From: Branchiostoma floridae
Lineage: Eukaryota > Chordata > Leptocardii > Amphioxiformes > Branchiostomatidae
Direction: 5' to 3'
DNA length: 64,000 nucleotides
NCBI RefSeq assembly: GCF_000003815.2
Contig: NC_049981.1
Location: forward strand, 21,913,512-21,977,511
Part shown: positions 1 through 64,000 of the stretch, piece after piece
Layout of the letters: every line of letters starts with the position of its first letter
Position numbering within the stretch: position 1 is the stretch's first letter
Notes under the pieces: model-generated
Told to the model about the DNA's origin: nothing
Databases searched by the model: none
The model's input: the letters and a program-made list of their open reading frames with translations, nothing else
Position numbers and translations under genes: made by a program

Positions 1-67
1 TGTTAATGGCATTCCCTCTGTGAGCTGTGTGCACGTATCAGTAGTCATCTCATGTACACCAGACAGG

Positions 68-325
68 TGGAGTGGAGAACTTGCATTCGGTAGGTCATGA
101 GTTTGATCCCCAGCCGAATCATACCAGAGACTTAATAAAAGCGATACTACTTTCTCTGCTTATAGCAATCAGCAATTGGGAAAGAGTCTGGTGATGAACA
201 TACAGTCACACCACTGCCTCTGGACTAGCCTCCTGCTGTAATAATAATTATTGCAGAAAATTGTGTGGCCCAAGGGCTGTTGAGACGAAGATGGGGGTCG
301 CCCTGTGTACCATCTGGTGCGGTTA
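68..325 (+). repeat. tRNA-derived SINE, 5'-truncated copy
   Basis: The segment resembles the better preserved SINEs at 1459 and 9668: the B-box region (GGTCATGAGTTTGATCCC), a body with the text for 'actttctctgctta', and a tail ending near 'gtgcggttaact'. The A-box half is missing or diverged. Confidence 0.6.
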
Positions 326-327
326 AC

Positions 328-954
328 TCAAGTACATAGAAAGGTTATCTAAGATTATCTACATGTATAATATACATGTACTCGCACTTTTCCCCCATGC
401 AGTTGGTATTTTCTGACATTTTTGTCTTAATATATAATTCTGCTCACACCAGCTACCTGATCACTAAAACTTAACACATAATCAGGGAAATAAATGATCA
501 AAGCTTTCAGATCAGACATCAAGACATTCTTCTTGAAGTGGTTTTAAAAAGTTGGCACAGCGCCACCTGGCAGAAAGCAACAGATCTGCAGATGTCACTC
601 TTCGTATCTTGTACGACAGATTGCATAGTGGCAGCATCGGGACGTAAGGTCTCGCTATTTCATTACACTGTTCGCAATGTCAATATGTCTTACATGTGTG
701 AGTGAGTGTGAGTGACATGGGCACTTTCCCAGTAAACCTACAGGAAATGCAACAAGGCCATTCATTGTTGAGGACATTTATCCTATATCGTGAGAAAAAA
801 AATTGCCAACAACCTCATACCACACAATCTCTATGTATATCAAGTACAAAATAGCACTTAGCTACTGTACACCCAGCAAGAGGCACTTTCCAACTGATAG
901 CGTACCGTACTCTGTGTTTGTTAGGTCGTTAGATATACATCCTTCCTGACCTCA
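328..954. other. Non-coding stretch, nothing assigned
   Basis: AT-rich intronic DNA of the USP-like gene. No open frame or splice-bounded exon is recognisable. A sequence similar to the vertebrate CTCF motif (AGCGCCACCTGGCAG) lies near 558-572, by resemblance only. Confidence 0.4.
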
Positions 955-1063
955 AATTTCATTGAAAGGCAAATTTTTCGGAAGAAAGTTTTTTTTCTTG
1001 CTCGCATCACTTTTGGGGTTCTTACAGGATGTCACGCATATAATCAAATCGACATAGACCTAA
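955..1063. repeat. Right-end fragment of a GGCC-ended inverted-repeat element
   Basis: It contains the same 'ctcgcatcac...ttttgggg...gatgtca...ataatcaaatcgacat' order as the right end of the full element at 2056-2928. Only the end fragment is present, inside the first intron of the USP-like gene. Confidence 0.6.
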
Positions 1064-1124
1064 CTACTTAATATAAAGTAAGTACTGTAAGTGAATTCCA
1101 AAGTAATAAAGAGAGCAGGCTGAC

Positions 1125-1277
1125 CTGCACTGCGCTGTTGAGGAAGCAGTTGTTCTCTCCGGGGGCGTTCAGCAGGCCCTTGGAGTTGGTGATGGACAGG
1201 CTGTTCCGCGGCGCGAAAATCCCCGCCATGGATGACATCACAGGCTCCGTCACGTTGTCCTTAAGCCATGACATCAT
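1125..1277 (-). CDS. USP53/USP54-like ubiquitin hydrolase family protein, first coding exon
   Basis: A 51-codon exon runs from ATG at 1277 to a splice donor after CAG at 1125 (CAG|GTCAGC). It carries [20 protein letters not shown], which I recognise as the Cys box of the USP peptidase C19 family in the form typical of USP53/USP54; the Cys at residue 44 sits where USPs have their nucleophile. The preceding residues ([16 protein letters not shown]) match the N-terminal layout of USP54. USPs remove ubiquitin from substrates; vertebrate USP53/54 were long regarded as poorly active. The rest of the gene lies beyond the left edge. The start is uncertain: two adjacent ATGs (1277, 1274) and a later in-frame Met at residue 14 or 17 are possible. 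GC content is clearly above the flanks. The start region is repeated twice upstream (1359-1456, 1798-1894). Confidence 0.85.
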
Positions 1278-1358
1278 CGCTCATCCTTTCAGAAAGTAGA
1301 ACAAGACAACAAAGAGTTTGTTACGTGGTACAGTTTGTTATCATGTTTGTTCATTAAC

Positions 1359-1456
1359 AGGCTCTGTCATGTTGCCCACAGGCTATGACATCATCGCTCA
1401 TCCTACAGACAGTCAGAAAGAAGGACAAGACAAAGAGTTTGTTACGTGGTACAGTT
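1359..1456 (-). repeat. Duplicate 2 of the USP-like translation-start region
   Basis: About 97 bp nearly identical to 1241-1336, which holds the 5' UTR and start codon of the USP-like exon. On the minus strand this copy keeps ATG ATG TCA but then has TAG, so it cannot serve as the same start. Confidence 0.75.
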
Positions 1457-1458
1457 CG

Positions 1459-1751
1459 GTGCAATGGCCGAGTGGGTAGAGTGCTCGCCTTGCATTCGGT
1501 AGGTCGTGAGTTCAATCCCCGGCCGAGTCATACCTACAGTAAGACTAAAAATGGCACATGCTGCTTTCTCTGCTTAGCACTGAACACTAATGAGAAAGAG
1601 TATGGAAGTTAAACACACATCACTACCAGCAGACCAGCCCCCTGCTGTAGTGACTTGCACTTGTAAATGTGTGGCCCAAGGGCTTCAAAGTGGAGATGGG
1701 CATCACCCTAGGCATCTGCATAGATGCACGGGCAACTTTAACTTTAACTTA
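1459..1751 (+). repeat. tRNA-derived SINE with 8-bp target duplication
   Basis: The head GTGCAATGGCCGAGTGGGTA contains a pol III A box, and GGTCGTGAGTTCAATCCC is a B box; the anticodon-arm region resembles a tRNA-Ala. A tRNA-unrelated body follows and the 3' end is an 'actttaactttaactt' tail. The copy is flanked by identical ACAGTTCG at 1451-1458 and 1752-1759. It has inserted between two duplicates of the USP-like start region. Confidence 0.85.
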
Positions 1752-1797
1752 ACAGTTCGTTAACCATTTTATTATGTTTGTTATGTGGTTCATTAAA

Positions 1798-1894
1798 AGG
1801 CTCTGTCATGTTGTTCTTAAGCCATGACATCATCGCTCATCCTACAGACAGTCAGAAAGAAGAGCAAGACAAAGAGTTTGTTATGTAGGACAGT
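1798..1894 (-). repeat. Duplicate 3 of the USP-like translation-start region
   Basis: Third copy of the 1241-1336 block. On the minus strand it reads M-M-S-W-L-K-N-N-M-T-E-P in frame, almost the same as the N-terminus of the USP-like exon, then diverges into AT-rich sequence. No donor is obvious. Confidence 0.75.
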
Positions 1895-1895
1895 T

Positions 1896-1985
1896 CATCA
1901 ACAAACAAATGAATGAATGAACAAACAAACAAATGAATGAAGACCTTTATTGCACCAGGCTAAGTACATGTCACAACAAGACATT
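1896..1985 (-). repeat. LINE 3'-end fragment with (ATTC)n tail
   Basis: On the minus strand it reads 'gacatgtacttagcctgg...tgcaataaaggtcttcattcattcatt'. The same 3' end with a 4-bp tail repeat occurs at 26395-26490 and 38067-38130. It is a 5'-truncated retroelement end. Confidence 0.65.
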
Positions 1986-2055
1986 TTGAAGAAATACATT
2001 TAACAAATAAAACATACAACTAATGTTAGAAAAATACAACTTCTCACTTTTGAGT

Positions 2056-2928
2056 TAGGCCACGTTGATTTGATTATATGGATGACATCCGCGCTCGCAC
2101 CAATTTTCGGCCATTTCCAAAAAAAAAAAAAGTTTTCGACCACACAATAAATTGTGCAAAGCAGCTGTAAAATGAGCACAAATATTCCGTAGATTTAAAA
2201 AAAAGTATCAGAAAACAGATAACTAATGTCATAGAATGCCAAAATGAATCTAAAGTCAAAGAATAAAATGTGAAAGGACAGAAAGAAAAAAAAATCTATT
2301 GTTGGTTGGGGGAGGTACCAGTACAGAAAATTCAGGTCCAGACGATCATTTCCAGGTCCAGACATGAACCTGGACCTGATTGTCTGTGGAAACTTGAGAA
2401 CTGGCAATACTCAAAACAATGGTAATTGGTCAATTTTGCTACAAAGGAATCTGTTTGGTGGATTATTGGACTCCCACTGCATTTTAAAATCCCATCTCCA
2501 TGTAATAAAGGCTAACTGTCTCTGTACCTTTGACTGTAGAAACTTGGTGCAATTGACTATAAACTCTACTTGACTTCGCTCTTGTTGTCTTCTTGGTCCC
2601 CCGGTTAGACCCCAAATGGCTGCCGACATAGTGTGTCCATTTTTTAATTGGCGAAACCTGTTCCTCTGTTGTTTTTTTCAGGTCTGTTTTTTTCGGATTG
2701 GTCAAAGAAGAAAAAAATGTTTTGCACCCGTATAATGTACTGGTCCCTACACCTAACTGTTGGTATACCATACGTGTGTTTAGTCCTATGTTCAACCTTC
2801 CTGGCCACTTTGATTTCATACTGAAGGCAACTTTTTTTTTGGCCAAACTTTTTTTTTATTCGCTCGCTCGCATCAGTTTTGGAGTTCCCGGGGGATGTCA
2901 TCCATATAATCAAATCAACATGGCCTTA
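2056..2928. mobile_element. Non-autonomous inverted-repeat element interrupted by a hAT-like element
   Basis: Left end TAGGCCACGTTGATTTGATT and right end AATCAAATCAACATGGCCTTA are inverted copies, extending through 'atatggatgacatc' on both sides. The left and right interior match the shorter copy at 12314-12690 and are split by a foreign 450-bp block at 2306-2755. Flanking TA suggests a Tc1/mariner-type target. No transposase frame is seen. Confidence 0.75.
2306..2755. mobile_element. hAT-like non-autonomous element, diverged and nested
   Basis: The interior ('cagaaaattcaggtcc', 'aatctgtttggtgga', 'ctgcattttaaaatcc') matches the intact copy at 27370-27801. It is flanked by ATTGTTGG (2298-2305) and ACTGTTGG (2756-2763), an 8-bp target duplication with one mismatch, the length expected for hAT insertions. 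The ends are diverged. Confidence 0.75.
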
Positions 2929-3119
2929 TGGTGGAGATAAAAGAATAGAATCAATATGTTATATGATCGATGGTTTGTCTAGTTTCACTAGAAATATGAA
3001 TTTTTCTACAGAACTTAAGTGTATAAACAAACCTATACAGTTCATTTCTCTCTTCTCCATACAAACTACATTATACTACAAAATGACATACGTTCTCTAT
3101 TCTATTTAACTTAAGTACA

Positions 3120-3255
3120 ATTTAAGTACTATTTTGCTATGTTTGTTATGTGGGACAGTTCATTAACCATTTTGTTATGTTGCTATGTGAAACAGTTCAT
3201 TAACAATTTCATTACGTTTACCGGTATGTGGGACAGGTCATTAACCATTTTTCAA
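3120..3255. repeat. Imperfect ~45-bp tandem repeat
   Basis: Three units of 'tttgttatgtgggacagttcattaaccatttt', also seen singly around 1320-1350, 1765-1790 and 1878-1900, so this sequence belongs to the duplicated upstream region of the USP-like gene. Confidence 0.6.
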
Positions 3256-3344
3256 TAACATTTTTTTTCACAATTGGAAAAAGCCACGAGTGCTGTCTAG
3301 CTTTGAAACACATTGTAGTTCTACAAAACAGACGTACTGTATAT

Positions 3345-5567
3345 GATTGTTTGTTTGTTTGTTTGTTTATTCAGTTTGCACATACAAAATGATAATAAAT
3401 ACAGAAGAGAATAAAATATAAAACAGGTGCAGGAGGAGGGAAAAAACCTTAACGGTTTATGCTGTGCCCTCCTCCTCTATGCTTATACAAAACGTATGAT
3501 CAATGAAATCATAATATACAAAGAAAGAACTAGCACGTTAGAATAATGCAAAAGATGTACGATCAGTGAAATCAATAAATAACAAACATAAGTAACTAAC
3601 ACAATCATATGTTATAATAATACAACAAAAGATATATGATTAGTGAATCAATAAATAGCAAGGAGAAGTAACTAACTCAGTCTTATGTTATAGTAATCCA
3701 AAAAAAGAAAATGTGTGATCAATGAAATCAAATGATAATAGCAATATGAATTAAGATAGGATAAATATTTCTATAAGGGGCTAGGGTCGTTTATGAGATA
3801 TGTTTTCAGGGCACTTTTAAATGTAAGGAGGGAAGAAGTGTTTTTTATATTTGTAGGAAGACTGTTCCAGATTGTGGCACATCTATATTTTACGGTGGAC
3901 TGCGCTAATGATGTTCGAAAGAGAGGGATATGGAGTAGATTTCTTTGCCTGGTATGATAATTGTGTACATGTGAATTAGGGATTAGGAAAATTTTAAACA
4001 TATCGGGGAGATTATTAGAAAGATAGTTAAACGTGAATATACTAATTTGTAGCTTATTTATATCAAACACATTCAATATTTTCAATTTTAGAAATAAAGG
4101 GGCTGTATGTGAAAGAAAATCAGAGGCGGTGGCCATTCGTGTGAATTTTTTTGTAGAGTTGTAAGTGGGTGAAGTGTTGTATGGCACGCACATCCCCAAA
4201 CTATATTGCAATAAGTCAAGTACGGGTATATAAGGCTGTTGTAAATAGTTGAAAGGGACTTTAGAGGAATATTGTGTTTGATTTTCCCAATAACACCAAT
4301 TGTTTTAGCAACTGTTTTACTTACGGCGGAGACATGGGCTTTCCAATTTAATTTTTCATCTATAATTACTCCCAAAAATTTAGTTTGTTTCTCCTGCTTT
4401 ATAGGAACATTCTGTAGGAAAATTTTGGCCTTATTAATATCATAGCTTTTATTCTTGCTACAGAAAATGAGAAAATTTGTTTTTTTTAGTATTTATTGAT
4501 AATTTATTGGCTTCAAACCATGTAGCTACTTTGCGCAATTCTTGGTTAGCCAGTTGTATCAGAGAGTCAAAATTCTTGTGGGAAAGGAATATGTTGGTGT
4601 CATCGGCAAACAGTATAAAATAAAGTATTGAGGAGGCTTCCGCCAGATCATTGACGTAAATTAAGAATAATAGAGGACCTAAAATCGACCCTTGCGGTAC
4701 TCCACATTGAATTTCCTTGTATGTAGATTTAACTCCATTTAAAGTTACGTATTGTTTCCTATGATTTAGATAATTTTGGAACCAGTTCAGTGCAGTGCCA
4801 GTAACACCGTATGCAGCTAATTTTCGGAGGAGTATGGTATGATTTACGGTATCGAAGGCTTTGGATAAATCTAAAAATATTCCAATTGTATACTCATTTT
4901 TGTCAATGGCAGTGGATATTTTGTCTATTAGTTGAATAAGAGCAAGTGGGGTGGATATACCTTTACGGAAACCGTATTGATGTTTATATAGGATATTATT
5001 TGTGTTAAGATATTTTAGTAATCAATTGTAAACTAGCCTTTCGAAAAGTTTTGAGATGCTGGGCAAGACTGAGATCGGTCGATAATTGCTAAATGAAGTC
5101 GAGTCTCCCCCCTTGAATATAGGTATAACCTTTGCAATCTTTGTTCCGTTTGGAACATCTCCACTTTGTAACGACATGTTAAGAATATGAGTTAGAAGAG
5201 TAAGGATGTAAGGAAGGGCCGATTTTAGGGCTTTAGATTTAATTTCGTCATAACCAGCGGCGGAGTCTTTTAAGTTTAAAACAATGTCCTCTACTTCTTT
5301 GTTCGTGGTTGGCTCAAAAAGTGATAAAGAACAATTTGTAGGGGCCTTGATGTAGCTTATCGGATCTTGGTTTGTACTTGTGATGTTATTTGCTAGATTA
5401 GCACCAATATCAACAAAGAACTTATTACACTCGTTACATATTTCAACATTTTCAGTGATGATTTTATCTCCAACTTTTATTTCTTGTGGGCCTGTGTTTC
5501 TTGTTTTTTTACGATTCATAACTTCATTAATAACTCCCCATGTCTGCTTTATATCAAGACTTGTCAC
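3345..5567 (-). mobile_element. Non-LTR retrotransposon (LINE), 5'-truncated reverse transcriptase
   Basis: Read on the minus strand, the frame 5567-5022 gives FSNYRPISVLPSISKLFERL, a reverse transcriptase motif of the Jockey/CR1/L2-type clades. After a CGA-to-TGA stop the same frame continues with FLDLSKAFDTVNH (about 4838-4873), GVPQGSILGPLLF and the catalytic FADDTN (4593-4610). Indels in two poly-A runs (about 4480 and 4149) shift the frame; a thumb/C-terminal region follows (GVIIDEKLNWKAHV at 4375 downward, then HNYHTRQRNL...WNSLP to 3771). The endonuclease half is missing, as expected for 5' truncation. The 3' UTR has a hairpin of GAGGAGGAGGG and its complement (about 3430-3480) and ends in (AAAC)n at 3346-3368. 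Only three lesions suggest a fairly young dead copy. The exact clade is not decided. Confidence 0.9.
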
Positions 5568-5569
5568 TT

Positions 5570-7690
5570 GTCACAATTGTATTGTCACTTTTCAAATCTG
5601 GTCCACAACCGAAGTTGTAAAAATAATCTTACTTATTGCAAAGTCTTTCTGCAGCCTAATATCAAAGTTTGGAATCTCAAAAGAAGCTACATGTATGCCA
5701 ATAGAGTATAATGATTATCACATAGATACTAAAAAATCGTATTCAGTGTTGATGACAATTTCTATACAATCTATACAATGGTATAGAATGTGTGCCTTTA
5801 CACAAAGATAAACCTAGTAAGCATTTGCACATAGAGTGCTCAGCAAGAAGAAGAATTGCTTGGATAAATGATTTTATTAGTAGATCTCTCAGGCCACAAG
5901 GCAGCCATACAGCGATATCCTTCCAGCAAAGTCATTTAGGGCTACTTTACGACGATTCATCGCTTCTATTACAACAGGACAGATTCTGGTAACCCTTTAC
6001 CTGGAGCGAATCTGATCTGGACATTGGAGATAAAGCAGCCAATGTCGTTACATAACATTCACATTCCTCCAGCTATCCTGGGTCTGCACTCAAACATCCG
6101 TCATTGGGCCACAGCTAGTAAATGTTGTGGATGATACACAGTGACTTTTAGACCAAAGTTAAGAGAAGAAAAATCAAGAAACTTTGTTCCCTTCTGGCAA
6201 TGGTCCTAGTGACAACATCAATACAATACTGACAACACAATACTGAAAAATGTAAAATGATGTCAACGTGATGTTGTAGCCTTGAGTGGAATGTAGAAGT
6301 GACACTAGTGAGGTAGCCCTGAGGAGTCAGTGTAGGAAATGGAACTAGTTCAAAAGTCGAAAAAGTGACAAAAGTGTTGTAAGTGTTACTGTTGTAATGA
6401 TACTACTGGCTATTCTATTAAAAATTAACACTTTTTTCACTTCTTGAATCAAGGAACAGCGTGCAAAATACCCACTTGCACACTTGCACATTGCAACCAC
6501 TTTTTGCTTGGTGCAACTTACTTCTAAACTCAGGTTGCACAGGGTGCAACTTAGATTTTGAGCCTCACAACTCGATTTTGTTGTCAATTTACTTGGAAGA
6601 AATAAATGGACTGAGGCAGATCCGTTTCATATCAGCCAAACAAGTAATGTATTGTACTTTTCCCCCCAGAAATTAGTGGTGCAACTTGAAATTCAGTTGT
6701 GCAACCTATTTTTGCCCCAGTTTACACACTGCGCAACCTGACTCAGAAAAGTATTTTGTACACTGAGGAATAAAAGACTTGGATGTGATACCATATTGAT
6801 TTTGTTGATTCAATTCTTCAGTATTTTCAGGCATCTGGGGCTTTTTCTATCTCCCACTCTTATTTTCTTGTCCTCTTAAAAGTTACCTTTCTAGTCTACA
6901 CAAGATGTCATCCATAAAATTTACTAATGCTGTGACCTCAACTGAGGACAAGAAATACTATCCACCTACAGTATTTCTCCCGCTTTTTGTTAAGAGAAAA
7001 TGGAAATTCTGGAAAATTCTGCTGACTTCATAGTCATATTGCTCCAGGCTCATATATATATACGGCAGGCTTTATCAGCATATGCCGGTAATGGTTTCGA
7101 CCCATTTGTTGTATGTCAATGCTGGATGATGGTTCGATGCTCTGAAAGACATACTGTCACAGCCACGTCTCCGAACACAATTTTCTGCGGCTTTCATCTA
7201 GCTTAATGATCCATCACAGGATTTTACTATCATTCTATTCCGCCGTATGATGTTCCATCCTTGAAATTTCCCATTACAAAGGGGGACGTTACTTTGATCT
7301 TGCCGTCTATCTGACGGAGGCTCGCTATTTGCCTTATCAAAATTACATCCAGCCAGTATAATCAATGCACAGTCGTGTCTAGTCTCCGGGATTAGACTGT
7401 TTATTAACACCTCCCCCGAAAAAATCCTTATCTGAATGACATTTGTAGGTCATTACTGACAATGGTAAGTTTGAATGGAAGATAAATTCTGACATATTTC
7501 ATTTATTTCGTTGCATTAATTTTGTAATCATCTTTGCAATGAGGAAAACTCCTATCATCACATAGTTATAACTGTTCTTATAACATTTCCAGAAAATAGG
7601 ACAAAATTTATCATATATATGATGATACTTGAATTCCATATGATTTGAAATCCTTGCATTTTATCACTTATGAGCTCTACTCTGTGTTTA
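5570..7690. other. Non-coding stretch, no gene seen
   Basis: AT-rich DNA without convincing exons. 'tgcaacttgcaaccac/gtgcaacctg' words recur around 6475-6740. Small open frames here lack homology that I recognise, and I see no splice-flanked coding segment. Confidence 0.5.
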
Positions 7691-7694
7691 ATCA

Positions 7695-7765
7695 GCCGCT
7701 AAGTCCATGGCCGAGTGGTTGTGTGTTTGCATTGCAATCCAAAGATTGCAGGTTCGGATCACACC
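7695..7765 (+). repeat. tRNA-like SINE head fragment
   Basis: ATGGCCGAGTGGTTGTGTG (A box) and GCAGGTTCGGATCACACC (B box) are spaced as in a tRNA, but the acceptor arms do not pair, so this is a SINE-type relic rather than a tRNA gene. Confidence 0.5.
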
Positions 7766-8058
7766 CATAGAAAACGTTTATCTTTTTCTTTTTAAACATC
7801 CATTTGATACATACTATTTTTTTCCACCATCTTTTAGGATCTTCCTCTAATAGCAACTCAATAATCTGCTGACCCGTGATAAACAGCACTACGAGTATGC
7901 ATCTTGTCTGTAGAATGCATCTAATTCGAGACCCAAACACTGAAGAAGACATACTGTACTAGCGAAACATGTTTGTGTTGCTTCAAATAAAGTTTCTAAA
8001 TGGGAACTATGCAGCTCTAGCATCCTGTCTGAAGATGTGTCAGAAGTGTGTACGGTTG

Positions 8059-8116
8059 GTCGATGAAGGTTAGACATCCAGGTAATAAGATACGCCAAAA
8101 AGCAGTTACTCGAGCA
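8059..8116 (+). repeat. Dispersed repeat 'GATGAAGGTTAGACATCC'
   Basis: The word order GATGAAGGTTAGACATCC / ggtaataa / CAAAAAGCAGTTACTC recurs at 17872-17920, 51405-51480, 61829-61905 and, inverted, at 47640-47945 and 51705-51785. Confidence 0.6.
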
Positions 8117-8124
8117 AACATATC

Positions 8125-8222
8125 CCAGGGCTCGAAATACCACCTGCATATGTACTGTGTAGGTTAGTGCAGGTCAAATTGGAGCTGTGCAGGTATTTCT
8201 GGTGTCTACCTGCACCTTCTCT
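8125..8222. repeat. Short copy of the 'TGCAGGTA' inverted-repeat element
   Basis: Begins CCCAGGGCTCGAAATACC, contains 'gtgcaggtatttctggtgtctacctgcacc', and matches both ends of the 350-bp element at 16785-17139. Confidence 0.55.
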
Positions 8223-8306
8223 GCCCTGGTCCTTGTACTGGGTTTTATATGATGTAGGACTATTCTTTCTGTCAATTGTATTATTGTGTGCGACTTGCTT
8301 GACTAC

Positions 8307-8533
8307 TACTGTACAAAATGTAAATGCATTTAAGTTCGCATGGATTTAATTTCACGGTAGTGGGGAAAGGGACTTTTCGCGGTGGTTTTAATTTCGCAGT
8401 AACACCATAGACTGCAGTCTAATAACATACATGTGTAATAGAAAAATGTTCACAGTGGTTTTAAGTTAGCGGTGAAGTGGTCACCGCAAAAACCACGAAC
8501 ATTAATCCACCGCGAACATTTCTGCATTTACAG
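8307..8533. mobile_element. Palindromic MITE, CTGTAAATGC family (copy a)
   Basis: The outer TACTGTA..AATGCATTTAAG and CTGCATTTACAG are inverted, and the interior forms an imperfect foldback rich in 'cgcggt'/'accgcg' words. Other copies: 10252-10433, 14536-14669, 17928-18132, 19934-20144. No coding capacity. Confidence 0.75.
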
Positions 8534-8699
8534 GATCCTACCTTTTTACGAAAAAATCGCTTTTCTAGTTCATTTTCATCTCTTCTTGGATTCCATACTT
8601 ACCGGTTCATGTCTTCTGACAGTTGCTCTTTCCCAGTCCAAGTCCTGCACAGTTCACTTTTATCTGTAGGATTTGGACGGTGTCCTGAAACATATAATA

Positions 8700-9420
8700 T
8701 ATAATAAGTTTTATTGCAAGTTCTTGCCCAAGGGCTAATTGCAAGTGACAAAAATGACATATAAATAATGGTAAACAGTATAGTGAGCGACTACTACTCT
8801 AGTCTACTTTAAAACTAAACTCAGCACAAAAAGTTTGGAATATTAACTTTAGCTGATCATATTTCTGTTGTTTCCGCATCAATTTTAATGTGTTATATAT
8901 CAATAGAAAGCCTGTGTGATTTCCTTTCAAATGGTATCAAATTCCTTGTGATTATGAATTCGTGAAACGAGCACCAGGGCTACTCACGTCAGTGGGTCAC
9001 GAAAAAAAAGTGCCCATCTATCCTTTTTTCACGTAATCTTTGGTATACAGAACATCCAAGTTTATTTTTAACATTTGAGAATAGTATAAGTGCCCTTTTG
9101 GCTGTTGGATGACCGAATCGAAGTGTGGATGCGGCAAGGAGATTGCCACGCTGACTGTCGAACGGATAAAAGGAGAGTAGTTTTCTTTTTGTCTGTAAAC
9201 ATGGAGATATTAGGATAAACTTTGGTGACTTCTTTCAAGAGCTCTTGTCTCTCTTGATTATAGAAGGGGCAGTTTGAGATAAAATGTGTTTCGTCTTCTA
9301 CTATATCTAACGTACAGTATTTACAACATTTAAGTTCTTTCATACACGGGTAACTTCTTGTATCGCCCTTTTTCTATTTCAAGGGGGTGGGCACTAATTC
9401 TGATCATTCCAGATCAAGTC
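8700..9420 (-). mobile_element. LINE C-terminal and 3' UTR fragment
   Basis: The minus-strand frame 9343-9068 gives CKYC...DIVEDETHFISNCPFY, the C-terminal zinc-knuckle-like segment of LINE polyproteins; upstream, in another frame, ISAHPLEIEKGRY is the usual preceding motif (about 9350-9415), so there is one frameshift. The 3' UTR extends to the 'gcaataaaacttattatat' end near 8700. Same protein class as the LINE at 29640-30720. Confidence 0.75.
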
Positions 9421-9667
9421 TGCGTCACACACTATAGTGTCAGGAAAATGCAATATTTGGATGGTGGATTTTTTTTTTACTACGCTTCAATCATGTAGTA
9501 TTTCTCATCTTTGATATGGAATATCATGTTCTCTGATATCTTATGTGCAACTGGCCTTCTTGGTATGCTTCATTGTCCCTCATTCATTCTAAAAATGTCC
9601 ACAATGAAGGAAGACAAGTGTCTGTACATACATGTATAGGGAATGCATTTATAGGGTCTGTATAGGG

Positions 9668-9940
9668 TGCAATGGCCGAGTGGGTAGAGTGTTCGCCTTG
9701 CATTCGGTACGTCTTGAGTCCGATCCCCGGTCGAGTCATACCAAAGACTTTAAAAATGGTACATATTGCTTTCTCTGCTTAGCACTCAGCATTCGGGAAA
9801 GAGTATGGAAGTTGAACACACACCACTACCAGTGGACTAGCCCCCTGCTGTAGTGATTGCCATGGCCAAGGGCTACTGAAACGGAGATGGGCGCCGCCCT
9901 ATGCGCCATCAGGCGCGGGAAGGAACTTTGACTTTGACAT
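9668..9940 (+). repeat. tRNA-derived SINE with 9-bp target duplication
   Basis: Starts TGCAATGGCCGAGTGGGTAG, has the B box GTCTTGAGTCCGATCCC, and ends 'ggaactttgactttgaca'. It is flanked by identical TGTATAGGG at 9659-9667 and 9941-9949. Confidence 0.85.
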
Positions 9941-10251
9941 TGTATAGGGTTAACAAGACTGTATCATACTGTTTTACAAAACTTGTGTTGCATAATTCTC
10001 CCAAGTGGAATTCTGAAAAATGAATTGGCCAATTATGTACATTTGTACAATGTATTTGTTAATATTTTATCTAAAATACTTCCCCTTCTGGAGTTTAGTG
10101 CTCTTTCACTTTCACTTTATTTGTTTAACCAGAACATTACAACTCAGGTCATCGACCTGATTTTCAGGTAAACCTGGGGAACAATAAAGTAACATTTTGT
10201 TCTTCCCACAGCGAACTAGTACACAGAAACTCATGTCAGATACTGTGCAAA

Positions 10252-10433
10252 TACTGTAGTGGGAAAAAGGACCTTTCGCAGTGGTTTTAAGTTTGCGGTA
10301 GCACCATGCACTGTAGTCTCTTACTGCCATAGAAAAATGTTCGCGGTAGTCACTGGTTTTAAGTTAGCGGAGAAGCAGCCACCACGAAAACCGCGAACAT
10401 CAAACCACCGTGAAAGTTTCTGCATTTACAGTA
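10252..10433. mobile_element. Palindromic MITE, CTGTAAATGC family (copy b)
   Basis: Left end TACTGTAGTGGGAAAAAGGA lacks the 'aatgcatttaag' segment; right end CTGCATTTACAGTA is intact. Immediately followed (10434-10545) by a minus-strand SINE head fragment ending 'ggccattgcacc'. Confidence 0.7.
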
Positions 10434-10545
10434 CTCTTTCCAAAATGCTGACTGCTAAGCAAAGAAAGCAGCATGTACTATTTCTTAAGTCTTCGGTATG
10501 ACTCTGGTTTAACTCATGACATACCAAATGTAGGCCATTGCACCT

Positions 10546-11175
10546 AACTTACTTTTTTTAACTTATTGGAAGATAACAAATCCCCTTTAGGAGTTTGGTG
10601 CTCTCAGTTCTTCCCACAGCAAACTAACTACACAGAAAGATCTTCCCGTCCGATACTGTGTGAGAACATACCACTGTACCATCCATCTTTTTCTATCTCA
10701 CCAGTCATCTTAATTGAAGTACAAAAGTTACTGGTGGTGATGCCAAACTTTTTGACACTTTTAAGTCTTCGCTCTGTCATGCGTAGCTTAGAACTAACTT
10801 CAAAGGAAATTTTGTTGGGTGTGATGAAGGCGAGAGCGTGATGAATCATCTGGTGGGTACTAGGGAATATGATCTATATATCTTAAACTTCAGTGCAATC
10901 TTGAGTCCCCTCTAGGCTGTATTGATGAGGCAATAATGTTACGTTTTGCACCAAGAGCTGGCAACATTTCAGATACAGGTGCTGTATCAAACCACTTCTG
11001 AAGATGACAAATGATTAAGACAGATATTAACTAAATTGCCATAACAAAAAATGATGGCTATTGTAAAAGCAGTACAACTAAGGCAGATAAAAGTTTGTAA
11101 AAAAAAAAGCTAGGTGGTCAGGAAGGTTCAACAGATGATTACCCGTGCAGAGTATGGTATACTAAATGCATTTAG
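10546..11175. other. Non-coding stretch, nothing assigned
   Basis: AT-rich DNA. The open frames on both strands here overlap one another in antiphase and have no motif that I recognise. Confidence 0.4.
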
Positions 11176-11394
11176 TAATGCTAGTTCACCTTTATCCATT
11201 GGGTAACCTATATCCGTTGCTTTTAAAAACAGGGAATTGGGGGATATCACGTTGACGGACTTAAGTTTCAAATTGCAATATTTTCAGGATATTCAGTTTA
11301 AAACTATTACCCGCCGACTTGATGTGCCTAAATACACTGTTTTTAAAAAGCAACGGATAAAGGTTACTCAACGGATAAAGGTGAACTAGCGTTA
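11176..11394. mobile_element. MITE, GCTAGTTCACCTTTATCC family (copy 1)
   Basis: Ends TAATGCTAGTTCACCTTTAT and ATAAAGGTGAACTAGCGTTA are inverted over about 50 bp ('gggtaacctatatccgttgcttttaaaaa'). Two more copies lie in sulfatase introns (46434-46653, 47087-47305). Confidence 0.75.
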
Positions 11395-12313
11395 CATTTT
11401 CCATTCATCTTCTTTCACATCTTCTTCAACTTTGGCATTAACTTTAGCATTCTGCAACATTAGTATCCGTTTTTCTGGTATTTTGCTTGCAATTTACAGC
11501 ATATATTTGCTGATTTTGCAGGTTTGTACTAGGCAGGTACCAGTATATTGTCCTGGTGCAAACCCTGTCTTTCATGATGGACCAGAAAAATATTAGTGGA
11601 TGGGTTTCAGGACCAACTACAAAATGAACAGCAATACAATGGTGGAAGTAAATAGTGAATTACAGTGTAAATCTGTACATGAATTTTCTGTACTGGTAAC
11701 AACCCCTATACAGTGTACATACTTTCCACGCCATCCTATTGTTTCATATACGCTCTTTGAATTTTTGAAAAAAAGTTTCTGGAAAAAAATATACATTATA
11801 AGAAATTAGAAAAAGTTTTACATTCAAAATCAAAATTCACCTAACACCATGAAAAAAATATTTCCTGATTCATGAGAATCCTAAAAATATCCAAGTTTAA
11901 ATCTGAATTGATAAGAGTTTGACCCTTTTCCGTGTTTAGTCGAGGTGAAGTCAGCTTGTTAGGGATTGGGACATCCTGCCCTTTACCATGATAAATGTTT
12001 ATTGGAAGATCTAACTTCATCACTTGCATCTATCCAGGCAAACCAACTCTAATATCTTTATGGCTCATAAAGTACAGACTGTAGGAATTCCTTGGAGTAG
12101 ATTTTGAATATCTTGTCACGTACTGAATTGTCTAGTCTGAATCTTAAACACCGGAGGTGAGGAGATGGGGTATGGACTCAGTCACATTTGGGACCTCGTT
12201 CTTAAAGAGTAAAGGTCCTGGATAGGAATGGTGTTATAATATAAGTTCTTATTGTTGTTACCGGTCAACATCTAAGTTCTACTTTATGCTTAGGACCACA
12301 TTGTAATTACCGC
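11395..12313. other. Non-coding stretch, nothing assigned
   Basis: AT-rich; no repeat family shared with the rest of the window and no credible exon was seen. Confidence 0.4.
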
Positions 12314-12690
12314 ATAAGGCCATGTTGATTTGATTAACGTTATATGGATAACATCAGCCTGTGCATGAATTTTCAGCTGTTTCCAAAAATAAAATAAAAA
12401 GTTTTAGCCATACAGTAAATTGTACAAAGCAGCATCAAAATAAGCAAACACATGCCAGGGATGGCAAAAAGATCAGAAAATGTGTATACTAATGTCATAG
12501 AACATTCCTAGGTCAAAGAAAATGTGAAAGAACAAGAATGAAGAATCTATAATTGTTGTGTACACTATATTCTGTGTGTTCAGTGACTGTCAGTTCTTGA
12601 ACCATTTAGATTTCATAATGAAGGCAATTTTTCTGTGGTCAAACTTTTCTATTCAAACGCTCGCTGCTCGCATCAAAGTTTAATTCAGTG
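12314..12690. mobile_element. GGCC-ended inverted-repeat element without nested insert
   Basis: Left end TAAGGCCATGTTGATTTGATT. The interior aligns with both halves of the 2056-2928 element and reads straight through the position where that copy carries its hAT-like insert, so it serves as the empty site. The right end is degraded. Confidence 0.65.
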
Positions 12691-12986
12691 GCAACTCTGT
12701 GATTTCCAATAAAGTTACCTTGTATCTAAATACTTCTTTCTCCAAAGGTTACATAACAAAAAGTTTTCTGAATGTTCCAGCAGCTCTGTAAGTCTGTACA
12801 TGTATGCAAAGGCAAAGGATCTCTACAGGGTTGGCAATCATCCATTCAATTTTCCGGTGAGTGGAGAGCACAGGGTATTGGCAGAGTGTTCATCAGATTC
12901 TAATGAAACGCAGGTCCATGAAGTATTCAACCCCGTATTCCCTGGTTGTCGCCGAAGTTTTCAGCCCAATTGAGGTCACGTGTTGC

Positions 12987-13137
12987 ATCTGTATCTGCAT
13001 CTGTATCTGTATCTATATAGCCGGTATAACCGCCCTTCGGTGTAACACACCAGCTTCGCAGGCACGCGGCGCGGCAGCAGCTGGTTATATTACACCGAAG
13101 GACCCGTCACACCTAACTTTTGCACATCTATCTGCAA
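12987..13137 (+). repeat. GC-rich palindromic repeat with (ATCTGT)n edge
   Basis: The (ATCTGT)n run is followed by 'atatagccggtataaccgcccttcggtgtaa' and a 'cgcggcgcggcagcagctgg' core, then an inverted 'ttacaccgaaggacccgtc' arm. Reverse copies lie in cadherin introns at 60875-61007 and 58706-58774. Confidence 0.7.
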
Positions 13138-13714
13138 GCGTTCTTTAAAACTATCCAGAGATGATGCTTGGTGATAGCAAATTCCACTCTACAATAGTTC
13201 TGGGAAAATATGAATTTTTGAACACATCAATCCTAGGTTGGTAACTCTTGTACTTGAAGTCATGGCTGTTTCTTGTTCTTTTTTGAGCTGGTATTAGATA
13301 CTTAGCAGTCGGTACGTCCACCAGCATGCTTGCAATATGTGCATATGTTAATTTTAAACAAACCTATTTCAACCTACATTCCTTAACATCACAAAGAGAC
13401 GAGAAGAGGCTGAACCTACACATGTATGTCATACCTTGGCCGCGATAACGTTCAATACAGGTGTTCCAGAACAGGTGATAAAAAGCCATATTACACAAGC
13501 TTCAACGTTTTATCACTCAGGCTTCCATCGAATATTTTGAATGTACTCTGCGCACGCTGAGTGCGGTGCGGTCGAAAAGTCGAATACCTGATTCGGACAT
13601 TGGAGTACTCTATTGCTGTTGTAGCAATTTTTTGTTCTAGGGCAGCAAATTTTCTCAACTTCTGGCGCATTTTGCATCAAAACATGTGTTTTATTAGGTT
13701 AAGGTATGACATAG

Positions 13715-13865
13715 ATAAACTACAACACGGTGTATTCCGTATCATCCTTGGTCTCAACCCTTCCGCGGGTCGGATCTACCTCCGGCCTTCGGGCGATCCG
13801 ACCCGCGATCGGGCGGGTACCTTGGGAGATACAGAAAACGCTGTGTTGTATTCTACATGTATTAG
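13715..13865. repeat. Foldback element with GC-rich hairpin tip
   Basis: Arms 'acaacacggtgtattccgta' and 'gatacagaaaacgctgtgttgt' pair imperfectly; the tip is CGCGGGTCGGATC...GATCCGACCCGCG, a perfect 13-bp inverted repeat. One copy only in the window. Confidence 0.65.
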
Positions 13866-13925
13866 AGTACTTAAGAACTCTTGTCTAAGATTCTCTTGTC
13901 ACTATGTGTAGATATACTTCACGTG

Positions 13926-14179
13926 TAGGCCACAACAATTTAATTTGTTGGTTCACAGATTTTTTAAAGTGAAAATATAGCAAGCTGACATCATAAATGC
14001 AATGGGCAGGGACGAAAACTTATATATGACCATGTCCACTCCATAAAACTGAGTGCATCAACTTTTTCACCAAGGCATACGCCTGGTCCTCAGGTTTTGT
14101 TTTCATAATGTTTCTCCAGTTAAGCATTTTTTTTTTTTTGAAAATCCGTGAACCAACAAATCAAATTGGTGTGGCCTTA
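13926..14179. mobile_element. Inverted-repeat element, TAGGCCACA ends
   Basis: Left TAGGCCACAACAATTTAATT and right AATTGGTGTGGCCTTA are inverted, continuing through 'tgttggttcac'. A right-end relic occurs at about 62410-62452. The TA-GGCC end resembles the 2056-2928 family. Confidence 0.7.
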
Positions 14180-14535
14180 AGGGGTTACCAAATATATCAA
14201 GTCTGAATATCAACTGTTGCCTAGTCTGAACTTACTGTCAAATTGAAAGGTAAGCATTCTCATTCTGAATGTTAATATTTGTGTGCAAGTGGCCTAAATC
14301 AAAAATCTGTTAAAAATCACCTGTCGAAGATTGGGCTCTCAGGGGGTAGAGGTGGTCAGTTGTAGTCACGATGTTGATAGATTCATCAGTCCATGAAACT
14401 TCCTACTGGTATCTGCAGCTGACTGGAACATGGACAGTCACTCTTCGGTTGCTTTGTAAGGTTGGTCTCATCACCTGTATATGCAACAAATAAAATGCAA
14501 AACTTTAAAATTTTGATTCTAAATATCAAATTAAA
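14180..14535. other. Non-coding stretch, nothing assigned
   Basis: No shared repeat and no credible exon. Confidence 0.35.
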
Positions 14536-14669
14536 TACTGTAAATGCATTTAAGTTTGCGGGGATTTAATTTCGCGGTAGCGGGAAAAGGGATTTTTCGC
14601 GGTGGTTCGAATTGCAGTCTAATACCATAATAGAATTAATCCACCGTGAACATTTCTGCATTTACAGTA
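14536..14669. mobile_element. Palindromic MITE, CTGTAAATGC family (copy c, internally deleted)
   Basis: TACTGTAAATGCATTTAAG at the left and CTGCATTTACAGTA at the right. Most of the inner foldback is missing compared with the 205-227 bp copies. Confidence 0.7.
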
Positions 14670-14949
14670 TTGATATCAATTCATGTATTGATATCAAGAA
14701 GTTCAGGAACTTCATATGTAAACGTCACTCAAATGTAAATCATGTTTTCATAGTTCCCTATGGTAAGGTAATACCACAGGAAAAGTTATTGTCCTTTGTG
14801 ATGCAAAGATACAGTGATACTATCTTTGTCATGATCCTACATTCTAAGATCCCACTCCAGAGCTGACTAAGCAAAACATGAGCGCGGACATTTCCAGGTG
14901 ACAAAACAAAGAATGTTGGCAGGGGAATTTTAGCACTATTTTGGGGCTA

Positions 14950-15040
14950 GAGGCACCAACAGGAGGGTCTGCATTGGGGGGGGGGGGGGGGGGAGGGGTC
15001 ACAATAGGGCTTCGTGTTGAATTCAGAAAACCACCCTGCG
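14950..15040. repeat. Poly-G block related to the 20.2-kb minisatellite
   Basis: 'aacaggagggtctgcat' plus a G run, then 'gtgttgaattcagaaaaccaccct'. This is the same order as the last unit and exit flank of the array at 20228-20990. Confidence 0.6.
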
Positions 15041-15081
15041 TATTACGCTAAAATCAAAGATGACAAGCATGCAAACTTTTA

Positions 15082-15181
15082 NNNNNNNNNNNNNNNNNNN
15101 NNNNNNNNNNNNNNNNNNNNNNNNNNNNNNNNNNNNNNNNNNNNNNNNNNNNNNNNNNNNNNNNNNNNNNNNNNNNNNNNN
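15082..15181. other. Scaffold gap (100 N)
   Basis: Exactly 100 N, so the size is a placeholder. It lies 40 bp beyond a poly-G block. Confidence 0.99.
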
Positions 15182-15316
15182 AAACAACCCTGCAGATCCA
15201 CAGCAAACAGAATGATGGAAGGCCGAACTTTACACCAAATAAGCATCTACTTAACACCTACTTACCACATAAAAATCAACAGTACAGTAACTCCAGGTGC
15301 AAAAATGTAACACAAA

Positions 15317-15460
15317 ATGTGCTGCTGCAGTACCAAGGTGAACTAACAGGGGGCCCAAAGTCAACCCAACGAAATCCATTGCAAGCCCTTCAACGGTACT
15401 TGAGATATACCCCACATAACCTCCAGAGTGAAAACAGTTTGGCAACAATACTTCCATCAC
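15317..15460 (+). repeat. Dispersed CTGCAGTACCAAGG repeat
   Basis: Contains GCTGCAGTACCAAGG and 'ggggcccaaagtcaacc'. Related copies occur at 21535-21835, 22520-22745, 24745-24880, 29050-29385, 40605-40700 and as the array at 42535-43110. Confidence 0.55.
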
Positions 15461-16784
15461 CATGGAACGGGAAGCAACAATGGAGAGGAAAGTTGGCCCT
15501 TTGTTCTGGGAGCCCTCCAGTCACTCACCTGTCCGACTTACAGGTGGTAATTACGATGAAACAAAGGGAAGAACCAGTGCATGTCGTGGGGAGAACTTTT
15601 GACACCGGTTCTTTGTGCGAATCTGGGTCTTCATGATAGAGGTGACTTGGGGGTCAATCTCCAAGCAGATGGTGGGTTGGACAATTGTAAAATTTTTTGA
15701 CAGAACATGACATTGGAATAGTGAGGACTGTGAGAAAGGCCAGTTGGTACAAAAACTTTACACCTGTCCATCCCAACATCTTCTTGGAGATGCTACGGAG
15801 GTCTAACTATTGTAAAAAAAGTATGACTACAAGTTCCTAGAAGGTCTAAACCTGCACCACTTTTTATTAACATCAAAAGCTAGATATGCCACTTCAAGTA
15901 GTCCAAAATTGGAGGTTACACTGCAGTACTGTCAAAAGCCCCAAACTACTTGATTTCACTTTTTTGTAATAAATCTTCCAACATAAAAAAAAATGAAACC
16001 AATCCATCCAACCATTCTTAGGTTATCTTGTTATCCAACAGAAACACAAATAAATGCCCAAAATGTAACCTTCTTGAAGAAAGTAATCTATTTCTTGTCT
16101 GTATTCATTAATCAATTTCAAGTGTAGTCCTTCATCACTGACAGAAATATATGTTATGACAACAGCCAGACAAGTATTCTTGAATGCAATGTCCATATAT
16201 ATGCAAGTACATGCAGCAAATAGCATTTCACACAACACTAGCCCCACCTGGCAGAATGACCAAAAACTGCAAGATTCTGGTCAGTGGGGCCTAGAGACAG
16301 CAATGGATACTGCACAATGAAGCATCATGGATGTAAAATGTTAGCAAAAGAATTTGAAATCTACACCCATTTAGGACTGCTTCACAGAAAGTCAACTTCT
16401 TCTTGTAAAGGGTTCTGGGAACGAGTTCAGTAGAATCGTTCCCTTGTGTTCATAGCCTTGGAACCTGGGATCAACAAGTAACATACAATGTGGAGCTAAA
16501 GTGACAAAACTACACTTCACAAAAAACATTATCAGCAACGCTTAACGTTGATTACGAGAGGTTTTTTTTACAAGTAATAATGAATCAAAATAGCTTGCTA
16601 CACCTCAGAGAAGAAGGCATGCAGACCCTTGCGCAACACAATTCAGTGCACATGTACCTTCCATGAACTTGAACAGTAGCTGAAAGCCAGTAATATTTTG
16701 TACTGTTAACATGACATTCTATTACTGCAACAGGAACTACCAGGACTACAGCAATGCAGGGCTAGGCCAGACAACTCCAGGGCT
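15461..16784. other. Non-coding stretch, nothing assigned
   Basis: No splice-bounded exon or repeated family was recognised. Confidence 0.4.
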
Positions 16785-17139
16785 CAAAATACTTTGTCTG
16801 TCTACCTGCACTGGTGCAGGTAACTTTTGAAATTACCTGCACCAGAGAAATGTTCCCTGCAAAATTTAAATGTACCCCCGCAGTGGATAAAACAACCTTG
16901 TCAACATACTTTATTCACCTTTTAACTAACAAAATAGGTAAAAGGAATACTGTCTTATATGGAAACTAAATAAAAAGTTACAACCAGTACAAAAACAAGA
17001 AACAAAAATCCACTTTACAATAACACATTTCATAACCTGGTGCAGGTAAGGTGCAGGTAGACATTAGAAATACCTGCACAGCCCAACTATTACCTGCACT
17101 AACCTGCATATGCAGGAGGTATTTCCAGCCGTGCAACTT
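16785..17139. mobile_element. 'TGCAGGTA' inverted-repeat element
   Basis: Left part 'cagggctcaaaatac...tgtctacctgcac' and right part 'gtgcaggtagacatta...gcatatgcaggaggtatttc' are inverted. The CAGGGCT-type end is reminiscent of hAT MITEs, but I could not fix an 8-bp target duplication. Confidence 0.6.
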
Positions 17140-17303
17140 GCCCCAGACATTCCAGACAGAAAGTTCAAGAATGTTCTAAACACCAGCCAGACTGTTTTCC
17201 AAGCCCATGTCTGCCAGCTGAGAGACATCTCTGACAACACAGTATTTACACACACATTCTCTTCACTTGCCAATACCTCAACTTCAGAATCTAATGAGGT
17301 CTA

Positions 17304-17655
17304 GGGGAAAAAATGCTATGTTTCCTGTTTCCCTACCTTAGGCTACCTACCATAGAAAAACCTGCAAACCTTACTTTATTTTGGTGGGCAGTGGAGTCAC
17401 ATAGCTTCCTATTGAAGTAAAAACACTACTTGTCCTATCTAATAAAGGATAAATCTATCTGTTATGCACAACATTCAAGTTTGACATTGAAAGACACTTA
17501 GTGTCCTCATGCATTTCAGTTTACTTTGTTCAACTGTATTGTAATATGTCACACTAGAGTTTTGGCCAACCTAGAAAAGTTACAAGTGTTTTCCCTACCT
17601 TCCGGCCCTAATTTTTTTAGGACTGAAACAGGAAACGAAACTTTTTTTCCTAGGC
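17304..17655. mobile_element. MITE with GGCCTAGG ends (copy 1)
   Basis: About 350 bp aligned along its length with 62836-63198 ('cctattgaagtaaaaacact', 'cctcatgcatttcagtttac', 'gagttttggcca'). The ends '..ctagggg-aaaaaa..tttcctgtttc' and 'gaaacaggaaac..tttttttcctaggcct' are inverted. Confidence 0.7.
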
Positions 17656-17927
17656 CTGAGAGGGCAAAAGGAAAACCATGGTATCTTACATCAATCTTCT
17701 ACAGCAAATTTAGACACCACCAAAAAAAAAATTAGTTGATTTGACACTGCATGCTTGTGACTACAGTTTTGTGGTCCATCCAAAAAGATAGTTTAGATAG
17801 TGAAGTTAAGCCTGAAAATATCAGCAAAAATCTATGTTTCTGTATTCGAATCATTCCACAGGTATACTGATGAAAGTTAGACATCCGGGTAATAAAATAG
17901 TATGCTGCTAGGCAGCCCAAAATCTAA

Positions 17928-18132
17928 TACTGTAAATGCAGAAATGTTTGCGGTGGATTAATGTTCGCGGTTTTTGCGGTGACCGCTTCACGGCGAACTT
18001 AAAACCACTGCGAACATTTTTCTATTATGACTGCAGTCTATGGTATTACCGCGAACTTAAAACCACCGCGAAAAGTCCTTTTTCCCGCTACCGCGAAATT
18101 AAATCCGCACAAACTTGAATGCATTTACAGTA
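17928..18132. mobile_element. Palindromic MITE, CTGTAAATGC family (copy d, best preserved)
   Basis: TACTGTAAATGCAGAAATG at the left and AATGCATTTACAGTA at the right; a long foldback of 'gcggt' and 'accgc' words between. Orientation is opposite to copies a-c. TA at both edges fits a TA target duplication. Confidence 0.8.
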
Positions 18133-19516
18133 ATTTTGAGACCTACCCACATACCAAATATTACTATCCAAGCCTTCCCTACTTATGCTGGAGTTCTACA
18201 CACACACTTAAACAGATACCCACACACATACTAATGATGCCAAAAACATAACTTTCTGGGCAAAGGCAATATAGATTACTTAAGAAAGTGGATAGATTGC
18301 TTAAGAAACTGGCGTATGGTTTCTGTTTGCAAAATCGATCTAGCTACCTGAGTAACTGTTATCTTGTACATTCTACACGTAAATCAGGTAAAACATTGAT
18401 AGAAACATACCAATCTAACAGGAAAGTTTGCGCTCTGGCATTGATTTTTTTTCTTCGTGGTAAAAGAGAGGTCAGCAGTTAGCAAACATCCAAACAGTTC
18501 TTAGGAACAGGAACTGTAACAAGTTTCAAGAGTGGCAGCTGAGCAAAATCCTTTTCAAACAAGAGTTCGGAGCTACACGAACTATTCCAAGCATTTGTAT
18601 AAATGAATTACAGCATGCATTTGTATTTCTGGCAGTAATTGAAATTTAAGTAGATGTCTGTGGTTGACAACTCAATTAAAAGTAGATTAAGCCCACTCAA
18701 GTTCTCACCAGGGTAAAACCATATTTGGTGGGATTCTTTTAGCCTTCACCAAGCCTTCCTACAGGAGTATGGGTCATGTAATCTCCAAGTAGATCCTGCA
18801 ATATAAGATAGTACTAAACTGGCCAAGGAGTGCAGTCAGCCAAGAGGTGTACATTTGCCATGTAGCCAAACACACTCCTAGGCAGGCTTCACTCTTCTGG
18901 CAGCTTTTTATACCATCTTATGCTACCAAAGGATTTGCTTGGAGATCAAGTCACAGAATTCAGCAAAAGGGGAAATGACTGGCCAGGAGAGTAAGTCTGG
19001 GGGATAGACAACATTTACCTAACTGGATGGCCAGTCAAACCAGTCAGTCGCCAAGTTCCCATGGCAAATTATCTTCCCCGTAGCCAGCAGAGTTACCAGG
19101 TAGTAGTTAGCTGGTAGGATTCATTAGTTCTTTAGCTATGGTAAACTCCCCTCCCCACCACATTCCACAAGCATAAGGTGTTTTCCTAGGTACTATAGTG
19201 TACTACATTCCGCTGGTAGATGTCAGGGACCCTCCAAGGCTAACAGTCTATTATGTAGACAGCAGAGTGTGCCTCTGTAAACATGGCATGCGGCATACAT
19301 GGCCACTGCAATTGGCCCCGGGCTATTCAAACTTTGCTAACGCTGCAGTAATGGGCAACTTTAACAGGATGGCAGACCCCTTCTTTCATGGATGGACAAG
19401 TTTTGAAAAATTCAAGATCATGACTGGTAACTTAATCTAAATAGTAACTCATTTCTTTTGGGAAACAACAGTTGTAGATAAATGCCCTGACGTGCTTGTA
19501 CTCCGGGCCCTACAGA
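18133..19516. other. Non-coding stretch, nothing assigned
   Basis: Neither exons nor shared repeats were recognised up to the gap. Confidence 0.4.
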
Positions 19517-19616
19517 NNNNNNNNNNNNNNNNNNNNNNNNNNNNNNNNNNNNNNNNNNNNNNNNNNNNNNNNNNNNNNNNNNNNNNNNNNNNNNNNNNNN
19601 NNNNNNNNNNNNNNNN
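19517..19616. other. Scaffold gap (100 N)
   Basis: Placeholder-size gap. The first bases after it, 19617-19636 (AACCTCTGCTTGGAGAGTA), are the right end of a TACTCTCCAAGCAGA-family MITE, so the gap begins inside such an element. Confidence 0.99.
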
Positions 19617-19933
19617 AACCTCTGCTTGGAGAGTACTGTATGAGGGCCTGCAAGCCAATGTTCCGTTGGGCGTAGACAAGCCGTACTCATTTCCTGTAAT
19701 TTGTCGGGCAAGCCGCCTTCTTCACGTAATTCGTAGGGAGGGTACCAAACCTTGCATAATTGCCCTTTGAATCTGGTGAATTTGGTGTAATGCAATACAA
19801 TTTTGAGCCTTGAAAAAGAGCCTTGAATACTATGAACTTCAACAAAAACTCTTAACTAAAATGCACAGGTGCTTCCACAGTCAAAAGGTGCAGAGTTCCA
19901 ATCTTGGGTGCACAAAATTGCCCATGCAGCAAG

Positions 19934-20144
19934 TACTGTAAATGCATTAAATTTTGCGGGGATTTAATTTCGCGGTAGCAGGAAAAGGGACTTTTCGTGG
20001 TGGTTTTAAGTTCGGATAGCACCATGCACTGTAGTCTCTTACTGCCATGGAATAATGTTCCCGGTGGTTTTAAGTTCGCGGTGAAGCGGCCACCGCGAAA
20101 AATGCGAACATTAAACCACTGCAAAAGATTCTGCATTTACAGTA
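19934..20144. mobile_element. Palindromic MITE, CTGTAAATGC family (copy e)
   Basis: TACTGTAAATGCATT at the left and CTGCATTTACAGTA at the right, with a full foldback interior. Confidence 0.8.
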
Positions 20145-20227
20145 TTTATTTATAGCCATGTGTCCCTACTTCCAGCAGGTCCATTATCTCTCCATAAATC
20201 TGGTCTTGTCCCAATTTGTGACAGGAG

Positions 20228-20950
20228 ACACACTCCAGCACAGCAGGAGGTTACATAGTGCTGCTACTGTCAGTAAACACTGGCCACAAACAACACAAAT
20301 AGGAGGGTCTGCATGGGGGGGGGGGGGTGAGTAGATAGTGCTGCTACTGTCAGTAAACACTGGCCACAAACAACACAAATAGGAGGGTCTGCATGGGGGG
20401 GGGGGGGGAAAAAATAGTGCTGCTACTGTCAGTAAACACTGGCCACAAACAACACAAATAGGAGGGTCTGCATGGGGGGGGGAGTAGATAGTGCTGCTAC
20501 TGTCAGCAAACACTGGCCATAAACAACACAAACAAGAGGGTCTGCATGGGGAGCAAAAACTGGCCATATACAACACACACAAGAGGCTCTGCATGGGGAG
20601 CAACCACTGGCCATAAACAACACAAACAAGAGGGTCTGTAGGGAAGGTTAGATAGTCAAGCTACTGTCAGAAAACACTGGCCATAAACACAACACAAACA
20701 TGAGGGTCTGTATGGGGGCGGGTTACATAGTGCTGCTACTGTCAGCAGACACTGGATAAAAACAACACAAACAAGAGGGTCTGCATGGGGAGCTTAGATA
20801 GTACCGCTACTGTCAGCAAACACCGGCCATAAACAACACAAACTAGAGGGTCTGCATGGGGGAGGGGGGGTAGATAGCGCTGCTAATGTCAGCAAACACT
20901 GGCCATAAACAACACAAACTAGAGGGTCTGTATGGGGGGGGCCCACAGTG
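20228..20950. repeat. G-rich minisatellite, about 10 units of 43-79 bp
   Basis: Units read 'tagtgctgctactgtcag / aaacactggccataaacaac / acaaaaagagggtctgcatg' plus a G run of varying length. Units differ by substitutions and two lack the 'gctgctactgtcag' segment. The long minus-strand open frames here are repeat translation, not protein. Confidence 0.85.
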
Positions 20951-21074
20951 CTGAATTCAGAAGAACCCCCTAAATATACATATAACTGGAAAGCCAAGGA
21001 AAATTACATAAAACTTGGTAATATGCAATAAACATCATTGTCATTGTTGTATGAAACTTTCTTGAAAGGAGTAG
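20951..21074. other. Array exit flank
   Basis: 'gctgaattcagaagaacccc' is shared with 15016-15040. Nothing else was recognised. Confidence 0.4.
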
Positions 21075-21240
21075 AAACAGTCTCCTGGCTCCAGGAATTC
21101 AAAGAATCAAACCCATGCCAAACCCTGGCCGCCAGACCACAAACCCAGTACCACAAACCACTACACAAAAGCTCAGAGCCTTTGGCATGGTCAGTTTGAT
21201 GGTGCTTGAACCCCACTGTTACATTGACACTGTTATTATT
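21075..21240 (-). repeat. tRNA-related SINE, second family
   Basis: Shares 'tttggcatggtcagtt...cttgaaccccactgtta' and a degenerate 'caaacccatgccaaaccctgg' B-box-like segment with 44690-44783. Confidence 0.5.
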
Positions 21241-21534
21241 GACTTGCCAATAGATGAAACTGTTTGCAGACTGTTTCCGACAGCCTTGTCAGGAACATGA
21301 AGAGTAGGAAGCTGAACTGGAAGAGCAGCAGGCTGTCCCCTGACGCTGAGATAAGATAATGTACCTGACATGACCCAGCCAGGTGAGATTAGAACCTGTC
21401 ATCCCAGGATCAACTTCTCCTGGTCCTGTCACTGGTGGAGACAACACAGACATGCAGCCTGTCAACAGCAGGGACTCACTCATACAGCAACAGATGTAGC
21501 AAACTAGACGCTAGGGGATCCAAACTTGTGTCAC

Positions 21535-21835
21535 TTCTTCCTGAGCATAAGAGCTATCTAATACAAAAAAAAATTGTGACGAAAACTTGCTCAGAACAAG
21601 ATAGTACAAACGGAAGTTATGTTGCAGTACCAAGGGAAGCCGCTATCTTCTCATTTTCAGCCTTCTCATTTTCAGCTTTCGTCACACCCTACCAGCACAT
21701 CAAGTATGAAACCAATCCACCAAGCCTTTCTTGAGTTATCTTGTTGACAGACACACACACAGAAACACACACACAGAAATGCTAGTGAAAATATAACCCC
21801 ATGAATATTCATAGAGATAATCAAAACTGTATAAT
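21535..21835 (+). repeat. Dispersed CTGCAGTACCAAGG repeat with CA tract
   Basis: Order: 'ttcctgagc..agctatctaa', 'gttgcagtaccaagggaag', 'gtatgaaaccaatccaccaag', 'ttgagttatcttgttgacag', (AC)n, then 'tgctagtgaaaatataacc..catgaatattcatagagat'. It is closely parallel to 29050-29385. Confidence 0.7.
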
Positions 21836-22519
21836 TTAACTTGAAAGCTCATCTATATTGGTAAAAGGGGTCAGAGTTGAACTTCCAACACACAAAAATG
21901 GACTTACCAAAAGTTTCGACTGATCAGCTCCAGTTTGCGTACAACTTCAATTAGCTGAAGACTCTGACACTTTGGCTCTGACACAAGTTACCTCAAACAC
22001 CTTAAAGGGTTTACGTTAAAGCAATCCGTCCCTGTAAAAATTTGCCCTATTACAGAAACAGTAAAGAAACTTGCTGCTCTATGTGCCACTAAGCACTACA
22101 AGGTGAAGACCAACGACAACATGCCTAGCTTTCTGTACCGGACCCAATACCCGCACCTACCATGAAAATCATTTTAGTACATGTCTAAACTACTACCCTG
22201 GTCTCTAAACCTATTATACTTTGTAGTCTTCGAAGAGACTGGGCAGCCATGATAGGTAATTGGATACCAGACTACTACAGAAATACCTGAACATCAGCGA
22301 GACAGCTGTTTAAAAAGAGTGTAGATGAGGCGTGGTGCCTGCCTTTGTCCACACATGATCCGTAGATGCGGGCGTCTTCTTAGAGAGGGGAACCCCACAA
22401 AGCAAAGACCCACTTATGCTTAGCGAACAATCATCTTAAAGATGTACAAACTTCAAGTTTAGAGAAAGAACTCACCAAAACAAGAAATCAAGACCATAGC
22501 ACGTCCAGGTGAAAAGATA

Positions 22520-22745
22520 TAAAAGACAGAAGTTCTACTGCAGTACCAAGGTCACATACCAGGGGGCCAAAAATCAACCTTAACCTTCACCTTCCCAACA
22601 CCTACCTATATAACAAATATCATTGTAATCCATCCAGAGGTTCTTGAGTTATGCTGACTACAAAAATCTGGAAAGACAAACACACACACAGACAGACAGA
22701 CAAACCCAAAACTATATCTCCATTTTTCATGGAGATAAATATGTG
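22520..22745 (+). repeat. Dispersed CTGCAGTACCAAGG repeat
   Basis: 'ctactgcagtaccaagg', 'ggggccaaaaatcaacc', 'aatccatccagaggttcttg', a CA/CAGA tract, and 'tttttcatggagataaat'. Confidence 0.65.
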
Positions 22746-23122
22746 AACTTGAAGTTAGTTCAGAGAAGAGCATAGATTAAGGTTTGACACAAATGTAGGT
22801 GACACACGTGGGAACATGGTGACATCCTCAACCCTTCGGAGAGCCTTTTCACCAAACTGAAAGGAGCTGCTCTCCATGTTTGGACGCTTTTTGTACGCAA
22901 GACAGATCCGTCACACTTGGGGTCAACGACCTTAACCTTCAGACACTGTTGAACATTAGGAACAAAAAAGGGGAAGTTGCTTACAACTATACAATATAGC
23001 CTGGATGCCAGGCTTTTTCCGAGGCTTACACAAGGGAAAAACATGCCTCCAAGTAAATCTTACAAGAGGCACCGAGTTAGAACCTAAAGGAATACCCGAA
23101 CGACAGCTACTACATAATTTAT

Positions 23123-23257
23123 TACCCTCCAAGCAGAGGTTGGTGGGGAAAGTTGTGACTTTTCCTTATATGCCATTGGTGGGGAGACTGGTCCGAAAAA
23201 AAATGGCATACAAAGAAAAGGTCACAATTTTCCCCACCAACCTCTGCTTGGAGAGTA
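23123..23257. mobile_element. MITE, TACTCTCCAAGCAGA ends, 'GGTTGGTGGGGAAA' subtype
   Basis: TACCCTCCAAGCAGAGGTTG and its inverted right end ACCTCTGCTTGGAGAGTA; the interior is a foldback of 'ggtggggaaa..gtgac-ttttcctta'. Flanks ATAATTTAT and ATGATTTAA (7/9 match) suggest an 8-9 bp target duplication. Sister copies: 39063-39230, 46735-46850. Confidence 0.8.
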
Positions 23258-23513
23258 ATGATTTAAAGCGATTGAGAGACTAACATCCAGGCTGAAAAAC
23301 ATGGCGGTACCACAGTATAAACTTGGCTACAGTACACTGCAGGCATGTATGACTGTATGTACCTCAAACAGGAGCCTACTCGCTAACGAGACAGCTCACA
23401 ATCACCATCCTGTCAACAAGGCTAATCCTGGCCAGTAATCTGTGTGGCATGGCCGGCCAATCAGCAGGGTTCCTGTACCAGATACAGGGACTGTCAATCC
23501 CACCTCACATGTG

Positions 23514-23816
23514 TCACTAGAGCCTCCTTTGCAGAGGTCCCCAAACCCAAAACAAATGCCAGCACTCCTAGAACTTAGAAGGCTGGTAAAGGAAGCTACC
23601 ACTGGACAGTCAAACCAACAGTACTGTTATATGCATCACTATAGCCTCCTTTGCAGCATTCCAAGAGCAGATTTTCTACATATGGGCTGACATAAGAACC
23701 TGGCCCATGTGATGAAATCACAAATAAATGCCAGCACTCCAAGAACTTGTATAAGGCTGCAAAGGGAGCTATTCTACTGGACACTGTGGACAGTCAAACG
23801 AACACTACTGTTACAG
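23514..23816. repeat. Imperfect direct duplication, about 120-180 bp units
   Basis: Both units contain 'tcacta-agcctcctttgcag', 'aaatgccagcactcc-agaactt' and 'ggacagtcaaac-aacagtactgtta'. The second unit has extra sequence. Confidence 0.65.
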
Positions 23817-24744
23817 TTAGTCATCTTCCAGAGGTTCCATGTGTAAAGTCTAGAATAACATCACATCATTTCGAGATTGACAAACTATCACATTCTGCCA
23901 AAGATTTGTATATGAATATTGAAGTGAGATGGTACCCAGCTATTCAATACCAAAATGTGATCCCTACCAAATATTACAAGTAATCCATACCTTTATGTTG
24001 GTCGACAATATTGGACTTATCATTGTGATGCCCCCTGTCATTTCATAACTTACCTGCAGACATGAGGAGGAAAGCAAAAACCCTGAAAACATCAAACAGA
24101 AGACCAACAAGCTGACAGCTATCTTGTGGTTAGGGTTATTGGCTGAGAATCTAAAACGTTTTGGGTTCAAATTCTTAGCTAGCAGGGCCAAAGACTGTGG
24201 CCTTTTACCAGCTTCAGTTAGGGATGTCTTCTCAGATAGGATGTAAAGCCAGAAGTCTGTTGTTTGAGCATGTTTAAGAAACCACCACACTTGTCAAAGC
24301 GATTAGGGGTCCATCCCAGTGTGAGTGAATCAAATGTTACATTTCTGGTCTTACGCAGCTAAAGCTTAATGTATAAAACTGACCAGTGTGTTACACCTAA
24401 AGGAGGTTTACCAGTTGAGCAAAGCAAACAAACAGTTGGAATCACCAAACACTAACCTACATAAAAGGAAAGTAGCTGTTTTTGGATGATGGCATATTGC
24501 GTCAACACACCTGTTCTTGAGTACACCTTTTTCAGCTGAAGATCTCGAGGTCAGACCACAAAACCACAACGCTGTTCTCTTGACAACATCAGAGGAATGC
24601 CGATCTGTATAACTACTCTGCCAGGGTATCATGGTAGTGTTGTCAACTACTGAGTGTGTTCTTCACAGCTGAGCCCAATAAATAAACAAGAGCTATCCAC
24701 CACTCCAGAAATCCTGACCATAGCTTTGCCTTGTCCAGTACAGG
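23817..24744. other. Non-coding stretch, nothing assigned
   Basis: No exon or shared repeat was recognised. Confidence 0.35.
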
Positions 24745-24880
24745 AGCTATCAAAACTGGAAATTTAAATTAATGTTGCAGTACCAAGGAAACTGCCAGGG
24801 GGTAAAAAATTTCAACATTTCTTTGAGAAGACAAGAACTAACCATCACCCAAGTTTGATTATTAAATATTCATCCATAGC
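24745..24880 (+). repeat. Dispersed CTGCAGTACCAAGG repeat, partial
   Basis: 'atcaaaactggaaattt', 'atgttgcagtaccaagg' and 'gccagggggtaaaaaat' align with the other copies; the CA-rich tail is absent. Confidence 0.55.
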
Positions 24881-25943
24881 GTCTTGACTGGTATCGAAAA
24901 ACAATCAAACAAACATTTACTTTTACCCAAGAATTATGCCACAAAAGTGCATAAGTGTGGAAAGTGCCAGAGTACAAGCACCTGAGAACTCTTTTCAACC
25001 TCCTTGTGAGAACATAATACGACACTGGGAAAGCACCAACGACCAAGCTGTGAGTAGGACCTTGGGTCCACGTCTAAAGCAGTGAAATACACATACAACA
25101 AAGACAACAACAACAGAATTATAATTGGTGTACTGAATAGCACAGCTACTTCAGAACTGTCAAAACTAGTAGTTCACCTGTGCAAGGTGTGAAACACCTG
25201 GATCACACCTGATGAATATCGTCTTCATGGAAAGAAGGTAGCTTCAGGCAATGATAGAGAAGGACAAAGATTGTGTATTGAACACAGCCACAACAGACAG
25301 ACAAATGATGGGCCTTGTTGATCCTAATGACGACCCTGTCTGAAGGTCTTTGTGTTTTCTTGTTGCAGTGGACACGCTCGAAGAGTCAACAACAACAGAA
25401 GCAGCTGCTCTATGAGGGTTTGCCTTGATGCAACTGGTGCCAACACAATGGGTACCGCACAGGTTCACTTGAACTACGATTTACGGCCAGACAGTAAAAC
25501 AACCTGCTGTCTTCGTCATGATATATTAGGAAAGGAAACGAAATGCTAGTGTTTCATTAACAACAGTACACGAGCACAGTTGACTTAGATGGAAACACTG
25601 CACCCGTACGGTTTACATGTGTTTTATTTTCATGGAAGTTGGTGAATATTTTCACTGGCACGCCTATCGAACGAAAAAAAAACACGACAACGATGCGCAT
25701 ATAGCACCTACGTCGGATAAGATAACGACATACAACACCACAAGTTGGTGCAAAATGTTGCACATAGGCATTTGTTTACGGTCTATTTTGGAAATTCATT
25801 CAAATCGCGGCAAAATAAAACCCAACCCCCAAATCAATCGGTCACAAATTCCGCGCTCTACGTATAGAAACAACAACCATTCTTAAGATGTACCTGCCCC
25901 GTGGGGCAGCCGGCTCCTTGCACTGTAAAAGAAGGGATGTTAC
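24881..25943. other. Non-coding stretch, possibly intron of the gene starting at 26087
   Basis: I looked for a second exon of the minus-strand candidate gene and found none that I could defend. Confidence 0.35.
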
Positions 25944-26087
25944 CTGTGAGGTTTCTTCTAGATTTCTTGAGACGGGGCCCAATGTCAAGAGCATCAAGTC
26001 GATCATCTCCAAACCCTCGCCGCCATCTTGGAGCAGTGCGTCATAGGGCATCGCAGGTGACGAGGCACCATGGGAGAATGAGGTCAT
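25944..26087 (-). CDS. Candidate first coding exon of an unrecognised gene
   Basis: An ATG at 26087 opens a 48-codon frame that ends at a good splice donor (CTCACAG|GTAACA) in phase 0. The peptide has an acidic-hydrophobic stretch (DGGEGLEMIDLMLLTLGPVS) without signal peptide or membrane segment. The segment is GC-rich against an AT-rich surrounding, as in a promoter-proximal exon. I do not recognise the family. A later in-frame Met (residue 13, before PYDALLQDGG) is an alternative start. A 29-bp block 12 bp upstream of the start recurs, with one mismatch, upstream of the sulfatase start (43943-43971), which hints at a shared promoter or repeat. The gene would continue to the left, but no further exon was found. 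Confidence 0.45.
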
Positions 26088-26098
26088 AATCTGGGCGG

Positions 26099-26127
26099 CA
26101 GTTTGAAATAAAGTCGCTAGATGTCAC
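26099..26127 (-). promoter_or_regulatory. Block shared with the sulfatase upstream region
   Basis: On the minus strand GTGACATCTAGCGACTTT-A-TTTCAAACT; 43943-43971 has the same with C for A. Similarity weakly extends about 25 bp further out ('ttgcaccatgcagca' versus 'ttgcatcatatagtg'). Confidence 0.45.
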
Positions 26128-26394
26128 TGCTGCATGGTGCAAGTTGGATACCACAAGTCGTCAAATCAGCAAAGCACTTTTACTTTAATGTTTAAATTAC
26201 GTCTATTTCTTCGCTAGACAAGGTGCTGTTCCCATCTAGGTGCCTTATACACCCTTTTGTTTGTTTCCTCTTCCAAATCTTCCCTCATACCTGCAGCTGC
26301 TAGCGTCACTAACGTTACGCCCAGACTTCTCTCTTTCTGTCGGATACTGAGTTCTCAGTGACATATGCTTTCCACCTCATTTGTGATACTTTTT

Positions 26395-26490
26395 TATATG
26401 TATAACGTCATATGTTTTGACTTGTTGTGACCTGTACTTAGCGCGGTTGGGCAAAACTGTACAATAAAGGTCTTCATTCATTCATTAAGC
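26395..26490 (+). repeat. LINE 3' end with (ATTC)n tail
   Basis: 'gacctgtacttagcgcgg', 'ctgtacaataaaggtcttc' then (ATTC)n. The same end occurs reversed at 38067-38130 and 1896-1985. Confidence 0.65.
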
Positions 26491-26561
26491 ATTCTGTGCC
26501 TGCTGTTCTCGTACCTTGGGTAGTCGTACAGGACTCTATATTTTCTCTTTCTCCATTTGGC

Positions 26562-26730
26562 AGGCAGAGGTTAGGCTCCAGGCAGAGGTTAGGCTCCAGG
26601 CAGAGGTTAGGCTCAGGCTGTTTTTTACGTGTTTTGTATGATGTTTCTGTTGGGTTTTCTATTTATTTGTACCATTGTCTTCATGTCCAGCGGACAAACG
26701 ATTCAAAACAGGAAGCCCGACAAACAAGAG
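26562..26730. repeat. TACTCTCCAAGCAGA-family MITE remnant with triplicated terminal motif
   Basis: The 18-bp unit AGGCAGAGGTTAGGCTCC is present three times in tandem at 26562-26617, followed by 'aggctgttttttacgtgtttt', the standard continuation of the '-GGCTCCGGCTG-' subtype. The right arm survives as 'ggaagcccgaca'. Confidence 0.7.
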
Positions 26731-26744
26731 TTTGGAGACCTCAT

Positions 26745-26935
26745 ACCTATGAATCAATCAATCAATGTTTATTCGTCAAATCAATATTGCAGAGTTACCC
26801 TTGTGCAGTAGTACCTCTTATTAAATACCGCTGATCTTGCAGAATGAAGTAAAATCACATTACATTATAATAACTAGACACAGTAGATAAGGCATGAACA
26901 GTACATAAACAAACAAAAAACACTTAAGCATCAGT
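26745..26935 (-). repeat. Retroelement 3' end with (ATTG)n tail
   Basis: On the minus strand '...caatattgatttgacgaat-aaacattgattgattgatt'. A tail of the same repeat type closes the element at 32160-32335. Confidence 0.5.
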
Positions 26936-27108
26936 CAATGATTTGGGACAGAGATGCTACCTGAACTTTGCAGTGACCTCTGACCTGAGCGGAGGGACCA
27001 GATCATGTAGGGGGTGATCCGGATTCATCATTCGCTTCTCAGCGAGTTCACGTCTCTCCTTAAGTGTAGGCAAATCCGGAACACTTCTCCTGCCACCCAG
27101 AGACATTA

Positions 27109-27248
27109 TAATCTAATCAAGCAGATCCTACGGTGCCATAAGATAGTATCAAAGCTGACCAATGAGTATAGCCGGCTAAGGGAGTCAAACGGGCACCTAG
27201 AGTGGGTTTGATATTATATTACGCCACCGTGGATCTGCTTAGAGATTA
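27109..27248. mobile_element. MITE, TAATCTCCAAGCAGATCC subtype (copy 1)
   Basis: Left TAATCTAATCAAGCAGATCC and right GGATCTGCTTAGAGATTA are inverted; the interior 'ggtgccataagatagtatcaaa' pairs with 'tttgatattatattacgccacc'. Flanks GAGACATTA and GAGAAATTA agree at 8 of 9 positions. Confidence 0.8.
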
Positions 27249-27369
27249 GAGAAATTAGTCTGTGTAAGGCCGGCGGATGTTGGGCGGGCTGCTATGAGCG
27301 AGATTTAATCAGGCTACCAGAGAAATGATCTTTAGTGCTTTCCTATGCACTTTCTCGATCGACTGTTCT

Positions 27370-27801
27370 TAGGGCTGGGTACCGTACAGAAAATTCAGGT
27401 CCAGGTCCGGTTCAGGTCCAAAGGATCAGGTCCAGGTCCGGACCTGAACCTGGACCTGATGCAGTATGACTCATACCAATGGTCCATTTCACTACCAAGA
27501 AATCTGTTTGGTGGAGTATTAGACTAACACTGACGTTTTAAAATCCTACAACGCTAACTGTACTTGTACGATTGGCTGTAAAACTTGGTAGATATTACTA
27601 TAAACTTTACTCTACTTAACTCATGTTATTTTCTTCCACCTGCAAGCGCCAAAGCATGTGAATGCCTGATAAAATAATCTGTTAATTTTCTAATCGGTCC
27701 AACATCCGGTTCACCTAATTTTTTCAGGTCCGGTTTTTCTGGACCGGTTCAATAAGAAAAACCGGTTTTGTACCGGTACGCTGTACCGATACCCAGCCCT
27801 A
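27370..27801. mobile_element. hAT-like non-autonomous element, intact ends and target duplication
   Basis: 432 bp beginning TAGGGCTGGGTACCGTAC and ending GTACCGATACCCAGCCCTA. It is flanked by identical ACTGTTCT at 27362-27369 and 27802-27809, the 8-bp duplication of hAT transposition. The interior has palindromes built on 'caggtccaggtccgg' near the left end and 'ggtccggtttttctggaccgg' near the right. No transposase. A diverged copy is at 2306-2755. Confidence 0.9.
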
Positions 27802-27809
27802 ACTGTTCT

Positions 27810-29045
27810 AATTGTTCTCTATGAAATATTCAGATTTTTTGTCAATTTCTTGCTCGGTCTTGATTGTTACCTCTAAATGAAAGTAAAAATTTAAGTACAA
27901 ATGATACATGTTATTAAAAGGTCCATTATGGAAAACGTCAAAATTATCAATTTTCCTCATTAATTCATTCATAATTTACATAATCTGATTGTGTGCACCT
28001 CTGTCTAACATACCTTACATGCCTAATGTGATGGACATCCGTGTTCAGTTATTCTGACCATCTGGACAACACCATCAACCCATTTTCCAAATATCATTGC
28101 AATCACACGTTTCGCTCTGTAGATATAATGCCGGAAACGCCCATCACGCACACACATGCTACTGAAAACTATACATGTATCGTTGCCTTTAATCTCAAGG
28201 GGTTGGTAAAACGCAAACTTAAACAAAAAGCGGTCGGAGCCTAACCTCTGCTTTGAGTACCCAGCAACTACGTATGTTGCCGCTAAACTGTTCCATACTA
28301 CAGTGCCACCTAGCGTATAACTCTATGACTGCAGAGAAGCAGCGGCGTTGTCTTAATAGAAAAATACATGCAAATAAATAAATAAATATCTGGTGCAGCC
28401 ACTATGTATCCAATATTTGAGTAATGAGGCTGATTAACGTGGTCAATGCGCCTCCTCGAAAGATGAATTCGTGAATTCTTGGTCGGGCTACGTAACCGCC
28501 GATTTCTGAATCTGGTTTAGTTTCTTTTCATCAAATAAAAGTACAAGACTTGTACTCTGATGCTGGAAGCAAAACGAAAAGTCCGAGCGTATAGAAGCAA
28601 GATCATCAAGGACGATAACTCTGACAAGACTCGCCAAGCAGAGGTTTGACTCCGGCTGTTTTTTACATATTTTTGTGGGTTTTTATCGGTCTTTCTAGTT
28701 TGTACCGTTTTCTTTATGTCTCGCGGCCTAGTATTTTCTTCATTGCAAATTAAGTCAAGGGTTACTACAAATACACAAATAAAGAGTAACTAAATCTATT
28801 GCATACTACAAGGAAACAGTTATGGTAAAGAGTTGAAAATGTAAAAAGGATTGACTACATGTACCGTGCTTAATTTCACAAATGTGCATATTATGGGCCC
28901 ATTTGTGTTAACATTCAATTGCAAAGGGTTGGTTGCGGTTATTTTCAGTAACGATCTAATTACTTTAGGCATCCAAAGTCTTGTTAGAGAAATTTAAGCA
29001 TTTTCCCAACGTATTCCCATAATTTATGAAAATAGCCGCTAACAA
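27810..29045. other. Non-coding stretch with two MITE arms
   Basis: Single arms of the TACTCTCCAAGCAGA family lie at 28229-28260 (right-type, 'ggagcctaacctctgctttgagta') and 28629-28730 (left-type, 'actcgccaagcagaggttt'). Otherwise no exon was recognised. Confidence 0.5.
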
Positions 29046-29049
29046 ACTT

Positions 29050-29269
29050 GTCACCTCTGAGCTATCTAACACCGAATAATCGGGACCATAGCTTGTTCAG
29101 AACACGAGATAGCAAAACTGGAAGTTACGCTGCAGTACCAAGGGAAGCCGCTATAGGGGGTCCAAAATCGAATCATTTTCAGCTTTTATCACTTTCTACC
29201 AACAAACCAAGTATGAAACCAATCCAGCCGGCCGTTCTTGATTTATCTTGTAGACAGACAGACAGACAG

Positions 29270-29338
<69 letters not shown>

Positions 29339-29385
29339 AGTGAAATTATGACCTCCATGCATATTTCATGGAGGTAATCACTAAA
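29050..29385 (+). repeat. Dispersed CTGCAGTACCAAGG repeat with (GACA)n/(CA)n microsatellite
   Basis: Full-length-looking copy: 'gagctatctaacaccgaat', 'acgctgcagtaccaagg', 'agtatgaaaccaatccag', then (GACA)n at 29253-29270 and (CA)n to about 29334, then 'gctagtgaaattatgacc..catggaggtaa'. The CA tract is the tail of this element, not a random microsatellite. Confidence 0.75.
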
Positions 29386-29539
29386 CTCACCGAGTACGGT
29401 ATGATGAACAACTAATTTTTAATTCTGTCTCTTCTTTGACTTAAACATTTTCTTTAGCAATCTATAACAGAAGTGTCCGTTTTCAGATTACGTTACTGGT
29501 GTGTGCTCATTTTACAGCTGCGTTGTACGATTTGTAGTA

Positions 29540-29628
29540 TGGTCAAAAACGTTTTTTGGGGGGGAGGGCGGACAAAAATGAATGCACGCGTAGATGTCAT
29601 CTATATGATGAAATAAACATGGCCTAAA
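29540..29628. repeat. Right-end fragment of the GGCC-ended element
   Basis: 'gtagatgtcatctatatgatgaaataaacatggccta' matches the right end of 2056-2928. Confidence 0.5.
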
Positions 29629-29639
29629 AGGACGAAAAC

Positions 29640-30720
29640 GAGCGTTTCAACGATATGTAGATCTAACTCATTCTTATATTATTAATTTTGAAAGAAGATC
29701 AGACAAAGACATGTTTTTAAGACATGCGTCAGGGCTTGATCTAGAAAAGGATCATTTTTCAATCGATAACACACGCCTCCCTTTAGATATACCGGAATTT
29801 GACATACTCGACACACGTTTTCAAAAATTTCTACTTGGTGTTCATTCAAAATCATCTAACGACGGCGTGCGAGGAGAGTTAGGAACTTTTCCAATTATAA
29901 TATCTGCTAGAATTCAGCTCATTAAATACTGGCACCGTTTGGTAAACTTATCTGAGGACTCTCTGCTTCGCGATGCATACAACACTGTACTTACTGACAA
30001 TCAAGACTGGATTAATCATGTTAAGGACATTCTCTGTTACCATGGCTTGGGACACATATGGATGAAACCTGAGGCTTATAATGTAGATTATATTGTCAAC
30101 CAACTGCGCCTCCGGCTACAAGATACATATATACAGTATTGGTTTAATTCTATTGAAAACAATTCAAAACTGTCTTTTCTGAGCAAGTCAAAAGAATGTT
30201 ATGAACAAGAAAGATACCTTTATGATTATATTTTGAAATTCGAAAAGCGATAACCCAGTTAAGAATCAGTAGCCATAAATTGAATATTGAAACAGGCAGA
30301 TATTACAATGTAGCCCCTGACCAAAGGTTCTGCCCTTTCTGTCCAAAGCATATTGAAGATGAATTTTCTAAATACACTATTTTACGTAATGAGCTATTCA
30401 CATTTCTAGAATCTATTACAGCAGATTTCAAGAACCTCGATGCTAAAGACAGATTTGTATATATCTTTAGATGCCACAACTCCCATAATGCAAAGTTAGG
30501 CAAATATATCAAAGACTGCTTTGTTATTAGAAAGAATAATGAAAGCCATGATTAGCCCAACTCGATTGTAACATTATATCTTGTTTTAGCCCTTTTTGCT
30601 ATGTTAATAAGGATGTTAAGTCTTATTCTATACACCTATTTTGTACTTTGTGTAATAGTTGTTGCCATACATTGTACCATGTACAAATGTCGTGCAATAA
30701 AGTTCTATCTATCTATAATA
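29640..30720 (+). mobile_element. LINE C-terminal region and 3' UTR, one frameshift
   Basis: The frame 29711-30253 contains LLGVHSKSSNDGVRGELGTF and ARIQLIKYWHRL, the conserved region after the reverse transcriptase domain in many LINEs. A one-base shift near 30243 moves to a second frame with RISSHKLNIETGRYY and CPFCPKHIEDEF, the zinc-knuckle-like end. Stop at 30555; the 3' UTR ends 'gtgcaataaagttctatctatctata' near 30720, with a (CTAT)n tail. The catalytic domain is missing by 5' truncation. It is protein-similar to 8700-9420 and 37540-37605 but a different lineage from the 3345-5567 element. Confidence 0.85.
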
Positions 30721-31336
30721 CAACTGACTATTAATGTAGGTGTAATCGACCGATATCAATTTTTCAAACGTGTCGAGTTTAGCTATAACCGACTACTAGC
30801 TACTCCTGTCAACCACTTCCATCAAAACCTCCAAAAAAACTAGAAGTGTTACATTTTCGCGAAAATGCAGAATGTTTTCGCTGTAGCCTTTTATCGGGCT
30901 TTTTGCACACAACAATATGCCATGAGGCTCGCCCTGTAGTATTGTTTGCAAGGAAAAAACACCTTACATCTACTTAGTTTTGGGGGCCAGGCTTTTTACA
31001 TACTTTTTAGTAATTATGCCATGCCATTAAGTTTGCCCTGCCGTACTGTGTGTGAGTAAAAATTCTTCATATTTATACAGCTAAAATGCTGATACAGTTC
31101 TACGTTCTGATTGGTTCAAGGCAGTTCTAAGCTCCTGAAGAAGAAGAAAGAAGGAGAACATAGTAGCAAAAACCATCTGTTTTCCCTAGCCTATTGAGGA
31201 AAACATAATATAATAACAACACAGGAGCGCGTTTTTAAAGTAGTCACCAGTTTTATTCACCTTTCATATCGAAACCATGATTCACCGCCATTCCCATGCT
31301 TTCTGTGACACACACGTCTGGGAATTGTCATCAAAC
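30721..31336. other. Non-coding stretch downstream of the peptide gene
   Basis: No exon was recognised. A small foldback 'ttttcgcgaaaatg..gaatgttttcgc' is at about 30853-30880. Confidence 0.4.
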
Positions 31337-31342
31337 TTTATT
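31337..31342 (-). terminator. Poly(A) signal of the secreted peptide gene
   Basis: AATAAA on the minus strand, about 113 nt after the stop codon at 31455-31457. Confidence 0.65.
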
Positions 31343-31454
31343 CAATGTTATCTATTGATCATCTCCACCCAAAGCCCTTGCTGATATTAGTAACGAAATT
31401 CGATGAATCAATGGTGGAAAGATCTTCGGCCGTCTGCCTCATTCTCCAGCTGCT

Positions 31455-32797
31455 CTACTTCTTCCCATTCTTGTGCTTCTTGCACCCATTTAGGCATGCT
31501 GGGCGATTATTGCATTTCGAGGCGCATCTGTTGTATTCAAACATGCCTCGCGTTTCCATCAGCAGCTCCCGCAGGTCTGTTAGGACAAGAAATAATGAGA
31601 GATGTAACAATTATATACTGATTGCAAGACGAGGTGAGACAGGGAGAAAATTGACAAGAATGTACGTGAACAAAAAGCAGTCAAACGACACTATGCGGTA
31701 GAACGTCGACGTCATATGCATGTTGCATATAAAGTTATGACGCAATTTATCCAACCAGTATAACAGAACTGTTTCTTTGTGTAGCTTATTGTTTTTGCAC
31801 CTTTATTTGTGTTTATTTGTATTTGTAACATTGTACTTATTTCTTTTTTTTTCCTTGAATAAAAAAAGACAAAAAGAACAACAACATCACAACACGTACA
31901 TTCTTCCTGAGCGTCCAGGTCTTCGTCATCGGCTGGCATGTCTTCGTCCAGCATGTCTTCGTCATCCTGGTCTCGCTTCTCCATTGCCATCTCCAGTTGA
32001 TCTGGACAAGAGACGAAGTACATGAGAGGTTAGAAACCACTGATGGCAAACCGACGAGACGGACACAAGTGAAATTCATAACAATCACAATCAAACATCA
32101 GTATACACCATACAACATGTACGTCACAGTCGTACATGTATAGCATTAAGTCATTGTTTGTATGCGGCTATTGTTCTTATGTGTTTATGTGGTAAAGCCT
32201 GTGTAATAAGGTCGAAATTCGGGTGTACGTGTGTTTGCCCGCGAGAGCCTTACTGAATAAAACATTGATTGATTGATTGTTGGTTGGTCGATTGATTGAT
32301 TGATTGATTGATTGAACATCGATTGATTGACCTTGTGCACGTGGCCTTGCGAAAGACACTTTAAACGACTTTCTTCACTTCACTCAGGTGGAGATGAGTA
32401 CATTGTACTTAGTTTGGTTGGAGCCCACCACAATCGACCGATCCCGAAGCCCCGCCCCAAGTTCGATCACGTTCTATTTCGAACACCTCCGTCAAAAACA
32501 GCATTTCCGTCCCACTGGGGCTGTTTTTGACGGAGGTGTTCGAAATAGAACAGAGGGTTCTGCCTAGTTCTATTTGTTCGATATGGTGTTCGATCAGGAT
32601 TGGTCCATTATAGAAAAAGAGTGGATCAATAGAATGTGTAGCTAGCACACCTTAAGATGCATGACCGGGTATGCAACCAAACAAAACGTACCTTGTAAGT
32701 CTTCCACCCTGGACATCAGGTCTTGAATGCGCTCCGCAGGGATGGCTGAGGCAAGCGCGAGGCAGCCGAAGAAAAGCACACACAGAGTCAGCTTCAT
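31455..32797 (-). CDS. Secreted cysteine-rich, probably amidated peptide precursor (three exons)
   Basis: Exons on the minus strand: 32797-32692, 32001-31900, 31576-31455. Junctions: CAAG|GTACGT, TTGTCCAG|ATC, AAT|GTACGT and CTAACAG|ACC; phases 1 and 1 agree and give 109 codons plus TAG. Residues 1-18 are a signal peptide (MKLTLCVLFFGCLALASA). A Lys-Arg pair (44-45) precedes an acidic stretch (15 Asp/Glu in residues 46-69). Residues 80-109 are basic and contain CX3C-X5-CX3C (Cys 87, 91, 97, 101), ending Asn-Gly-Lys-Lys. A Gly followed by a dibasic pair at the C-terminus is the classic amidation signal. The layout is that of a peptide hormone, neuropeptide or host-defence peptide precursor, and the cysteine spacing is that of helical-hairpin (CX3C-Xn-CX3C) peptides; I recognise no named family. 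The exon structure is seen directly; processing and role are inferred. A 5' UTR intron is possible (acceptor CTCACCAG at 32809). Confidence 0.75.
32160..32335 (+). repeat. Retroelement 3' end with (ATTG)n tail inside intron 1 of the peptide gene
   Basis: 'gtaataaggtcgaaattcg..gcgagagccttactgaataaaac' followed by (ATTG)n with interruptions. Confidence 0.6.
32471..32551. repeat. Perfect 32-bp inverted repeat with 17-bp loop
   Basis: Left arm 32471-32502 starts GTTCTATTTCGAACACCTCC; right arm 32520-32551 is its exact reverse complement. It lies in intron 1 of the peptide gene, about 140 bp downstream of exon 1. The loop is ATTTCCGTCCCACTGGG. Perfect arms imply recent origin or selection. Confidence 0.9.
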
Positions 32798-33156
32798 CTT
32801 TTGATGGTCTGGTGAGCAAGTTACAAACAATGTAAGTATGTATGACGTAATAGTTAAAGCCCTTGGATCAAAACGCATACTGTTGTATTTCGTGACGTTC
32901 TCACGAAACAACCATTCATCTTCTGTGAAGATAATTTTGCAGTAAGATCATGTATATTCAACTTGTAGAAAATGACCAAAAACAGTGAATTTGGTTTGAT
33001 CTCTCATAGTCTACAATGTCAATGTCCAATTCTTCACGCGAAAATTTGCTACATCGGTGTTCTTTGTATTGGAAATTGCAGTTACAAATTCCTCATAGTC
33101 AATTCTACCAGATTAACTTTCCGTGGGATTAAGAGCGTTGAAACATAGCGAAGCGC

Positions 33157-33164
33157 TATATATA
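33157..33164 (-). promoter_or_regulatory. Possible TATA box for the peptide gene
   Basis: TATATATA, 360 nt upstream of the start codon. It makes sense only if a short 5' UTR exon is spliced to the acceptor at 32809; a donor candidate is CTG|GTAGAA near 33109. Inference only. Confidence 0.3.
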
Positions 33165-33194
33165 ACATTGCGAAGTGTTTGGCCAGTTTTAGGG

Positions 33195-34035
33195 CAAAGA
33201 ACGGATGGAGAAAACCGGTTTAGCAGGCCGGCAAGAATGTATCCCAGACCAGAACTTACTCGGGTGTACTGTGGCCAGATCACCTAGGGCATTGTGGCAT
33301 TTATCTAGTGTTCCAGGTCGTTAGCGAAGGGGGAGAAACACAGCAGACTCATTCACACATGATAACGCTAATTATAGAGTTATCTTACAGTTAGAGTTAA
33401 TTGCAGATTTTAAAGTATTGCCCTAGGTTTGCAATCACTCATTGTCCACACAAAAGGCTCGTTCGCACACTGCAATTATAGAGTTGTCTGTTAATTACAG
33501 GTAATTATTGCCCCAGGTTTGCAATGATCTCAATACCCACAAAATGGCTCATTCGCACCCGCAATCATGGAGGCATTTGCTATGAGGGCCCAGATTGTGT
33601 CGGGCCAACTCGGCCTTGGTCAACTCGGCTAACACCACCAGTCAACTCCAGTCTTTGTCGGACTAATTCCCTATATACTACACATGGATAGTATCGCGGT
33701 CCATCCCCACACCAAACAAAACAGCAAGCATTTCTGGCGTCTTGTCTCCTAATGCTGTTCGTCTTATACCTGTGTACCTTACTCTCCAAGCGCAGAGGTT
33801 AGGCTCCGGCTATTTTTTGACGTTTTTTATGCGTTTTTATCGGGCTTTCTATTTTGTGCCGTTTTCTTGATGTCTCTCGGTTTAGCTTTGCCGTGCGATA
33901 TGTCGTGCCATCGCAAATGAAGAGAAGGTATTCTTCGGATAGTCTAGTCGTTCATGTGAAGTACTAACTTAAAGTCAATTTGTCTTCTAATGGAAACTCT
34001 TCGTCAGATCCTTTTTTTCAGTTAGTTTTGGCGCA
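33195..34035. repeat. Locally duplicated region, copy 1
   Basis: Three blocks recur about 4-5 kb away: 33195-33360 with 38195-38500; 33385-33600 (two ~85-bp units with 'ttgcaatcactcattgtcca') with 37595-37890 and 38515-38660; 33925-34030 with 37955-38048. A single MITE arm (TACTCTCCAAGCGCAGAGG) is at 33779-33890. No exons were seen. Confidence 0.7.
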
Positions 34036-35637
34036 GCTTGCTTGAAAACGTTCCCCACATCAAAACCATTACTGTCTAGCAAATCGAACTCCGGAAGCCC
34101 TTTGACCTGGACTAGTCGGTCAAACGAGAGGAGGCCCCCAAACCACTAAAGTCATGTATCGTGTAACTGTCAGTGTAGAGAGAATCGCCCATTTCACCGG
34201 TCGGGATCGCGATCGGAGTTGTATCAATAACCGAATCTGCCTAGTCCAGTGCGTGCGTAGTCCAGTGGTTAGCGACCCTGTCTGTACTAGAAGTGAGGAG
34301 TAACATCAACAAATACGGGATGTGTCGCTCACCCGACATGCTCGCTACGGGAAAGGTGCGGGGTCAAGAATTTAGCTCGGCCGACGTGTCGCCGAGCTCC
34401 AAATGAGCCTTTTTGGGCCTGGCGTTTTCGCGGACGATTTTAGCAGCTCGGCCGACATTCGCGGGTCCCTGGAAGCTGCGTTTAAATTCAGCGAGACCTC
34501 GGCGACGATTTTGTAAGCTCCTGTGGTAGCATTTTAGTTGTTAAAATCACAACATTCTTGTTTATGCTATTATTTTTAGCGTGCCCGTCCTCTCTACTCA
34601 TGTCCTACTTATCCTGCGACTCAAGTTGACCCAAATATGGTACCATCTCATGGGGGATTTATAACTACAGCGTACTTAGTATCAGTGTTGGACGGAAGTC
34701 GCCTGATCCCCGTTCAATTTTTGACGGGGCAGATTTTTAGCGAAAACTACGGTCGACGCTCGTGCGATTTTTAAATTCTCCGAGCCCCGGTCTGTCTATA
34801 AATTCGGCCGGCGTTCCCTGGTTTTAGGACGGGACGTTAAGCCGTGCGTAATTCAATGTCAATAGTACTTGTCACAAAGAGCTAGCTATAGCGGACTTTC
34901 TACGGTACAATGAACATGTAAATACTGTACATAGCGCCAGTCTTCTCTGTCACGACCAGTGGAAGAGTAGCTTCAGTGAGCTAAACCTGATCGATTTTCA
35001 GTAGGGTTTAACTCAAAGTTTAGACCAAGCGCGAATCGACTACGGGGACGGTGGAATTGTGACTACGGCGAAATAGTTTTGCGGCGAAACGTCTAGAAAT
35101 CCATAAGGTTGGTCTGGTATTTGAACGTTCTATCTAAACAAACAAGCAGACAAACAAACGAAAAAAGATCCCAGTTGCAAACATGACACAGCTTGCCGTT
35201 GTGCTACTATGATGTTGCCACTTACTGATTATCTTGTCAAGACGATCAAGGCGAGACTGCAGTCTTCTGGAGATCTTCTTTTCTTACTCTTCTTCTCGGG
35301 TCTGGAAGCAGAAGTGAAGATATGGGATGGACGGGGTCTATTTATTGGTCAAACACAGCAAGAGTTGTCTGTTCCTGTTATGCAAGTGCGCAAGCTCTCT
35401 GTTGTCAGAACACCTGTTCTGTGTTCCAGTGTGCAAAGACTCATCCTGGCCATTCTACGTAAAGGGAGTTTACACCACACCCTCCTTTTGATGTCGTGAA
35501 TGGTACTCAGAGTGTTTTGTGCGATTAGCTTTCTTCAACAGCGGTTAGTTCGGCTTGATATGAAAGACGCATGTTTGATCAAAAGTTAAAATCTTCCAAC
35601 AACTCGGACCAGTACTGCCGCAGGGGTAGATTATGGG
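34036..35637. other. Non-coding stretch, locally GC-rich
   Basis: 34360-34510 and 34680-34830 contain 'agctcggccgacgtgtcgcc' and 'ttcggccggcgttccctgg'-like words suggesting a degraded inverted-repeat element, which I could not delimit. No exon was supported. Confidence 0.4.
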
Positions 35638-35849
35638 TACTCGCCAAGCAGAGGTTAGGCTCCGACTGTTTTTTGAAGTTTTTTTTAGTCGTTTTTATCG
35701 GGCTTTCTATTTTGTATTGTATCTTGTATTGTCAGAACCTTGGCTGGCGGACTTCAAGAAACATGACAAAATAGACATCCCGAAAAAATAAAAACGACTA
35801 AAAAACGTTTAAAAAAACCAGCCGGAGCCTAACCTCTGCTTGGAGAGTA
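35638..35849. mobile_element. MITE, TACTCTCCAAGCAGA ends, 'GGCTCCGGCTG' subtype, perfect 9-bp target duplication
   Basis: TACTCGCCAAGCAGAGGTTA at the left, ACCTCTGCTTGGAGAGTA at the right, and a long foldback ('gactaaaaaacgttt', 'aaaacgactaaaa'). Flanked by identical GATTATGGG at 35629-35637 and 35850-35858. Confidence 0.9.
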
Positions 35850-35860
35850 GATTATGGGCG

Positions 35861-36027
35861 GATCCCAACAAGTTGTGGTGACGGCATAGATCAATTCAAT
35901 CAGTAATTACAGGTGCTGATGATAAGTCCGACACTATTGCTGATCCCAGCAGGTTGTGGTGGCGGCATAGATCAATTCAATCGGTAATTTTTAATACAGG
36001 TGCTGATAATAAGTCCGACACTATTGT
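35861..36027. repeat. Tandem duplication of about 82 bp
   Basis: Two units beginning GATCCCA-CA-GTTGTGGTG and containing 'gataagtccgacactattg'; unit 2 has a 6-bp insertion. Confidence 0.8.
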
Positions 36028-36597
36028 TCCATTGACAGAGAAAGGCGCCACTAAATTTCACCCACATTTCTCCTTCCGTCACAAAACCCACACAGTACAG
36101 AAAAATGTGGGGTAAGTACAACAGAACCCAATACATCAGAAATTAGAGTTAACTTCTAGACTATAGTAGACACATGCTATATATGCTACACTGTCTGTGC
36201 CCTTTCATGTAACATGCAATTAGCCCTCGGGAATGAATTTGCCAAAGGGCCTGGGCGTTTCCACGCGCCATCTATTATCAACATTCGTGAGTTTTTCACT
36301 CAGTGACCCAGGTTTTTGCAGGGTCATTCACCCCCCATTCACCTAGCAACCAAAATTGATTGACAGCAGGTAGCATGAGGGTTTCTGCTGGTACAGTTAT
36401 CCTGGGATTCTTTTATTTAGATTTGTTACGTCTTGGTAGAATCTAACGTTGAAAAGTTTCAGAAAAATGAAAATAATAAAAAAGCCCCTGTTTGTCTTGT
36501 CTTAGTGTTTTCACAGAATCATAATGTTCTTGCATCATCCAGCATTACCATACAAGCATCAATCATCTGACCAACCCACCAACTTGTTGTAATTGGG
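36028..36597. other. Non-coding, partly duplicated
   Basis: 36060-36235 aligns with 38885-39062 ('gacacatgcta', 'ccctttcatgtaac-tgcaatta'). The remainder is unassigned. Confidence 0.5.
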
Positions 36598-36787
36598 TAC
36601 TCTCCAAGCAGAGGTTAAGCTCCAGCTGTTTTTTTCAGTCGTTTTTATCGGGCTTTCTATTTTGTATTGTATCTTGCTGTGTAGGTTTTGATACAGCAAT
36701 GTACAATACAAAATAGAAAGCCCGATTAAAACGACTAAAAAAAACGTTAAAGAAAACAGCCGGAGCCTAACATATGCATGGATAGTA
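36598..36787. mobile_element. MITE, TACTCTCCAAGCAGA ends, perfect 9-bp target duplication
   Basis: TACTCTCCAAGCAGAGGTTA at the left; a degraded right end (CATATGCATGGATAGTA). Flanked by identical GTAATTGGG at 36589-36597 and 36788-36796. Confidence 0.9.
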
Positions 36788-36871
36788 GTAATTGGGAGCA
36801 CCCACTTGTCTTTAGCAATCATTTTTGCTCAGTCCCTTGAGTGGTAGCCGTTAGGACAGGTTTGACTGTAC

Positions 36872-37061
36872 TACGTTCAGTTTCCCACAGTGTGAAGTCT
36901 ACAAACAAAACTTGAATGCACAGATGTTCACTCATAGACAACATTTGAAAAACTTCTATTGTCACAACAAATTGATGTAACGTTATTACGTTCAGTTTCT
37001 TTCAGTCTGAAGTCTAGAAACAAAACTTGAATTCACAGATGTTCACACATAGACAACATTC
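36872..37061. repeat. Tandem duplication of about 115 bp
   Basis: Both units contain 'tacgttcagttt', 'gtctgaagtct' and 'acaaaacttgaat-cacagatgttcac-catagacaacatt'. Confidence 0.8.
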
Positions 37062-37539
37062 AATCAACACCAACCGGGTATTCAATGATGCTCGCCGGGA
37101 GAGACACTTGTTTTGGAGCAGGATATAATTATAGACCTCGACTCTAGCTGCAGAAACTTTGCAAAAGAGCCTAGATTTCTCCTGATCTGATCGAGCGAGA
37201 CCCCCAGTACCGTACAGGTACCGAGGAGCCCCCGATTGTATAGCAAGGATTGTTCAAAAGTAACACAATATGTTCCTTCAACCTTTGCTAGCGTGAGAAC
37301 TCTGCAACAGACCTGAGTGAGCTTACAAATGGACCGTATGTGGCGGGAAAGATGACATATTTTTAACTTCATCCTTTCGCAACGAAAACATAATTGATGA
37401 CCCAATCAAAATTCAAATATTTTGGGAAGAAGAATCTATTAGATATACTGATTCAATGGAAACAAGTATCTTCGAAACTAAGATTTTGCTTTCATTAAAA
37501 AAAACGAAACGCAGATCGATTATCATGCACCCCTCTGAA

Positions 37540-37605
37540 GCAAAGACTCTGCAAATATTGTAACTTAGATAGAATAGAGGACGAATGTCATTTTGTAGTT
37601 AGAGT
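37540..37605 (+). mobile_element. Small LINE C-terminal relic
   Basis: One frame gives RLCKYCNLDRIEDECHF, the zinc-knuckle-like signature seen in the LINEs at 8700-9420 and 29640-30720. The flanks are not recognisably LINE. Confidence 0.6.
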
Positions 37606-38890
37606 TAATTACAGATAAGTATTGCCATGGGTTTGCAATCACTCATTGTTCGCACACGGCAATTACTAAAGTATAGTGCTGTATGTTAATTACAGATAAT
37701 TGTTGCCCTGGGCTTGCAATCACTCATTGTGCACACAAAAGGTTTGTTCACACACTGCAATTATAGAGTTGTCTGTTAATTACAGATAAGTATTGCCCAG
37801 GGTTTGCAATCACTCATTGTCCACACAATGGCCCATTCGCACACCGCAGTCATGGAGGTATTTGCTATGAGTGCCCCGATTGTGTCGGGCCAACTATAGC
37901 CAAATAACCACGGATTAGCCAGTGGTCACTACGGAGGATGATACTCAGGCTAATTCTTCGGATAGTCGTTCACGTGAAGTACTAACTTAAAGTCAATTTG
38001 TCTTCTATGGAAACTCTGCGTCAGGTCCCTTTTTCAGTTAGTTTTGGCAAGGCTAATGCTAATAATGAATGAATGAAGACCTTTATTGCACATTTTTGCC
38101 CCACTGGGCTAAGTACAGGTCACAACTCTCCTAACGTCACAAATCCCACACATAAAAGTGTGGGATCATTCGTCTCCCACTGTGTCACTGAGCACTCAAA
38201 GAACAGACGGGGAAAACTGGTGTAGCAGGCAAGAATGTATCCTAGCCAGAACGTACCCGCCATGGCCAGACTGCCTACTGGCTTCTTTCCAAGCAGAGGT
38301 TAGGCTTTCGGCTGTTTTTAAACGTTTTTACAAGATACAATACAAAATAGAAAGCCCAATTAAAACGACTAAAAAACAGCCGGAGCCTAACCTCTGCTTG
38401 GAGAGTACTACTGGCCTAGGGCAAGGAATTGTGACACCTACTAGTAGTGATCCCGGTCGTTAGCAGAGGGGGAGAAACAATCGGGCTCATTCACACATGA
38501 CATGATAAAGCTAATTACAGATAACTATTCCCCTGGGCTTGCAATCACTCATTGTCCACACAAAAGGTTTGTTCGCACACTGCAATTATAGAGTTGTCTG
38601 GTAATCACAGATAATTGTTGCCCCGGGTTTGTAATGATCTCATACCGACAAAATGGTACTCTCCAAACCAAGGAGGTTAAAAAGGACACCTCCTTGTCCA
38701 AACAGAGATTGAGTCGCGCAAGGAGGTTAAAAAGGAGTCGCGTAAATATAGTAGTAGTCGTAAAAATTGCACCGTCGCTGTACACCGGCGCTCCTAGCTC
38801 ATTTGCACGCCGCAACCATGGAGTTATTTGCTCTGCGGGCCCAGTCACGGTCCAGAGTGTCGGACCAACACGGCCTTCTCCTCCTAACAT
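37595..38890. repeat. Locally duplicated region, copy 2
   Basis: Holds three tandem ~85-bp units (37595-37890) and two more (38515-38660) of the 'tgttaattacagataattgttgccc..tgcaatcactcattg' sequence, plus the blocks matching 33195-34035. A LINE 3' end (minus) is at 38067-38130. Confidence 0.7.
38283..38407. mobile_element. MITE, TACTCTCCAAGCAGA ends, inserted in the duplicated block
   Basis: TTCTTTCCAAGCAGAGGTTA and ACCTCTGCTTGGAGAGTA. Flanks share CTACTGGC (38275-38282 and 38408-38415). The paralogous site near 33280 has no insert. Confidence 0.8.
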
Positions 38891-39062
38891 CACAAAACCC
38901 ACACATAATAGAAAAGGTGGGATCATTCGTCTCCCATTGTCCCAGGTAAAGTAGTGGAACCCGATAACTCAGAATTTAGAGTTAGCTTTTAGACTAGAGT
39001 AGACACATGCTACATTGTCATGCACAATTTGTCTGAACCCTTTCATGTTACCTGCAATTAGC

Positions 39063-39230
39063 TACTCTCCAAGCAGAGGTTGGTGTGAAAAATCGTGACA
39101 TTTTCCTTATAACATGCCGGGTTTTTTTTCGACCTGCCTCCCCGTTGGTGAGGAGACTGGTCGAAAAAAATGGGGCATATATATAAGGAAAAGGTCACGA
39201 TTTTCCCCACCAACCTCTGCTTGGAGAGTA
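39063..39230. mobile_element. MITE, TACTCTCCAAGCAGA ends, 'GGTTGGTG' subtype
   Basis: TACTCTCCAAGCAGAGGTTG and ACCTCTGCTTGGAGAGTA. The foldback interior contains 'cctccccgttggtgaggaga'. Flanks CAATTAGC and CAAGTAGC differ at one base. Confidence 0.8.
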
Positions 39231-39239
39231 CAAGTAGCC

Positions 39240-40235
39240 TACTGGCAAGAATTTGCAAATATTGGTAAACTGTCATTAAAGGGCAAGTGGGGAAAGGACG
39301 TCCTGTGTATAATATTAGTATTGTATTAGTAATAGTTTGTATCAGACTGAGTTGAAATCATATCTAGGCTTTATTTGAACTCAATCTTAACGGCCATCAC
39401 TTCTTTTCCATCTGCAACAATAACCAAGTTATTCACAATAAGGCACCAGCAAGTAAATCTTATGATTGACGTCAACGCGCTCATTATTTTTTGCCTGATT
39501 TTGGAAAAGAAAACTTTTCCCTCTTCCTTCAACATGACGAGAGAAAAAAAAAGGGAAAATATGTCGCGTGGTAGCCATGACTGTAGTTGTAGTATAATAA
39601 GACCAGTTCAGTAGTTGTAGAAGTGACACCTGTGTGGTAGCCTTAGCTTGAGCATAGTTTTCAACTTAGTAAGTGATATAGTCCATGGGCCAGAGGGGTT
39701 TTTGGTACCACCGAGAGGGACAAGTGCTATCATGGATTTTTTGTATTAGTAGGAACCAAAGTTTATTTTAAGCCATGATAACCAGTTGCCATGCACAGCT
39801 TTCCAACTGTAATCACGTGACCAAGGACTAATACCAGTCTTTCAAAAGTGGCTTCTGTGATCTGACCTCCAGTCTGAATTGACACTAGGAAAACGATATT
39901 GGCTGTTCCATTGACTTGTGCATTGTGTATAGATCATGTATTGAATGTTTCCATTTTATGCATTGTGTATATATTGATAGCATGACTGTTTTAATTGATG
40001 TTTGTAAATACTGACCACTGGATGTACGTTATTGTTTGTATGAATTAAGTCCAGGAAGATTAGTGGCGTGCCCTAGCCCATATGGATTTTCTCATAAAGT
40101 CTCAAAGTCTACCGTACAAGTGTCACTCTGTGCATCTCTTGAATACAGAACTCATAGTGATACCATGTTCTGTCACTACAATTGATGTCACAACATTTGT
40201 GGTGTCCATTTTGAAAGTCTGGCATCTTGTTCAGG
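39240..40235. other. Non-coding stretch, nothing assigned
   Basis: No exon or shared repeat was recognised. Confidence 0.4.
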
Positions 40236-40237
40236 CA

Positions 40238-40390
40238 TTTAGCCACGGATCTCCATATTTCTCCACGATTCTCCAGGTTTCTCCATGATTTTCCATGTTT
40301 CTCCATGAATCTTCCAGGTTTCTTCACGATTCTATAGTTTTATTCAAGAATCTCCATATTTATACGCGATTCTCCAGGTTTCTCAAACCT
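40238..40390. repeat. Degenerate 15-17 bp tandem repeat
   Basis: Units of the form TTTCTCCAYGATTCTCCAGG and shorter, about nine in a row with substitutions. Confidence 0.7.
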
Positions 40391-40604
40391 AGCTATAGTA
40401 TTAGCCGTGGATATGCCACCATGTGCCGGGCTTTATTTCTCAAATGTCCATATTATGGACCCAACTGGTGTTAACATACAATTGCAAATGGTTGGTTGGG
40501 GTTATTTTGAGTTACCTTACTTTGGGCATCCAAAGTCTTGTATAGATAGTGTATTGTTTTTTTTCCCGACGTATTCACATAATTTATGAAAAACTAGCCG
40601 CTAC

Positions 40605-40700
40605 CAAACTTGTCGCCTCTTCCTGAGCGGAAGAGTTATCTAACACCCAAAAATCATAGCTTGTTCAGAACACGAGATAGTAAAACTGGAAGTTACGACG
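40605..40700 (+). repeat. Dispersed CTGCAGTACCAAGG repeat, 5' part only
   Basis: 'tcttcctgagcggaagagtt', 'gttcagaacacgagatag' and 'aactggaagttacg' match 29050-29130; it breaks off where the minisatellite begins. Confidence 0.6.
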
Positions 40701-40711
40701 GCGGTCTCACT

Positions 40712-41028
40712 AAATACCGAAAACAACCGAAAACAACCGAAAACAACCGAAAACAACTTGAAATTTACCGAAAACAACCGAAAACAACTTGAGATCTACT
40801 GAAAACAACCGAAAACAACTCGAAACCGCCTAAAACATGTCAAAACAATCATGAACAACCGATCAGAACTCGAAAACAGCCGGAAAACAACTAGTGAATA
40901 ACTACTTATGTCTATTTTATCTTCATCTACTGGTTACTATCCCTTGAATTATTTTCCCCACGGCTGAAAGAGAGAACGAGGTGATTTTGAAGGGTCTCAC
41001 TAAATACCGAAAACAACCGAAAACAAGA
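40712..41028. repeat. (CCGAAAACAA)n minisatellite in two blocks
   Basis: A 10-bp unit repeats at 40717-40890 with drift to 'cttgaaatttaccg' and 'ctcgaaaac', and again at 41000-41028. Both blocks start with GGTCTCACTAAATACCGAAA. Confidence 0.85.
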
Positions 41029-41543
41029 GTTCGTAGACCTCAGGCCTGCATGAAATGTATTGGGTGTCTGTAGACCTATTGTGTATTTTTTTTCCTTTTT
41101 GTCCGTGGTTGCGTGGTTGGAAAAGTGAGATTTTTACCGTGTTAGTTGTGCACCATGCAAAAGTCTGAAATTCCATTTTCGGAATGTGTAAGTTTGGGCA
41201 TGGATGAACATTACTTATTTTGGATTTCTTAAGCATGTAACCAACCACAGTACCTTGAAGTTGTTGAGACGACTTTTCTTACCTTTTTTTGTCTCAGATG
41301 GCCCTTGTAGTTATCCTGTCACATATGATATATTCAGAACTGATATCTTCCTATTTCAATGTACTGATCTAATGCAGCTGCTAAATCTCCGTAGTGTGGC
41401 AATGATATTCATTAAAGATTTATTTCTGGAGTGCTATAACACTTGACACTGGAAGGTTATTTGCATAATTTGACCAATTAAGTTTTTACAGTAGTTCCAT
41501 AGACAACATGAATAGTGGTAGCCCCATCCAGCAGCAACAGTTA
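41029..41543. other. Non-coding stretch, nothing assigned
   Basis: No exon or shared repeat was recognised. Confidence 0.35.
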
Positions 41544-41552
41544 GTCCCCAGG

Positions 41553-41688
41553 TAATCTCGAACCAGATCCACGGTGCGTTATGTATAGTATCAAACTCCC
41601 CCGGTGCCCGTTTGACTCCCTTAGCCGGCTATAGTCCCTGGCCAGCTTTGATACTATCTTATGGCACCGTAGGATCTGCTTGGAGATT
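41553..41688. mobile_element. MITE, TAATCTCCAAGCAGATCC subtype (copy 2), perfect 9-bp target duplication
   Basis: TAATCTCGAACCAGATCC and GGATCTGCTTGGAGATTA. Flanked by identical GTCCCCAGG at 41544-41552 and 41689-41697. The interior matches 27109-27248 in reverse. Confidence 0.9.
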
Positions 41689-41697
41689 AGTCCCCAG

Positions 41698-42534
41698 GGT
41701 GGTATGATATTTTTATTCAATCCATCCAACTAAAACCTAAATTTCTTGAAGTACCTAAGCCAAATTTAACAGCAAAATTTACTATTCAAAATGTCCTTGT
41801 CATTCCCATTCATAGATGGCAAGCTGCTGGCAACTTTAAAAAGTTCAGAAAGCTGTTGTAGTCAGAGTAAACACCCAGCAAACAACCCCCAAAATCAATG
41901 AGCAGTTGCTTAGAGGGGGGAAACAATTTCATCATATTTTTGCAGTGACAAAATGCAACAAACGATACCAAATTTAAAACAGAACAAAGCTTCTACCACT
42001 TAACCCTGTATGTACTATAGATTAAGCAGGCCCAAAAATCAAGCTAACATGACTAGCCCCAAACTACAAATTACCTGCATACAATACGGAAATGGCATCC
42101 CCAAAGAGACAACAAGAAACACAGGAAGATAATATACATACCTTTCTCTTACACTCAAGCTCTATACATTTCTCCTCCACTTTAGAAAGTTGTATCTTCT
42201 TCTGATGGCCAAACAGGGTAAAGGAACTTGTACCAGAACTTTAAACTCAGTACTACACAGCTCTCAAAACACCACAAAGACTAAGAAGCAAACTCAAATT
42301 GTACCTAACAGCAACAGATACTAGTACAAACTGAAATGAACTAGTACATCATCTGGCAGTGGAAACAGTGTTGATACAAAGTAACCTGATACATTGAAGG
42401 TGGCAGAAGCCAGTGCAAAAACAGATGACGGGTCTACACCTAAGCTTAAAGACCTATCAATCAACCCAAACCCAACCAAACCAAGCAGATATTGGGGGGA
42501 TGCCCCAACCACACCAAAACAGGGTCAACCTATA
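41698..42534. other. Non-coding stretch, nothing assigned
   Basis: C/A-rich on the plus strand. No exon was supported. Confidence 0.4.
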
Positions 42535-43110
42535 CAGTATCAAGTTCAAGCACTAGGAGGCCCAAAATCAAACCTCACCACCAGGACACCAACAACAACT
42601 CACGTACCAAATAGCAACACGATGGCACCTTGCGTTCCGGAGATACAGCGCACGCCCCGTGCCCGCACAAAAGGTAACCTAAAATGTCAAGTTCAAGCAC
42701 CAAGGGCGCCAAAATCAAAATTGAGAATTATTCACCCATCGCCGACACATGTGCCAAATATCATCGCGCCAGCACCAACCGTTCAGAAGATATAACTCCG
42801 GAAATACCCCTCCCGGACACAAAATTCAACCTGCCGGGTCAAGTTCAAACGCGGCAAGGCCCAAAGTCAATCCTAGGCAACAGGCAACAACCCCCCACCC
42901 ATGCACCAAAAATCGTTGCAATCGCGCGTATCGTTCCGGACACACAGCGCCAAAAGTGCCCAAAAAACACCAAAAATGCCACCTGCAATGTCAAGTTCAA
43001 ACGCCAGGAGGCCCAAAATCAAACCTGAGTGTCAGGCCACCACCTCCAACCCACGTACCAAAAAATCGTCGTGCTCGCACCATCCATTCTCGAGATACAG
43101 CGCCCTAAAT
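42535..43110 (+). repeat. Four-unit tandem array of a dispersed repeat (about 150 bp per unit)
   Basis: Units begin near 42540, 42690, 42840 and 42985, each 'caagttcaa-cgccaggaggcccaaaatcaaacc..cccacgtaccaaa..tcgc..cgttc-gagatacagcgc'. The unit resembles the core of the copy at 22520-22745. The overlapping open frames here are repeat translation. Confidence 0.75.
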
Positions 43111-43194
43111 CCCCAGCTTCCAAATTTTCCCACGCCCGTGAAAACCATACCTGCATACATGCAGGTAACAACCGAAAACAGAAAGACTCATAAA

Positions 43195-43575
43195 GTTGAC
43201 AAGGAAGTCATGGCGGGTTTTCCACTGTTTTGACCTAATTTAAAAAGTCATAGACAATAACCCTAACGTCATTACGCATTAATGTCTGTTAATTTTGTGA
43301 CTTTGGGTACGTAGCGTAGACACACCGGTGTAAATGGAAAGAGTTTGGTCGAAGTTGTATGTTTAGTTTATTGTCTATGACTTTTTGAATTAGGTCAAAA
43401 CAGTGGAAAAGCCGCCCTGACTTCCTTCTGAGCGCATTTGTCAACTTTATGGTACCTTGACGTTATTACGCATTGATGTCTGTTAAATTTGTCACTCGGA
43501 GAACATAGCGTAGACATCGCAGTGTATTTGAAAAGAGTTTGGTCGAAGTTGTATGTTTAGTTTATTGTCGATGAA
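43195..43575. repeat. Combined inverted and direct duplication upstream of the sulfatase gene
   Basis: Arms 43195-43259 and 43369-43445 are inverted copies ('gttgacaaggaagtcatggc' against 'gccgccctgacttccttctg..gtcaac'), the second with a 12-bp insert. In addition, 43266-43380 is directly repeated at 43460-43574 ('attacgcattaatgtctgtt', 'gagtttggtcgaagttgtat'). Confidence 0.85.
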
Positions 43576-43942
43576 GCTTTTAGTTCGGTAAAAATGTAGG
43601 ATTTTGCAAGACAGCAAGTAAGGACACTCACTCCGGTAGGTATCGCTGTTAGAGGTTTATATAATTTTGTTGTTTTTTTGCTAAACTAAGAGTCCCGACT
43701 TTGCCATAACAGTAAGTATGCGATAAACCAAGAAATTACGTCTTTTAGGGGGCGACAGCTAGCCAGAAATGTGTTTGGGAGGACGCAGAAGGGATTGCAA
43801 TAATACTGTACTTTCCCCCCTACACGTACAATGGTACAGTCCGGCCCCTTCTCCCCGGCCCCCTATCCCCGGCCTGTCGTCCCCATATGGCTGGCACCGG
43901 GAGCGCTCCTTACCCAGATGGTTACCTTTGCATCATATAGTG

Positions 43943-43971
43943 GTGACATCTAGCGACTTTCTTTCAAACTA
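43943..43971 (+). promoter_or_regulatory. Block shared with the upstream region of the 26087 candidate gene
   Basis: GTGACATCTAGCGACTTT-C-TTTCAAACT lies 115 bp before the sulfatase ATG. Its twin is at 26099-26127 on the other strand. Promoter element or ordinary repeat cannot be decided here. Confidence 0.45.
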
Positions 43972-44085
43972 CAGCTATCAGCAAAACCTAGTGTAGGATT
44001 TGACCCCTCCCTTAGGCCTTCCGGAAATGAAAACAAGTCAGTGAGACGAACGACAGACCCTTCCCTACTCACAACAATCTACAAA

Positions 44086-47000
44086 ATGAACCAGATCATC
44101 AAGCTGCTACAAAACGTTTTGTTGATGTCGCTGTTGTTCCTGACGACCTCAGGTCTCCACCAACCAGGAGGTAACGACGCCACCAAACCGCACATCGTGT
44201 TCATTGTGGCAGATGACCTCGGTAAGGACAACACAGTTGTACAGTCGTCGCTACGAGCCCAAGCTCTGGCCGAATAGTGTAGCATTAGTCTCATATCTAC
44301 CACTAGATCAAATGTTACAATAGTAATAGGGGACTTTGTCCAAGCCAGAATATTCAATTTAATAACGTTATGAATGTGGGCTTGATCTGGAAGAAGTTAG
44401 GAATGAAAGTCTTAGGCCCCGTTCATGATGCAAAAAATGAAACGGTTCTATCGGTTACTATCGGTTAGGCCAGCTGAAACGGATTAGTAGGAGTTACATG
44501 TAATTGGCCCTAAGGACTCAGTAGGAGTGAACTGTATTTTGCAATAGATTGGAAGATGACTGAAGTATGCTGTATTTGCTCGGAAATGTTGCCTGTCTAG
44601 TTAAACAACCAGAGGGGCGAATAGAACAAAAAGAAACAATATAATATTATACAAATATCCTGACTCCCAGGAATCAAACACGGGTCATCAGATCACAACC
44701 CTAGCAGCGTAACCGATTTGTCCCAAAGCCTGAAAGGCATTTGGCATGGTCGGTTGGCGCTACTTGAACCCCCACTGTTAATGGTAGGATTGCTAATAGA
44801 GCAATCGTGTGGAATTTCTCTGTAGGAAGTGACCTTCGACCTCACTGAGCGACATCCGCCGTCTGAGTCACGGCAGGGCTCGCCTCTCGCTTATCTTTTC
44901 GTCCAAAATTTCTGAATTTTAGCTCTGATCAAGAGCGTCTACCCAGTGTACAGCGTGTATGAACTACTGAGGCACACGATTCCACCAGTAGACGATCTGG
45001 GACCGCTGGATTGCTCACGGAACCGGCCGATAAAGTGCATCACCACGACGGGCGAGCTGTCCGAACACCACGCCATGCATGGCCAGGCGCGCCGTCTAGC
45101 CGCTTTCGACAGCCAGTAACTCGCTCTACCTGGGGCTACGAAACATCACGTCACTGAAACTCTGTCTCAGACTACCTTGCAGATGCTACGAAGGACTTGC
45201 CCTCTCTCATCGGGGACGTACAGTCCTATTGGAGACCAAACGTCGACCGCCCCCCACCCCAACAGTTCCACCGAATCTTCGAATCTTCTCGAATTCTCGC
45301 GCCCTTCCCGTTCTCGCGAGATGTCCGTGATTTCCCGTGACAATCATGGTTCCATCAGCGGCGCGACAGCTACGTACACGAGTGACACTTCCTTCTCTGC
45401 GTTCCTTCTGTTCACCATCGACAACACAAGGAAACCAGCTCCAGCGGTGTGCTGAGGACCCTCAGGACCCCTCACTTCGCAGTACTAAGTTAGGCTCACC
45501 GCGCCGACGCACCTGTTTACGGCCCGAGTCTACGCTGTTCGACAGTGCCCAGCGGCGTTCTGCAGGCGGATCTTCACAAGTCCTGGACTGTTTCTTTGTC
45601 AATTGAACTGGAATTTTATATTCTCTCTAATTTACTACAATAACAATACCACCTTTCTTCACACATTTCCGCTACGCGGTTTGGGGCCACCTCACTACGC
45701 TCGGCTTGGCCGTTGATGTCTTTGCACAACCTGTAAGCCTCTCATCGAGCAGAATAAAGACATCATATATGCCCCAAACCGCGTAGCTCTCTCCCTGTGT
45801 CATCTCGGAATACGTAAGAGTAATTGTAGGATTGCTAATAGAGCAATCGTGTGGAATTTCTCTGTAGGAAGTGACCTTCGACCTCACTGAGCGACATCCG
45901 CCGTCTGAGTCACGGCAGGGCTCGCCTCTCGCTTACCCACCATCCCACCCTTGTCGCATTGAAGTTTCCTTTCACAGAATGTTAAACCGTACCACTACAT
46001 GTGTATGTACATTCACTGCATTGTTTGTTGTAATAGCCAAGATCCTGGTCTTCGACCCTTCATTGTTTGTTATAATCGGCAAGACCTTGGTCTTAGGCCG
46101 TTGATGTCTTTGCACAACCTGTAAGCCTCTCATCGAGCAGAATAAAGACATCATATATGCCCCAAACCGCGTAGCTCTCTCCCTGTGTCATCTCGGNNNN
46201 NNNNNNNNNNNNNNNNNNNNNNNNNNNNNNNNNNNNNNNNNNNNNNNNNNNNNNNNNNNNNNNNNNNNNNNNNNNNNNNNNNNNNNNNNNNNNNNNGGAA
46301 TGATGTCGGCTGGCACAACCCTGATGTCAAAACTCCTGTTCTGGACCAGCTGGCTCATGAGGGCGTCATCCTAAACCAGTCTTACGTCAACTATGTCTGC
46401 ACGCCGTCAGTATCGTCGGAAACTTTGATAATTATAGCACTAGTTCACCTTTATCCGTGGGGTAACCTATATCCGTTGCTTTTAAAAACAGCGTATTTAG
46501 GCACATTAAGTCGACGGTTGATAGTTGTAAACTGCAATATCCTGAAAATATTGCAATTTGAAACTAGCGTCCATCGACGTGATATCCCCAAATACCATAT
46601 TTTTAAAAGCAACGGATATAGGTTACCCCACAGATAAAGGTGAACTAGCATTAAAATCTTTTAAAAATCAAAGAAAAATGTTCATGATTTACTCACTTCA
46701 TTATCTACATGTAAGCTATTATGTGGCTTCTATCTACTCTCCAAGCAGAGGTTGATGCGGAAAATAGTGACTTCTTCATTATATGCCATCTTTTTCCATC
46801 AGCTTGCCCACCAACCACGATTTTCCCCACCAACTTCTACTTGGAGAGTAGCGTCTATCTGCAAAATGGATGTGAAAATCTCTAGACTTATATTTCCATG
46901 GATATGAAACATTCTTAATCGCTTTCTCTGTCTAATGATTTTCATATGGGGTCTTGGCAAGTTATAGAAGATTCTAAGTAGGTGTTAAAAAGTGTGAAAA

Positions 47001-50000
47001 TTGTCCCTATCTATGAGGAACACATGAGAATGCCTTTGGTCAAAGTTTTTTTTTACCTGTCTTACAATCTGAGTTAGAGTCAGCGTTAACGCTGGTTCAC
47101 CTTTATCCAAGGGTAACCTATATTCGTTGTTTGTAAGAAAAAAGTATTTAGGGATATGAAGTCGACGGACGGTGGTTTCAAATCGGAACATTTTGAAAAT
47201 ATTGCAAATTTGAAACCACTGTCCGCAGACTCAATACTCCTAAATGTGCTCTTTTTAAAGACAACGGATAAAGGTCACCCCACGGATAAAGGTGAACTAG
47301 CCTTACATGATTATGGACTTTTGGTCTTTCAGGTCTCGGACAGCATTTATGACTGGCTACTTCCCTTACCACGTTGGATCACAGGTAGTTGCAGTAGATA
47401 AGTGCACAATCTTCCCTATATCTTTATCTTTATGATGCAAACTTTATGGTAGATGTACCAACAAAATCATGTTTGTTTGTATATTGTGTAAGAAACAACA
47501 CAATTACAAGGCCATGAATGTCTAAGATACTCATAATATATTGTAACCACATTGGCAATACCTTCCAGAAATGCTCTTTTCGTATAGAAAGGATATAGCT
47601 AGCCCCGATGACTGTGCTTGGAGATGGCAGTTTCTTCAGTTTCACTTTCACTGACGAAAGGTAGATGCTACCTGAAATGTCTGGCCGTTTCCCAAATTAT
47701 ATCCAGTTGCTTATATGAGTAACTGCTATTTGGCGAACCTTATTACCTGGAGGTCTTACCTTTATCGAAACACACAAGCTTTGCCAAAAGCAGTTACTCA
47801 AGCAACTGGATACGATTTTGGAAACGGTCAGAGGTATCTTTCGTCAATTCCAAAATCATATCCAGTCACTTGAGTAACTGCTATTTGGGGTACCTCATTA
47901 CCTGGATGTCTAACCTTTATCAAAACACACAAGCTTTCTTTCTTGCCGTATCTTCAGCACCTTGTATTCCGGCCAGACCAGCCCTCAGCCATCCCGTCTA
48001 ACTTCACCTTCCTGCCCGAGAAGCTGAAGGCGTTAGGGTACGCCACTCACATGGTCGGCAAGTAAGTCTGCTTGAATGTAAGTTCATCTGTGACAGTAAT
48101 CAATATTATGATACAATTTTAAATTCTAAATAAAAAAAATTAAATATCCGTACACAAAAATAAAGCACTTACCAACAAGCTTTCAATCAATCCTCTGATC
48201 CTTTTCAAGTTGTAATATGACCCAAATCCAATGTCACACATCCAGACCGGAAGTGTAACATCAGCAATGGGTCAAAGGTGCTTGGAAGTCGTGTTCAAAT
48301 TTTCCTCCTTGTCCTCTGCTTTTATGATGTCCCCTTACTACTGATATTTCACTTGAACCAGCAGGGTTCAGCTTTGGTGACCAGGTGGCATAACAAATGT
48401 GCCAAAATTCCCTGGAGCCTGCCAACACAATTCCTGACATTGGCATATTTTGGGGGGGAACAAACACTGTGAGACAATTTCGTGTATGTAACCTTCCAAT
48501 TTTATGCTACGCTGGACAGTGTGCCTAACTTGGTACGCTTTTTTACATTTTGCTCTCTTCAGAAGTAAGTGGTTAATTTAAGTACACAGAAAAAAACTAA
48601 TTGTATGATATTTTAGCTTTCTTTTGACAGTAAAATCGTGACTGTATGTACTTCTTGTCTCACATGAGGAAGGCTGTACCTAGAACAATCCAGCTGAGAG
48701 TGAGTCAAGATTTAATGGTCTGCTCTCATTTGTATTTTCTCAGATCCTGGCATAGACGGTGTGAGTCAGCTGGACACCATTCTGTCCGGCAAATCCTCCC
48801 CACGTACTGAGTTTGTCTATAACATTGATGACATCTTCCCAACAGTCCAAGGTGCCATAAGGTGACAGCAGAACTGTTGTTTTTGTTTTGAATCATCATT
48901 TTTTTATCTTTCCTACATCAAAGACGATAATGTAAAAAAACAAAAACAAATGAAGAATCTGAGTGTCTACAACATTGACGACGTTCTCCCTATACTGTCC
49001 AAGGTGCCATAAGGTAACAGCAGAACAAACTTCTGTATAAGTTTGTATTGAACTGATACTTTTATCTTTCCATTTTTGTTTCATTGCTCATTGTAAATGC
49101 ACAACCATACTGTGAATCGTACAATGCGAAATGAGAAATATATATGCCGTGAACTGATGAAAATGAAATATCAGAAAATGGATATTGCAGTAGTTGAATT
49201 CCAGTTCCAAAGAAAGTCAGTTCTGAAGTCAAAGAAGAAATTAGATACAAAAGAAATTAAGAATCAGAGTTTTGTTCAGTACATCGATTACTGAGTGTGT
49301 TCAGTCATTTGTTCTCCATATCCTGGCCACTTAGATTTCATGATGAAAGCAACTTTTTATGGTCAAACATTTTATTTTCTTCACATGCTCGCATCAGTTT
49401 TGGGATTCTTAGAGGATGCATATAATTGAATCAACATAACTTAACAATAATAACATCTACACGTTATTGATTTTAGGGTTGGAGACTACAAGTTGATAGA
49501 AGGCTTTGCTGGGATATTCAATGGATGGTACCCGCCCCCGAACATGACTGGCAGCCACCCCAACAGTGGAGATCCTATCAACGGGACCTGGCTATTCAAC
49601 CTGAAAGGTGGCCTGAATTTAAATTTGATTTTTCTTGTATTGCATAACTGATAAGTGCACACATTTTTAATTGGGGTATAACAAAATCAAAAAAGAAGGA
49701 AAACAAGACAGACAAGAGTTTTTGTTCATGACAGATGAGGTATTTCAAAGAACATACAAGAGAAGAAGGAAGGTTTGTATTGAACAGATTAGTGAAAGAT
49801 AACCTGTGCTGACACAGTGTTGAACAGGAACATGCGACTCCAGCTTCCTTTCTGAAGATGTGGCATGCACGGTGTGTGCAGTTGACTTGAGGTACCGTTG
49901 TTCTTTCCATTTTCCTTACATTTACAGTGGTTCAGTCCAATCTTTCATAAATTTTTTTTCCAACATAGATGAACTTTCATGCTAAAAGCTGAGTATGCCC

Positions 50001-50185
50001 TCTTCCATCCAGATGACCCCACAGAGCACCACAACCTGGCAGACTCCATGCCGGACAAGCTGAAGGAGATGCAGGCCAAGCTGGACGGATACAGGAAGAC
50101 CCTGGTGCCAGCCATTAACCCAAAGTCCGACCCCAAATCCGACCCCAAAAACTGGGGAGGGGCCTGGTCACCTGGATGGTGCTAG
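44086..50185 (+). CDS. Arylsulfatase B/I/J-like sulfatase, central exons missing
   Basis: Exons: 44086-44221, (gap)46297-46405, 47333-47384, 47958-48061, 48744-48861, 49477-49607, 50013-50185. The start has a signal peptide (LLMSLLFLTTSG), then PHIVFIVADDLG with the Asp pair that binds the metal. Exons 2-3 join to give CTPSR, the motif whose Cys becomes formylglycine, followed by TAFMTGYFPYHVGSQ. Exon 4 ends HMVGK, where the family continues with WHLG. Exons 5-7 give the C-terminal domain (GVSQLDTILSGKSSPRTEF, ending GAWSPGWC). About 240 residues that should carry the remaining catalytic Lys, His, Asp and Asn are absent; the 682-bp interval 48062-48743 holds no such exons, and exon 4 (phase 2 out) does not fit exon 5 (phase 1 in). 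Exon 2's left edge is in the gap. These enzymes hydrolyse sulfate esters in lysosome or secretory pathway. As assembled it is a pseudogene or a misassembly. Confidence 0.9.
44690..44783 (-). repeat. tRNA-related SINE, second family
   Basis: 'aatcaaacacgggtcatcag' (inverse B-box-like) and 'tttggcatggtcggttggcg..cttgaacccccactgtta', shared with 21075-21240. Confidence 0.5.
44784..46196. repeat. Direct-repeat block in sulfatase intron 1, abutting a gap
   Basis: 44784-44893 is repeated at 45826-45935 (110 bp, no difference seen), and 45708-45808 is repeated at 46096-46196 (101 bp, no difference seen), ending exactly at the N run. The 45672-45687 motif CTACGCGGTTTGGGGC is inverted at 45771-45786. 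The interior is GC-rich with a 60-codon open stretch after an acceptor-like 'gaattttag' (44928-45119) that I do not recognise. An LTR-type element or unmerged assembly overlap could both explain this. Confidence 0.7.
46197..46296. other. Scaffold gap (100 N)
   Basis: Placeholder gap that hides the acceptor of sulfatase exon 2 and its first codons. Confidence 0.99.
46434..46653. mobile_element. MITE, GCTAGTTCACCTTTATCC family (copy 2)
   Basis: Lies in sulfatase intron 2, starting about 30 bp after the exon 2 donor. Terminal arms contain 'tagttcacctttatcc' and 'ggataaaggtgaactag'-like sequence with 'aagtcgacgg' and 'ccatcgacgt' inside. Confidence 0.75.
46735..46850. mobile_element. MITE, TACTCTCCAAGCAGA ends, 'GGTTGATG' subtype
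   Basis: TACTCTCCAAGCAGAGGTTG and AACTTCTACTTGGAGAGTA. Flanked by GCTTCTATC and GCGTCTATC (8 of 9). In sulfatase intron 2. Confidence 0.85.
47087..47305. mobile_element. MITE, GCTAGTTCACCTTTATCC family (copy 3)
   Basis: Lies in sulfatase intron 2 and ends 27 bp before exon 3. Between the element and the exon lies the pyrimidine tract 'cttttggtctttcag'. Confidence 0.75.
47640..47945. repeat. Inverted pair of the GATGAAGGTTAGACATCC dispersed repeat
   Basis: 'ccagttgctt-gagtaactgct..attacctggaggtcttacc' occurs twice, with an inverted 'gccaaaagcagttactcaag' between. It lies in sulfatase intron 3, directly before exon 4. Confidence 0.65.
48961..49027 (+). pseudogene. Tandem copy of the 3' part of sulfatase exon 5
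   Basis: Aligns with 48812-48880 ('taacattgatgac', 'gtccaaggtgccataagg', 'acagcagaac'), including the donor site, but has a one-base indel and no acceptor. It sits 100 bp after exon 5. Confidence 0.75.
49325..49437. repeat. Right-end fragment of the GGCC-ended element
   Basis: 'gatttcatgatgaaagcaac', 'gctcgcatcagttttggga', 'gcatataattgaatcaacat' match 2805-2928. In sulfatase intron 5, 40 bp before exon 6. Confidence 0.6.
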
Positions 50186-51263
50186 GCAATGGGACTGGTT
50201 CTTTAACACTTGGACAAATAATATAACGTTAATCCTCTCTAACAAAGTTTGGGATTTTGAGATTCCGTGCAATTAACAGATGTGTGCGGTAATAGTTGTG
50301 CAATTAACTGGCTTACCATTATGGTACTAGCTTGCTATATGTGCTTATAATACTGAGTGGTGCTATGCAACAACTTCGTTAGAGAGGATCATGCAATATG
50401 TTTCTTATTCTGACTCTTTATGTCCTAAACGTTGGATGTTGAAAAAAGTGTACATAATTGAGACCTATTTTTCTGCAGTCATTGCATAACAGTCTTGGTG
50501 TAATTTTTCTCTATATGCTGAAAAAATAAAAGATTATATTGATGGCAATGAAATACTTATTTCTAAAGGTAGCAGCTTTAATAATACTGTTGCACCATAT
50601 TGTCCCAGCAGTCTGAGATGGTTTAACTCACATATTGATGCTGTAGTGACATATTACCTTGATGTTGTTTATATTTTTCCAAAGAACTATAAAATTGTAG
50701 ATTGATTGTTATCAATGATTACGATTTATAATGATTGGAAAAGAGATCATGTCTATCTTGTGCTGTTGACAGCAAAATTATATGAATTTGCAAATAAATT
50801 TCCTTTCCTTTAAAACTGTTTAGCAAATTTCCTAAATAAGAATATCATTGAGTGAGTGTCATAGAATCCAAATGTTATCATTGTAACGTTGCACCCCAAA
50901 TAAAATGAGATGCATTGTAGTTTGTTTCATTGCTTCACATAACTGATAAACCACCTTTAGGCATAACATGCCAGCTCTGTACAATAATAAAAGCTGCAAA
51001 AGACTCAACTGTAAGTTCAAGGAGGTTATTTTTTAACCTCCTTGGTAAGGTAAATTGATTCCCCATACTGCTTTTGATAAGTGCGGTGGGGTCTTTAACA
51101 GTTGTGGCTATCCTTAAACTATTATGTCCAAGAGAATGTGATTCCTAACCAAAGCTAGGCACTCATTATTCTAACTCTGTCCATGTCTCATTCTAAATCA
51201 AGATTTGTTATTACGCTACAGAGAAAGAATCAAGTCTCCAGTTCATGATGAAGTGAAGCCAGC
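50186..51263. other. Intergenic space between two convergent genes
   Basis: Holds the sulfatase 3' UTR with AATAAA at 50525-50530 and, at 51018-51044, a short hairpin (CAAGGAGGTTA / TAACCTCCTTG). No clear AATAAA for the cadherin gene was found on the minus strand within about 300 bp of its stop. Confidence 0.6.
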
Positions 51264-61962
<10,699 letters not shown>

Positions 61963-64000
61963 GGTGCTGTGTGTAATTGCTAGCGATCTGAAACATAAAA
62001 GTTAAGAATTCAATCAAAGTAGACGTAACATCTTAAGTAGCACATAACAGTAACGTTACACATTAAATCTTTTGAAGTCTTAGAAGCACATATGGATGTC
62101 GCAATGTGGGATAACAGGAAGATAACAGGAAGATCTATAATACTGGCCATAGGTACTGTGGTCCTAGCTAGGACAGGGCCACCCCACATATGTTTCTGAT
62201 AAGGGTTCAATAAAGGGACAGACCCCGGTCTGTCCATCAGCAGTTCTGACCAGGCAAGCACAGAGTGAACGTCTCATCTTATTCTCCCCTACAGAAGAAA
62301 ATGTGTGCAAGGTCATAACAGCAAATATGCCTAGTTACATTATCCAATTACTCAATATGATGCTTAGCCATTGGGAGAAAGACTTTTCATTTTGTTTTTA
62401 CAGTTTTTGATTTTTAATAGGAGAACCAGCAAATTAAATTGGTGTGGCCTAATATGGAAAATACTATTAAAAGGCACAAATTACAAGCTGTTCCTGGTAT
62501 ATGGTATGTACAATATCAAGTTTCCTTCTTTGTATGACACCATATGGCACAATCTGCATATTAAGCACACGTGAGTGTACCGCAAACAACAGGTTTTAAT
62601 AACGCCATAGAAACAAAGCTGAACAAAACCAAACAAATATGTTTGGTCAGGGCATACAAAAGCATTGAACTGTGACCAGTTGACATTTTAAAGATCAATA
62701 AGTTGCAGCCTTATCATTCTAAAGGTTTTTTTTAACTGAGAAAAAATATGGATAATGCCCATTCTATATCTAAACTATATACTTTTTTTAATGTATTAAT
62801 AGATCTGGGACTTCGTCACAGTCTAATGTATAATAGGCCTAGGAAAAAATGTAACAGTTGCATTTCCTGTTTCCCTACCTACCCTAGAAGAACCTGTCAA
62901 CCCTAGACTAGTTTCCAGTTAGTATTTCTATTCAGCCTGCTTCCTATTGAAGTAAAAACACTGTTTGTCCTATCTAAGGAAGGATAGATGTATCCATTAT
63001 GCACAAAATTAAAGTTTGACATTGAAAGACAAGTGTCCTCATGAATTTCAGTTTACTTTGTTTGACTCTATTGTACTATCTATCACTTAGAGTTTTGGCC
63101 AGCCTAAAGAAAATCGAAAGAAAGATAATCCCTACCTTACGACCAATTTCTTCCTGGACTGAAATAGGAAACATACTATTTTTTTCCCTAGGCCTAACCA
63201 AACAGATAGATAGATAGATAGGCAGCACAAACTGCCAACTACTGTATGCTGCCATCTGGGGTATCTAACCCAAAGATAATGTTCGCCATCAACACTTGTC
63301 AGAAACAGGAGAGATTGTTTGACAGAGATCTCATAGCAACAGGGGCTCTTGGGGAACAAGCTTACAGAAGGAAAGAGTGCCTGGGACTGTTTTATAAAAA
63401 CGGTTTGAGGGCTATTAGTGTTGCAACAATTTACTAACATTGATATGGCAAAACCAGGACTCCTTCCAAGTGTTGATGGAAAACAAAGCATGTGAACATT
63501 GTGCCAAATGGACAATATGTAGTCATTGCCACAGCAGAAATGTTCAAATGAAAACACTTAGAGTGTTCTCGTCTACTAATTCCCAGTAATAGATTATTTG
63601 GTAAATAATTTCTGGGGGAAAGTCTGAAAATGTCTACAAAACTGGTAAGCTCAACTCGCACATTGAAATAATACCATGAAATTAAAAGCTTTGATGTAGC
63701 CCAATTTCTATACAACTCAAAGCAAGACAATACTTTCCTGAAGCAGCAAACTGTTGCAATATGCTGTACCTGTTACTAGAAAGCTCTAACTTTTATTGAT
63801 TATCAGAAGGAACTTTGAAAATACATGGGAAACTATGCAAATGGCAGGTCAAGAATTGATTCAGAAAAAAGCTCTGGGACCAGAAGTTTAAACTTGTTCA
63901 CAAATAGGGCTTTTATCAGCAAGTCATATCTGACCTTTCACCATACCGGCAGTCACATGGGGGAATCAATAACCAACACAGGAACTTAGATGGTGACATG
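61963..64000. other. Upstream region of the cadherin gene; one MITE
   Basis: No exon was recognised. 62410-62452 is a right-end relic of the TAGGCCACA element ('aattggtgtggcctaa'). No TATA box was assigned. Confidence 0.4.
62836..63198. mobile_element. MITE with GGCCTAGG ends (copy 2)
   Basis: TAGGCCTAGGAAAAAATG and TTTTTTTCCCTAGGCCTAA are inverted ends; body parallel to 17304-17655. TA at both edges. Confidence 0.75.

Follow-up and report, generated by a model that had tools for sequence, protein, structure and literature searches.

The 64-kb window, by which we mean the whole stretch of DNA that was analysed, contains on its minus strand a gene whose three exons join to 330 nt and encode a precursor of 109 residues plus stop. 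Its features, in the order of transcription, are:

32798..32811, minus strand: candidate 3′ splice site of a 5′ UTR intron, reading CACCAG, then ACCATCAAAAG, then ATG
32797-32692, minus strand: exon 1 coding sequence, 106 nt, ending in phase 1 at AAG/GTACGT; ten homologous first exons lie elsewhere in the genome
32692..32797, minus strand: content of exon 1, namely a signal peptide (residues 1-18) and the start of the pro-region
32002..32691, minus strand: intron 1, phase 1, GT-AG
32001-31900, minus strand: exon 2, 102 nt, residues 36-69; paralogues have a similar exon 2
31900..32001, minus strand: features of exon 2, namely Lys-Arg at 44-45 and an acidic spacer, residues 46-69, with 15 of 24 residues Asp or Glu
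31577..31899, minus strand: intron 2, phase 1, GT-AG, with the 3′ end TCCTAACAG
31576-31455, minus strand: exon 3 coding sequence, residues 70-109, with a TAG stop
31548..31574, minus strand: last stretch of the conserved leader (LRELLMETR, residues 71-79), which aligns with the LQEMEMEKR found in paralogues; putative cleavage after Arg79
31467..31547, minus strand: putative mature peptide GMFEYNRCASKCNNRPACLNGCKKHKN, residues 80-106, a predicted helix-loop-helix
31458..31466, minus strand: Gly107-Lys108-Lys109, a putative amidation signal read from the sequence
31342-31337, minus strand: AATAAA polyadenylation signal, 112 nt past the stop
31257-31252, minus strand: a second AATAAA in the sequence

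The initial annotation left the strand unstated; its three exons with GT-AG sites and agreeing phases, its 109-residue precursor, its poly(A) signal and its Lys-Arg at 44-45 followed by an acidic spacer are reproduced by the features above and by translation of the joined exons, and its CX3C-X5-CX3C motif and Gly-Lys-Lys terminus correspond to cysteines 87, 91, 97 and 101 and to Gly107-Lys-Lys. Residues 1-18 are hydrophobic and signal-like and end in ASA, so that signal cleavage would probably fall between ASA and IP, after residue 18. The 5′ UTR intron is put forward as a candidate on the basis of the paralogues, which likewise have CAG just upstream of AAG-ATG. Both introns share the donor GTACGT, the GC content of the exons (0.56, 0.53 and 0.50) compares with 0.43 and 0.33 for the introns, and GC3 is 0.66 in the coding sequence. 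The precursor is strongly polarized in charge, with about −18 for the pro-region and about +7 for the C-terminal peptide before trimming. Intron 1 includes a perfect 32-nt inverted repeat (32471-32502 / 32520-32551). A GATT-rich run is also present within this intron.

As a control for chance, three-exon models opening with a signal-like segment were enumerated both for the window and for 2000 dinucleotide shuffles of it. One model in the window combined an amidation end, four cysteines and an acidic stretch. At least one model with an amidation end occurred in 11 of the 2000 shuffles, a model with four cysteines in its tail in 743, one with the cysteine motif in 4, and one with an acidic stretch in none. 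No shuffle contained any tested pair of these features (amidation plus cysteines, cysteines plus acidic stretch, or amidation plus acidic stretch; 0/2000), in a control that is lenient, its criteria having been set after the gene was seen and its shuffles yielding a mean of 12.7 models each versus 157 in the real window. The gene is considered real because homologous exons, separated by introns of the same phases, are found again elsewhere in the genome, which is stronger proof than the shuffles, and the sequence data support a gene encoding a secreted, probably amidated, four-cysteine peptide.

Related loci in the same genome

A Branchiostoma assembly of 513,431,437 bases in 431 contigs was searched, in which the window occupies 21913512-21977511 of contig C3. 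With the full 109-residue protein as query (E ≤ 0.001), only the gene's own three exons were recovered from the genome. Exon 1 alone (35 residues; E ≤ 10) matched ten other places on contigs C4, C5, C7, C9, C15 and C17, with 33-35 residues aligned at 49-58% identity and E values from 5e-4 to 0.46. Stretches of ~9 kb around these ten loci were examined for downstream exons. An exon 2 resembling that of the gene, for example EQLEMEMEKRDQADEDEDLEAEAE, lies downstream in all ten, in a search that demanded phase 1-1 and acidity and placed no demand on sequence. A third exon starting DLQEMEMEKR, or close to it, was found in nine of the ten, that of L028 being searched for and not found. The exon borders of the paralogues were assigned by splice consensus and reading frame and are least certain for exon 2 of L021. 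The family layout consists of a signal/pro exon, an acidic exon and an exon in which DLQEMEMEKR, or a variant of it, leads into the mature peptide; there are three coding exons, both introns are in phase 1, and exon 3 starts with the pattern [D/Y]L[Q/R]. Seven other family loci have exactly the 3′ end of intron 2 given above, and an eighth differs from it by one mismatch.

When up to two mismatches were allowed, a pattern combining the exon-3 splice site with the exon start matched 22 places, versus 8 for a reversed control pattern. The nine places with no or one mismatch comprised the gene itself, seven of the ten exon-1 paralogues and a further locus (L033, on C5), which has an acidic exon 2 and an exon 3 whose mature part is cut short after one cysteine; the 1.5 kb upstream of it showed no exon 1. 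At the 13 places with two mismatches (L038-L050) the exon 3 frame was read in every case, and no family-like exon 3 was found. L043-L045 do encode a CC-C-C peptide with a Gly-Arg-Arg end, but they have the appearance of repeated DNA, and upstream of L044, the one of the three that was examined, no acidic exon is seen within 1.5 kb. Within the window no paralogues were found beyond the gene's own exons. The family comprises at least 12 loci, 11 of them with a readable exon 3, a size that is a minimum, the search counts being lower bounds. The gene is thus not a lone one, its leader exons being shared by 11 other loci; the family found with the exon-1 search likewise led to the rejection of a lone orphan hormone gene.

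These loci also bear on whether the gene model could be decayed or the product of chance. The truncation of L033, the third exon missing from the L028 search and the departure of METR from the dibasic site of the family could be read in that way, but the frame of the gene is intact, its splice sites and polyadenylation signal are present, none of the 2000 shuffles had any tested feature pair, and of the 11 other loci 10 have a homologous exon 1, all 11 a homologous exon 2 and 10 a homologous exon 3, which together leave decay or chance scarcely credible.

In all ten readable paralogues KR or RR stands directly before the mature peptide, at the position where the present gene has METR, with the single Arg79. 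Since a single Arg occupies the same place and the other family features are present, the missing dibasic site is read as a divergence of one residue. The product would then be freed after Arg79 and start at Gly80, a placement that follows from the KR/RR sites in exon 3 at which the aligned paralogues would be cut. Lys-Arg 44-45, which had been listed among the cleavage sites, is probably not the releasing site: KR occurs within exon 2 in six of the ten exon-1 paralogues, and a further KR or RR directly precedes the mature part in all ten that are readable. A terminal Gly, or Gly plus basic residues, makes amidation possible in seven of the 11 readable members (this gene, L020-L024 and L027), and the remaining 4/11 have no possible amidation end. 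Within the genome the exact Gly-Lys-Lys end is shared with one other member only, L023.

The motif CX3C-Xn-CX3/4C is present in seven of the 11 readable members, this gene included. The spacing is 3-5-3 in this gene, 3-4-3 in L019, 3-7-3 in L022, 3-6-3 in L027, 3-13-3 in L023 and L025, and 3-12-4 in L026, where the second pair is separated by four residues. L021 has three cysteines, L033 one, and L020 and L024 none, so that not every member can be an α-hairpin; L020 and L024 encode mutually similar mature peptides of nine and eight residues, QGLPPGFKG and QGLPPGMG. Over the 21 pairs of the seven four-cysteine members in a multiple alignment, identity averages 0.67 in the leader (range 0.48-0.99) and 0.27 in the mature part (0.19-0.42), or 0.14 without the shared cysteines; pairwise alignments with free gaps, however, yield higher identities across fewer residues, the highest being that of this gene and L023, whose mature part (65% over about 20 codons) exceeds the leader (57%), and the divergence estimates thus depend on the alignment. 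The calculated charge of the seven four-cysteine peptides ranges from +0.4 to +8.8, the lowest value being the near-zero net charge of L019 (+0.4), and that of the pro-regions from −11 to −18.

The initial annotation offered a peptide hormone, a neuropeptide or a defence peptide as possible products. An amidated four-cysteine hormone or neuropeptide acting on one of the animal's own receptors would account for the signal peptide, the basic cleavage sites and the amidation glycine, and the short peptides of L020 and L024 could be both pyroglutamated and amidated. In receptor ligands the mature sequence is usually conserved. Among the four-cysteine members, by contrast, it is the leader that is kept and the mature part that is hypervariable, contrary to the expectation for neuropeptide and hormone precursors, although this comparison is alignment-dependent (L023), and no significant match was obtained to a Pfam family or solved chain. 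We regard a hormone role as unlikely; the conserved leader and hypervariable mature part favour the defence peptide of the earlier proposal over its hormone or neuropeptide.

Predicted fold and comparison with known peptides

AlphaFold2 run without an alignment places helices at residues 79-91 and 95-107 of exon 3 (mean pLDDT 75.9, pTM 0.43), and at 81-91 and 95-107 when the mature peptide is modelled alone (mean pLDDT 85.6, pTM 0.41). The peptide of this gene is thus predicted to form a helix-loop-helix, or helical hairpin. A Foldseek search of 350,542 chains with the first model (E ≤ 10) gave a single match, the Pis v 3.0101 vicilin leader sequence (E 9.8). The second model did not repeat this match and gave as its only hit an unrelated maltase (E 9.0). 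Among solved structures compared by fold (Foldseek) there was accordingly no significant match, and VIA gave nothing; Pfam families and PDB chains searched by sequence likewise gave no significant match.

The assignment to the helical-hairpin class, previously made from the cysteine spacing, agrees with the model and with the range of the α-hairpinin motif, the hairpin itself being a prediction to which no solved structure corresponds. The proposed cysteine pairing, Cys87-Cys101 and Cys91-Cys97, is that of the α-hairpinin class. α-Hairpinins are defined by CX3C-X4-20-CX3C, the members with proven activity in the same paper number 12 and are plant peptides, and the class includes trypsin inhibitors (PMC11591084). 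This motif is found in the present gene and in L019, L022, L023, L025 and L027, whereas L026 has X4 instead in its second pair. The gene has no sequence match to a solved chain, and we consider the likeness to the plant α-hairpinins likely to be convergent.

The closest published precursor plan is that of BjAMP1 from Branchiostoma japonicum, a peptide that is described as induced by LPS and LTA and as inhibiting bacteria (PMC4683396), and in a later paper as weakly antibacterial and not bactericidal (PMC8558516). The BjAMP1 gene was located in this genome (contig C11), where the published mature peptide is encoded without change and the published primer P1-F has an exact match. Its reconstruction gives 35 + 24 + 38 = 97 residues, with RR at 75-76 as published and intron phases 0 and 1. 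Like the present gene, BjAMP1 has three coding exons, a signal, an anionic region, a cationic cysteine-containing C-terminus, and Gly plus two basic residues at its end (PMC4683396); intron 2 is in phase 1 in both, and exon 1 measures 105 nt in BjAMP1 and 106 nt here. Unlike the present gene, BjAMP1 has two cysteines in its mature part in place of four, lacks CX3C, and has intron 1 in phase 0 rather than phase 1. Pairwise comparison of the two against shuffles gave p values of 0.02 for the whole precursor, 0.04 without the signal and 0.38-0.59 by exon, a weak similarity. A hidden Markov model of the family scored BjAMP1 at 11.0 bits (E 0.0096), first of 501 sequences including 500 shuffles, the best of which reached 9.6. 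Common descent with BjAMP1 is suggestive only, and BjAMP1 is not assigned to the family, as the phase of intron 1 differs and the similarity is weak.

Turgencins A and B from the ascidian Synoicum turgens are antibacterial peptides with six cysteines in a C1-C6, C2-C5, C3-C4 ladder (PMC7024374). They resemble the predicted product of this gene in being chordate, cationic and amidated, with a cysteine ladder and a tendency to helix-loop-helix, but have six cysteines as against the four of its mature part, and the likeness is one of the peptide alone, no cDNA having been obtained in PMC7024374. The St-CRPs of Synoicum turgens are amidated but have the arrangement CC-C-C-CC (PMC13208793), and were set aside. 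The earlier remark that no chordate family has this arrangement therefore needs qualification: partial precedents exist in BjAMP1 (PMC4683396) and the turgencins (PMC7024374), while the gene itself was found in none of the openly licensed papers searched. In openly licensed PubMed Central papers, four stretches of the precursor had no occurrence. No description of such a family was present among the openly licensed PubMed Central listings (titles and abstract starts) on amphioxus antimicrobial or cysteine-rich peptides, neuropeptide precursors and hypervariable multigene families, nor, within the same scope, on BjAMP1, CX3C motifs, turgencins, and acidic propeptides with helical hairpins among the matches listed. 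In the precursors of frog-skin peptides and conotoxins the signal and pro-region are conserved, whereas the mature peptide that follows a basic cleavage site is hypervariable. These superfamilies share the plan of leader and mature part seen here; they belong to unrelated lineages.

Proposed function

We assign a probability of roughly two-thirds to the reading that the gene belongs to a secreted amphioxus family and encodes an amidated host-defence peptide of α-hairpin fold, freed after Arg79. Defence is favoured because the four-cysteine members keep their leader while the mature part is hypervariable; the conserved leader, the mostly cationic, disulfide-framed variable peptide, the charge-balancing acidic pro-part and the amidation end together point in this direction. 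Signal peptidase would remove residues 1-18, and the anionic pro-region (about −18) would neutralise the cationic C-terminal peptide and escort it along the secretory pathway, as such regions do in the precursors of other defence peptides. A protease would cut after Arg79, judging from the KR/RR sites of the aligned paralogues, a carboxypeptidase would remove Lys108-Lys109, and an amidating enzyme would turn Gly107 into the C-terminal amide. The resulting 27-residue product, with two short predicted helices presumably held together by Cys87-Cys101 and Cys91-Cys97, would most likely act on microbes at an epithelium.

The acidic pro-region and the positive charge of the peptide form what we take to be an antimicrobial pattern, and this pattern argues against the reading of the product as a secreted α-hairpin aimed at a protein target of other animals or of microbes, that is, a deterrent protease inhibitor or ion-channel ligand and not a membrane-active antimicrobial. 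The trypsin inhibitors within the α-hairpinin class would agree with such a role. α-Hairpinins also resemble scorpion κ-toxins, and hypervariable mature parts behind constant leaders mark venom peptides as well; lancelets, however, are not known to have a venom apparatus, and we judge an inhibitor or channel ligand to be rather unlikely. The anionic region paired with a cationic peptide, on which the defence reading partly rests, is described for BjAMP1 (PMC4683396). A family with a constant leader and a hypervariable peptide framed by cysteines, spread over 12 or more loci, would amount to a sizeable new arm of chordate innate immunity, and its leader exon is a convenient query with which to collect the members in any lancelet genome. 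Few antimicrobial peptides have been described from amphioxus, and lancelets are a chordate lineage not known to have antibodies.

Divergence boundary at the putative cleavage site

Pairs of copies were chosen by hand for comparison, nine for synonymous differences and alignment and five for segment identities. The latter are given as the end of intron 2, the leader part of exon 3, the mature part and the downstream sequence:

L025/L026: 0.99, 1.00, 0.57, 0.95
L023/L026: 0.90, 0.97, 0.48, 0.81
L022/L027: 0.96, 0.93, 0.46, 0.67
L020/L024: 0.95, 0.97, 0.84, 0.62
this gene/L019: 0.65, 0.76, 0.52, 0.41

The contrast between intron and mature part is absent in L020/L024, and the divergence of this gene from L019 is too high along the whole length for such a contrast to show; it is present in the other three of the five pairs (L025/L026, L023/L026 and L022/L027). 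L025 and L026 form a tandem pair on C5 (1371-1396 kb), 23 kb apart, in which identity is 99% over the last 150 nt of intron 2, 100% over the 29-nt leader part of exon 3, 57% over the 108-nt mature part and 95% over 292 aligned nt past the stop. With counts rebuilt from the rounded identities, 46 of 108 nt differ in the mature part versus 2 of 179 in the adjoining intron and leader (Fisher 1e-20). In the mature part of this pair pS is 0.38 and pN 0.44; the corresponding leader values are 0.02 and 0.01.

Selection on point mutations alone is rejected as the cause, as synonymous differences in L025/L026 are raised too. The candidates are thus cassette exchange, focal hypermutation, or homogenisation by gene conversion of the flanks around an old variable segment. 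We tentatively suggest, at slightly less than an even chance, a dispersed lancelet family of α-hairpin defence peptides in which the mature segment alone has been diversified as a cassette: ~100 nt after the Lys-Arg codons would have been replaced or hypermutated, synonymous sites included and little but the cysteines kept, while the leader, introns and downstream sequence stay near-identical between some copies. If this is true, such cassette diversification would parallel in a chordate lineage what is seen in conotoxins and frog-skin peptides. The sharp boundary at the cleavage site makes the way in which short peptide cassettes diversify directly testable by sequencing individuals.

Focal hypervariability between near-identical flanks, as in L025/L026, could also mark a family serving self/non-self or gamete recognition, for which diversity itself would be the function. 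Recognition is an unusual role for small, cationic, amidated peptides with disulfides, though, and we think this highly improbable. The near-identity of the tandem pair also extends upstream: between a point 400 nt ahead of the ATG and exon 3, the aligned positions of each 200-column step are 92-100% identical, gaps being left out.

Mature-peptide exons at the BjAMP1 locus and in two family members

At the locus of BjAMP1, the Branchiostoma japonicum antimicrobial peptide whose gene was reconstructed in this genome, a second mature-peptide exon with a phase-1 acceptor lies downstream of the first:

L005:5817-5932, BjAMP1 last exon
L005:6056-6177 (G000:C11:7848056-7848177), second mature-peptide exon, translated as VPDLPFESDTMSEIERRNMCRNNPKARKMPQCRRFRVGRR

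This second exon is an alternative last exon or a tandem copy. In the family members L020 (G000:C15) and L024 (G000:C4), the mature peptides are short, lack cysteine and directly follow Arg-Arg (QGLPPGFKG and QGLPPGMG, respectively); they could give rise to pyroglutamyl, amidated peptides.

Repeat-like sequences

Three two-mismatch matches to the exon-3 splice-site pattern, not taken as family members (L043, L044 and L045, all on G000:C8), are mutually similar and, after an AG, have the open end ACCSYCRTSPPCSYTGRR. The open frames of L044 are long, and no acidic exon was found within 1.5 kb upstream of its open end. The three are probably part of a repeat. Intron 1 of the four-cysteine peptide gene contains a perfect 32-nt inverted repeat (arms 32471-32502 and 32520-32551, 17-nt loop), perhaps a small foldback element.

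Other coding matches in the window

4461-5021, minus strand, partial reverse transcriptase from a retroelement (RVT_1, E 1e-29)
53721-54062, minus strand, cadherin-domain exon upstream of the gene (Pfam, E 1.3e-21)

Also upstream of the gene on the minus strand, cadherin-like sequence, recognized by motifs only, reaches about 60691.
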